A stretch of DNA of 38,759 nt, from positions 1 to 38,759 of the IMG/VR virus record IMGVR_UViG_3300037502_002277. One strand, 5' to 3'. Position numbers and translations under genes: made by a program. Below are positions 1 to 38,759 of the stretch, in pieces. This DNA comes from a virus. The notes beneath the pieces are model-generated. The model worked only from the letters and a program-made list of their open reading frames with translations, did not search any database and had not been told where the DNA came from. Numbering within the stretch: the stretch's first letter is position 1; each line of letters starts with the position of its first letter.

Positions 1-125
1 AAGCCGCCGTGGATCGCGTCGACGGTCACCGTAAACGCCGGGTCGCGGTCGGTGATGTTCGATCCGGTCGCGCCGCCGGCGCGGTTGGCGTCGAGGTTGG
101 GGTTGACGGTGTTGCCCTGCGCGAA
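1..125. repeat. Terminal overlap copy 1 (circular closure)
   Basis: Bases 1-125 are identical to 38635-38759. Both copies fall inside the same tail-tube reading frame, which becomes one continuous ORF when the ends are joined. A short exact end overlap of this size is what a short-read assembler leaves on a circular or circularly permuted molecule. It is far less likely to be a biological terminal repeat because it cuts a structural gene. Confidence 0.95.
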
Positions 126-1214
126 CGAGACGCGCTTCGTCGGGATGCGATGCAGCGCCGAGCCGTAGCCGTAGGTGCAGAAGGCGCCGAGCAGGCGCGG
201 CGGCCGGACCGTCGAAAGGCCGGACGTCGTGACCGCCGGCGCGTCGACCGTCGTGCCGATGTCACCGGAGAACGTCCACGAGAACTGCATCGGCTGCCCG
301 ACCTCGCCCTCGAGCGTGAAGTCGCCGCGTGCGCCGAGCAGGTCGCGCTGCCGGCCGTCGAGGTTGTGCCGGATCGTCAGCGACGGCGTGAGCGATTGGG
401 CAGCGGTCGAGATGGTCGTCGTCGACGTGCCGTCGGCTGCGCGCAGGGTGTAGCCGGCCAGTGCCGAGCCGTAGAGCAGCGATGCCGAGAAGTCCGTCAT
501 CGTCGAGCCGTTGTCGACGAGGAGCTGCATCGCGCCAATCGGCGAGCCGGCGGGGTTTTCAATCGTGACGACAGCGCCGGCGGCCGGCGCCGTGCCGCTC
601 CATGAGGCGGCCGTGACGGCGATGCTCTTCGTCGAGGTCGGCTGGCAGACGATGCCAGGCGCCGCAGCGGCCGCGCTTGCCGTCGACGTCGATGCCGTCG
701 AGCTGCCGGTCGTCGCGGCCGCCGTAAACGTGCCGGTGACGTTGGCAACGACGAGCACGTTGCCCGACGCCGTGGCGATGTGCAGCGGCGTCCCAGAGAT
801 CGCGGCAGAGTAGATGCCGACGATGACGCCGACGATCGCGCCCGAGCTCTGCGTGACCTGCTCGCCGAGCTGGAATCCGATACCGGTCACGGTGCCCAGC
901 ACCAGGACCTGCGCCGAGCCGGCGCGGTAGCCGGAGGCGAACAGCAGCTTCTGCCAGTCGGGCGCCGTGATCGGGATCGTCGCGTCGCCGCTGCCGCGGA
1001 AGTCGCTGCGGAACGTCACGGTGCGCGTCTGCCGGCCGACGGGCGCGAAGTCTCTCGAGAGCGATGCGCCGGACGGCACGCGGTCGAGGACGTCGATCGT
1101 GTCCGAGAGCGCCGGGTCGAAGACGAGAATCGCGTCCGAGCCCGCCGGCGAGGCCGACGTGCCCTCGGAGGTTTCGATCTTCGCGAGGAGTTGCTGCTTG
1201 CGGTTGACGGGCAT
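1..1214 (-). CDS. Major tail tube protein, N-terminal part (continues at 38418)
   Basis: Long minus-strand frame starting at ATG 1214 with a good ribosome-binding site (TAGGAAC just upstream) and still open at base 1. Joined through the 125-bp overlap to 38418 it gives a 476-residue protein. It occupies the place of lambda gpV: after the tail-terminator-like gene and before the G/G-T chaperones and tape measure. The N-terminal ~105 residues look like a tail-tube domain (start MPVNRKQQLLAKIETSEGTS, typical of phage tube proteins). A Ser/Thr/Ala-rich low-complexity segment near residues 150-170 separates it from a second beta-rich half, so an inserted domain is likely. At 476 residues it is long for a tube protein. 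Function is assigned from position and N-terminal pattern; no homology search was possible. Confidence 0.75.
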   Translation of the reverse strand, partial: MPVNRKQQLLAKIETSEGTSASPAGSDAILVFDPALSDTIDVLDRVPSGASLSRDFAPVGRQTRTVTFRSDFRGSGDATIPITAPDWQKLLFASGYRAGSAQVLVLGTVTGIGFQLGEQVTQSSGAIVGVIVGIYSAAISGTPLHIATASGNVLVVANVTGTFTAAATTGSSTASTSTASAAAAAPGIVCQPTSTKSIAVTAASWSGTAPAAGAVVTIENPAGSPIGAMQLLVDNGSTMTDFSASLLYGSALAGYTLRAADGTSTTTISTAAQSLTPSLTIRHNLDGRQRDLLGARGDFTLEGEVGQPMQFSWTFSGDIGTTVDAPAVTTSGLSTVRPPRLLGAFCTYGYGSALHRIPTKRVSFAQGNTVNPNLDANRAGGATGSNITDRDPAFTVTVDAIHGG

Positions 1215-1223
1215 CGGTTGTTC

Positions 1224-1571
1224 CTAGCTATGCGCGAGCATTTCGTCGAACTCTGCCGAGATGCTCGCACTCGCGGCCGAGGTCCAGTTGACGGATGGGG
1301 CGGAATGGTAGCGAAGCCATACGACCTCGCCGGTCCGCGGAAGGGTGAAGGAGAACGTCTCGAAAGGGTGCTCGCGGTAGTGCCTGCGGATTGCGTCGGC
1401 CGTCGCGCCGTAGCTATCGCGCCACGAGAACAGGAAGCGCCGCGGCGCGAGCTGCGAGTCCGGCGTGCGCGTCATCAGCAGGTTGCCGGCGGCGCTCTGC
1501 ATGCGTGCCTGCATGATCTGCATCGAGACGCCGGACGGGCGCGGCAGCGAGGTTGCGGCGGTGTCGGCCAT
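1224..1571 (-). CDS. Small tail protein with gpM-like domain
   Basis: 115 residues, start ATG 1571 overlapping the stop of the U-like gene (TGATG). The core (residues 43-112) runs RRFLFSW, then an Ala-rich helix, FSFTLPRTGE, and a final Ser/Ala segment ending EFDEML. The same order of elements is seen in the last ~90 residues of the 610-residue minor tail protein at 33519-35351 (RRQFFLQW, helix, FRFRPHREG, then a strand containing AELIW). That layout is characteristic of small minor tail proteins of the lambda gpM kind. The gene lies between tail terminator and tail tube, where lambda has none, so its exact role is unclear; a tail-completion or minor tail role is inferred. Confidence 0.55.
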   Translation of the reverse strand: MADTAATSLPRPSGVSMQIMQARMQSAAGNLLMTRTPDSQLAPRRFLFSWRDSYGATADAIRRHYREHPFETFSFTLPRTGEVVWLRYHSAPSVNWTSAASASISAEFDEMLAHS

Positions 1572-2014
1572 CAGATCGTCGGGTCCTGGTAGTCGTGCCG
1601 ATAGCGGAACTGCAGCCGGACAACGGCCTGCAGCTCGTTCTGCTCGTCGGGGTCGCTGACCTCATGACCGAGCACGACGGCGTCGGTGTAGTCGGGGTCG
1701 AGTCCCCACGAGTCGGGATCGTGGACCCTCTTCTCGATCTCGACGACCATGCGGTCGAGGTAGCGGTAGGGGTTGCCGGCGTCGAGCGTCGCGTCTGCGT
1801 CCTCGCTGCGGACCGTCAGCAGGACGCCGACCTGCATCGTCGCCTGGTAGGTCTCGTTGGTGGCGATCGTCTTGTCCTCGCTCGCGAAAAAGACGACCGC
1901 GCGGACGGCGGCGTCGCCGTAGTTGACGGCGCCGCGGAGCTGCGCGTTCCAGCCGGCGATCGAGCCGAGGCGTGTCACGAAGGCCTGCAGGATCTGGTCG
2001 CGGATGCTGCCCAT
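1571..2014 (-). CDS. Tail terminator-like protein (lambda gpU position)
   Basis: 147 residues from ATG 2014, which overlaps the stop of the preceding gene (ATGA). An in-frame upstream ATG at 2155 would overlap the Z-like gene by 142 bases and adds an Arg-rich shadow sequence, so it was rejected. The protein begins MGSIRDQILQAFVTRL and has alternating strand/helix text with a conserved-looking RYLDRMVVEIEKRV helix and a C-terminal strand VVRLQFRYRHDY. Size and position (between Z-like and tail tube) fit the tail terminator, which caps the tail tube and joins it to the head. No catalytic motifs are expected. The call rests mainly on gene order. Confidence 0.6.
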   Translation of the reverse strand: MGSIRDQILQAFVTRLGSIAGWNAQLRGAVNYGDAAVRAVVFFASEDKTIATNETYQATMQVGVLLTVRSEDADATLDAGNPYRYLDRMVVEIEKRVHDPDSWGLDPDYTDAVVLGHEVSDPDEQNELQAVVRLQFRYRHDYQDPTI

Positions 2015-2763
2015 CAGGTCCTGCCCTTTCGCCAGTCGGCGAACATACCGTCGGCGGCCTCGGCGAAGCGTTGGTCGCGTTGCTGCTCGAGCGCGTCCCA
2101 GCTCGCGTAGAACTGGAGCAGCGGGTTCATCTCGACGCTCTTCGTCAAGATCCACCGCAGGCGCCGCTTTCGCGCGACGATCCTGCGCGGGCCGCCGCGG
2201 CCGGTCTCCGGCTTGCTCTCGTATTTGGTCGTCTGCTCGTAGACGAGGCGGTTCGAGTTGCGCTTGCTCGGCACGGTGACCAGCTTCTTCCCAGGGTATC
2301 GCGCGCGAAAGGCGCCGATCGTCGCCGGCCGCGTGCGGATCGGGACGGCCATGTAGCGGGCGCTCTTGACGTCTTCGCCTTCTTCGTGAATGCGCAGGAT
2401 GTCGTTTCCGGTGTAGATGTCGCCGCGGATCTCGGGGATCAGCCGGTCGGCCTCTTCGCGCGTGCGTGCGGTCTTCTGAATCGGGAGGACCTGGTAGCTG
2501 ACCTGGTTCGGGTTCGGCGGGCTGCCGCCGAACTGCACGTTCGTCACGTTGATCGGCTCGCCTCGCTGGCCCGTGCCGCCGCGGCCGAATCGGTTGCCCT
2601 TTCGCGCGAGCCAGCCTTTGCGATGGTCGAGGAGCGTCAGGTAGTTGAAGCGCCGGAGGTGAAAGTAGGCGGACCGCGGCGCGAGGATCAGATAGCGCAG
2701 AGCCTCGGTCGTGTCGACCGTGACCGAGAAGCCGGTCGCTGAATCCTTGAGGCCGGCGCGCAT
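2014..2763 (-). CDS. Minor tail / neck protein, Z-like (HK97 gp10 type)
   Basis: 249 residues, start ATG 2763 overlapping the previous stop. It lies between the head-closure-like protein and the tail terminator, the place of lambda gpZ. The middle is basic (RNSNRLVYEQTTKYESKP), and the C-terminal helix is charged and ends WRKGRT, resembling Z/gp10 neck proteins that connect head and tail. It is longer than most HK97 gp10 proteins (~150-190 residues), with an N-terminal HK97-gp10-atypical stretch containing a Gly/Pro-rich loop (residues ~60-85). Function by synteny plus overall look; the family match is not certain. Confidence 0.5.
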   Translation of the reverse strand: MRAGLKDSATGFSVTVDTTEALRYLILAPRSAYFHLRRFNYLTLLDHRKGWLARKGNRFGRGGTGQRGEPINVTNVQFGGSPPNPNQVSYQVLPIQKTARTREEADRLIPEIRGDIYTGNDILRIHEEGEDVKSARYMAVPIRTRPATIGAFRARYPGKKLVTVPSKRNSNRLVYEQTTKYESKPETGRGGPRRIVARKRRLRWILTKSVEMNPLLQFYASWDALEQQRDQRFAEAADGMFADWRKGRT

Positions 2764-3107
2764 CAGGCCTCGACCTCGAGCGCGAAGGTGCCCTCGTCCT
2801 GCGTGATGATCCGGCGAACGCGCGCGACGAGCTCGGCGCCGCCGAGCCGCATCGCCAGCGTGACGCGATCGCCCGGCACGACGGCCTCGACGCCGTAGGT
2901 TGTGCCGCGCGGGATCTCGACGATCGCGCGAAGCCGGCCGACCTGGCGCGCGTCGCCGGAGGCGGGCTCGACGTCGAGCCGGTTGACGACCGCGCGGACC
3001 TGGCGCTCGGCGCCGGTCTTCGGGGAGTAGGTGATGACCTCGCCCAGGTGATCGAGGCGGGTTAGCGTGTCGCGCGCATGGCGCGCCATCGTGTCGCGAA
3101 GGGTCAC
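2763..3107 (-). CDS. Head-tail joining / head-closure protein
   Basis: 114 residues. The chosen start is GTG 3107, which gives a GTGA overlap with the previous stop; an in-frame ATG at codon 7 is the alternative. The all-beta, basic-acidic text with TTYGVEAVVPGDRVTLAMRLGG resembles small beta-barrel head-closure proteins (gpFII / HK97 connector class) that sit below the portal and receive the tail. The gene order (capsid, decoration, two small genes, Z-like, U-like) supports this. No metal or catalytic motif is seen. Confidence 0.55.
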   Translation of the reverse strand: MTLRDTMARHARDTLTRLDHLGEVITYSPKTGAERQVRAVVNRLDVEPASGDARQVGRLRAIVEIPRGTTYGVEAVVPGDRVTLAMRLGGAELVARVRRIITQDEGTFALEVEA

Positions 3108-3319
3108 GTCTTCGACCTCCGCGGCCGCGCTGCCGGCGTTGCCGCCGGCGCGGGCTTGGCGTCGAGCTCGGCGACGACGCCGACCTCGACGACCTCGGAA
3201 ACGCGCAGCAGATCGCGCCGGAACGCGAGCACGAGCTCGCCCGGACCGATGTCGTCGGCGATGCGGACCGTCCCGAGGACGCGCCCCGTCGAGATCTCCT
3301 GCAGCGTGTAGTCGCGCAT
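3104..3319 (-). CDS. Small hypothetical head-completion-region protein
   Basis: 71 residues from ATG 3319; its stop overlaps the GTG of the next gene. The first 50 residues look like a compact beta-rich fold (IADDIGPGELVLAFRRDLLR), followed by an Ala/Pro-rich basic tail ending in RRSKT. I do not recognise the family. Its place between decoration and head-closure genes suggests a virion assembly role, possibly part of the connector, but this is inference from location only. Confidence 0.6.
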   Translation of the reverse strand: MRDYTLQEISTGRVLGTVRIADDIGPGELVLAFRRDLLRVSEVVEVGVVAELDAKPAPAATPAARPRRSKT

Positions 3320-3326
3320 CGTCAGA

Positions 3327-3776
3327 TCAGGGGAGCAGCGCGGTAGCCTTGAAGGCGACGACGACCTTGTTCGTGCCCGACGCGCCGGCAGTGATGACGC
3401 GCATCATCTCGCCGATCTTCGTGCCCGTGATCGTGGTTCCCGTTTCAAGACGAAGCGTGTCGGTGTTCGTCGCTTCGATGTGGTTCGCGTCGACGCCCCA
3501 GTGCGTCGCCGTCGTGATCGTGTCCTCGATGCCGGCCTCGAAGGCGCCCTGGATTCGCATGCGAATCGTGGTCGCTCCGCTGCCGTTGACGACCGTCTCG
3601 AGAGCGATGCCGCCGAAGACGCCCGAGCCGCTCAGGCTCGCGACGGCGCCCGACGAGATCATGCAATAGGCGCCGGCGTAGATGGTGACTCCCGACGTGA
3701 CGGGGAGCGTCACGTCGATCGTCGGAACGTCCGCGAGGTAGACGCGGAGCTTTTCACTGGTCAGATCTGCTGCCAT
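3327..3776 (-). CDS. Head decoration / capsid-stabilising protein
   Basis: 149 residues, ATG 3776, preceded by a clear AGGAGA ribosome-binding site. The sequence is almost entirely small residues and beta-prone (Thr, Ser, Gly, Val, Ala), with no charged helices until the C-terminus, as in DUF2190-like and gpD-like head decoration proteins. It lies directly downstream of the major capsid gene, 15 bases away, the standard location for a decoration protein. The product would bind the outside of the expanded capsid. Good synteny, no diagnostic motif. Confidence 0.6.
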   Translation of the reverse strand: MAADLTSEKLRVYLADVPTIDVTLPVTSGVTIYAGAYCMISSGAVASLSGSGVFGGIALETVVNGSGATTIRMRIQGAFEAGIEDTITTATHWGVDANHIEATNTDTLRLETGTTITGTKIGEMMRVITAGASGTNKVVVAFKATALLP

Positions 3777-3791
3777 GGTTCGAGTCTCCTA

Positions 3792-4712
3792 TTAGGCGAA
3801 GGTGAGACGGACCGTCTGGTCGAATCGACCATAGCCGCCGTTGCAGACGCGCTTCGCGAAGAACATCCGCGCGTCGTTCAGGGTGTGGAAGTCGCTGCCC
3901 TCCTCGAGGGTCGACATCATCGGAGCGACCTCGTCCTGCCAGACGAAGGCGCGCACGTCCGCATCGGTGCGGAAGACGTAGGCGACCGTCGTGCTGGTCA
4001 GTCGCGAGTTGATGTAGGGAACGATCTCCATGCCCGTCGCCATCAGCTGGTTGCTCGAGCCGCTGGTCAAGAAGTCGTTGCGGATGGCGCCGACGACCGA
4101 GCCGTAGAGCGCGGCCGGAACCATGACGGCGAAGCGACGCGCGAACTCGTTGCGCGGCTCGCCGGCATCGTCGACGAAGGACATGATGCGCGTGATCGCC
4201 GTCAGGATGCCGCTCGCGGCCTCGGCCACGGTCGGCACGCCGGTCACGGTGCAGGTCTGCGAGACGGTGTTGTTGATCGTCGCGCCGCTCTCGGTGACGT
4301 GGCCCGAGTTGTAGAACGCGACGCCGTCGTAGGCGTTGCCGTTCGCGATCAGCAGATCGGAGATGATGCGCTGCGGGAGCTGCGCCGCGCGGGCCGCGAG
4401 CTCGTTGACGCGCACCAGGATCTGGCCCGTCTTGTCACGACGGAGATCGTCCTCGTCGATCTGCAAGCCGGCCGAGAACTTCTTGTTCTTGACCGAGAAC
4501 TCGAAGCGCTTCATCGATTGCGCCGTGCGGTTGCTGCTCCACTCGGTCAGCGACGGCGAATCGGAGAGGAACGTGTAGGTCTCGCTCTCCTGGTTCGAGT
4601 TGAACATCGTCGCGACGTCGGCGGTCCAGCCGGCCGTCTGCGCCTCCTCGAGGCGCTTGAAGAATGCCCCGATGATCGCGCGCGACCCGAGGCCCTTGAG
4701 GTTGAGAGTCAT
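3792..4712 (-). CDS. Major capsid protein, Mu gpT-like
   Basis: 306 residues, ATG 4712, ribosome-binding site AGGAGC nine bases upstream. The N-terminal text (long helix, then SETYTFLSDSPSLTEW and a strand-rich section with FSAGLQIDEDDLRRD) has the layout of the Mu gpT major head subunit family: T-Y-x-F/W-L ... L-x-E-W ... then DDL. The fold is expected to be HK97-like, forming the icosahedral shell. It is preceded by the protease/scaffold gene and followed by decoration, the order known for Mu-type heads. Length matches Mu gpT (~300). This gives a Mu-like capsid inside an otherwise lambda-like packaging and tail set. Confidence 0.85.
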   Translation of the reverse strand: MTLNLKGLGSRAIIGAFFKRLEEAQTAGWTADVATMFNSNQESETYTFLSDSPSLTEWSSNRTAQSMKRFEFSVKNKKFSAGLQIDEDDLRRDKTGQILVRVNELAARAAQLPQRIISDLLIANGNAYDGVAFYNSGHVTESGATINNTVSQTCTVTGVPTVAEAASGILTAITRIMSFVDDAGEPRNEFARRFAVMVPAALYGSVVGAIRNDFLTSGSSNQLMATGMEIVPYINSRLTSTTVAYVFRTDADVRAFVWQDEVAPMMSTLEEGSDFHTLNDARMFFAKRVCNGGYGRFDQTVRLTFA

Positions 4713-4727
4713 CTGTGTTGCTCCTGG

Positions 4728-5831
4728 TTAGTTGGCCTTTGCGGCGTCGTGCTGCTTGCTGAACTTGCGCACGTTGGCCTCATTCCGCTTGAAGGCGAGC
4801 CAGACCGTCTGGTCGCCGCCGAACTCCTGCTGCAGCTCGGCGCTGGTCTCCCATTGCGCGAGCCACTTCTTCTCGCCCTCCGGCTGCGCAGCGAGAGCGG
4901 CGTCGGCGGATTGCGGGACGACCTGCGCCGAGTTGCCGACCGCGAGGCTCGCGGTCGAACTCGCCGGCAGCAGCTTGGCCTGCGCCAGCTTGGCGCGCAG
5001 GTCCTGGTTGATCTTGCTCGTCGCATCGGCCAGCGACGCGCCGCTCGTGATAAGCTCGCGCGCGAGGTCGTGCTGCGCATCGGCAGCCTGCGACAGGATA
5101 GCGAGCACGCGGGCGCGCTCGGCCTCGAGGCCGGATTGCGTCGCCTGCGCGAGCTGCGCAGAGAGATCCGCGGCGGCGGGCGCCGGCGCGGCGGGTGCGG
5201 CCTGCTCGGCCGGGGTCTGGTTCTGCATGGTGTCTGCGGTCAGAAGGACAGCGACCTCGTCGTCGGCGCCAGTCGCCGAGAGCGGAGTCGCGGAGGTGTC
5301 ATCGTCGACGCCGAGCGCGGTGAACGTGACCTCGCGCAGGGTCGATTCGCGGAAGATCGTCGCCGGGCCGTCGACGGTGTAGCCGTTGACCTGGTCGCTC
5401 TGCCCTTCGGCCAGGCGCTGCATTTTGCTCGCCTGCAGGTAGGTCGAGGCCTGCCACGGGAAGCCGTCGGCCGAGTCGGCGAGGACCTGCTGCGCCGCCG
5501 GCGAGCGCTGCAGCAGACGGCCCTCGGCGACAATGCCGCGGCCGGGCTCGTTGCGCATCGCGGTCGTGTAGCCGAGCCGCTCTTCGGTGTTGTGATCCTT
5601 CAGGACCGGCAAGCGCTGCTTCATGCGGACGCCGGCGAGGTCGATCGCGAGCGTGCCGAAATACCAGTGCGCGAGCGGCTTGCCGGTCAGCGCGACCATC
5701 GAGAACGTGCGCGGCTGCTCGTCACCAAGCGCGGCGAGCTGGACCTCGGACGTCGAGTCGCGCAGGAACAGCGCGCGGCGAGGGACGGCAACGGTGTCGC
5801 CGGCGCCGGCGTTGCGGATCGTGTCGTGCAT
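4728..5831 (-). CDS. Prohead maturation protease with C-terminal scaffold region
   Basis: 367 residues; ATG 5831 shares one base with the portal stop. The N-terminal ~200 residues look like an HK97/Mu-type prohead serine protease: PVLKDHN with the probable catalytic His80, then GFPWQASTYL with probable Ser129, and LREVTFTALGVD near residues 165-176. The remaining half is Ala/Gln/Glu-rich and helical (residues ~205-300), as in proteases that carry their own scaffolding domain, and ends with a charged WETSAELQQEFGG section. The enzyme would cut itself, the scaffold and possibly other head proteins inside the prohead. Gene position between portal and major capsid protein supports the call. Confidence 0.8.
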   Translation of the reverse strand: MHDTIRNAGAGDTVAVPRRALFLRDSTSEVQLAALGDEQPRTFSMVALTGKPLAHWYFGTLAIDLAGVRMKQRLPVLKDHNTEERLGYTTAMRNEPGRGIVAEGRLLQRSPAAQQVLADSADGFPWQASTYLQASKMQRLAEGQSDQVNGYTVDGPATIFRESTLREVTFTALGVDDDTSATPLSATGADDEVAVLLTADTMQNQTPAEQAAPAAPAPAAADLSAQLAQATQSGLEAERARVLAILSQAADAQHDLARELITSGASLADATSKINQDLRAKLAQAKLLPASSTASLAVGNSAQVVPQSADAALAAQPEGEKKWLAQWETSAELQQEFGGDQTVWLAFKRNEANVRKFSKQHDAAKAN

Positions 5832-7564
5832 TATGTGGTCTCCGTGGTGTCTTCGGTTGCGTCCTCGGCCGCGTCCGCGGTCGTGTCCTCGACCTCGCCC
5901 GGACTATCGACCTCGGCCGCGTCTTCGGCTGCATCCTCGGCCGACGTCTCGTCCTCGACCGGTGCGGCCATGCGCGACGTGCTCTCGATGCGCTCCGGGC
6001 TTTCCTTCGTCAGCACGCCGGCCTCGAGGCCGAACTCGCGCTCGATCTCTGCGGCGCGTGCCAGAAAGCGCGCGCGCGAGAGCAGGATCTGCTCGGCGTC
6101 GGCGCCGTATTTCGCGGCCTCCTCGTAAGGCGTCGAGAGGTTGGCGTCGATCGAAGCGCGCGCCGCTGCGACGTCGCTCTGCGGGTCGACCATGCCGTAG
6201 GACGGCGCCACCCATCGCGCGGCGAGGAACGGCGTCGGATCGTCCAGGAAGCCGGCCGGCGCTTCGATGCGTCCTGCCGCGACGGCCATGCGGATGACGT
6301 TCGCCCACCAAGGCGCGTTGAACGCGCGGTTCAAGCGCGCGCGATGCAGGTCGAAACCGCGCTGGCATTCGCGCATCATCGCGCGCGCCGAGCTCAGGTT
6401 CATGCGGCCGAAGTCCTTCGCGACGACCTCGTAGGAGAGTCCAATGCTCGACGAGATCGCGCGCAGCATGCGCTCGACGAAAGGCGTAAACGCCGAGCCG
6501 GGCCGGTTCGGGTTGAACGCGACCGGCTCCTCGCCTTCGTTTAGGTATTCGATCGTGCCTGGCTCGAGGAACTCGTGGTAGTCCTGCTGCGTGCCCGTCT
6601 CGCTTGCCTGCACGGGGAAGATATCTTGGTCGACCGTCGAGACGTTGCGCTTGATGAATAGCGCGTAGTTGCTCGCGGCGCGTGCGGCGATCAGCTCCGA
6701 GTTGAGGTAGTGGTGCAGGTGCTGCAGATACTGCGCAGACGCCGACAGCCACGGCACGCCGCGCGTCTGACCCGGTCGCAGCCGGCGGAAGACGTGCTGC
6801 ACGATCGAGACGCCGTTGCTCTCGGCCTCGATGCGGATCGGCTGCACGGTGTAGCGGGCGCCGAGCAGCGTCTCGTCGGGATGACCAGGCAGGACGTGAT
6901 ACGCGACGGCCTCGCCGAAGTTGCCGAGCTCGACGCCGCCGCGAAGTCGATCCTTGTCGACGAAGCCGGGGCTCTGCAGCCGGTCAGCGTCGATCAGCTC
7001 GCAAGCTATCAGACCGTCGCCGCCGATGACGGCGTGCCCGATCGCCTCGCCGTCGACGACCATGCAACGGAGCGCGAGCGCCTGCAGGTCGTAGAACGTG
7101 CCGCGCTTCGTCGCGTCCGCATCGGTCACGGCCCATCTGTGCCACTCGGCCTCGCATGCCGCGCGCCAGGCGGCGCAGTCCTCGTCGGACATGCCGGTCG
7201 CCTCCGGCGTCGCCGCGCTCTGCGGCCGGATGCCGGAGCCGACGATCGCCTCCTCGAGGATGCCGAGCGCGGCCGCGGCGTGCGCGTCGTCGCGGACCAT
7301 CGTGCGCGAAACGTCGCGCAGCTTCTGCAGGTCCGGCAGCAGCTCGGAGTCGGCCGAGCCGCTCGTCTGCACGGGATTCGTCCTCGAGAAAGTCGCGGCC
7401 TCGTATGCGAGGAGCGCCTCGTTCTGGAGGCGCGCCTTGCGCATGCGGTGCGCGGTGCCAGGAAGGACGATGCCGATCGCCGCGTCGAAGATCCTCGAGA
7501 CGCGGCCAGAGAGGCCGGCGTAGATCGGCGCGCGCGGCGCTGCGTTCTGGATGCGTCGAGTCAT
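5831..7564 (-). CDS. Portal protein, lambda gpB family
   Basis: 577 residues from ATG 7564, whose start overlaps the stop of the esterase-connector gene (ATGA). The frame is open far upstream to 8854, but that extension is an Arg-rich shadow of the esterase gene. Family signs: an AYEAATFSRTNP segment near residue 55, LRDVSRTMVRDD near 82-93, and IVGSGIRPQ near 107. The C-terminal domain has the long helix and crown region seen in lambda-type portals. The last ~45 residues are an unusually acidic Glu/Asp/Ala/Thr tail. The portal forms the dodecameric DNA-entry ring at one capsid vertex and the docking site for terminase. Confidence 0.9.
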   Translation of the reverse strand: MTRRIQNAAPRAPIYAGLSGRVSRIFDAAIGIVLPGTAHRMRKARLQNEALLAYEAATFSRTNPVQTSGSADSELLPDLQKLRDVSRTMVRDDAHAAAALGILEEAIVGSGIRPQSAATPEATGMSDEDCAAWRAACEAEWHRWAVTDADATKRGTFYDLQALALRCMVVDGEAIGHAVIGGDGLIACELIDADRLQSPGFVDKDRLRGGVELGNFGEAVAYHVLPGHPDETLLGARYTVQPIRIEAESNGVSIVQHVFRRLRPGQTRGVPWLSASAQYLQHLHHYLNSELIAARAASNYALFIKRNVSTVDQDIFPVQASETGTQQDYHEFLEPGTIEYLNEGEEPVAFNPNRPGSAFTPFVERMLRAISSSIGLSYEVVAKDFGRMNLSSARAMMRECQRGFDLHRARLNRAFNAPWWANVIRMAVAAGRIEAPAGFLDDPTPFLAARWVAPSYGMVDPQSDVAAARASIDANLSTPYEEAAKYGADAEQILLSRARFLARAAEIEREFGLEAGVLTKESPERIESTSRMAAPVEDETSAEDAAEDAAEVDSPGEVEDTTADAAEDATEDTTETT

Positions 7565-9522
7565 CGGAAAGCGATTTTCGTGCGGCGTAGACCGTTCGCG
7601 CGCGCGAGCTCGGCCTGGAAGTATTTGCGCGCCGCGATGAGCTCCTGCATCGAGCGGAGCTGCACGGTGCGACCGTTGATCGTGTAGGCTGCGACGTCTC
7701 CGCCGCTCGCGATCGCCTGGTCGATGACGGCCAGGATCTCTGCGGCGCCGCCGCTGCCCGGCGTCGCCGCCGGCGTTGCGGCCGTTTCCGGCGTGCCGGC
7801 GGTCGCGAGCTCCCAGGCGTCGAAGACGCGCTGCTCGAGCAGCGTCAGGCCGAGCCCGGTGTAGTGGACCGACGGGCTCTCGGTCGGGATCGTCGTCAGG
7901 TCGGAGACCTCGACCGTTCGCATGTAGTCGTCGTCCGCAGCTTCGGCCGCGATCGCAGCGTTGATCGTCGACGCATAGGTCCACGGCGCAGCCTCGCGGA
8001 TCTTCGGCTGTATCCACGGGATCGCCGACGCGGCGCCGGCGAACAGGTTGCGATCCTTGATCGCCTGGCGCACGGCCCGCTTGAGCCCGATCAGACCCTT
8101 TCGATAGCGCTCTGCCCACGGCAGATAGACGGAGTCGCCTTCGCCCTGGATGAAGAAGACGCCGAGGCATTCGAGCGTATCGCCCTGCGCAGTAGCTGCG
8201 AGGACCGCCGAGTCGAGCACGTCGAGCAGCCGCTGGAAACAGCCGTTCGCCTCGCCAGGCGCCCAGCTCGTCTGCTGCCGAGGATCGTGCCAGCCGACGG
8301 CCGGCGCGGTCGAGGCCGAGAGCTCGTTGTGCGCGATGCTCGTGCCGTTGACAGCCAGCGAGACGACGTAGATCTCTTCGCCGAGCGCCTCTTGGAATCG
8401 GTTCGCCAGGCCGACGTGATATGCGCAGCGCCTCGAGGCCGGCTGCCCTGCTCCCCCATACATCAGCGTCGAGCCCGAAAAGGGCTGATAGATCGACGGC
8501 GTGTCGTGGTGGTTCGGGTAGTTGAAGCCCGGCGGGTATGGGTTGCGCGTGCCGGCGGGGTTGCCGCTGCTTTCGCCTTCGTGCGGGCTCCACGGTAGGA
8601 AGAAGGCCCACTTTCGGAAGGGGACCGCCGTCGAGCCGATCGGCGCAGGCGCGATGCTGAAGACGTCGCCGGCCGCCGGCGGTTGCGGGAACGGCGTCGT
8701 GAGCTCGATCTCGACGATCGGCGCGCCCGTCGTCGGATTCGTGCGCGCGCCCAAGTAGACGCGCTTGATCGTGCGGGCGCCCGTCGCGCCGACGAGGTTC
8801 GCGGCCGTGCCGGCGGTGCAGGAGAGCTGCAGACCGTCGAGCCCGGCCTTCCATCCTCCGGCGCCGGCGCCGTCCCAGTCGTAGCCGTAGCGCATCGAGA
8901 GGCAGACGATCGCGTTGTTGCCGGTGCCACTATTCTCGCCGGCGACGTGCTGGAACGTGACCTGCTCGCCGGTCACGGGCGCCGGATCGAATGCCGGCGA
9001 GACCGTGACGGCGTTCGCCCACGTCGGGCCGAGAGTCGGAGGCGGCGCGAAGGGGTTGGGGTAGTTGACGCCCCAGCCGGTGATTGTGTGCGTCGTTCCG
9101 GTCGCCTCGCGGACAATCGTCTGCCCGGTCGGGTCGTGCTGCCAGATGCGATCGACAAACAGCGCCGACGTCGTGCTGCCGGCGAGGATGCGGCCCGTGC
9201 CAGGGTAGGACGTGTAGAACTCGACCGAGCCGGCGAGCTGCGGCGTTCCGGCGCCTGTGCAGGTCGGGTTGTATGGCGTCAGGTAGCGGATGCCGCGCAC
9301 GGCCTTCGCTTTGAGGTCGACGACCTGGTGGTTCGGGAACGTGCCCGGCATCACGAACAGGTCGTTATAGCCGCCCTGCGTGTAGGTCGGCGAGCTCGTG
9401 CCGGCGGCGATAGCGATGCCGGCGTGCAGTTGCTCCCAGTCCGTCGGGCTGCCCTCCGAGGCGGGCGCCATCGTGCCGCCGTTGCTTTGTCCGAACGTCA
9501 AGAAGAACTTGCGGACAGCCAC
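7561..9522 (-). CDS. SGNH/sialate O-acetylesterase-like hydrolase fused to gpW-like connector domain
   Basis: 653 residues. The start is GTG 9522, sharing one base with the preceding TAG. Block I is FGQSN (residues 10-14, nucleophile Ser13). A long beta-rich stretch follows, then VNGTSIA (391-397), FFIQGEGDS (456-464, the QGExD of sialate O-acetylesterases) and SVHYTG with likely catalytic His553. A Pro/Thr/Gly linker (575-591) leads to a 63-residue C-terminal piece with two helices around INGRTVQLRSM, the layout of lambda gpW and DUF6148 connectors. The gene sits exactly between terminase and portal, where lambda encodes free gpW. The expected role is head completion by the C-terminal part, while the N-terminal part may remove ester groups from host surface glycans. 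The fusion is visible in one unbroken frame; its function is inferred. Confidence 0.8.
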   Translation of the reverse strand: MAVRKFFLTFGQSNGGTMAPASEGSPTDWEQLHAGIAIAAGTSSPTYTQGGYNDLFVMPGTFPNHQVVDLKAKAVRGIRYLTPYNPTCTGAGTPQLAGSVEFYTSYPGTGRILAGSTTSALFVDRIWQHDPTGQTIVREATGTTHTITGWGVNYPNPFAPPPTLGPTWANAVTVSPAFDPAPVTGEQVTFQHVAGENSGTGNNAIVCLSMRYGYDWDGAGAGGWKAGLDGLQLSCTAGTAANLVGATGARTIKRVYLGARTNPTTGAPIVEIELTTPFPQPPAAGDVFSIAPAPIGSTAVPFRKWAFFLPWSPHEGESSGNPAGTRNPYPPGFNYPNHHDTPSIYQPFSGSTLMYGGAGQPASRRCAYHVGLANRFQEALGEEIYVVSLAVNGTSIAHNELSASTAPAVGWHDPRQQTSWAPGEANGCFQRLLDVLDSAVLAATAQGDTLECLGVFFIQGEGDSVYLPWAERYRKGLIGLKRAVRQAIKDRNLFAGAASAIPWIQPKIREAAPWTYASTINAAIAAEAADDDYMRTVEVSDLTTIPTESPSVHYTGLGLTLLEQRVFDAWELATAGTPETAATPAATPGSGGAAEILAVIDQAIASGGDVAAYTINGRTVQLRSMQELIAARKYFQAELARANGLRRTKIAFR

Positions 9523-9635
9523 TAGGCGCGACCTCCAGCGACGAAGAAATAGCCGAGGCCGCTGCCGGCCTCGGCCCCCTCTTGCTCATGACGACAACAA
9601 GCTCGCACGGTCCGCACGATACCGACGCCGCGCAT
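9522..9635 (-). CDS. Small ORF (37 residues) bridging zinc-ribbon and esterase genes
   Basis: ATG 9635 overlaps the zinc-ribbon stop (TGATG) and its TAG overlaps the GTG of the esterase gene, so it is translationally coupled on both sides. The peptide has two adjacent Cys and a Gly/Ala-rich end and matches no family I know. It contains the 9-bp hairpin at 9553-9574. It may be a true micro-protein, or simply the coupling stretch that carries ribosomes to the weak GTG start downstream. Confidence 0.35.
   Translation of the reverse strand: MRGVGIVRTVRACCRHEQEGAEAGSGLGYFFVAGGRA
9553..9574 (-). other. Perfect 9-bp GC hairpin upstream of the esterase start
   Basis: CCGAGGCCG and CGGCCTCGG flank a 4-base loop. 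On the minus strand the stem is followed by CTATTTCTTC, too weak a T-run for a confident terminator. It lies about 30 bases before the GTG of the esterase-connector gene and could tune its translation or transcript stability. Confidence 0.4.
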
Positions 9636-9868
9636 CAGGGAATACCCTTGGATCCGCTCTGCGGAGTCGAGAACCATCGGCGCGCCTCGTCGTGCGTGAG
9701 CTCGAGCGAGCGGTAGTTCAGGCCGCAGGCTTGGCAACGGTGCTGCCGGTATCGGCCTCGCACGGCATGCGTCCTCGGCTTGTGCGCGTTGCAGCGCGGA
9801 CACCGGAAGGCGACGAAAGGAACGACCGGCAGCGTGTCGTCGGTCTCGTCTGCCGGCGGATTCGTCAT
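9635..9868 (-). CDS. Small zinc-ribbon protein
   Basis: 77 residues, ATG 9868 overlapping the large-terminase stop (ATGA). It has a classic zinc-ribbon: CPRC, an 18-residue basic spacer, then CQAC, placing four Cys for one zinc ion, followed by an acidic/aromatic end. Such ribbons occur in small phage regulators (Com- and Ogr-like proteins) and in packaging-associated proteins. Being encoded between terminase and connector, it may bind nucleic acid during packaging or regulate late expression. The metal-binding motif is seen; the role is inference. The frame is open much further upstream, but that part shadows terminase. Confidence 0.7.
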   Translation of the reverse strand: MTNPPADETDDTLPVVPFVAFRCPRCNAHKPRTHAVRGRYRQHRCQACGLNYRSLELTHDEARRWFSTPQSGSKGIP

Positions 9869-11748
9869 CGGCCTCCGAGCAGCGGGAAGCGCGAGCGCGG
9901 CTCTCGACGCGGATCGCGCCGCGGCGGCGAGCTCGGCGTCGGCGGCGCCGGCAGACCGACGAGCTGCGCGTCGTCGCGCAGCAGGTCGGCGCGGATCATG
10001 CGCGCGGCGGCGATCTGGTAGACGAGCAGATCCCAGGCCTCGTTGCGTTGCTGACCAGGCCGGAGCGTCCAGCGCGTCCGCATGCGCGAGCCGGACCGCT
10101 GCCTGACCTTGTGCTCGCTTGAGAGCTGCTTGACGTAATCCTCCGGCAGGTCGATCGGCAGATGGATCCGGCCAGTGTGTCCGGCGTCCTTCTCGAGAGC
10201 TCGCGCGAGCCTCGCGTGCGCGAGGTCCTTGAACATTCCGACGTTGATCGTCCAGACCTGCATGCCCGGCATGACGGCGCCCGTCCGCGGATGCCGGTCG
10301 AGGCGCTGCGTGCCGAACGGGATCGGCGAGTCGCGCTCGACGCCGGCGATCATGCGGACGACCGGCGCGAACTGGCGCGCGAAGTCGATGACCTCGTCGC
10401 GGCGATAGCGCGAGTCGATCAGCACGGCGCGCGGCCGCAGCTTTTTGTCTCCCCACGTCGACAGCACGACGGCCTCGGCGAGCTCTTCCCACGTCGTGAC
10501 CTTGCCGGCGGCGAGCAGCCAGGTCTCCTCATTCATCCCCCAGCCATGCACGGACCATTCGAGCCGGTCCTTCTGCACGTCGACGGAGCCCGTGATGAGC
10601 TGGACCTCGGGCGGGACCTCGCGCTGCCGGCGTTGCTCGAGGCATGCCGCGACGGCCTCGTCGCCGACGTCGTCAAGCCGCTCCTCCCAGACCTCGGCGA
10701 GCCAGGAGTTCGTGAAGTTCATGAGCCTCGACGGCTCGTCCTTCGACGACAGAAACTCGGCCGCGACGCGCCACCAGGGAAGCCACGGCGAATAGGCGGC
10801 CCAGATGTGGTAGCTACGGTGCTCGACGCGGTCGGCCTCGCGGGCGCCGGCGAGCCACTGCTCGAGCGTGTAGTGCCGCGGGACCCAGACGCCGGCGCGC
10901 ATCATCGCCGGCTTGTGCTCGTCCTCGATCTGCCCTCCGCAGCGCTCGCATGCAAACCAGGCCTTTCGCTCGACGCGCATGTCGCGCGCGGTCGTGATGC
11001 GCTCGCGATCCCAGTGCAGGTTGCGCCATCGCAGCGCCTGGAATGTCTGGCAATGCGGGCACGGCACCAGAAACGAGCGCTGGTCGCCGTCCTCGTATTC
11101 GCGCGCGATCAGTCCGTCGCGCGTCGTCGGCGTGCTCGTCAAAAAGATCAGGTGCGAGCGCGGGTAGGTGTGCGTGCGCTCGGCCAGCAGCGACAGCGGG
11201 TTCGCCTCCTTGCCGGTCCAGGCCGGCCACTTGTCGATCTCGTCGCCGCAGATGACGCGGACCGGAACGGACGCAAGATCGGCCGGGCTCTGCGCTGCGC
11301 GGAAGTAGAGCACGGACCGGCGGAACGCGATCTCGCGCGCCTTCGTGTCGTGCGCGCGGTCCGTGAGCTCCTCACGCAGGCCCGGGCTCGCATGGATCAT
11401 CGGCAGGATGCGGCGCTCGGCGGCGAGGCGCGCGTCGTCTGCGCGCGGCATGACGAGCATCGCCGGCGCCGGTTGCTGGTGGACGAAGTAGCCGAGCACG
11501 TTGTTCGCGGCCTCGGTCTTGCCGACCTGCGTCGAGGCCATGATCGAGACGCGGCGGACCCACTTGCAGGTCGCGGAGTCCATCCACTCGCGCGCGTATG
11601 GAGCACGGTCAGTGCGCCATCGGCCGGCCTCGGCGGCAAAGCGCTCGTCGAGGACGCGGTGCTCGTCGGCCCACTGCGACACCGTCAGCCGGCGAGGCTG
11701 CCGGAATGCAGCGAGGATGTGCGAGTCAGTCAGCAGGCTCGTCGACAT
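9865..11748 (-). CDS. Terminase large subunit, lambda GpA family
   Basis: 627 residues, ATG 11748, overlapping the small-subunit gene by 23 bases. The ATPase motor shows an adenine-binding region, Walker A STQVGKTE (residues 72-79) and Walker B VICGDE (165-170) with catalytic Glu170. A Cys4 zinc site follows (C230, C233, C267, C270), as usual for GpA proteins. The C-terminal half carries a nuclease-type region with SVDVQKDRLEWSVHGWG and later Asp-rich stretches. The protein pumps DNA into the prohead and cuts genome ends. Length is close to lambda GpA (641). GpA-type enzymes usually, but not always, cut at cos sites. Confidence 0.93.
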   Translation of the reverse strand: MSTSLLTDSHILAAFRQPRRLTVSQWADEHRVLDERFAAEAGRWRTDRAPYAREWMDSATCKWVRRVSIMASTQVGKTEAANNVLGYFVHQQPAPAMLVMPRADDARLAAERRILPMIHASPGLREELTDRAHDTKAREIAFRRSVLYFRAAQSPADLASVPVRVICGDEIDKWPAWTGKEANPLSLLAERTHTYPRSHLIFLTSTPTTRDGLIAREYEDGDQRSFLVPCPHCQTFQALRWRNLHWDRERITTARDMRVERKAWFACERCGGQIEDEHKPAMMRAGVWVPRHYTLEQWLAGAREADRVEHRSYHIWAAYSPWLPWWRVAAEFLSSKDEPSRLMNFTNSWLAEVWEERLDDVGDEAVAACLEQRRQREVPPEVQLITGSVDVQKDRLEWSVHGWGMNEETWLLAAGKVTTWEELAEAVVLSTWGDKKLRPRAVLIDSRYRRDEVIDFARQFAPVVRMIAGVERDSPIPFGTQRLDRHPRTGAVMPGMQVWTINVGMFKDLAHARLARALEKDAGHTGRIHLPIDLPEDYVKQLSSEHKVRQRSGSRMRTRWTLRPGQQRNEAWDLLVYQIAAARMIRADLLRDDAQLVGLPAPPTPSSPPRRDPRREPRSRFPLLGGR

Positions 11749-12268
11749 CGGCGGCGACCTCCTGGTTTAGCGGTTCGAGCGAGCGCGCGAACGTCGAGAG
11801 GATCTCGTCGATCTCGAGCTGCAGGATCTCTTCGACCTGCTCCTCGGATTCGGCGGCGAAGACGAGCGGCGCCAGTTTCGGGACGGCGGCGTTGAGTCGG
11901 TTTCGCACGGTCAGGCCGGCTTTGGTCGCGAACTCGACGACCTCCTCGCGCGGCACAAGCCGGCCGGTGCGGAGGTGCCATTCCGTTTTCGCCAGCAGCG
12001 CGAGCCACTTCTTTCGCTCGACGGTCCAGGCCTCGCCGTCGGCCTCGTTGGCCTCGGGGTCTTGCGCCTCTGGTTCGCCGCGACGGTGCTGCCCGAGCCG
12101 GTCCAGGCGCCAGGCGTGATACTCGAGCAGCCAGCGCTCGACCTCTCGAGGCGTCGCGCCTTTGGGCAACGGAGCGCCGTCGTCTCGATGACGGATCCAG
12201 GTCGTCGTCGAGACGCCGGCGCGAGCTGCGAGCTCGGCCACGGTCAGCGCGTCGCGCTTTGCGGGCAT
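11726..12268 (-). CDS. Terminase small subunit, Nu1-like
   Basis: 180 residues from ATG 12268. The N-terminus is a helix-turn-helix (LTVAELAARAGVSTTTWIRH, then a Leu/Pro wing and PREVERWL), the layout of lambda Nu1, which recognises the cos site. The C-terminal half is acidic and helical (EEQVEEILQLEIDEIL), as expected for the part that binds the large subunit. It directly follows the non-coding block that holds G/C tracts and repeats, as lambda nu1 follows cos. Confidence comes from HTH, size and position immediately upstream of GpA. Confidence 0.85.
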   Translation of the reverse strand: MPAKRDALTVAELAARAGVSTTTWIRHRDDGAPLPKGATPREVERWLLEYHAWRLDRLGQHRRGEPEAQDPEANEADGEAWTVERKKWLALLAKTEWHLRTGRLVPREEVVEFATKAGLTVRNRLNAAVPKLAPLVFAAESEEQVEEILQLEIDEILSTFARSLEPLNQEVAADVDEPAD

Positions 12269-12343
12269 CTAGTCATCCGTTCGGGAAATCGGTCGGACCG
12301 GAATACCGAGAGCGCTTGCTCGCCCGCGACTCACCATAGGGTG

Positions 12344-12385
12344 CCCCCCCCACCAGGGACCCGCGAGCCGGGGGGGTGGGGGGGG
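12344..12385. repeat. G/C-tract inverted repeat with G-quadruplex potential
   Basis: An 11-base arm (eight C, then ACC) at 12344-12354 pairs perfectly with 12375-12385, enclosing a 20-base loop. On the plus strand the second arm is part of G7-T-G9, and a G4 run follows 8 bases later, so the G-rich strand could also form a quadruplex. The octamer GGGTGCCC flanks the hairpin as a direct repeat (12339-12346 and 12384-12391). Homopolymer lengths may carry sequencing error. Confidence 0.7.
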
Positions 12386-12442
12386 GTGCCCACGGGGTCC
12401 AGGCGCCCCCAGGATCGCGCCGCCGCGCGCGCGGACGGCAGG

Positions 12443-12515
12443 CCTGCCCTGCCGGCGAGGCGCGTGCCCGTGCCTGCCCAGGCGGCCAGGCGGGCAGGGT
12501 GGCGGGTGCCTGCCC
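12443..12515. repeat. CCTGCCC repeat cluster
   Basis: CCTGCCC occurs at 12443-12449, 12473-12479 and 12509-12515 (spacings 30 and 36 bases), with the inverse GGGCAGG at 12492-12498. Repeated short sites beside the small-terminase gene resemble the spaced R sites of lambda cosB, so they are candidates for terminase binding. In such GC-rich DNA chance recurrence is possible. Confidence 0.45.
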
Positions 12516-12557
12516 TGCTCGGCCGAGCCCGTGCTGCCAGGTGCGGCGCGTGCCTGG

Positions 12558-12920
12558 TCACGAAGCGACCTCGGGATCGCGACGGACGACGAGCACGACC
12601 TCGGCGTCGGTCGTGTCGCATAGGACCCTGGCGAATCGCGCGAGCTCGCAATCCCAGATGCGCAGGTTCTGGTCGTCGTCCTGCACGCCGGCGGCCAGGG
12701 TGGTCGAGCCGGTGCGCTCGTAGGCGCTCGTCCAGCTCGTTCCGTTGTTGGAGACCTGCAGCGTCACTGGCCCTTTCGCGTCATGCCGGACGGTCTGCAT
12801 CAGCAGGCGCCGAGCCGGCCATACGGGGATGGCATCGGTGACGTCGGACGACGTCAGTCCTGGAAAGGTGTAGACGGTCTCGAGCGCGTTCGGGCGCGTG
12901 ACGACGTAGTCGATCGCCAT
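12558..12920 (-). CDS. Conserved beta-sandwich-like protein, tandem paralogue B
   Basis: 120 residues from ATG 12920, overlapping the stop of its upstream paralogue (TGATG). It shares a run of matching positions with the 123-residue neighbour: E..YT near residues 13-17, D.T..IP.W, then R...Q.T and SNNGTSW.SAYE at the centre, and VVVRR at the end. The pattern of short strands with a GTxW turn suggests a discoidin- or carbohydrate-binding-like sandwich. No signal peptide. It sits at the end of the early/middle block before the packaging site. A virion-surface or glycan-binding role is possible but not shown. Confidence 0.65.
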   Translation of the reverse strand: MAIDYVVTRPNALETVYTFPGLTSSDVTDAIPVWPARRLLMQTVRHDAKGPVTLQVSNNGTSWTSAYERTGSTTLAAGVQDDDQNLRIWDCELARFARVLCDTTDAEVVLVVRRDPEVAS

Positions 12921-13291
12921 CAGGAAAGCGCCGCCTCTGCGCTGCGACGGACGACGACGATCGCCTGCGCGGACGTCACGCCGGCCGCGACGACCAGTCG
13001 CAGGAAGCGCGCAGGCTGCACGGAGTAGACTCGGCCGTTCGCTCCCGTCGGCGCGATAGACTCGATCGCCAAAGCAGCGCCGGCGCCTTCGTAGGCAGGC
13101 GCCCACGCCGTGCCGTCCAGCGACGTCTGGCATGTGATGGCGCCGCTGCCGGCGTAGGCGGTGATCTGCAGCATGACGCGATCGCCTGCCCAGATCGGGA
13201 TGCCGGCGGTCGTGTCGTTAGCGGCCAGCGAGGCGTAGGTGTAGGTCTGCTCGAAGTCGTTCGGAGTTGCGGTCGTGACGGTGATAGCCAT
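12920..13291 (-). CDS. Conserved beta-sandwich-like protein, tandem paralogue A
   Basis: 123 residues from ATG 13291 with a good AAAGGA ribosome-binding site six bases upstream. It is the paralogue of the next gene: both have E..YTxxxL, DxTxxIPxW, QxTxxxxGxxTxQxSxxGTxWxxAYE, and a C-terminal VVVRR. The upstream 54-bp gap contains a 7-bp hairpin. The pair probably arose by tandem duplication followed by divergence. The family is not recognised with confidence; beta-sandwich fold and ligand binding are guesses from the strand pattern. Confidence 0.65.
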   Translation of the reverse strand: MAITVTTATPNDFEQTYTYASLAANDTTAGIPIWAGDRVMLQITAYAGSGAITCQTSLDGTAWAPAYEGAGAALAIESIAPTGANGRVYSVQPARFLRLVVAAGVTSAQAIVVVRRSAEAALS

Positions 13292-13345
13292 CGGGTCCTT
13301 TGCGGTTGTGGTTGCCGGCCGCGACGTGCTGCCGGTCGCGGTGTG

Positions 13346-15289
13346 TTAGACGGCGCGCCAGCGTGCCTCGGAGATCGAGCGCGGTGCGCCGGCGGCGTTG
13401 AGCTGCTCGACGGCGAGCTCGTCGAATGCGCGACGGAGCTGCGACGCGGCAAGGGTCCACGGCGTGCAGGCGCCGGAGACGAAGACGGCGTCGGTGTTGC
13501 CTTCGCCGTAGGAGTTGAGGGTCGCCGGCCAGTCCGTGCGTGCGGTCCAGGCTCGGCCCTCGTTCCATGCGACGGCGTAGGCGTGCCACCAGCGGCCGGC
13601 CTCGATGCGCCAGCCTTGCTGCACGACCGTCCTAGCGACGAGATAGGCGTAGTTCTCGGCGCGTGTCGACCAGGCCTGCGTCGCCGGCTTCGCCGTCGCG
13701 CGCGCTGCGGCCATCATACCGATCGCGGCGATCGCCTCCTGCCACGGTTGCCATCCGATGACGGGCTGCCCGGTCTGCGAGTTTGCCCAGCCGTATTTCG
13801 CCTGCTCGCGGCCGCCGACGGTGCGGACGGTGCGATCGGCCGGCAGCGTCTGCAGCGGCGTCTTCTCGATCGCGTCGTCGATGCCGGCCTGCAGGGTCGG
13901 CAGCGCGGCGGAGAATCCCAGCCAGACCTGGCAAGCGCGCGAGAGCGCCAGGCGCCCGACGGCGCGCGGCGACGGGACGATGCGCTCGCGGACGTAGTAG
14001 TCGGTCTGGTCGATCTCGACGTGGTCGCGAATGATGGCGCCGAGCGCGGGGTCGCGCGTCAGTGCGTAGGCGGCATGCAGTAGCAGGTCGCTCCGGTGCT
14101 GGTCGTCCGACGTCGTCCACTCGCAGGTTGCCGGCGACGGGATCCATAGGATCTGGTTCGGCGGCGGCCATCCGAGCCGGTCTTCGCGGCCGAGGCCGAG
14201 GTCGGGTCGCTGCTGCATCGTGCGAGCGAGCGGATGACGGTCGCCGCGCATCGGCGAGCCGTCGGGCTCGCGGTTCGCGGTCGGCCGCTGCGCGAAGCTC
14301 TGGCATTGCCAGAGCGCGTCGTGCAGCTCCCACGGGTCGAGCGTGACGACGCCGAGGTCGCTCGAGGCGCCGAAGTCCGGCTGGTCGCCGGTTGTGCCGC
14401 TGCTGCGCGGTTGCGCTCGCGGGCGCGTGTCGACGTAACGGCCAGGCGCCGGAGTCAGGTATGCGGCGAGCTGCTGCCGGCGAATCTGGTCGAGGTCGGC
14501 TGTGCGCTGCGGGATCTTGCCGAGCGCGAGCCAGTCGTTCGCCCAGCCGGTGTAGATGCCCTGCATCGGCCGGCCCTCAAGGCGCGCCGGGTCGTAGGTG
14601 CTGCAGAGAGCGCCGCGGAGCTCGAAACGGGAAGCGCGGTGCCAGATGACACCAGGCGCGACGATCTGCTGCGAGCAGGTCGTCTGCGACCAGGTCGCGG
14701 CGGCGTGTCCGTTGCGGCGCGCGAAGTCGACGTGAATCTGCGCGCGCGAGAGCATGCGGAGCTCGCCCAGATCGGAAACGACCTGCGGCTGCCCGTCGTT
14801 CGCGGTCGTGCCGTAGATCGCATGCACGGCGAACTCGATCGTCGGGTGCTGCGAGGTGACCGTGTAGAAGGCCTCGACGGTGACGCGGCGCGCCGGCCAG
14901 ATCGTGCGGTGTCGCCAGATCTGCGCGGCCTCGCTCGCGTAGAGCAGCTCGAGCGCGGCCTGCGGTTCGACGCCGGCGACGCCGCCGAGCTCGTAGCGCG
15001 GCAGGATGCCAAGAACGTCGCGCGTGATCGCGGGATGGAAGGCGAACGGCTCCGGCTTGGTCTGCTCGCCCCATTCCAGCTTGCGGCGCGTCGGGACGTT
15101 CGGCTGCGCGGCCGGCAGCGATGCCCAGATGCGGACGCCGTGCGTCTCGCGAATCCACGGCAGGCGCTGGACGCCGTCGAGCATCCAGCCGGCGGCGTGC
15201 TGCGGCAGATCGGCGTGCGGCATGCCGACGAAGATCCAGCCGGTCTGCGGCAGGGTTGCGAGGTTCTCGACGATGATCGGTTCGGGCAT
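13346..15289 (-). CDS. Large protein of unknown function (647 residues)
   Basis: ATG 15289, two bases after the RusA-like stop. I do not recognise the family. The N-terminal ~280 residues are strand-rich with many Trp and His (e.g. VEAFYTVTSQHPTIEF). Residues ~300-370 are a Pro/Gly/Arg-rich linker-like region. The C-terminal ~270 residues are helical with repeated Ala-rich helices and YAYLVARTV, HAAYALTRDP-like hairpins, reminiscent of an alpha/alpha-toroid. This two-part build is seen in some polysaccharide lyases and glycoside hydrolases, but I see no diagnostic active site. No signal peptide or membrane segment. It is the longest non-structural gene and lies between recombination genes and the packaging site. 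Confidence 0.8.
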   Translation of the reverse strand: MPEPIIVENLATLPQTGWIFVGMPHADLPQHAAGWMLDGVQRLPWIRETHGVRIWASLPAAQPNVPTRRKLEWGEQTKPEPFAFHPAITRDVLGILPRYELGGVAGVEPQAALELLYASEAAQIWRHRTIWPARRVTVEAFYTVTSQHPTIEFAVHAIYGTTANDGQPQVVSDLGELRMLSRAQIHVDFARRNGHAAATWSQTTCSQQIVAPGVIWHRASRFELRGALCSTYDPARLEGRPMQGIYTGWANDWLALGKIPQRTADLDQIRRQQLAAYLTPAPGRYVDTRPRAQPRSSGTTGDQPDFGASSDLGVVTLDPWELHDALWQCQSFAQRPTANREPDGSPMRGDRHPLARTMQQRPDLGLGREDRLGWPPPNQILWIPSPATCEWTTSDDQHRSDLLLHAAYALTRDPALGAIIRDHVEIDQTDYYVRERIVPSPRAVGRLALSRACQVWLGFSAALPTLQAGIDDAIEKTPLQTLPADRTVRTVGGREQAKYGWANSQTGQPVIGWQPWQEAIAAIGMMAAARATAKPATQAWSTRAENYAYLVARTVVQQGWRIEAGRWWHAYAVAWNEGRAWTARTDWPATLNSYGEGNTDAVFVSGACTPWTLAASQLRRAFDELAVEQLNAAGAPRSISEARWRAV

Positions 15290-15291
15290 GG

Positions 15292-15741
15292 TCAGTTGCT
15301 GCTTGGTTGGGTGCCGTCAGGATGGAGCTCGACGATGCGAACGGCGACGCCGGCCGCGGCGCCGCGTGCTGCATACCATTTCTGCGCATCGAGCTGGACG
15401 ACCTGCGAGTCGTCGAGGAACCAGTCGTCATCGGTCAGCGCGTCGAGCACGGCCTTCGCCAGGTTGTCCAAGTCGGGCCGTGCGACATGCGGGATGCGGC
15501 CGGGGTCGGCGCTCTTGGTCTCGAGGCGCTGCGGGCGCGGCAGGTAGAAGATCATCGCCACGGCCACAGGTGAGACGATCGGGTGCTCCGGTTGCTTCGG
15601 GCGCGCCGCGAGCGCGACCTGCATCTTCCACTCTTTAGCCGTGCCGGGGTCGTAGACCGAGGCGCGCCGGCCGCGCACGAAAGCGCGCGGGCGCGGTTGC
15701 CCTTTGGGCAGGCCGACTGCGAAAAAGGCGACGTCGATCAT
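15292..15741 (-). CDS. RusA-like Holliday junction resolvase
   Basis: 149 residues from ATG 15741, in ATGA overlap with the methyltransferase stop. RusA family features: an N-terminal GxPxGQPRPR strand, then ARPDLDNLAKAVLDAL with the catalytic pair Asp90 and Asp92 and a Lys at 96, and WFLDDSQV with the third acidic site at 110-111, followed by KWYA. RusA enzymes are homodimeric and cut four-way DNA junctions; in phages they resolve branched replication and recombination DNA before packaging. Located downstream of Erf and nuclease genes, consistent with a recombination module. Confidence 0.93.
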   Translation of the reverse strand: MIDVAFFAVGLPKGQPRPRAFVRGRRASVYDPGTAKEWKMQVALAARPKQPEHPIVSPVAVAMIFYLPRPQRLETKSADPGRIPHVARPDLDNLAKAVLDALTDDDWFLDDSQVVQLDAQKWYAARGAAAGVAVRIVELHPDGTQPSSN

Positions 15742-17069
15742 CGGTGCAGTCGCTCCCATAGAATGCGGAAAGCGGCGGCGGCCGTCTGCGGGACCTGCCC
15801 GTTGCCGAGCGCTTTCAGTCGGTTCGTGCGGTTGGCGGGTTTGCCGGTAACGACGCGCGGGCAGTCGTCTTCCCAGCCTGCTTGCCACGCGGTGCCGTGT
15901 AGCCGTCGACCTGCGTCCAGCCACGAGGCCAGCCCATCAGCAGCTCGACCCACTCGGGGTTGAGTTTCGGCGGATCCGGCTGCGCATCCTGGCGCCCCGT
16001 CCCACCGTCCTCGCGGACGTAGTCCGTCAGCGCTGGCAGTTTCCCCTGCGCGGCGCGGACATCCCTCCCAGCTATTGCGTTCGCCTCCTCGAACTTGAGC
16101 GCCCCCGACATCCAAGCTTGGCGAGTCAGTCTCACCGTTCCATCGCATGGTCGGCCGCTCGACGTTGGTGTAGGTAGGTTCGGCTGCATATGCAGGACCG
16201 CTGCATTCAGCGGCAGCGCGTTCCGGTGATGCTGCGACGGTCCGCCGTTGTGGCTCGCGTCTTGCGTCGTTGGCGTCGGCAACATCCGCACAGCCAGTGA
16301 CAGCGGAGGCGTCGAGACCTTTCCGGCTGCTTTCCGCGCTATCCATGCTGCCTCGTCCTCGTCCCCTGTTTTGGAGGCTCTCGGAGTCGGAAATAGCTGG
16401 ACCTTCGTATTGAGGCTGCAGGTCCCGTATTGATCCATCCGCCGCAGACCTGCTTCTATGCCCTCCGGTTGCGCATCGCGCGCTCTGGGAGTCGGCCAAG
16501 CTTCCGCCATTTCCTGCAGGTTCGGGGTCCTGCCTTTGCGAAATGCCGGCGAGCGCGTCCGCGTCGTTGCAAAAGGTGTCCCTAGCAAGACACCACCAGC
16601 GCTTTCGCAGGTGAGGAGCTCCGACGTCGGCTGCCGATAGCACGCACCATTCCGCATCGAACCCCAGGTCGGCCAACGACCCAAGAACGCGGTCGAGCCC
16701 TCTGCCAGTGATAGCTGGGACGTTCTCCAAGAAGACGAAACGGGGTCGCGCTTCGCAAATGACGCGGAGCATTTCCCACCAGAGGCCGGACCGTGCGCCG
16801 TCGATTCCTGCGCCCTTGCCTGCGCAGGACAGATCTTGGCATGGGAATCCTCCGGCGATGATGTCGACGCGGTCTCGCCATGCGGTGCCGTCGAAGGTTC
16901 GGACGTCTTCGTAGATGGGGAAGTCGGGGAGAGATCCATCGGCCTGCCTTGCTTGTAGAACGGCGCGCGCGAACGGGTCGATCTCGACAGCGCCGACCGG
17001 AGTATGTCCGAGCAGCATGCCGCCGAGAATGCCGCCGCCGGCGCCTGCGAATAGGTGCAGCTCTCTCAT
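15738..17069 (-). CDS. DNA cytosine-C5 methyltransferase A (443 residues)
   Basis: ATG 17069 overlaps the preceding stop (ATGA); a longer start eight codons upstream is less likely. C5-methylase motifs: I, LFAGAGGG (6-13); IV, GGFPCQD with nucleophile Cys77; VI, ENV (115-117); VIII, RKRWW near 155; and motif X, NRLKALGNGQVPQ, near the C-terminus. The variable region (~165-390), where target recognition lies, is a loose Ala/Asp/Arg/Gly-rich sequence with repeated ADAN/ADS-type motifs. A second long reading frame in the +1 frame (15815-16939) overlaps this whole gene. The enzyme probably protects phage DNA from host restriction. It is clearly related to methyltransferase B at 21091-22143. Confidence 0.92.
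   Translation of the reverse strand: MRELHLFAGAGGGILGGMLLGHTPVGAVEIDPFARAVLQARQADGSLPDFPIYEDVRTFDGTAWRDRVDIIAGGFPCQDLSCAGKGAGIDGARSGLWWEMLRVICEARPRFVFLENVPAITGRGLDRVLGSLADLGFDAEWCVLSAADVGAPHLRKRWWCLARDTFCNDADALAGISQRQDPEPAGNGGSLADSQSARCATGGHRSRSAADGSIRDLQPQYEGPAISDSESLQNRGRGRGSMDSAESSRKGLDASAVTGCADVADANDARREPQRRTVAASPERAAAECSGPAYAAEPTYTNVERPTMRWNGETDSPSLDVGGAQVRGGERNSWEGCPRRAGETASADGLRPRGRWDGAPGCAAGSAETQPRVGRAADGLASWLDAGRRLHGTAWQAGWEDDCPRVVTGKPANRTNRLKALGNGQVPQTAAAAFRILWERLHR
15815..16939 (-). CDS. Overlapping +1-frame ORF inside methyltransferase A (possible dual coding)
   Basis: 374 codons entirely inside the methyltransferase gene in the +1 frame. From opposite motif VI onward it is not a random shadow: it carries SWRTSQLSL, RWPTWGSMRNGAC, repeated PTPR/PTPT-type motifs (WPTPRARD, FPTPRASK, LPTPTTQD, LPTPT) and LNPEWVELLMGWPRGWT near its end. 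The same motifs in the same order occur in the +1 frame of methyltransferase B, and I recognise this series from phage proteins annotated as C5 methylases. It could be reached by internal initiation or +1 (-2) frameshifting, or it may be conserved for another reason. No strong ribosome-binding site is evident at its first ATG. Expression is unproven. Confidence 0.4.
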   Translation of the reverse strand: MDLSPTSPSTKTSEPSTAPHGETASTSSPEDSHAKICPAQARAQESTAHGPASGGKCSASFAKRDPVSSSWRTSQLSLAEGSTAFLGRWPTWGSMRNGACYRQPTSELLTCESAGGVLLGTPFATTRTRSPAFRKGRTPNLQEMAEAWPTPRARDAQPEGIEAGLRRMDQYGTCSLNTKVQLFPTPRASKTGDEDEAAWIARKAAGKVSTPPLSLAVRMLPTPTTQDASHNGGPSQHHRNALPLNAAVLHMQPNLPTPTSSGRPCDGTVRLTRQAWMSGALKFEEANAIAGRDVRAAQGKLPALTDYVREDGGTGRQDAQPDPPKLNPEWVELLMGWPRGWTQVDGYTAPRGKQAGKTTARASLPANPPTARTD

Positions 17070-17305
17070 GCTTTGGGGTAACGCCGCTCCCACGGCATGC
17101 GCGTTTCGTCGGCGACGCGGTCTTCAAGCGTTGCGACGATCGCGGCGAGCTCGGCCGGCGTGTGCCGGTGTCGCGCCAGCGGGTGCCCGTTGCTCGCCTT
17201 GTAGATGCAGGCGTAGCAGTTGGGGTTTTTGTCGCGCAGCTTGCGCGCGAACTCGACGCCGCAGGTCGCGCATCGGCGCAGCGTGATCTCCTTCGGCGCG
17301 CTCAT
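17066..17305 (-). CDS. Small Cys4 zinc-finger protein
   Basis: 79 residues, ATG 17305 overlapping the previous stop (ATGA). The N-terminal half has CATC, a 14-residue basic spacer, and CYAC, a compact zinc site; the second half is helical with HTPAELAAIVATLEDRV. Such short zinc proteins are common among phage early genes and usually bind nucleic acid or a host protein. It directly precedes methyltransferase A. Family not identified. Confidence 0.65.
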   Translation of the reverse strand: MSAPKEITLRRCATCGVEFARKLRDKNPNCYACIYKASNGHPLARHRHTPAELAAIVATLEDRVADETRMPWERRYPKA

Positions 17306-17622
17306 CGCGAAAGCTCCTGCCATCGGCGATGGCGAGTCGCCGTTCCTTGCTCGCAGGCCCGTAGGAACCACTGCCGGCGGACGCTGTCGTTGATGCTCCG
17401 AGAGAACGCGACCTCGACGGTCCGCAGCGAGACGCCGCAATCGTCGCAGACGGCATCTGTGCGTTCGCATCCGCAGTAGAGCGCGAGAGCCGCGGCGCCG
17501 GCGTCGCGGTCAAGCTCGACCTGCAGGACCTCGTCGAACGGCATCGAGACGACGGCCCAGGCCTGCAGGCGAACGAGGACGACGTCCTGCCAGGTCGCAG
17601 CGTCGAAGGCGCCGCCGCTCAT
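17302..17622 (-). CDS. Hypothetical protein with Cys cluster
   Basis: 106 residues, ATG 17622, in ATGA overlap with the Erf-like gene upstream. Central CGCERTDAVCDDC places four Cys within about a dozen residues, suggesting metal binding; the C-terminal part is a basic helix (RRQWFLRACEQGTATRHRRW). No family is recognised. It lies in a coupled string with Erf, zinc-finger and methyltransferase genes, so an early DNA-metabolism role is plausible. Confidence 0.6.
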   Translation of the reverse strand: MSGGAFDAATWQDVVLVRLQAWAVVSMPFDEVLQVELDRDAGAAALALYCGCERTDAVCDDCGVSLRTVEVAFSRSINDSVRRQWFLRACEQGTATRHRRWQELSR

Positions 17623-18263
17623 GCTTCGACCTCGCGCTGCAGGACATTCCGGCGGCTATTGTAGGCGGCGCGCGCGGCCTGCTTGCCGGCGGTGTCGAGC
17701 GTGCGCGCATGCGTCGTCAGCTCCTCGAGCTCGACGATCGTCTTCGCCCGTAGCATCTTCGCGACGACCTCGCTCGCCGGCGTTGTGACCTGCTCGCCGC
17801 CGAGTTTTTCGACGACCTGCTGCACGGCCTTCGACGGCGCGGGCGCGGGTGCTGCCGGCGCTGCGTGCTCGGCCTTCGCTCGCGCAGGCGGCGCGCTCGC
17901 TTCGTTGCCGTCGTCGTCGACCTCGGCCAGGCCGAGTAACGTCTTGATCGCGAGCCGGCGGTAGTAAGTCGTCGCGGCGGCGACGCCCTGCGGGTCGGCC
18001 TTCGCGGGATTGAGCGGCACGGCGGATTCAATGTGCTGCCCGCTCTCGGCGTGCCAGAGCGTCGTGACCAGCTCGACCGCGCCGGCAGAGCTGCGGAGCG
18101 TCTGCGTCAGGACGAGCCCGTGCTTCTGCAGCGGGATCGTCACGGCATCGAGCACGGCCTCGAGGCTCGCGTAGGTGCTGCGGTAGTGCGGGTTTTTGGA
18201 GTCCTTGCGCGGGTTGCTGATGTCCGGCACGGCGGCGCAGAGCGCCTGCAGTAGCGACTGCAT
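17619..18263 (-). CDS. erf: Erf-family ssDNA annealing protein (recombinase)
   Basis: 214 residues, ATG 18263 sharing a base with the upstream stop. The N-terminal domain has the Erf superfamily signature: NPHYRSTYASLEAVL near residues 24-38, PLQKHGLVL, TTLWHAESGQ, then DPQGVAAATTYYRR and LLGLAEVDDDGNEA near 91-121. An Ala/Pro linker (~123-145) joins a small C-terminal helical domain. P22 Erf and relatives form rings on single-stranded DNA and anneal complementary strands, allowing phage recombination and circularisation. The neighbouring nuclease-like and RusA genes would complete a recombination module. Confidence 0.9.
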   Translation of the reverse strand: MQSLLQALCAAVPDISNPRKDSKNPHYRSTYASLEAVLDAVTIPLQKHGLVLTQTLRSSAGAVELVTTLWHAESGQHIESAVPLNPAKADPQGVAAATTYYRRLAIKTLLGLAEVDDDGNEASAPPARAKAEHAAPAAPAPAPSKAVQQVVEKLGGEQVTTPASEVVAKMLRAKTIVELEELTTHARTLDTAGKQAARAAYNSRRNVLQREVEA

Positions 18264-18562
18264 CAGCGCGTCCTCCGGTAGGTGCGGCCGGCGCGGCCGG
18301 TCGACAAGACCTTCGAGCCGACGACCTCGACCTTGCCCTGCAGGATCAGCCGGCCGACGCGGCGGCCGACCTGGTGCGCGGTCAGACCGCAGGCCTCGGC
18401 GATCTCCTCGGCCGTCATCGCCGCATCGGCGCGGCGGCCGGCCTTCTCAAGCGTCCAGAGAATCCGGTTCTCGTGCGCGTCGGCAATGCCGGCGGCGAGC
18501 TCGGCAGCTTGCCGGCTCGTTTCGGGGTCGGTCGTGCGGTGTAGGTGTGCAGCGTTTCGCAT
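18263..18562 (-). CDS. Winged-helix DNA-binding-like protein
   Basis: 99 residues from ATG 18562, one base after the previous stop. The start contains TTDPETSRQAAE, a motif found at the N-terminus of many small phage HTH proteins. It is followed by a helix, then MTAEEIAEACGLTAHQVGRRVGRLILQ-type helix-turn-helix and a wing (GKVEVVGSKV) ending in a basic tail. It most likely binds DNA as an early regulator or replication accessory. The upstream in-frame extension overlaps the previous gene and was rejected. Confidence 0.7.
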   Translation of the reverse strand: MRNAAHLHRTTDPETSRQAAELAAGIADAHENRILWTLEKAGRRADAAMTAEEIAEACGLTAHQVGRRVGRLILQGKVEVVGSKVLSTGRAGRTYRRTR

Positions 18563-18563
18563 G

Positions 18564-18794
18564 TCAGTCGTCTTGAGAGGGAGGGGGAAGTGTCTCGGGT
18601 CGTGCGCGCAGCGATCGCAGCTCGGCGATCGCGCCGCGGCAGGCGATTTGCGCGTCGCGCAGCAGTCGGACGGCGACCTCGCGCGACCAGCCGGCATCCA
18701 GGTCAGCGGCGGCGAGCGTCGTGCATTGCCGAGCGCGGTCGACGAGCTCGATCGCCTCGCAGATTAGCGCGACGGCTTGGTCTCTTGCTCGCAT
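18564..18794 (-). CDS. Small helical hypothetical protein
   Basis: 76 residues, ATG 18794, overlapping the preceding gene by 31 bases. All-helical, Ala/Leu/Arg-rich, with AVALICEAIELVDRA and LLRDAQIACRGAIAELRSL helices, and a short Pro-rich end. No known motif. The heavy overlap with the upstream gene supports real co-translation, but coding support is otherwise only compositional. Confidence 0.5.
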   Translation of the reverse strand: MRARDQAVALICEAIELVDRARQCTTLAAADLDAGWSREVAVRLLRDAQIACRGAIAELRSLRARPETLPPPSQDD

Positions 18795-18961
18795 AGGGTC
18801 GCTCGGTAGAGATGCTCGGCGAGGATCAGGTAGAGGCCTTCGCCGGTGCGGTCGGCGGCGGCCTGCGGATCGCGGACGCCGATGCGGCGCGCGTAGCCGC
18901 GCAGCAGCTCGGCTTCGGAGATCGGCGCGATCTCGTGCGCAGGTTGCGGTCGTCTCGTCAC
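18764..18961 (-). CDS. Small hypothetical protein, candidate leaderless gene
   Basis: 65 residues from GTG 18961. This start was chosen because a good -35/-10 pair ends seven bases before it (18969-18997), leaving no room for a ribosome-binding site. An upstream in-frame ATG at 19024 (86 residues) would lie on the promoter itself. The protein is acidic-helical with SEAELLRGYARRIGV and YLILAEHLYRA. No known family. Confidence 0.5.
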   Translation of the reverse strand: MTRRPQPAHEIAPISEAELLRGYARRIGVRDPQAAADRTGEGLYLILAEHLYRATLCEQETKPSR

Positions 18962-18968
18962 GCGGCCG

Positions 18969-18997
18969 ATGGTATCGGGCCGCAGCCCCAAATGCAA
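18969..18997 (-). promoter_or_regulatory. Candidate sigma70-type promoter, leaderless start
   Basis: On the minus strand: -35 TTGCAT (18992-18997), 17-bp spacer, -10 TACCAT (18969-18974). Four of six consensus bases match in each box with ideal spacing. It lies in the 116-bp gap after the nuclease-like gene, and the next start codon (GTG 18961) is where transcription would begin. It would drive the Erf-methyltransferase-RusA part of the early region. Confidence 0.5.
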
Positions 18998-19077
18998 CGG
19001 CCGAGCGAAAGACCGCGGCGCCATCGCCTGCCCCGTGGATAGGCGCCGCGGTTGCCGCGACGAGCGGCGGCGCGATG

Positions 19078-19539
19078 CTATGCGCGCGCGCGGATCTTGG
19101 CGATCGCCTGCTCGGCGTTGGCAATGACCTGCGCGAGCTCGGCCTCGGTCCAGGTCGGCCGGCGGCCAGACGGTCCGGTTGCGCGGACGAGTCCGTAGTC
19201 GCGGCACCATGCCGTAAGCGATTCGCCGGCGATGGTGCGAACGTCGCCGAGGCTCCGGCCGAATAGGTCCAGCTTGACCGAAAGGAGCTCGAGCCCGTCG
19301 GCCATGCGCGAGTCGAGCCAGGCGGCGACGGCCTCGCGCGCGGCGCGGCCGGCGGCGTTGCTGATGCCGCCGAGCTCCGGCGCATCCCAGCTCTCGAGCC
19401 GCATGTCGACGCGATAGGCAAGGCGCCATCCGAGATCGACGACGACGCGAACGGTGTCGCCGTCGAGAGCCGTGCAAGCGGTGATGGGGTAGACGCGGAC
19501 CATGCGCGCAGGCGTAGCGGACGACGCGCGCGAAGTCAC
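19078..19539 (-). CDS. Staphylococcal-nuclease-like (thermonuclease) protein
   Basis: 153 residues from GTG 19539, which makes a GTGA overlap with the upstream gene; ATG 19503 is the alternative (141 residues). The SNase fold is suggested by DGDTVRVVVDLG (27-38), MRLESWDAPEL with Arg47 and Glu55 (first catalytic Arg and the Glu), an AGRAAREAVAAWL helix, and DLFGRSLGDV with Arg95, the second catalytic Arg. The C-terminal helix is extra. Members cleave DNA or RNA with calcium. No signal peptide is seen, so it would act in the cytoplasm, for example in host DNA breakdown or recombination end processing. Confidence 0.85.
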   Translation of the reverse strand: MTSRASSATPARMVRVYPITACTALDGDTVRVVVDLGWRLAYRVDMRLESWDAPELGGISNAAGRAAREAVAAWLDSRMADGLELLSVKLDLFGRSLGDVRTIAGESLTAWCRDYGLVRATGPSGRRPTWTEAELAQVIANAEQAIAKIRARA

Positions 19540-20312
19540 GGCCGCTTCGCTCGGTAGGAGGTGCAGCCGGCGCAGGAGCAGCTCGCATGCCCGAGCGGCA
19601 TGTTCGGGACGTGGGCGGCCTGCTTCGCCAGAGACGGACCTCGAGCAGCCGGAGCGGTTGCCCAATCGGCTCGGAAACTCTGCCATCCGCGCTCGACGCA
19701 GGTCCTCAAGGCCTGCTCGAGCGACATGCCGGCGGCGGTCGCCTCGCGGCGGATGCCTTCGAGGACGGTCGACGTGACGGTCGCCCTGCGTTGCCTGCGC
19801 AGCGCCGCGAAGTCCTGCCAGACGGCATCGGCGACGTCCGCAGGACGCGCAGCCGCGCGCGAGCGCGGTCTCTTGTGTACTTCTGCTTCTGCTTCTGCTT
19901 TGGTCGAGGTTGTCGAGTCGTGTCGAGGCGTGTCGAGCGTTGTCGAGTTTGCGTCGCGGCGGCCTTTGTTGTCGCGCCACCATTGGGCCTGGTATTCGCG
20001 GCGCTCCTCAGCGTCCCGCTTGTTGCGGAATTCGAGGTAGTTCAGCAATCGCCAGCCGCCTCGGACCGTTTCGATCCTGCGGCCGTCGGTGCCATCGCGA
20101 GAGTCCGCGTCCGGTCCGAGAAAGCGAGCGAGCGCGTCGGCGCATTCGTCGGGCGTGACGTTGGCGCGGTGCGCCAGGCCTCGAGGGCTCGCATGCACGC
20201 AGCCGGCGGCGTCGGCCATTGCCAAGAGGGTAATCCAGACGATGCGGACGTGCGTCGCTTCCAGCCAGATGGAGGAGTCGAGGATCGCTGCGTGCAGTTT
20301 CACGAAGGGCAC
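19536..20312 (-). CDS. Phage replication protein (initiator/DnaD-like type)
   Basis: 258 residues. GTG 20312 was chosen because a near-perfect ribosome-binding site (AAGGAGG) lies five bases before it; GTG 20303, overlapping the previous stop, is the alternative. The N-terminal ~105 residues form a winged-helix-like domain seen in phage replication initiators (MPFVKLHAAILDSSIW, then LEATHVRIVWITLLAMAD, and YLEFRNKRDAEERREYQAQW). A low-complexity linker with EAEAEV follows, then a C-terminal helical domain (VWQDFAALRRQRRATVT, RTCVERGWQSFRADW), as in replication proteins that recruit helicase. The extreme C-terminus has CSCAGC. It likely starts phage DNA replication with host polymerase, since none is encoded. 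Confidence 0.75.
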   Translation of the reverse strand: MPFVKLHAAILDSSIWLEATHVRIVWITLLAMADAAGCVHASPRGLAHRANVTPDECADALARFLGPDADSRDGTDGRRIETVRGGWRLLNYLEFRNKRDAEERREYQAQWWRDNKGRRDANSTTLDTPRHDSTTSTKAEAEAEVHKRPRSRAAARPADVADAVWQDFAALRRQRRATVTSTVLEGIRREATAAGMSLEQALRTCVERGWQSFRADWATAPAARGPSLAKQAAHVPNMPLGHASCSCAGCTSYRAKRP

Positions 20313-20626
20313 GAGGACCTCCTTACCGGCCGAAGGCTTGGAACGGCGTCAAGGTCGAGGCCATGCTCGCGATACCAAAGCGCGACGAGCTGGACAGCCG
20401 ACGGAGTCACAAAGCGCGCGCGGAACGTCGAGCGTCGAGCCAAGGCCGCGGCCAGGCGCTCGAGCAGCTCGACCGGCGGCCGGCGGTGCTTGCCTGCGCG
20501 CAGATGCAGCAGCGCCTGCCGCGTCACGCCGAGCTCTGCGGCCAGGTCGACGAGCGACCCTTCGTAGGTCGAGCACCAATCGCCGACGGTCCAGGTGCGG
20601 GGGTCGTTATTGGGGGGAAGAGTCAT
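20300..20626 (-). CDS. Cro/CI-type helix-turn-helix protein
   Basis: 108 residues, ATG 20626 overlapping the previous stop (ATGA). HTH at residues ~24-60: SLVDLAAELGVTRQALLHLR, followed by a helix LLERLAAALA, as in lambda-Cro-like proteins. The C-terminal part (FVTPSAVQLVALWYREHG) is helical and may dimerise. It could be a transcription regulator of the early genes, but it is on the same strand as its neighbours and has no divergent partner, so there is no sign of a genetic switch. Confidence 0.75.
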   Translation of the reverse strand: MTLPPNNDPRTWTVGDWCSTYEGSLVDLAAELGVTRQALLHLRAGKHRRPPVELLERLAAALARRSTFRARFVTPSAVQLVALWYREHGLDLDAVPSLRPVRRSSCPS

Positions 20627-20769
20627 CGCAGAGCCTCGAAAACGGTCAGCAAGACAAAGCCGGCCACAAAGACGACGACGAGCAGCACGGCGCAGCCGAG
20701 AATGGTGCAGCAGTCGACGCCGCGCGGCGCCGGTACGTCGTCGCGGACAAATCGCAGCGGGTGCTTCAT
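20623..20769 (-). CDS. Small single-span membrane protein
   Basis: 48 residues, ATG 20769, coupled at both ends by ATGA overlaps. A charged N-terminus (MKHPLRFVRDDVPAPRG) is followed by a long hydrophobic stretch (residues ~21-43, ILGCAVLLVVVFVAGFVLL) and a short end. Predicted inner-membrane, N-in topology by charge. It could be a holin-like or superinfection-exclusion protein, but nothing specific is visible. Confidence 0.6.
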   Translation of the reverse strand: MKHPLRFVRDDVPAPRGVDCCTILGCAVLLVVVFVAGFVLLTVFEALR

Positions 20770-21098
20770 TGCTGGACCTCCGGCAAGACGCGGCCGTAGC
20801 CAAGACAAACGCAGCACAGCGCCCAAGCGTAGCCGTAACCGATGCCGGACCGCCGCAGGTTGTAGGCTCCTTGGCCCTCGCAGCGTCGGCAGCGCTCGGC
20901 GCCAGCGGTCTCAAGGTCACGCGACGTCTGCCACCAAGGCCGCCACCATCGCGCCATGTGCATCGCGACGTCGACGTAGCGCTCGCATTCGTCGATGCGA
21001 AGATGCGGCAGCCGCGCTGCCGTTTGCAGTGTGCGCTGCTCCTCGCGCCATCCGTCGAGGTCGCGGCAGCCGCGCGGCGGTTGTTCGTTGTCACTCAT
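20766..21098 (-). CDS. Cys-rich CRD/zinc-knuckle paralogue 1
   Basis: 110 residues from ATG 21098, overlapping methyltransferase B by 8 bases. It opens with EQPPRGCRDL, shared with two other proteins here. The C-terminal half has CRRCEGQGAYNLRR (Cys70, Cys73) and CCVCLGYGRV (Cys95-98), a DnaJ-like CxxCxGxG zinc-knuckle pair. A Trp-rich patch WWRPWW sits in the middle. Its two relatives lie at 22143-22352 and 22345-22671, on the other side of the methyltransferase. Function unknown; metal and nucleic-acid or protein binding likely. Confidence 0.7.
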   Translation of the reverse strand: MSDNEQPPRGCRDLDGWREEQRTLQTAARLPHLRIDECERYVDVAMHMARWWRPWWQTSRDLETAGAERCRRCEGQGAYNLRRSGIGYGYAWALCCVCLGYGRVLPEVQQ

Positions 21099-22143
21099 TT
21101 CCGTGCATCCTGTCCCAAAGAATCGACCAAGCAGTCGCCGCGCACTGCGGCACTTGACCGTTTCCGAGCGCATGAAGTCGGTTTGTGCGGTTCTTCGGCG
21201 GTAGCGTCACTCGCGGCTTGGTTTCCCACTGTCCGGTCCAGAATCCTGCGGCGCTGCGGTCCATCCAATCGGCCAGCCCATCAGCTCCTCGACCCATTCG
21301 GGGTTCAGTCGCATCGCCGGGTCGTGATTCGTCACGACCGCGTTCAGCGGCGGCGCATTCCGATTCTGTTGCGACGTTGAGCCGTTGTTGTTCGCGTCTT
21401 GGCAGGTCGGCGTCGGCAGCATTACTGAGCGCGTCAGTGACTGAAAGTCGCCGCTCTTCCTCGTTGCGTTGCGTCCGTCGTTCGCCGTCGGCGTCGGCCA
21501 TATCCTCGCAAAGTCCACCAGCGTCACGCCCGGCTTCATCGCTCCGCCCTCGTAGCCCACTCGAGCCGCTGACTTCGCATCGCCGCACGTCGGCGTCGGC
21601 ACTGCTCGAATGAACTTCTCGCTGCGCACGCGCATCATCTTGGTTGGCGTTCCGACCAAGAATCCAGATTCGTTCTCGAATGTGCGGTGCGCCGACATTT
21701 CTCGCCCCGAGCACGCACCATTCCGCATCGAACCCGATCTCGGCCAGCGATCCAAGAACTCGATCCAGCCCCCGAGTAACGAGCGCTGGGCTGTTTTCCA
21801 CGAAGCAGTAGCGCGGTCGAACTTCGCGAAGGATGCGATGCATGTGCCACCAGAGGCTGCTTCGCTTTCCGTCGATGCCGGCTCCACGGCCTGCGGTGCT
21901 AATGTCTTGGCAGGGGAATCCGCCGGCAACAACGTCGACGCGTCCTCGCCATTTGGTGCCATCAAACTGCGTGACGTCATCGTGAATCTCCATGTCGGCA
22001 GGTAGGAAACCTTCTGCGCGCCGCGCCGACAGAACGCGGCGGCAGTAGGGGTCGATCTCGACCGCACAAACGGGACGGTGCCCCAGCAGCATTCCGGCGA
22101 GGATCCCACCTCCGGCGCCTGCGAAAAGGTGAAGCTCGCGCAT
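21091..22143 (-). CDS. DNA cytosine-C5 methyltransferase B (350 residues)
   Basis: ATG 22143 overlaps the upstream stop (TGATG). Motif I LFAGAGGG (6-13), motif IV GGFPCQD with Cys78, motif VI ENS (116-118), motif VIII-like IRERIW near 155, and C-terminal motif X NRLHALGNGQVPQ. The first ~160 residues closely follow methyltransferase A, with shared blocks such as LLGH.PV.AVEIDP and RGLDRVLGSLA. The target-recognition region is about 90 residues shorter than in A, so the two enzymes probably methylate different sites. The gene is crossed by a +1-frame ORF (21207-22109) with the same motif set as the one in A. Local GC is lower than in neighbours. Confidence 0.92.
   Translation of the reverse strand: MRELHLFAGAGGGILAGMLLGHRPVCAVEIDPYCRRVLSARRAEGFLPADMEIHDDVTQFDGTKWRGRVDVVAGGFPCQDISTAGRGAGIDGKRSSLWWHMHRILREVRPRYCFVENSPALVTRGLDRVLGSLAEIGFDAEWCVLGARNVGAPHIRERIWILGRNANQDDARAQREVHSSSADADVRRCEVSGSSGLRGRSDEAGRDAGGLCEDMADADGERRTQRNEEERRLSVTDALSNAADADLPRREQQRLNVATESECAAAERGRDESRPGDATEPRMGRGADGLADWMDRSAAGFWTGQWETKPRVTLPPKNRTNRLHALGNGQVPQCAATAWSILWDRMHGNE
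21207..22109 (-). CDS. Overlapping +1-frame ORF inside methyltransferase B (possible dual coding)
   Basis: 300 codons in the +1 frame relative to the methyltransferase, the same relation as in gene A. It contains SWKTAQRSL, RWPRSGSMRNGAC, VPTPTCGD, WPTPTAND, LPTPTCQDANNNG and LNPEWVEELMGWPIGWT. In the 28-residue stretch starting PTPT, I count 19 identities to the A copy, against 15 of 27 in the methyltransferase frame over the same bases, so the overlapping frame is at least as constrained there. Whether it is translated is unknown. Confidence 0.4.
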   Translation of the reverse strand: MGSSPECCWGTVPFVRSRSTPTAAAFCRRGAQKVSYLPTWRFTMTSRSLMAPNGEDASTLLPADSPAKTLAPQAVEPASTESEAASGGTCIASFAKFDRATASWKTAQRSLLGGWIEFLDRWPRSGSMRNGACSGREMSAHRTFENESGFLVGTPTKMMRVRSEKFIRAVPTPTCGDAKSAARVGYEGGAMKPGVTLVDFARIWPTPTANDGRNATRKSGDFQSLTRSVMLPTPTCQDANNNGSTSQQNRNAPPLNAVVTNHDPAMRLNPEWVEELMGWPIGWTAAPQDSGPDSGKPSRE

Positions 22144-22352
22144 CACGGCACCATCCCACAAAAAAGACCGAGAAGGCCCAACGCGTGGACACCACCCCCA
22201 GACGCCGTTCCCGGCTGCTGAGAATGTCCATGCACCTCCTCGGCCCCGACAACACGTCGGGGAATGTCACAGGCACTCCTGCGCACCAGCTCCTCAAGCT
22301 CCGCCCTCAATAGGTCGCGGCATCCTTGCGGCGGTTGTTCGCCGTCATGCAT
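22143..22352 (-). CDS. CRD paralogue 2, divergent short form
   Basis: 69 residues from ATG 22352. The first ~14 residues (MHDGEQPPQGCRDL) match paralogue 1 almost exactly, but the zinc-knuckle half is absent and replaced by a Gly/His-rich then hydrophobic end (ALGLLGLFCGMVP). It looks like a truncated or recombined copy, still open and coupled to methyltransferase B. It may be a decaying gene or may have taken a new short C-terminus. Confidence 0.5.
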   Translation of the reverse strand: MHDGEQPPQGCRDLLRAELEELVRRSACDIPRRVVGAEEVHGHSQQPGTASGGGVHALGLLGLFCGMVP

Positions 22353-22671
22353 TGCCGACCTCCTGCGGCACGCGGCCGTATCCCTCGCACGACCAGCAGA
22401 CCGCCCAGTGCCATCCGCAGAGCACGCTGCGCCGCAGGTTGAACCATCCGTGCCCATCACAGCGGCCGCACAGACGACCGGTCTCGCGCAGGTCGCGCGA
22501 GCGCGAGACGTCGATCGGGAAGTCGTAGCCGGCATGCACGCGGCCCGCGTAGCGTTCGCCGGCCTCGAGCGCGAGCTCGGGTCGGCGCGCAAGGGTGCGC
22601 GCGTTCGCCTGCTCGACCTCCCACCAGTGCGGGTCGCGGCAGTCTGCCGGCGGTGTTCCGTAGTCGGTCAT
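22345..22671 (-). CDS. Cys-rich CRD/zinc-knuckle paralogue 3
   Basis: 108 residues, ATG 22671 in ATGA overlap with the previous stop. PPADCRDPHWW at the N-terminus, then CGRCDGHGWFNLRR (Cys68, Cys71) and CWSCEGYGRVPQEV (Cys92, Cys95), matching paralogue 1 at both knuckles and in the GYGRVxxEV end. The middle has a helix LEAGERYAGRVHAG. Two intact copies flanking a methyltransferase suggest the family is useful to the phage, perhaps as a zinc-dependent partner of DNA or RNA. The function is not known. Confidence 0.7.
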   Translation of the reverse strand: MTDYGTPPADCRDPHWWEVEQANARTLARRPELALEAGERYAGRVHAGYDFPIDVSRSRDLRETGRLCGRCDGHGWFNLRRSVLCGWHWAVCWSCEGYGRVPQEVGNA

Positions 22672-23036
22672 CGCGCGAGCTCCTTCCGCAGCAGGCGCTG
22701 CAACAGCTCGCCGGCCTCGCCGATCGCCTCGCACAGGTCGGTAATCTGGCGCGCCGTGACGTCGTCGGCCGAGCCGTCGACGCGGCCGAGGTCGAGCCAG
22801 TCCTTCGCCCCGTCGCGCTGCGATGCTCGGACGATGCCGAGCAGAGCCGCGCGCAGCTCGTTCTCGCGGTGCCATCGCCGGCGCCGCAGACGGTCGAGCT
22901 CGTCGCAGATCTGGACGATCGCGCAGGCGTCGGCGTCGTAGTCGCCGTCGCCGAGCCGCATGCGGTCGCGGTAGGACGAGCGGACGGCGTCGATCATGTC
23001 CTGCCCGATCGCCTCGTCGAGATCATCGCGCAGCAT
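22668..23036 (-). CDS. Helical hypothetical early protein
   Basis: 122 residues from ATG 23036, overlapping the lytic-enzyme gene by 14 bases. Charged, all-helical text: EAIGQDMIDAVRSSYRDR, then CAIVQICDELDRLRRRRW and a C-terminal LCEAIGEAGELLQRLL. No Cys pairs or HTH. A longer upstream frame exists but is Arg/Ser-rich shadow of the neighbouring gene. Function unknown. Confidence 0.55.
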   Translation of the reverse strand: MLRDDLDEAIGQDMIDAVRSSYRDRMRLGDGDYDADACAIVQICDELDRLRRRRWHRENELRAALLGIVRASQRDGAKDWLDLGRVDGSADDVTARQITDLCEAIGEAGELLQRLLRKELAR

Positions 23037-23481
23037 GGCGGGCCTCCATCGCGCGCGAGACGCGGTTCCAATAGGCGACGGTCGCCTGCTTCCGGTGCCC
23101 ACGCGGGCCGCCGTTGTGAACTCGTGCCAGGCGCTCGAGGTCGCCGTCGCGGACGGCGGCCGCGGCGTAGCGCAGCCAGTAGGCGACGACGACGCGCTCG
23201 GCGTAGACGCGCGTGCGAACGTCCTCGTAGGCTCCGCCGAGCGCCGGCGCGTGCCCGAGCGCGTCGGACCAGTAGACGCGCCAGATCTGCAGCGAGCCGA
23301 GCGCGTTGCCGTCGTCGCCGACGGCGTCGTCGCGGCCGGAGCTCTCGACCTGAACCAGCGCTTCAAGCAGCGGCCGCAGCTTCGCGCGTGCGGCGTCGAG
23401 CTGCTCAAGGGTCGGAGCCTGCGCGACAAGCGCGCCGGCGAACAGCAGCGCCGCGAAGGCGCGGACGGTGCGGCCGATCAT
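23023..23481 (-). CDS. Secreted SLT-type lytic transglycosylase / endolysin candidate
   Basis: 152 residues, ATG 23481 overlapping the previous stop. Residues 1-20 are a signal peptide (Arg near the start, then AFAALLFAGALVA, cleavage near QA). The enzyme part has QVESSG with likely catalytic Glu46, AVGDDGNALGSLQIW (53-67), AERVVVAYWLRYA, and HNGGPRG (122-128) followed by an ATVAYWNRV helix, the classical order of SLT-type peptidoglycan lytic enzymes. It would be exported by the host Sec system and cut wall glycan. The location is odd: it lies in the early block, far from the putative lysis genes at the end of the late operon. It could be the endolysin or act otherwise. Confidence 0.8.
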   Translation of the reverse strand: MIGRTVRAFAALLFAGALVAQAPTLEQLDAARAKLRPLLEALVQVESSGRDDAVGDDGNALGSLQIWRVYWSDALGHAPALGGAYEDVRTRVYAERVVVAYWLRYAAAAVRDGDLERLARVHNGGPRGHRKQATVAYWNRVSRAMEARHAAR

Positions 23482-23714
23482 CGTGCGACCTCCGGCTTCG
23501 GCGCCGAGGCCAGGTTGCGGCGCAGAGCGTCGCGCTCGCGCTGCGTCAGCGACGCGCGAACGGCTAGCGGGATGTGGTCGTAGGACCAAAACCAGCGCCA
23601 GCGCTGCGCGTAGACGTCCCACAGACGAGCGTGCAGCAGCTCGACGCCGTCGAGATCGTAGCCTTCGGAGAATGCCCAGACCGGGCGCTTGCGGTATGTC
23701 GTGCGGGTGTTCAT
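23478..23714 (-). CDS. Hypothetical early protein
   Basis: 78 residues from ATG 23714; its stop overlaps the lytic-enzyme start. Aromatic and basic N-terminal half (RKRPVWAFSEGYDLDGVELL, then RWRWFWSYDH), helical charged C-terminus. No recognised motif. A 50-bp gap upstream carries an 8-bp hairpin. Confidence 0.55.
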   Translation of the reverse strand: MNTRTTYRKRPVWAFSEGYDLDGVELLHARLWDVYAQRWRWFWSYDHIPLAVRASLTQRERDALRRNLASAPKPEVAR

Positions 23715-23735
23715 GTCGTGCGGGTGTTGAGGGTT

Positions 23736-23755
23736 GCGGCGCCCGTAGGCGCCGC
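23736..23755 (-). other. 8-bp GC hairpin between two early genes
   Basis: GCGGCGCC and GGCGCCGC close a 4-base loop in the 50-bp gap between the 103-residue and 78-residue early genes. No T-run follows, so it is not a standard terminator; an mRNA-processing or stabilising element is possible. Confidence 0.4.
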
Positions 23756-23764
23756 GGGTGAGGT

Positions 23765-24076
23765 TCAGAGCGAGAGAAAGAATCCGGTCAGTTGCTCGAC
23801 CGTGCCGCGCAGCGCGTCGGCGTAGACGTGCTCGACGCGCGCGAGCTCGCGGCAGTTGAGACCGCGGATCTTGTAGGTCGAGACGACGTAGGTATCGGTC
23901 GCCAGGTCGAGGTCGATCTGCAGATGCGAGCAGAGAGCGCCGCGGCCCATACGGCAGCGCAGGCCTGCCTCGAGCTGCAGCAGGTCACGCGCGCCGGTCA
24001 TCGCGATAAAGCGCGAACCGCCGAGCTGCGAGAGGATGGTTTGCGCGATCTGCTGCGAGTTGGTCGTCGTGTGCAT
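23765..24076 (-). CDS. Conserved phage protein of unknown function
   Basis: 103 residues from ATG 24076. A longer frame to 24220 runs through the late terminator and was rejected. The text AQTILSQLGGSRFIAMTGARDLL, a strand-rich middle (LQIDLDLATDTYVVSTYKIRGLN) and the end HVYADALRGTVEQLTGFFLSL match a small protein I recognise as widespread in tailed phages, whose function is not established. It is the first gene after the late terminator, with a candidate promoter directly upstream, so it is probably the first early gene. No catalytic residues are apparent. Confidence 0.8.
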   Translation of the reverse strand: MHTTTNSQQIAQTILSQLGGSRFIAMTGARDLLQLEAGLRCRMGRGALCSHLQIDLDLATDTYVVSTYKIRGLNCRELARVEHVYADALRGTVEQLTGFFLSL

Positions 24077-24082
24077 GCAGAC

Positions 24083-24111
24083 ACAATCGGCAGAAGCCCG
24101 TCGCTTGTCTA
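24083..24111 (-). promoter_or_regulatory. Candidate early promoter, leaderless start
   Basis: Minus strand: -35 TAGACA (24106-24111), 17-bp spacer, -10 GATTGT (24083-24088), six bases before ATG 24076. The -10 is weak (3 of 6). The position just after the late terminator is right for an early promoter, and the promoter-to-start geometry equals that at 18969-18997. Confidence 0.4.
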
Positions 24112-24186
24112 CTGCTTTCCGTTCTTTTTCCGTCTGCTTGTCGCAGATGCCCACGGCTCCGCAGTTTGCGCGCGCGAATCCTTCCC

Positions 24187-24230
24187 CAAAAAGACACCGA
24201 GCCGACCTGCCTCGCAGCAAGCCGGCTCGG
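24187..24230 (-). terminator. Rho-independent terminator of the late transcript
   Basis: On the minus strand CCGAGCCG (24230-24223) pairs perfectly with CGGCTCGG (24204-24197). Six more pairs, two of them wobble, extend the stem inward around the loop TGCGAG. The stem is followed by TGTCTTTTTGG. This is the only strong terminator I see. It lies after the last gene of the structural/lysis block and before the early block. Confidence 0.85.
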
Positions 24231-24323
24231 AAAGAGCGAAGCCGTTCATCGGCGGACGACGAGTCCGCGGCCCGGTCAGGAGCCGCGGGACATGATGCCG
24301 CGCCGACGGGCGCCTGGCAACGG
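24231..24323. other. Short gap before the late terminator
   Basis: 93 bp without a credible gene. It holds an imperfect hairpin (24263-24291, GTCCGCGGC with GCCGCGGGAC) upstream of the terminator; nothing else is seen. Confidence 0.5.
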
Positions 24324-24530
24324 TCAGAGCCCGAGCACGAACAGCACGAGCGCCTCCAGGTCCTGCCCGACGGCGACGACGAGCTTCTCGACCGTCTGCC
24401 AGAACTCGACAGGAGCGTCGGCGAGCGCCTGCGTCGTGGCGCAGGAGGCCGCGCAGCAGGCGAGCGCCGCGAAGGCGGCCGGCAGGCCTGCCGGCGCTTT
24501 CGCGCGATCCTGCGGCCGTCTGCGCATCAT
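24324..24530 (-). CDS. Small membrane-associated lysis-cluster protein
   Basis: 68 residues, ATG 24530 in ATGA overlap with the previous stop. A basic start (MMRRRPQDRAK) leads into a hydrophobic stretch with three Cys (LPAAFAALACCAASCATT), which could be a lipoprotein signal. A second hydrophobic helix (~49-68, LVVAVGQDLEALVLFVLGL) closes the protein. Small size, two hydrophobic segments and the place at the end of the late operon suggest a spanin- or holin-like lysis protein. No motif confirms it. Confidence 0.5.
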   Translation of the reverse strand: MMRRRPQDRAKAPAGLPAAFAALACCAASCATTQALADAPVEFWQTVEKLVVAVGQDLEALVLFVLGL

Positions 24531-24949
24531 TCGGCCGCCGGCGGGGTCGGTTGCGGCGCCGCGCGGACGCGGTCCTTGAGCTCGTCGATCGCCGCGTAGA
24601 GCTGCTGCGCGGTCGCGCGGCGCTTGCCGTTGACGTTCGCCGCGTAGCCGCCGACGCCGAGGATCGTGAGGAGCTGCAGGACGAGCCCATACCATTCGTC
24701 GACGCCGGCAACGCGGCCGTCGCCGTTGCGGTCGGCCTCGACGACGGCGACGCGGACCTGCGCCACGGTGTCGGCGAGCTCGCGGCCGCGGTCGCCGAGC
24801 TGCGCGAGACCGGCCTCGACGCCCTCGAGCGCCTTCTCGGTCTCCTGCGTCGCCATGTCGACGCGGTCGACGGCGTCCGAGAGCTTGGTGTAGAGCGTGC
24901 AGGAAGGCGCGCAGAGCAGCGCCACGGCGAGGACAGTCGTGCGGATCAT
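24527..24949 (-). CDS. Predicted lipoprotein with EF-hand-like loop and membrane segment
   Basis: 140 residues, ATG 24949 overlapping the previous stop. The signal peptide (IRTTVLAVALLCAPSC) ends in a lipobox-like CAPSC with Cys17 as lipidation site. A coiled-coil-like stretch (~25-70) follows. The loop DRNGDGRVAGVD (73-84) has calcium-ligand spacing of an EF-hand/dockerin loop. A hydrophobic segment WYGLVLQLLTILGVGGYAA (86-104) comes next, then a basic helix and a Pro/Ala tail. In the lysis-like cluster it could be a spanin or holin component. Seen: signal, loop, hydrophobic segment; function inferred. Confidence 0.6.
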   Translation of the reverse strand: MIRTTVLAVALLCAPSCTLYTKLSDAVDRVDMATQETEKALEGVEAGLAQLGDRGRELADTVAQVRVAVVEADRNGDGRVAGVDEWYGLVLQLLTILGVGGYAANVNGKRRATAQQLYAAIDELKDRVRAAPQPTPPAAE

Positions 24950-25248
24950 CGGGGTGCCTTTCCTTGGTCTTCGAGTCTGGTCTCGACGCGGGTCATCCGC
25001 TGCAGCATGTCCGCCCGAAGAGCGTCAACGCTGCTGCGCAGGCCTTGGAGCTCGTCGCATATCTTCGCAATGCCCCTTCGGTCGATGTCCATCTGCGTCG
25101 CCATCATGTCGACGCGGACGCGAAGCTCGTGCAGGTCGCGCGAAGTCGCAAAGGCCCACGCGATGCCGGGGATGACGACCGAGGACGTCGCGACGGAGAC
25201 GAAACGCATCCACCGCTCCCATTGCCGGCCGGGTTCGCCGTCGTTCAT
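24946..25248 (-). CDS. Small membrane protein with coiled coil
   Basis: 100 residues from ATG 25248, which overlaps the upstream stop (ATGA). One hydrophobic helix (~18-34, FVSVATSSVVIPGIAWAF) is followed by a long charged coiled coil with heptad-like leucines and methionines (SRDLHELRVRVDMMATQMDI, LRADMLQRMTRVETRLEDQ). This is the build of small phage holin-like or i-spanin-like proteins. The gene lies in the run of three hydrophobic proteins at the end of the late operon. Confidence 0.55.
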   Translation of the reverse strand: MNDGEPGRQWERWMRFVSVATSSVVIPGIAWAFATSRDLHELRVRVDMMATQMDIDRRGIAKICDELQGLRSSVDALRADMLQRMTRVETRLEDQGKAPR

Positions 25249-25505
25249 GCTCGTGACTCCCAGGTGATGACGTCGGAAATGGTGAAGGGGATAGCATCGG
25301 CCGTCTGCAGGTTCGCATGCGCGACCGCGAGAGCCTTGATCTCGTCCAGAATCTCGGCCTCTGTCGCGCCTGGCGCCGGCGCGTAGCCAACCTCGCCATC
25401 GGCAACGCCGGCGACGGGCTCGCTGAGTCGATAGGCGACGCAATATTCGAGCGCGCCGTCCTCAAGTTCGACGTGCGGGTGGTGCAGGACAATCTTCGCC
25501 GGCAT
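25245..25505 (-). CDS. Small hypothetical late protein
   Basis: 86 residues from ATG 25505, one base after the preceding stop. Acidic, with a strand-rich first half (KIVLHHPHVELEDGALEYCVAY) and an EAEILDEIKALAVAHANLQ helix. No membrane segment. Found between the fibre-like genes and the lysis cluster; likely a minor virion or assembly protein. Family not recognised. Confidence 0.55.
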   Translation of the reverse strand: MPAKIVLHHPHVELEDGALEYCVAYRLSEPVAGVADGEVGYAPAPGATEAEILDEIKALAVAHANLQTADAIPFTISDVITWESRA

Positions 25506-25506
25506 G

Positions 25507-26163
25507 TCAGTATGCCGTGATCTCGGTCCAGTTGACGGTGATGCCGAACGACCACGTCCCAGTCGCTGGCACAGTCGCGCGGACGACGAGCCCCTCGTTT
25601 TGAGCCAGCACAAATGGGCTTTCCATTCCTGGATTGGGCTCGAACAACGAAATGCGGTTTTCGATTTGCGTCGAAGCCACTGCAGGGAAAGCCAGGGACA
25701 TTTGACCACTGGCGTTCGTGTCGAGGGTTTTGGTGCCTGCGGTTAAGGCTGCCGTGCTGCTGATACGGCACGAGCCGAGCAGCGTTGCGCCCATATCGGT
25801 CCTGAGTTTTGCGTTGTTGCCGGTCAGCGTTGCTGCCGTTCCGCCGGCGCCGTCAGCGGTCCAGCTTCGTGCGACGTAGAGCTGGAAGCTACCGACGCCG
25901 GCCGTGAATGCCGTCGTCGTGTTGCTGATGCCGTCGACGACGATCTTCGTGATCGCGCAGAGTCGGCTCGCGTCGCTCCAGCGGAACTGCCAGACCTCGG
26001 CGTTCGCCGCGAGACCGGCGGCCATGGTGCCGGAGAGCAGCGAGAGCCGGTAGCTACCGAGCGCGCCGTAGTCGATCGGTCGCAGTGTTGTCCGAAGTGC
26101 GCGGTAGTTGGTGCCGTCGACGTCTGCTACGGCGCCGCCGTTGCCTTGCAGTTGAATTGCCAT
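25507..26163 (-). CDS. Virion appendage protein, beta-rich
   Basis: 218 residues, ATG 26163. Begins MAIQLQGNGGAVADVDGTN, a start I recognise from phage proteins encoded near tail fibres. It is strand-rich with Thr, Ala and Gly throughout and no hydrophobic or catalytic motif, ending TGTWSFGITVNWTEITAY. Gene position directly after the large fibre-like gene suggests a tail-tip or fibre-associated structural protein. Exact role unknown. Confidence 0.6.
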   Translation of the reverse strand: MAIQLQGNGGAVADVDGTNYRALRTTLRPIDYGALGSYRLSLLSGTMAAGLAANAEVWQFRWSDASRLCAITKIVVDGISNTTTAFTAGVGSFQLYVARSWTADGAGGTAATLTGNNAKLRTDMGATLLGSCRISSTAALTAGTKTLDTNASGQMSLAFPAVASTQIENRISLFEPNPGMESPFVLAQNEGLVVRATVPATGTWSFGITVNWTEITAY

Positions 26164-26177
26164 GTCTTCCTTTGGTG

Positions 26178-27812
26178 TTAGAGCCAGCGCCAGCCGACCG
26201 ACCAGACGCCCGAGATCCTAGTGCCACGTCCGCCGGTGCTTCGTTCTTGGTAGCCGTAGACAGTTGCCGCAGCGGTGCGGAAGCGAGAAGGCGAGGACAT
26301 GGTCAGCGGCTCGTAGAGCTGCGACGAGTTGCTCGCGTAGATCGTGAAGCCGATGCCCGGCGTGATGTTGCCGGCCGTGACCGTAATCGTTTCGACGCGG
26401 TGCTCGTCCGCGGTGTGGTCAGCGGTTGCCGCCGGCTGCAGCCAGGCCTGCACGGCTGAAGTCGACGCGATACGCGTCTGCCCGGTGATCGTGACCGACG
26501 CGTCGGAGCCGCCGGGAAACGCCCCGAAGTCGATCTCGGCGACGCCGGCGGCGCCTGGTAGTCGGCTCGTCGGAATCAGGTTCTGCACGTCGTTCGATCT
26601 GCCCGGACCCATGACCAGCAGCTCGCCAGTCGACGCATTCACGCGGACGACGCGGCCGATGTTCTGGACGAGGTCGGTGTCCGCCGTTGGCCTGGTCGGA
26701 GTCAGACCGCCGCCGGCGGCGACGTAGACGACGCCGTTCATGACGTAGGCCGACGTATCGAGACCTCGGACCATGCCCAGCGGCACGGCAAAGCCCTCGC
26801 CGTTGTTCGCCAGCGTCTGCTCGAGGACGCCGATCGCCGGCATGGTCGCCGAGCTGCTCGCGTCCGCGGCCGCGACCTCGGTCGCGCCCGATGCGCCGAC
26901 CGAGCCCGTCGCGTAGACCGGCGTGCCGATCGCCAGCGAGCCGCCGCTGGTGTTCTTGACGGGGAAGCGCGTCGCCTCGACATGCTGCCAGCTCGAATCG
27001 CCGCGCAGGAACGTCGACGCGTCTCGCGTGCCCGTGGCGTCGAGCGTCCAGACCGTGCCGCCGGACGAGACGACGATGTCGCCCTTGTCGCCATCGGTGA
27101 CGCCGCCGCCGCCGCCGCCGCCGCCGCCGGTTCCTGCCGGCGTCTGCGTGATGGACCAGGAATGCACGACGCACTCCTGCGTTGCGCCGGTCGCGTCGCT
27201 GCGCATTTCGAGCTTGACCGTATTGGCGCCGGTCAGATCGCTCGTCGTTGTGTTCCAGCTCTGGCGAAAGTTATTGCCTACGGTGCTCGTGCTCGAGTTG
27301 GCGGGTGCAGGTCCGGCGACGCCGCAGACGACGGTGACGCGCGTGAGATTCGTTGCGCTGATGCTCGCCGTCGCTTTGATGAAAAACGGCGTCGGGTTTG
27401 TCGTGTTGGTCAAGCTGACGGCCGGGACGACCTCCGTCGCTAGCGTCCCCACGGTGAACTGCCACCGGTAGGTCCGCGGTGCGCCACTATCGTTCAGGAT
27501 CGTGCCGTTGAGCTGCAGCTCGACCGTGTCGCCTTCAGCAATGGTGCAGGATTCCGAGCAGAGCGTCGCATACGACGCCGACATCGTGACCGTCTGGTTC
27601 ACAGCGTCGGCGATCTTGGTGTCGCCGGTTCCGCCGCCGCCGGTTCCGATATCGTCGATGCCGACGATGTCGCCGGCCTTCGCGCGCAGGACCGTCTCGC
27701 CACCGTTGCCGCCGACGAGCACGATTTGGTCGCCGTCGATGACGCGAGCCGTGCCCGCGACGACGTAGACCGTGCCGGTCGTGACGGTGTTGCCGAGACG
27801 GTCGAGCGCCAT
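26178..27812 (-). CDS. Tail-fibre-like structural protein
   Basis: 544 residues from ATG 27812, overlapping the previous stop (TGATG). The layout is typical for tail fibres: a beta-rich N-terminal part, a run of nine glycines (about residue 240, from a CGC-triplet repeat) serving as hinge, then GDKGDIVVSSGGTVWTLD (the KGDI element common in fibre and collar proteins), FLRGDSSW, repeated strand motifs and a C-terminal part ending in WSVGWRWL. No signal peptide. It probably contacts the host surface. The upstream in-frame extension to 28067 is Arg-rich shadow. Confidence 0.7.
   Translation of the reverse strand: MALDRLGNTVTTGTVYVVAGTARVIDGDQIVLVGGNGGETVLRAKAGDIVGIDDIGTGGGGTGDTKIADAVNQTVTMSASYATLCSESCTIAEGDTVELQLNGTILNDSGAPRTYRWQFTVGTLATEVVPAVSLTNTTNPTPFFIKATASISATNLTRVTVVCGVAGPAPANSSTSTVGNNFRQSWNTTTSDLTGANTVKLEMRSDATGATQECVVHSWSITQTPAGTGGGGGGGGGVTDGDKGDIVVSSGGTVWTLDATGTRDASTFLRGDSSWQHVEATRFPVKNTSGGSLAIGTPVYATGSVGASGATEVAAADASSSATMPAIGVLEQTLANNGEGFAVPLGMVRGLDTSAYVMNGVVYVAAGGGLTPTRPTADTDLVQNIGRVVRVNASTGELLVMGPGRSNDVQNLIPTSRLPGAAGVAEIDFGAFPGGSDASVTITGQTRIASTSAVQAWLQPAATADHTADEHRVETITVTAGNITPGIGFTIYASNSSQLYEPLTMSSPSRFRTAAATVYGYQERSTGGRGTRISGVWSVGWRWL
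27101..27130. repeat. CGC triplet repeat encoding a polyglycine hinge
   Basis: Roughly ten CGC/CCG units in a row within the fibre-like gene; on the coding strand it gives nine consecutive Gly. Such triplet runs slip in replication and can vary in length between isolates. Confidence 0.8.
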
Positions 27813-28438
27813 CAGTAGGCCTCGACGATCGCGCGGACGTTCGCGACGGTAGTCGGCGTGCCGACGGCCGTCGCCGTGACGGTGTAGACGTCGAGCTCGG
27901 CGACGGTCGTGTTCTGGTCCGGCGTCAGCGCGTATGCAGCGAAGGCGACGAGCTCGGCGCCGCCGCCGACGCCAGCGAGCGCGGTATAGGTGCCGACGTT
28001 CGCCGAGAAGCCGGTCACGGGCGAGCCCGGCGCCGAGGCGGGGTAGCGCGTGATCTGAAAGCGCCACTCGTTAGCGACGGTCGAGGTCGTCGCCGTCTCG
28101 CCGACGATCAGGACGCGCCGCAGCGTGCCGGCGCGAAGCGCCGCGCCGCATCGGAACGTCGTCGTCGCCGACATGCTCGCGACCAGGTCGCTCGCCATTG
28201 TGTAGGTGTTCTCGGTCGCCAGCGGTGCGACGCGGATCCAGCCGGTGTTCGCTGCGTTGCGGATCTTCAGATAGCCGGCGCTCGTGTCTGCCCAGAGCAT
28301 GTAGGCAACGGTCGATGCCGGCGCCGAAGCGCCCGAGTTGAGCGTCCGCAGCGTCTCCATTGCGTCGGGGAACGTCGTCTTCAAGACGACGTTCGCATAG
28401 TCGGTGCCTGCGGGGGGAAGGTTCCAGCTCTGGGACAT
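27812..28438 (-). CDS. Tail appendage protein (fibre N-terminal partner)
   Basis: 208 residues from ATG 28438, two bases after the J stop. Starts MSQSWNLPPAGTDYANVVLK, with PDAMETLRTLNSG and MLWADTSAGYLKIRNAANTGW, elements known from phage fibre-associated proteins that sit just downstream of J. The C-terminal half is beta-rich with Ala/Thr/Val. Likely forms part of the distal tail fibre or its attachment. Family function not established. Confidence 0.6.
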   Translation of the reverse strand: MSQSWNLPPAGTDYANVVLKTTFPDAMETLRTLNSGASAPASTVAYMLWADTSAGYLKIRNAANTGWIRVAPLATENTYTMASDLVASMSATTTFRCGAALRAGTLRRVLIVGETATTSTVANEWRFQITRYPASAPGSPVTGFSANVGTYTALAGVGGGAELVAFAAYALTPDQNTTVAELDVYTVTATAVGTPTTVANVRAIVEAY

Positions 28439-28440
28439 GG

Positions 28441-31400
28441 TTAGATGTTGACAGCGTAGCGGAGACGCGAGACCGCGGCAGTGTAGCCGATGTCCTCGCG
28501 CAGGATGCGGACGCGCGCCTGCATCCTCGAGGCGACGCGATACTGGTCGACATGCGGCGCCCACGAGGACCAGGTCGAGCCGACGTAGTAGCGGCTCTCG
28601 AGCTCGACGCGCGTATGCGAGCCCGGCTCGCCGACGTTGCCATGCACGAGAAACGAGGACGGCAGATCGTCGATCGGTTGCGCCAAGTCGTCGACGGTGG
28701 TCTGCCAGTCGATGCCAGGGAACAACGAGCTCGCCGGTCTGCCGTCCAGTGTGCGCCAAAGCGCCTCGCCGCTGCCGATCGCGAACGCCAAAGCGTCGAC
28801 GGTGAGCAGCTCGATTTCTTTCGCCTCGCAGGAGACCTGCCAGTAGGCCGAGGCCTGGAAGCCGAGCAGGACCTCCGGGCCGGTATAGGTGCCGTCGAGC
28901 GTGCCCGACGTGAGCGCGATCTCGCCGCTTGCGTATGCCGTGCCGACGTGCGTGCCGGCCGGCGTCGTCGCGAGGTCGTCGAGCGCGTAGATCTGCGCCG
29001 TGCCATACGGGCGCCAGGCCGGCGTCGAGAGCGTCGCGATCTGCCCGTAGAGACCGCCGGTCGTATGCGCCGCGAGCATCAGCGAGCCGCCGAACGGTGC
29101 GTGCTCGAGGCGCGCGGACGGCTGCCGGCCTGCGTAGACCGTTCGACCTGCTGCCCAGCAGGAACCGACGCGGAGCTCGTAGCCCTCGACGTCGCGCATC
29201 GCCAGGTCGTCCCATGTGACCGCGATGTGATCGCCGGCGTCGGTCGCGGTCGCGTTGCTGCAGGCCGGGTGCCACGCGGGCGCGAACTCCTCGACGGTCA
29301 GCGTCCGCAGGCTGCCCGATTCGGGCTGCCGGTAGGAGCCGGAGACCTGCTCTAGGACGGCCGAGATCGTGTAGGTCCTGCCGGCAGACGCGGTCGCCCA
29401 GACGAGCTGCAGCGCTCCAGTCTCGCCGAGGATCTCCCAGGTGCCGCGCTCGGAGTCGCGGACGTAGACGCGGACGTTGCTCGAGGCGCGCGCCGGCGGC
29501 TTGCTCCATGCGATCAGGTAGGAAGCGTCTCGCTGCGCGATGATCTGCAGATCGGCGACCTCGGGCTCGTCTTCCTGCGCCGGCTGCCGCAGCAGGCCTG
29601 CCGGCGCGGTCTCGGTGCCGTCGACGCCCTCGGCCGCGTATTGCGCCGGAGTGACCGGGTCGTGGATTGCCGGGACCCACTGGATGCATTTGACCTCTCG
29701 TTTTAGATCGGCCTGCAGCGTGATCGAGACGACCTCGTAGGTCTCGACGAGTTTGTCGGTCAGACCGACAACGGCCGCCGCGCCGCGCGTGATTGTGACC
29801 GGCGCGCCCGAGACCGTGAGTCGCGAGACGCCGCCGCTGGTCACGATGCCCGTGATCGCGCGCGTCTGCGCGACGCCGTTGGAATCGCGCACGACGACCT
29901 GCGTCGCGCCGACGATGACATGGTCGACCTCAATCTGATTGGTCGCGACCGCGCTCTTGTAGACGGTGACGGCGGACGGCACGTCTGAACCGAACGGCCG
30001 CAAGGTTTCGTGCTCAAAAAGGATCAGGTCGCCGATCTCTGCTGCAAGCGCCCACGGCCCGGTTCTGAACGTCAGCTCGCGACGCACCAAGCGCTGCACG
30101 CGGTGCCGGAAGATACCCTCGCGGAAGATCTGCGACGGCCTGGTTACGCCGTAGGCCTGGATCGTCTCCGGCCGGTAGTCCTCCGGCTGCAGGTTCGCCG
30201 GGTCATTTAGCGCGCTCTCGAAGTCCTCGACGGGGAAGACGTCCTGCGCGTAGAGCTGCGTCTCGTTGAGATACTGGAACAGGAAAGCCGTCGGCCGATT
30301 AGCCTTCGGAAGCCAGGTCACTTGGACGTTTTCGACCTGCGAGCTCGAGAGTAGCTGCACGGCGCTCTTTGCGGGGACCGAGACGCCGGCGTCGCTATGT
30401 GCGTCTCGGTATTGATACGAGACCGAGATCTTGCCGTTTCGATAGACCGGAGCCGCGCGGCCGGCTGCGCAGATTGCCAGGACCCATTCCCACGCCGGCC
30501 GCGGCGCGTCGCCGACCAGGTCGCAGCAAAACGCGGGCTCGCCCCACGGCGACGCCGGCGACGGATCCGAGTCGCAGAAGGCGGCCCAGCGACGAAACGC
30601 CGGTAGGTCGATATCGGCCTCGCCGAGCCAGCGACCAAGACCCCACGGCGCCAGTAGGAAGTCGAGCAGAATCCAAGCCGGGTTACGGCCTGGTGGGTGC
30701 TGCATGAAATTGAACGGCGCCGCCGCGGGCACGTCCCAAGTCGGCGAGCTCCAGCCGTTGGTCGCGTCCCAGACGCGGACCTTTGCGCCGTCGACGCGCA
30801 CGTTGAACTCGGGCAGGCCGCCCGAAAAGCGCGCGCCGGCGCCGAGCTCGAAGCCGAGAAGCGCAGTCCGAGGATAGGCGAGTCGGTGCGGCGTCGTCAC
30901 GACGACGTTGCGCCAGAATGCGCCGGAGCTCGTGCCGACGCCGCCGGCGCCGGTCTTGCGTTGCAGCTTGATCTCGATCGGGCCGGTGACGGCGGGCGCG
31001 TTCGGCGCGGCGAGGACACCGGTCCAGCTATCGACGAGGACGCGCAGGCTGTTCGCCGTGATCGTGCGCAGGTTCGTCGTCTGCGTCGGGTTGTTCGGAT
31101 CGTAGAACGAGCGCCAGGCCTCTGTGCCCTGCGGTCGCCAGACGTATTCGAACTGGACGGAAAAGCTTTGCTGCGTGCCGTTCGTCGCGACGGAATAAAG
31201 ACCGCCGGAGAACGAGACTACAAAGCCGACCGAGGCGATCTGGTCCGTCGCGCTGTAAGTGTAGGTGAACTGGTCGTCGGTCGCGTTTAGTTGGACATTA
31301 GGCGTGAACGTCGTCGCAGTGCCTGGGAACGTGTCGCCGGGTAGCGGTGTCTGCTCCAATGAGCCTGGACGCATCCACAAGCGAGCGCCAGGGACCTCGC

Positions 31401-32436
31401 GAACGCGCACGGTTTGCTCATATTGCGAGACGCGCTTACTCCATCCTGCTAGATAATAAAATCCGTTTATGTCATCAAAATCGAAGCCGGCGCCATTGTA
31501 TGAAACTTGAACAAACTCTCCAACAACAGCCGCCCGACCTGACTCCACAACGATGTCCAGGTTATTGAAGTCGTTGTTTATCAGTTGGTAGACGTATCCG
31601 TATCCGATAAGAACTGGCGGAGTGCTTTGCTGAGGCCAGCTTGGCCATTCATAGAACTCCGCAATCCATCCTGGGATTGGAGAACCAAATGTGTTGGAGT
31701 TGTTGGTCCATGTTCCTGCTGGATAGTTGTAGACGTCCGCCGTGTCTTGAGGATTGACGAGCAGATTGCCGTCGACGCGAATGTGATCCGGCAGCGATTG
31801 GTAAGACGTAGGCAGTGCTGCGCCCGGTGGAACAATCGACCCGAGGTTGTTGCGCTCGATTGCTTCTAGATCGCCGATGCGAGCGATCGGACCTTCGCAC
31901 AAAGCAAGCATGACGCGCAGACGATCATCGAGACCGGTAAAACTCTGAGTCGCATAGACGTCCGTATAGACGACCTGCCCGCCGACGGCGTGTCGGCCGT
32001 AGACCCACGGGACGGGAAAGCCCTGCCCGTAGTTTGTTTGGATGCCGTCCCACGCGTAGGTCGCGCTCTCCTGGTCGCCGCGCTCTTGCCCAAGCCCTTG
32101 CGGCTTTGGTCGAGGCGAGACCAGGTAGATGATGTAGGAGACCGCCGCCGACACCGCGGCGACGATCAGCGCCTCGATGATTAGAGCGCCGAGCTCTGCT
32201 CCGGTGCTCGTGATCGGGAGCAGCATCACGTCGCAGCCGTCGCGCAGGTCGACGTCCAGCTCGTCGTCCTCCAGGCGCCGGCCGTCGACCGCGCATTCGA
32301 TCGCGACGCTCTTCGGCAGATGCTGCTCGACCTGGAAGGCGAGCGCGCGCGGAGTCAGACCGGCGCGAGGCTCGACCGAGAACGTCTCGACGCCGTCAGT
32401 CCCGAGGAGCCCTTTGCGAACATGCAGCCGGATCAT
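28441..32436 (-). CDS. Tail tip host-specificity protein J, with fused gpI-like N-terminus
   Basis: 1331 residues from ATG 32436, overlapping the K-like gene by 41 bases. Residues 1-75 have a ubiquitin/ThiS-like beta-grasp pattern (MIRLHVRKGLLG to DGCDVMLLPI), and 83-106 a hydrophobic pair ALIIEALIVAAVSAAVSYIIYL, both as in lambda gpI. The rest is J-like: YGQGFPVPWVYGRHAVGG, ALCEGPI, a central domain with WVLAICAAGRAAPVYRNGKI, and fibronectin-III-like repeats from ~1000 (YLIAWSKPPARASSNVRVYV). J forms the tail tip and binds the host receptor. A patch at ~31430-31860 is strikingly AT-rich (about 42% GC in places). Confidence 0.9.
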   Translation of the reverse strand: MIRLHVRKGLLGTDGVETFSVEPRAGLTPRALAFQVEQHLPKSVAIECAVDGRRLEDDELDVDLRDGCDVMLLPITSTGAELGALIIEALIVAAVSAAVSYIIYLVSPRPKPQGLGQERGDQESATYAWDGIQTNYGQGFPVPWVYGRHAVGGQVVYTDVYATQSFTGLDDRLRVMLALCEGPIARIGDLEAIERNNLGSIVPPGAALPTSYQSLPDHIRVDGNLLVNPQDTADVYNYPAGTWTNNSNTFGSPIPGWIAEFYEWPSWPQQSTPPVLIGYGYVYQLINNDFNNLDIVVESGRAAVVGEFVQVSYNGAGFDFDDINGFYYLAGWSKRVSQYEQTVRVREVPGARLWMRPGSLEQTPLPGDTFPGTATTFTPNVQLNATDDQFTYTYSATDQIASVGFVVSFSGGLYSVATNGTQQSFSVQFEYVWRPQGTEAWRSFYDPNNPTQTTNLRTITANSLRVLVDSWTGVLAAPNAPAVTGPIEIKLQRKTGAGGVGTSSGAFWRNVVVTTPHRLAYPRTALLGFELGAGARFSGGLPEFNVRVDGAKVRVWDATNGWSSPTWDVPAAAPFNFMQHPPGRNPAWILLDFLLAPWGLGRWLGEADIDLPAFRRWAAFCDSDPSPASPWGEPAFCCDLVGDAPRPAWEWVLAICAAGRAAPVYRNGKISVSYQYRDAHSDAGVSVPAKSAVQLLSSSQVENVQVTWLPKANRPTAFLFQYLNETQLYAQDVFPVEDFESALNDPANLQPEDYRPETIQAYGVTRPSQIFREGIFRHRVQRLVRRELTFRTGPWALAAEIGDLILFEHETLRPFGSDVPSAVTVYKSAVATNQIEVDHVIVGATQVVVRDSNGVAQTRAITGIVTSGGVSRLTVSGAPVTITRGAAAVVGLTDKLVETYEVVSITLQADLKREVKCIQWVPAIHDPVTPAQYAAEGVDGTETAPAGLLRQPAQEDEPEVADLQIIAQRDASYLIAWSKPPARASSNVRVYVRDSERGTWEILGETGALQLVWATASAGRTYTISAVLEQVSGSYRQPESGSLRTLTVEEFAPAWHPACSNATATDAGDHIAVTWDDLAMRDVEGYELRVGSCWAAGRTVYAGRQPSARLEHAPFGGSLMLAAHTTGGLYGQIATLSTPAWRPYGTAQIYALDDLATTPAGTHVGTAYASGEIALTSGTLDGTYTGPEVLLGFQASAYWQVSCEAKEIELLTVDALAFAIGSGEALWRTLDGRPASSLFPGIDWQTTVDDLAQPIDDLPSSFLVHGNVGEPGSHTRVELESRYYVGSTWSSWAPHVDQYRVASRMQARVRILREDIGYTAAVSRLRYAVNI

Positions 32437-32821
32437 GCGCCCAGACCTCGGCCGGCTTCCTGCGCCATCGGTCCGCAGGTCGCGCATACGCCGAGCCGAG
32501 ATCCGCGTCGGCGCTCCAGACCTGCTCGCGTGCGACAATCGCGACCCATGGGTGCGTCGAATAGAACAGGAGCACGTCGCCTTCGTGCAAGCCGCAAGGG
32601 TCCGCTCTGCGGAACCAGCACGGCGGGAAGCCGGACGCCGCTGCGATGTCGCCGGCGATCCATCGGCGCCGCAGATCGGCCCACGGATCCGGCGCGCAGA
32701 TGCCGAGGCGCTTGCAGACCTCGAGCACGGTGCCGAGGCAGTCGAGCTCGACGCCGGCGCGACGAGCTCCTAGCCGGTAGCGGCTCGCGAGAATGTCTTG
32801 CCATTCGTCGGCCGCCTTCAT
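32396..32821 (-). CDS. Tail tip protease, K-like (NlpC/P60)
   Basis: 141 residues from ATG 32821, in ATGA overlap with the L-like gene. NlpC/P60 signs: VELDCLGTVLEV with the likely catalytic Cys28, and VLLFYSTHPWVAIV with a likely catalytic His near 90, followed by a strand and a third residue not clearly seen. It lacks the N-terminal metalloprotease half of lambda gpK, so it is the short NlpC-only form. Acts in tail tip assembly or wall cleavage at DNA entry. Synteny L-K-J supports it. Confidence 0.85.
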   Translation of the reverse strand: MKAADEWQDILASRYRLGARRAGVELDCLGTVLEVCKRLGICAPDPWADLRRRWIAGDIAAASGFPPCWFRRADPCGLHEGDVLLFYSTHPWVAIVAREQVWSADADLGSAYARPADRWRRKPAEVWAHDPAACSQRAPRD

Positions 32822-33519
32822 CGTTGCCGAGGGATGCCCGGGAAGCCGCCGAAGCGCTGCGGATGCAGGACCGGAAGTCCGCGAGTCGCGTGATCTTGGC
32901 CTCGAGCGACGCAGCCGGTGAGAGTCTTGGGGCATGTCGTATAGGCTGCCGCGGCGTTGATGACGTAGCCGCATTCCGGCGAGCCAAAGGCCCAGCGGCA
33001 GCGGCCGGCGACGTAGCGGTCCTGGGGCGATTGACGCGCGAAGAAGTTAGCCCTCTCGAGGCGAAACGAGATCGCCTCCTCGGTGGCGTATGCGGTCGCG
33101 ACCTGCATTTCCCAGAGCTGGTATTCGTGGTTCGGGTAGGCGATCGCGAGACCGCCGGCCGGCACGAGGTAGATCTTGCAGTAGTTGCCCTCGAGCCCGC
33201 CGCCGGCGTGCATGTAGCGCATGAGGACCTTCGTCGAGTTGTCGACGGTGAGCTCGACCTGCGGCAGGTCGCCTTCGCCGTTTTGCTCGATCGGAGAGAA
33301 CGTGAACGAGAACGGCGACCAGACCGTCGCGCTCGGCGCCGAGGCCGGCCAGGTGATGGCGCTCGGATGGTTGCAGAGCCGCAGGATGAGACCAGGCGTC
33401 GAGACGGCGCCGCTGCCGGCTGGACGCGCGACCTCCAGCTCGACGAGCCAGATGAGCGGCTGCGTGCCGTGCGGCTTTTCGATCTCGGTCAGGAAGGACG
33501 ACGGCAGGGTAATCGGCAT
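32818..33519 (-). CDS. Minor tail protein L-like (iron-sulfur type)
   Basis: 233 residues from ATG 33519, overlapping the upstream stop. The C-terminal part has the lambda gpL signature: NFFARQSPQDRY, CRWAFGSPECGY, then CPKTLTGC and QRFGGFPGIP near the end. The four conserved Cys are placed as in gpL, which can bind an iron-sulfur cluster. The N-terminal ~130 residues form beta-rich tail-hub domains. It is a hub component between tape measure and tail tip. Confidence 0.9.
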   Translation of the reverse strand: MPITLPSSFLTEIEKPHGTQPLIWLVELEVARPAGSGAVSTPGLILRLCNHPSAITWPASAPSATVWSPFSFTFSPIEQNGEGDLPQVELTVDNSTKVLMRYMHAGGGLEGNYCKIYLVPAGGLAIAYPNHEYQLWEMQVATAYATEEAISFRLERANFFARQSPQDRYVAGRCRWAFGSPECGYVINAAAAYTTCPKTLTGCVARGQDHATRGLPVLHPQRFGGFPGIPRQR

Positions 33520-35351
33520 CAGTCGGTCCAGATGAGCTCGGCGACGCGGACGCCGATCGCGTAGACGTGTCCGCTGACCTGCTCGACGTTGGGCGCGTCG
33601 AGCTGCACGACCGCGATGTCGGCGCCTTCGCGATGCGGACGGAAACGGAATGCAGGGTTCGCGACCAGGAAGTCGGCGACGGTCGTCGCGTTCGCGCCGG
33701 AGAGCGCGGACCATTGCAGAAAGAACTGCCGGCGGACGCGCGCGAACAGCGGCCAGGTGCGGACGTAGCCGGTGCTGCCGGCGATAGCCTCGGTCGCGAC
33801 GGTCGCGTCTTCGCTCTGCTCGGCGTCGGGTGCGATCGGCAACGGCGACAGCGTTGCGGGGTTTGCGCTTTCGCGGCCAGGCGTCAGCGTCAGGTAGGAA
33901 GCGACGGCCGGCAGCGTTGGATCGGGGTCGACGCCGGCGACAAGGTTTAGCTGCAAGATCTGCACGTCGCGGACATCCAGCGACGTCGCTGCAGCAAACT
34001 CGCCGCCGGTCCAGCGCGTCCGATATTGAACGGCAGACGTCGTGCCAGCTAGGCCCATGCGTGACATGGTCGACAATAGCACGCCCTCGCCTCTGCCGAT
34101 GTCCGATCGCGCATGCACGGTAGACGTCGAAATCGGGCTGCCGGTGTTGCTGTATATTTCGAGGCAATAGTCCTGCGTTCCCGTTGTCTGCACGATGCCG
34201 CGAGCCATCACGATCGGAGCAGTCGGGCTGCCTGTAGCGGGCCGCTCAAGCGCCAAATAGTTAGAGCCCTCTGCTGGTGAGGATGTGTAGCGGTTTCCGG
34301 TCAAAGCCGGCCAGCTCGTTTCGGTGCGAGCTAGCACGTCATCGAGCAGGTCGAGACGTAGCGCCACGCTGCGCTCGACGACGACCTGCGCAAGCGGGGT
34401 CAAGGTGCCGGTGCCAACGTAGGGAGCAGGCTGGACGGCTCGGAACGTCGGGAACCAAGTGCCGGTCGATGGGTTGATCTGATACCACCAAGCCGTCTGC
34501 CGCATAATCGGCCGTAGCCGGATGTTGCCCAGGTTGCTCGGGAAGTTACGCGCCAGGCCGAGCCGAGGCGCCATCGCGTCCGGTCCGGTGCCTATCTTGT
34601 AGTCGTAGTTTGTGGTCGCCGGCAGATATTGCCCGGCCGAGAATCGAGGCGCCGTCGGGATGATCGTCGAGCCGTTGCCAAGCGCGGGCTGATAGCGCCA
34701 GTGCAAAAAATGCAGCCACTTTTGCGAAGCCGTCCCGGCTTGCGTCGGGAACGTGCAGATAAAAGGCGTCGACGTCAGGCCCGTCGGCACACCGCCGGAA
34801 AGCGGCGTTTCGGTGCCCGGCGTCGGGCTCTGAACGACGATGTCGCCGGCAGGGATTGCCGTGCGGTCAAGCCAAAGCCACTCGACGTTCGAGATTTGGT
34901 AGCTGTACTGCTGCCCGGCATCGGTGTCGCGGTTGCGGTCGATGCGCGCATAGAGGCAGACTTGCAGCGAGCTCGATATCGAAAGAGTCGCGCCCCATTC
35001 GTTCGCCGCATCGGTGACGAGGAGGAGCTCGAACGGGATCGAGGTCCGCGGACCGACCGCAGGCTCGAGCATGACCTGCACTAGGTCGCTCGTGGCGACC
35101 TGCCCGGCCGTAGTGCCGAGGCAGATCTCGACCATGCCGCGAGTCCAAGCCGGCGTCGCGGTCGCGTTGCGGATGTTGTGGATCTGCCCTCGCACGAAGA
35201 TCGCATAGGACCTCGCGCCCGTCGGCATCGTCAAATGCGGCAGGGTGGCGATGCGCTGGAAGTTAGCGGCCAGACGCCCAGGGTCCGGCGCGAGCGCGGT
35301 CACGGTCGAAGTCGAGCCGTCGACGTAGACGTCGCCGTAGCGGGTCGGCAT
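33519..35351 (-). CDS. Large minor tail protein with C-terminal M-like domain
   Basis: 610 residues from ATG 35351, sharing a base with the tape-measure stop. The first ~500 residues are a beta-rich, fibre-like sequence with no close family known to me. The last ~90 residues (GYVRTWPLFARVRRQFFLQW, VADFLVANPAFRFRPHREG, VAELIWTD) match the fold of small gpM-like minor tail proteins and the 115-residue protein at 1224-1571. Place between tape measure and L is that of lambda gpM, so this is an M with a giant N-terminal addition, possibly a side fibre or baseplate ornament. Confidence 0.65.
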   Translation of the reverse strand: MPTRYGDVYVDGSTSTVTALAPDPGRLAANFQRIATLPHLTMPTGARSYAIFVRGQIHNIRNATATPAWTRGMVEICLGTTAGQVATSDLVQVMLEPAVGPRTSIPFELLLVTDAANEWGATLSISSSLQVCLYARIDRNRDTDAGQQYSYQISNVEWLWLDRTAIPAGDIVVQSPTPGTETPLSGGVPTGLTSTPFICTFPTQAGTASQKWLHFLHWRYQPALGNGSTIIPTAPRFSAGQYLPATTNYDYKIGTGPDAMAPRLGLARNFPSNLGNIRLRPIMRQTAWWYQINPSTGTWFPTFRAVQPAPYVGTGTLTPLAQVVVERSVALRLDLLDDVLARTETSWPALTGNRYTSSPAEGSNYLALERPATGSPTAPIVMARGIVQTTGTQDYCLEIYSNTGSPISTSTVHARSDIGRGEGVLLSTMSRMGLAGTTSAVQYRTRWTGGEFAAATSLDVRDVQILQLNLVAGVDPDPTLPAVASYLTLTPGRESANPATLSPLPIAPDAEQSEDATVATEAIAGSTGYVRTWPLFARVRRQFFLQWSALSGANATTVADFLVANPAFRFRPHREGADIAVVQLDAPNVEQVSGHVYAIGVRVAELIWTD

Positions 35352-37576
35352 CAGCTCGCCGCCCTTTGGATTGCGGAGCGGAAGCTTGAGCGCGTCTCCA
35401 TCGTGTTCGTGAAGATGCCGCGGAGCGTGCTTTGCTGCTCAAGCAGAGCGCGCTGCACGTCGCGAGAATCCATCGCCTGGATGTTGATCGAGACCTGCGT
35501 GCCAGTCTGCGCGCCGCCGCCAACGAAGGAGACCGGGATGCTGCGGTTGTCCGGCAGCGGGACGAAGGCCTCGGCGGTATTGCCTTCGCCGAAGAGCGCC
35601 ATCGTCGGCCGGCGAGCGATGCCGCCGCGAGCGAAGGCCTTGACGGGCGCCGTGCTTGTCACGTTGCCCGGCAGGATGCCGCCGGTCTCCATTGCAGGAC
35701 CGCCGAAAAGCGACGAGACGATCTTCGTCGCGAGCAGCTTCGCGGCGATGCGCGCGATCTCTTGCAGGACCGTGATTGCGAAGTCGCGGAAGGCCTGCGC
35801 GGCGCTCTTTGTGCCCGTGATTATGTCCGTGAAAGCGTCGGTGAGTCCGTCGCCGATGCTGTTGACGAGCTGCGCGCCGGCCTCTTTGCCGGCGGCCGTG
35901 AGGTCCGTGAGTTGGCGGACCGATTCGCGCGCGCCCTCTTGGAAGCCGCCCCAGAAGTCGCCTCCGGTGACGAGCTGTTTGAGCTTCTCTTGCCGGTTGT
36001 TGAGCAGCGCGAGGACCTCGGCGTATTCCTCCGCCGAGATCTTGCCCTCGTTGAAGATCTCCTCAAGCTGCAGCTTCTCGGCCTCGACGGCCAGGTTGCG
36101 CAGAGCTTGCTCGTTCTCGCGTAGTGCGGCAATCTGCTGCTGCACGGCGAGCGTTTCCTTCTGGGTAGCCAAAGCGTCGTCGCGCGAGACGGTCGGCGCT
36201 TGCTGTCCTCTGGTCGAACGGAAGACCGACGAGAGCTGCGAGCCGACCTGGCGCGCGTAGTCGGCCAGTTTTGACAGCGACGGCAGACCTAGCGCCGGGA
36301 TGCCGTTCTGTTGTGGGTTGTTTGCCGGCGCCGCGGCCTGCTGCTGCGCGACCTGCCTCGTCGCCTCGGCCTCGCGGCGAATAGCGTCTGCGGCCGCCGC
36401 GCTTTGCTCCGCGATCTCGCGCTTGACGTCGCGAAGTCTCTGCGCGACCGAGCCGGTTTGCTCGAGCTGCCGCTTTGCCTGCTCCTGCAGCAGGATCGTC
36501 TGCTGCGTTTCGGCGAGCTCGTCGCGGATGTCTTGGACGTCGCGGCCTCGCCGCATGCCGGCGCCTGTCGGTCCGAGAACCACGCTTAGGCGTCGTTGCT
36601 TGTCGTAGAGTCGACCGAGCAGCGCGTCGACCTCCTCGATCCTGCGCTTGTCCTCTTCCGAGAGCAGGTTCACGCCGGGGATCTCGTCGATGAGGTCGAT
36701 GAGTCCGATGATCGCGTCGACCGCCGCGCCGACCGCCTTGACGACGAGCGTGCCGATTGCTTTCGCGAAGTCCGCGATCGCGTCGCGGTTGTTCGCGATG
36801 AGCCGCGCCAGTCCGTCGAGGTATCCTGCGACCTCCGGCCCGAAGGCCTGCAGCAGAGAGCGGCCGACGGAGTCCGTTGCGATGCCCAGCTTGTCGAGCG
36901 CCTCGGTCACGGCGGCCGCGGAGGTGGCCTGCTCCTCGGTCAGCGTCGCGCCGACCTGTCGGACGTCGGCGATGTTCTGCTGGAACTCTGCGACGCCCTG
37001 CCCGATTGCCGGCAGGAGCTCAAGGAACTGCTTCGGGACGACCTTGCCGAGCGCGACGGCCTTGTCCTGCTCGGTGTTGTATTGCTCGAGGCCGGCGGAC
37101 ATTTGCTCGAATAGCGCCGCCGGCGCCAGGTTGCGCAGCTCGTCGAGCGTGATGCCGAGATCCTTGAAGCCGGCGGCGACCTGCTGGTTGCCGTCGAGCG
37201 CCTGGCGCTGCGCTTTCGCGAGCGCGAGGACCGTGCCTTCGAAGGCATCGCCGTTGATGCCCGACAGCTTGAACGCGGCCTGCAGCTCGGAAAGGTTCTC
37301 GACGAGGTCGCCTGTCGCGGTCGCGAGGTCGCGCAGGTCGTCGGCCTGCTCGGCGGTCTCGCGCGCGAACTGCGCGAACTTGATCGCGCCGAACGCGAGA
37401 CCGACGCCGGCGACGGCGCTCTTGACGTTGAATAGCGCGCCCTTGAGGTTCTGGAACGAGCGCACGGACACTAGCGCGAATCGGCCGATGCCGCGCTCGA
37501 GCGCGTTGAGGTCGCCCTTGATGTAGTTTTTGAGCCGAGCCTCGATCGAGAGGGTGCGCTTTTCAGATCGTGCCAT
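35351..37576 (-). CDS. Tape measure protein
   Basis: 741 residues from ATG 37576, ribosome-binding site GAGGAG nine bases upstream. Long helical protein with Gln/Ala/Glu-rich coiled coils, hydrophobic segments near residues 265-295 (AIGTLVVKAVGAAVDAIIGL), and a lambda-type C-terminal region (TKSAAQAFRDFAITVLQEIARI, then GGIARRPTMALFGE). The length sets the tail length; by the usual ~1.5 angstrom per residue rule this gives a tail of roughly 110 nm, an estimate only. It is preceded by the G/G-T chaperones as expected. Confidence 0.92.
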   Translation of the reverse strand: MARSEKRTLSIEARLKNYIKGDLNALERGIGRFALVSVRSFQNLKGALFNVKSAVAGVGLAFGAIKFAQFARETAEQADDLRDLATATGDLVENLSELQAAFKLSGINGDAFEGTVLALAKAQRQALDGNQQVAAGFKDLGITLDELRNLAPAALFEQMSAGLEQYNTEQDKAVALGKVVPKQFLELLPAIGQGVAEFQQNIADVRQVGATLTEEQATSAAAVTEALDKLGIATDSVGRSLLQAFGPEVAGYLDGLARLIANNRDAIADFAKAIGTLVVKAVGAAVDAIIGLIDLIDEIPGVNLLSEEDKRRIEEVDALLGRLYDKQRRLSVVLGPTGAGMRRGRDVQDIRDELAETQQTILLQEQAKRQLEQTGSVAQRLRDVKREIAEQSAAAADAIRREAEATRQVAQQQAAAPANNPQQNGIPALGLPSLSKLADYARQVGSQLSSVFRSTRGQQAPTVSRDDALATQKETLAVQQQIAALRENEQALRNLAVEAEKLQLEEIFNEGKISAEEYAEVLALLNNRQEKLKQLVTGGDFWGGFQEGARESVRQLTDLTAAGKEAGAQLVNSIGDGLTDAFTDIITGTKSAAQAFRDFAITVLQEIARIAAKLLATKIVSSLFGGPAMETGGILPGNVTSTAPVKAFARGGIARRPTMALFGEGNTAEAFVPLPDNRSIPVSFVGGGAQTGTQVSINIQAMDSRDVQRALLEQQSTLRGIFTNTMETRSSFRSAIQRAAS

Positions 37577-37588
37577 GGTCTCGGCTCC

Positions 37589-37954
37589 TCACTTTTTGGC
37601 CTGCTGCTGCGCCATGCGTCGATGGACGCCGCGCCAGTGTTCGATCTCCTGCATGATGAGCGGCCAGGCCTGCGTGAAGGTCGCGGCCTGGTCCTGCCAT
37701 CCGCCGACGTCCGGCATGACACCATTCTCGACGAGAGCCGCCGCAGTGATCGCATGCAGCTCGCGCTGCGAGACGAGCGCGTTCGGGCAGCGATGCACGC
37801 CCACGCGATTCGTCCCTTCGCAGTGCGTGCATGCGTCGTCGCGACCGCCGCAGAACGGGCAAGGGTCGATCCATGCGATCGGCTCGGGGGTTGCCGCGTC
37901 GCATCCCCACTCGCGTCGTTTCGCCTGGTCGTGCCTGCATGTCGTGCATGTCAT
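37589..37954 (-). CDS. Tail assembly chaperone T domain (Cys-rich, expressed by frameshift)
   Basis: 121 residues if read from ATG 37954, but no good ribosome-binding site precedes it. The frame extends upstream to meet the slippery site at 38005-38011, so it is probably made as a G-T fusion. N-terminal half is rich in Cys (CTTC, C18, CPFC, CTHC, C56), suggesting one or two zinc sites. The C-terminal part (GGWQDQAATFTQAWPLIMQE) is helical, like other tape-measure-binding T domains. Its role is to bind the tape measure and the tail tube during assembly. Confidence 0.75.
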   Translation of the reverse strand: MTCTTCRHDQAKRREWGCDAATPEPIAWIDPCPFCGGRDDACTHCEGTNRVGVHRCPNALVSQRELHAITAAALVENGVMPDVGGWQDQAATFTQAWPLIMQEIEHWRGVHRRMAQQQAKK

Positions 37955-38400
37955 TTCGAATCCAGAGCCGCGCGGCGCGAGCGCGACGACGGCGGCCAGG
38001 ATCAGTTTTTTACGTCGTCGGTGGTGAGCTCGTTGCCGCGCATGATCGCGAGCGCGATCTCGGTCGCGTCTTCGACGCCGAGTCGATTGACCGAGGCCTC
38101 GCTAGCGGAGACCGGAAGACCGATGCCGCAGACCGTCGCCGGCGATGCGTCGAGCGCGAACGGGACCTGCGCCCCGTCTGCGTCGAGGAAGTTAGTCCAG
38201 CCGGCAATGCCGGCGCGGAGCGCGACGGTCATCCATGAGCCGATTGCAGCGTCCTCGCCTTCGCGGAGATCGCGCAGTCGGAGCATGATGACCGTCGGCA
38301 GGCGCCGGAGGTGAAACGTCGTCTGCTGCGTTTTGGGAAGCGACCGGTCGTTCGTCACGACGAAGTCGAAGGTCTCTTTCGTGCTGCGTGCGATGGGCAT
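37589..38400 (-). CDS. G-T tail assembly chaperone fusion by -1 programmed frameshift
   Basis: The 132-residue G frame (38400-38002) and the T frame meet at A AAA AAC (38011-38005). After slipping one base back, reading continues CTG ATC CTG with 17 linking residues (LILAAVVALAPRGSGFE) into MTCTTC. The fusion is about 270 residues. The site has the X XXY YYZ pattern with the correct zero-frame phase, and sits directly before the G stop. Downstream GC-rich DNA could form the usual stimulating stem. This matches the known conserved frameshift of tailed phages. Confidence 0.85.
38002..38400 (-). CDS. Tail assembly chaperone G-like
   Basis: 132 residues from ATG 38400, between tail tube and tape measure. 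An N-terminal strand-rich part (TFDFVVTNDRSLPKTQQTTF) and a helical C-terminus (EDATEIALAIMRGNELTTDD) fit G-type chaperones. It ends in GTA AAA AAC TGA, the slippery site plus stop. The short product and the G-T fusion should both be made, in a ratio set by slip efficiency. Confidence 0.85.
   Translation of the reverse strand: MPIARSTKETFDFVVTNDRSLPKTQQTTFHLRRLPTVIMLRLRDLREGEDAAIGSWMTVALRAGIAGWTNFLDADGAQVPFALDASPATVCGIGLPVSASEASVNRLGVEDATEIALAIMRGNELTTDDVKN
38005..38011 (-). promoter_or_regulatory. Slippery heptamer A AAA AAC for -1 frameshifting
   Basis: On the minus strand bases 38011-38005 read A AAA AAC in the correct phase (codons GTA AAA AAC of the G frame), followed at once by TGA. 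This is the classical efficient -1 heptamer, and the -1 frame is open into the T gene. Confidence 0.88.
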
Positions 38401-38417
38401 GGAGGGAGTCTCGCAGA

Positions 38418-38759
38418 TTAGATCTGCGTGAAGTAGATCTCGTCGTCGCCGGATTCGTTGATGCGGCGAGGCCGGATGGTCACGTCGAATGTCGCGATGC
38501 CGTCCGAGTCGCCGAGCTGGACCTCGGTGACCTGGCAGACCGGCGCGACGATCGTCATCACGTTTCCGGCCGTCGTGCCGAGGACGAAGCCGACGCGCAT
38601 CGTCTGCCCGCTATTGCGGATCGCCTCCCAGTCGAAGCCGCCGTGGATCGCGTCGACGGTCACCGTAAACGCCGGGTCGCGGTCGGTGATGTTCGATCCG
38701 GTCGCGCCGCCGGCGCGGTTGGCGTCGAGGTTGGGGTTGACGGTGTTGCCCTGCGCGAA
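38418..38759 (-). CDS. Major tail tube protein, C-terminal part
   Basis: Continuation of the frame from 1-1214 through the end overlap. It ends at TAA 38418, only 17 bases before the start of G at 38400. An internal GTG at 38663 is not the real start. The last ~75 residues (GFDWEAIRNSGQTMRVGF, then VTEVQLGDSDGIATFDVTIRPRR and ESGDDEIYFTQI) are a strand-rich end typical of tail tube proteins. Confidence 0.75.
   Translation of the reverse strand, partial: FAQGNTVNPNLDANRAGGATGSNITDRDPAFTVTVDAIHGGFDWEAIRNSGQTMRVGFVLGTTAGNVMTIVAPVCQVTEVQLGDSDGIATFDVTIRPRRINESGDDEIYFTQI
38635..38759. repeat. Terminal overlap copy 2 (circular closure)
   Basis: Identical to 1-125. See the first copy; removing one copy gives a 38,634-bp circle with an intact tail-tube gene. 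Confidence 0.95.

Follow-up and report, generated by a model that had tools for sequence, protein, structure and literature searches.

A fully overlapping gene pair in a tailed phage very likely encodes a two-subunit C5-cytosine DNA methyltransferase

The window analysed here, a stretch of 38,759 nucleotides (IMG/VR record IMGVR_UViG_3300037502_002277), is a phage contig with a lambda-like tailed-phage gene set. Gene B (21091–22143; minus strand, as are all features of the window described below) starts at ATG 22143, stops at 21091–21093 and encodes in its methyltransferase frame, here frame 0, a protein of 350 amino acids. Residues 8–175 match the C5-cytosine methyltransferase family PF00145 (E=1.9e-33), and the protein also matches phrog_363 (2.5e-64). 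The protein carries motifs I–VIII and X of a C5-methyltransferase catalytic subunit; those found in order are I, IV (the PCQ motif; GGFPCQD, 21904–21924), VI (the ENV motif; FVENSPA, 21784–21804), VIII (GAPHIRERIWIL, 21658–21693) and X (LGNGQVPQ, 21145–21168). In the AF2 model of this chain, confidence is high at residues 1–185 and again in the C-terminal segment that motif X opens (330–347; pLDDT up to 96), but falls below 50 for about 190–326, a middle of ~130 residues that is predicted to be disordered and in which the linker reads as ADAD-rich. A Foldseek search with the model returned M.HaeIII and M.HhaI as best matches, with ~174 of 325 residues aligned, which is the length of the large-domain core of these enzymes.

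M.HaeIII and M.HhaI thus resemble the gene B catalytic subunit in their large domain, but they are single chains whose small domain, comprising the variable region and motif IX (PMC3404938), lies in the same frame. The frame-0 chain of gene B does not contain that pair of elements: residues from about 190 to 326 are predicted to be disordered and, at 80 frame-0-selected loci, the motif IX pattern was found in frame 0 at none and in the +1 frame at 61. Because the middle is predicted to be disordered and motif IX sits in the +1 frame, we regard the frame-0 protein as a subunit rather than as a complete single-chain enzyme.

The +1 frame of gene B is open for 311 of 350 codons, from the methyltransferase start (open up to 22142) to a stop at 21207–21209, and for 300 codons when counted from GTG 22109 (21207–22109). 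Its product, the putative second (beta) protein to the alpha subunit of frame 0, has the motif order SWKTAQ (21786–21803, the +1 reading of motif VI), RWPRSGSMRNGAC, three PTPT..D repeats (21396–21599; copies at 21579–21599, 21477–21500 and 21396–21416) and LNPEWVEELMGWPIGWT, a motif IX-like helix (21258–21308) that frame 0 reads as EPRMGRGADGLADWMD. The repeats occupy the position of the variable, target-recognition region. In the +1 proteins generally, repeats of the PTPT..D type are followed by LNPxWVEWLMGWPxGWT in place of motif IX; across 104 such sequences M277 and G278 of the helix are invariant, and P123, G126 and G131 are conserved at 90% or more (alignment A5). The same alignment marks WPRSGSMRNG (21717–21746), part of a segment modelled as strands, as a conserved core.

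Both +1 proteins of the window belong to PHROG 1008, with matches to phrog_1008 at 3.2e-30 for gene B and 1e-29 for its paralogue, gene A. Searches of Pfam, NCBIfam and PDB with the +1 protein sequence returned nothing significant, and a structure search with its model gave no fold match. That AF2 model is poor overall (pLDDT 61, pTM 0.31), being confident only in the strand-rich stretch (91–140) and the IX helix (block pLDDT 87). For want of such matches, and given the poor model, the assignment of this protein to the small domain draws on its motif, on where that motif lies and on the split relatives described below. Start candidates are GTG 22109, GTG 22067 and ATG 21980; the last, a candidate internal start (21978–21991), has its ATG at 21980–21978 with GGAG upstream across a 7-base gap, a combination that is not conserved in relatives. 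A conserved internal start at an I-x-D-D-V site was also considered and rejected, as no Shine-Dalgarno-led start backs it in relatives.

Gene A repeats this arrangement. Its frame 0 (15738–17069) encodes a paralogous catalytic subunit (PF00145, E=1.7e-35) with motif X at 15786–15809, and its +1 frame (15815–17065), open for 416 of 443 codons, has the motif order and relative frame of gene B, with the IX-like motif at 15914–15964. The earlier note on this DNA had described the 300-codon frame of gene B, its motifs and the matching frame in A, all of which we confirm. It had also counted identities between A and B in the stretch beginning PTPT; 19 of 28 in the extra frame is exact, whereas the methyltransferase frame has 15 of 28 rather than 15 of 27. 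Its view that the extra frame is locally the better conserved is right, and codon-position rates place this in the variable region. A single phage has, then, a pair of divergent dual-frame methyltransferases whose frame-0 proteins are 58% identical and which perhaps provide two specificities.

To gauge the openness of the +1 frame we used a null in which synonymous codons are shuffled inside the gene, keeping the methyltransferase protein and codon usage. Within single genes this gave P=0.030 for B and P=0.0024 for A. Gene B by itself is only suggestive and would not convince, and we therefore gathered relatives through their methyltransferase frame, in two sets of which the second is more distant. 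With related genes taken as separate observations, 82 of the 84 genes of the first set have a +1 frame that exceeds the null in length (P<0.05); this set comprises 79 genes from the scan, A and B themselves, and three phage genes to which the +1 frame had led. In the more distant set the figure is 74 of 80. The null is calibrated: 9 of 164 neighbouring control genes fell at P<0.05, and these controls held 2642 stops against 2647 expected. Open +1 frames also occur in genes of 41–50% G+C, and the +2 frame, counted in the first set, is full of stops. Stops are depleted in both directions in 33 genes, again counted separately. Shuffling of frame-0 codons predicts 35.5 stops for the +1 frame in the linker, where there are none, and 81 in the N-terminal half, motifs I–VIII, where there are 5; shuffling of +1 codons predicts 128 frame-0 stops in the linker, where again there are none. 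Each frame is kept open beyond what the other would lead one to expect, as in overlapping genes.

Codon choice at single sites tells the same story. Among frame-0-selected genes, with relatives likewise taken as separate observations, the NEL near the N-terminus has AAT as its Asn codon in 71 of 71 (27 expected), which yields a +1 ATG inside ATGAATGAG; the Val codons that give +1 Trp are GTG in 61 of 61 and 47 of 47 (21 and 16 expected); the Asp, His or Asn codons that give the +1 Met of MGWP are xAT in 62 of 62 (22 expected); and the Val or Leu codon before EN in motif VI is xTG in 59 of 59 (19.1 expected). Motif X codons, examined as a control, show no comparable bias. The conserved +1 ATG may be read as an indirect sign of +1 translation; the conserved ATGAATGAG start is not present in the +1 frames of A or B.

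Substitution rates by codon position were taken from nucleotide alignments of 32 independent pairs of relatives, protein-guided alignment being poor in the linker. Over motifs I–VIII the rates at frame-0 positions 1, 2 and 3 are.15–.19,.09–.12 and.37–.38, with position 3 fastest. In the linker (.375,.170 and.166) and in motif IX (.208,.078 and.084) the fastest position is instead position 1, which is position 3 of the +1 frame, and at motif X position 3 is fastest again (.139,.096 and.292). The A–B pair alone shows the same switch, with the +1 frame the more constrained between motifs VIII and X, on fewer sites. Constraint is thus shown to alternate domain by domain, following the methyltransferase frame as far as motif VIII, switching to the +1 frame for the variable region and motif IX, and returning to the methyltransferase frame at motif X; purifying selection acts on the amino acids of both frames. 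The suggestion in the earlier note that two paralogues with an open second frame point to selection is borne out, weakly by gene B alone and decisively by the family; the simulation it had named as its possible undoing, in which frame 0 alone accounts for the open second frame, was run with the calibrated null and does not reproduce it.

Known enzymes divide these motifs between polypeptides in two ways. In M.EcoHK31I the large subunit carries motifs I–VIII and X, together with a predicted TRD, and the small subunit carries motif IX; in M.AquI, subunit 1 has I–VIII and subunit 2 has IX–X (PMC3404938). Compared by published motif layout only, gene B shares the division of M.EcoHK31I (YGGCCR), I–VIII plus X against IX, but differs in that its frame-0 linker is predicted to be disordered and its constrained variable region lies in the +1 frame, not in the larger chain. 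The division of M.AquI (CYCGRG) is the layout of four relatives: L173 from Paraburkholderia, L181 from Spirochaetia, Streptomyces phage Samy and Mycobacterium phage BabyBack. In these, frame 0 ends directly behind motif VIII; PTPT repeats, motif IX and motif X are all borne by the +1 protein. The +1 frame of L173 and L181 is open from a point close to the methyltransferase start. Gene B differs from M.AquI in having motif X in frame 0 and two frames that overlap along almost its entire length. From the split layouts we conclude that motif X has shifted from subunit to subunit, the repeats remaining with the +1 protein. Successive parts of a further profile, phrog_116, are matched by frame-0 proteins and by the +1 protein of Samy. 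A third layout occurs in Rhodococcus phage ReT1v-2 (L010, 1760–2959), with motifs IX and X in frame 0 and LPTP repeats in +1.

PHROG 1008, which is labelled 'DNA methyltransferase' in phages, includes the +1 proteins (Paenibacillus larvae phage Bloom matches phrog_1008 at 6e-72 and BabyBack at 5e-88) and is a profile that comes without a functional account. Our literature search found no statement that its members overlap phrog_363-type methyltransferases and no description of the present overlap, which is no proof of absence. Two-polypeptide C5 methyltransferases have been described as rare exceptions. The small polypeptide of M.EcoHK31I may likewise be read from an overlapping frame, in which case the present family would be a large extension of that precedent.

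We consider it very likely that the fully overlapping pair encodes a two-subunit C5-cytosine DNA methyltransferase whose halves assemble into one enzyme. Frame 0 would supply the catalytic subunit, with motifs I–VIII forming the AdoMet-binding and catalytic large domain; its ~130 disordered residues would pass over the region that is read in the other frame, and its motif X would fold back onto the large domain. A separate protein, read from the +1 frame, would bring the variable, target-recognition region, the PTPT..D repeats and the motif IX-like small-domain helix. From the sequences we infer that this protein is translated separately, associates with the frame-0 protein and recognizes the target, and the two would assemble on DNA into one methyltransferase. 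The earlier note named no product for the second frame; the data gathered here favour a variable-region and motif IX subunit of the same enzyme.

We weighed three other readings of the locus. Two ribosomal frameshifts, from 0 to +1 after motif VIII and back before motif X, would produce one conventional fused methyltransferase and leave the other readings meaningless. The succession of constraint, 0, +1 and 0, fits such a twice-shifted protein, and its motif order (I–VIII, variable region, IX, X) would be canonical. However, the silent frames should then be unconstrained, whereas stops are strongly depleted in exactly those stretches (5 against 81 in +1 over motifs I–VIII and 0 against 128 in frame 0 over the linker). 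The +1 ATG is also locked near the gene start (AAT in 71 of 71), and in L173 and L181 frame 0 ends after motif VIII while +1 is open from near the methyltransferase start. We judge this explanation quite improbable.

That the +1 frame instead encodes an independent overprinted protein, for example a regulator or inhibitor in which MGWP is no real motif IX, gains some plausibility from the lack of any Pfam, PDB or fold match. It leaves frame 0 without a folded small domain or motif IX (0 of 80), however, and it sits poorly with the methyltransferase motif X borne by the +1 protein of the split relatives and with the matches to phrog_1008 and phrog_116, so we hold it to be unlikely. The notion that the second frame is a by-product of the frame-0 sequence and high G+C could appeal to the modest P=0.03 of gene B alone, but it is contradicted by the shuffles with their calibrated control, the reciprocal loss of stops, the codon locking and the rates, and by open +1 frames at 41–50% G+C; we give it almost no credence.

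Extending the two-subunit reading to the family, we lean towards the view that many cytosine methyltransferases of phages and prophages, a major class of them, are obligate heterodimers encoded twice over, in which a disordered stretch of the catalytic chain frees bases for a modular +1 target-recognition subunit. If so, these genes would rank, among bacterial viruses, with the most widespread cases of same-strand overlap over nearly the full gene length. The split itself appears to be usual across this large family of phage genes, in which the two subunits are overprinted for ~300 codons and selection can be measured on either frame. The alternating constraint, with predicted disorder opposite the recognition region, offers a clean and testable system for the persistence of long overlaps, and a naturally split methyltransferase could be useful for targeted methylation.

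Hundreds of genes in phages and prophages of many bacterial groups share the dual-frame design (hosts of MAGs are uncertain), and the relative frame is constant in almost every locus. In Gammaproteobacteria it was found in 5 of 229 genomes, one of which was the centre of the search; the family is thus found widely yet in few genomes, a pattern that prophage cargo would be expected to show. A GRLDEWGG linker module in +1 is shared by three distant loci whose catalytic cores are only 47–65% identical. At these loci (L226, L243 and L256) the +1 module reads SNHGKNHVxGRLDEWGGSxNPxRGT with small differences, and motif X in frame 0 is RNGQVP or RNAVVP rather than the GN form. The recurrence in these few loci suggests that the recognition module may be exchanged along with the 3' end; linker modules that recur in this way, here in a small number of cases, are what exchange of recognition modules would lead one to expect.

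As a rule, databases list just one protein of the pair. Salmonella phage S9-5 has frame 0 alone annotated; in Pseudomonas phage phPA-G (L256) only the +1 frame is annotated, as a hypothetical protein (1201–1929), and the methyltransferase frame, which ends at 1913, is unannotated. Since annotation may cover either frame or both, half of the enzyme is often missing and its putative specificity part is filed as hypothetical. In P. larvae phage Bloom (L251) GenBank names both frames (999–2054 and 1201–1905) 'DNA cytosine methyltransferase'; we found no discussion of this doubly annotated locus in the 2018 genome paper (PMC6070908). Many P. larvae phages carry that name twice. In an E. coli prophage (L254) the dual gene is a pseudogene, with stops in both frames a few bases apart, at about 1560–1570.
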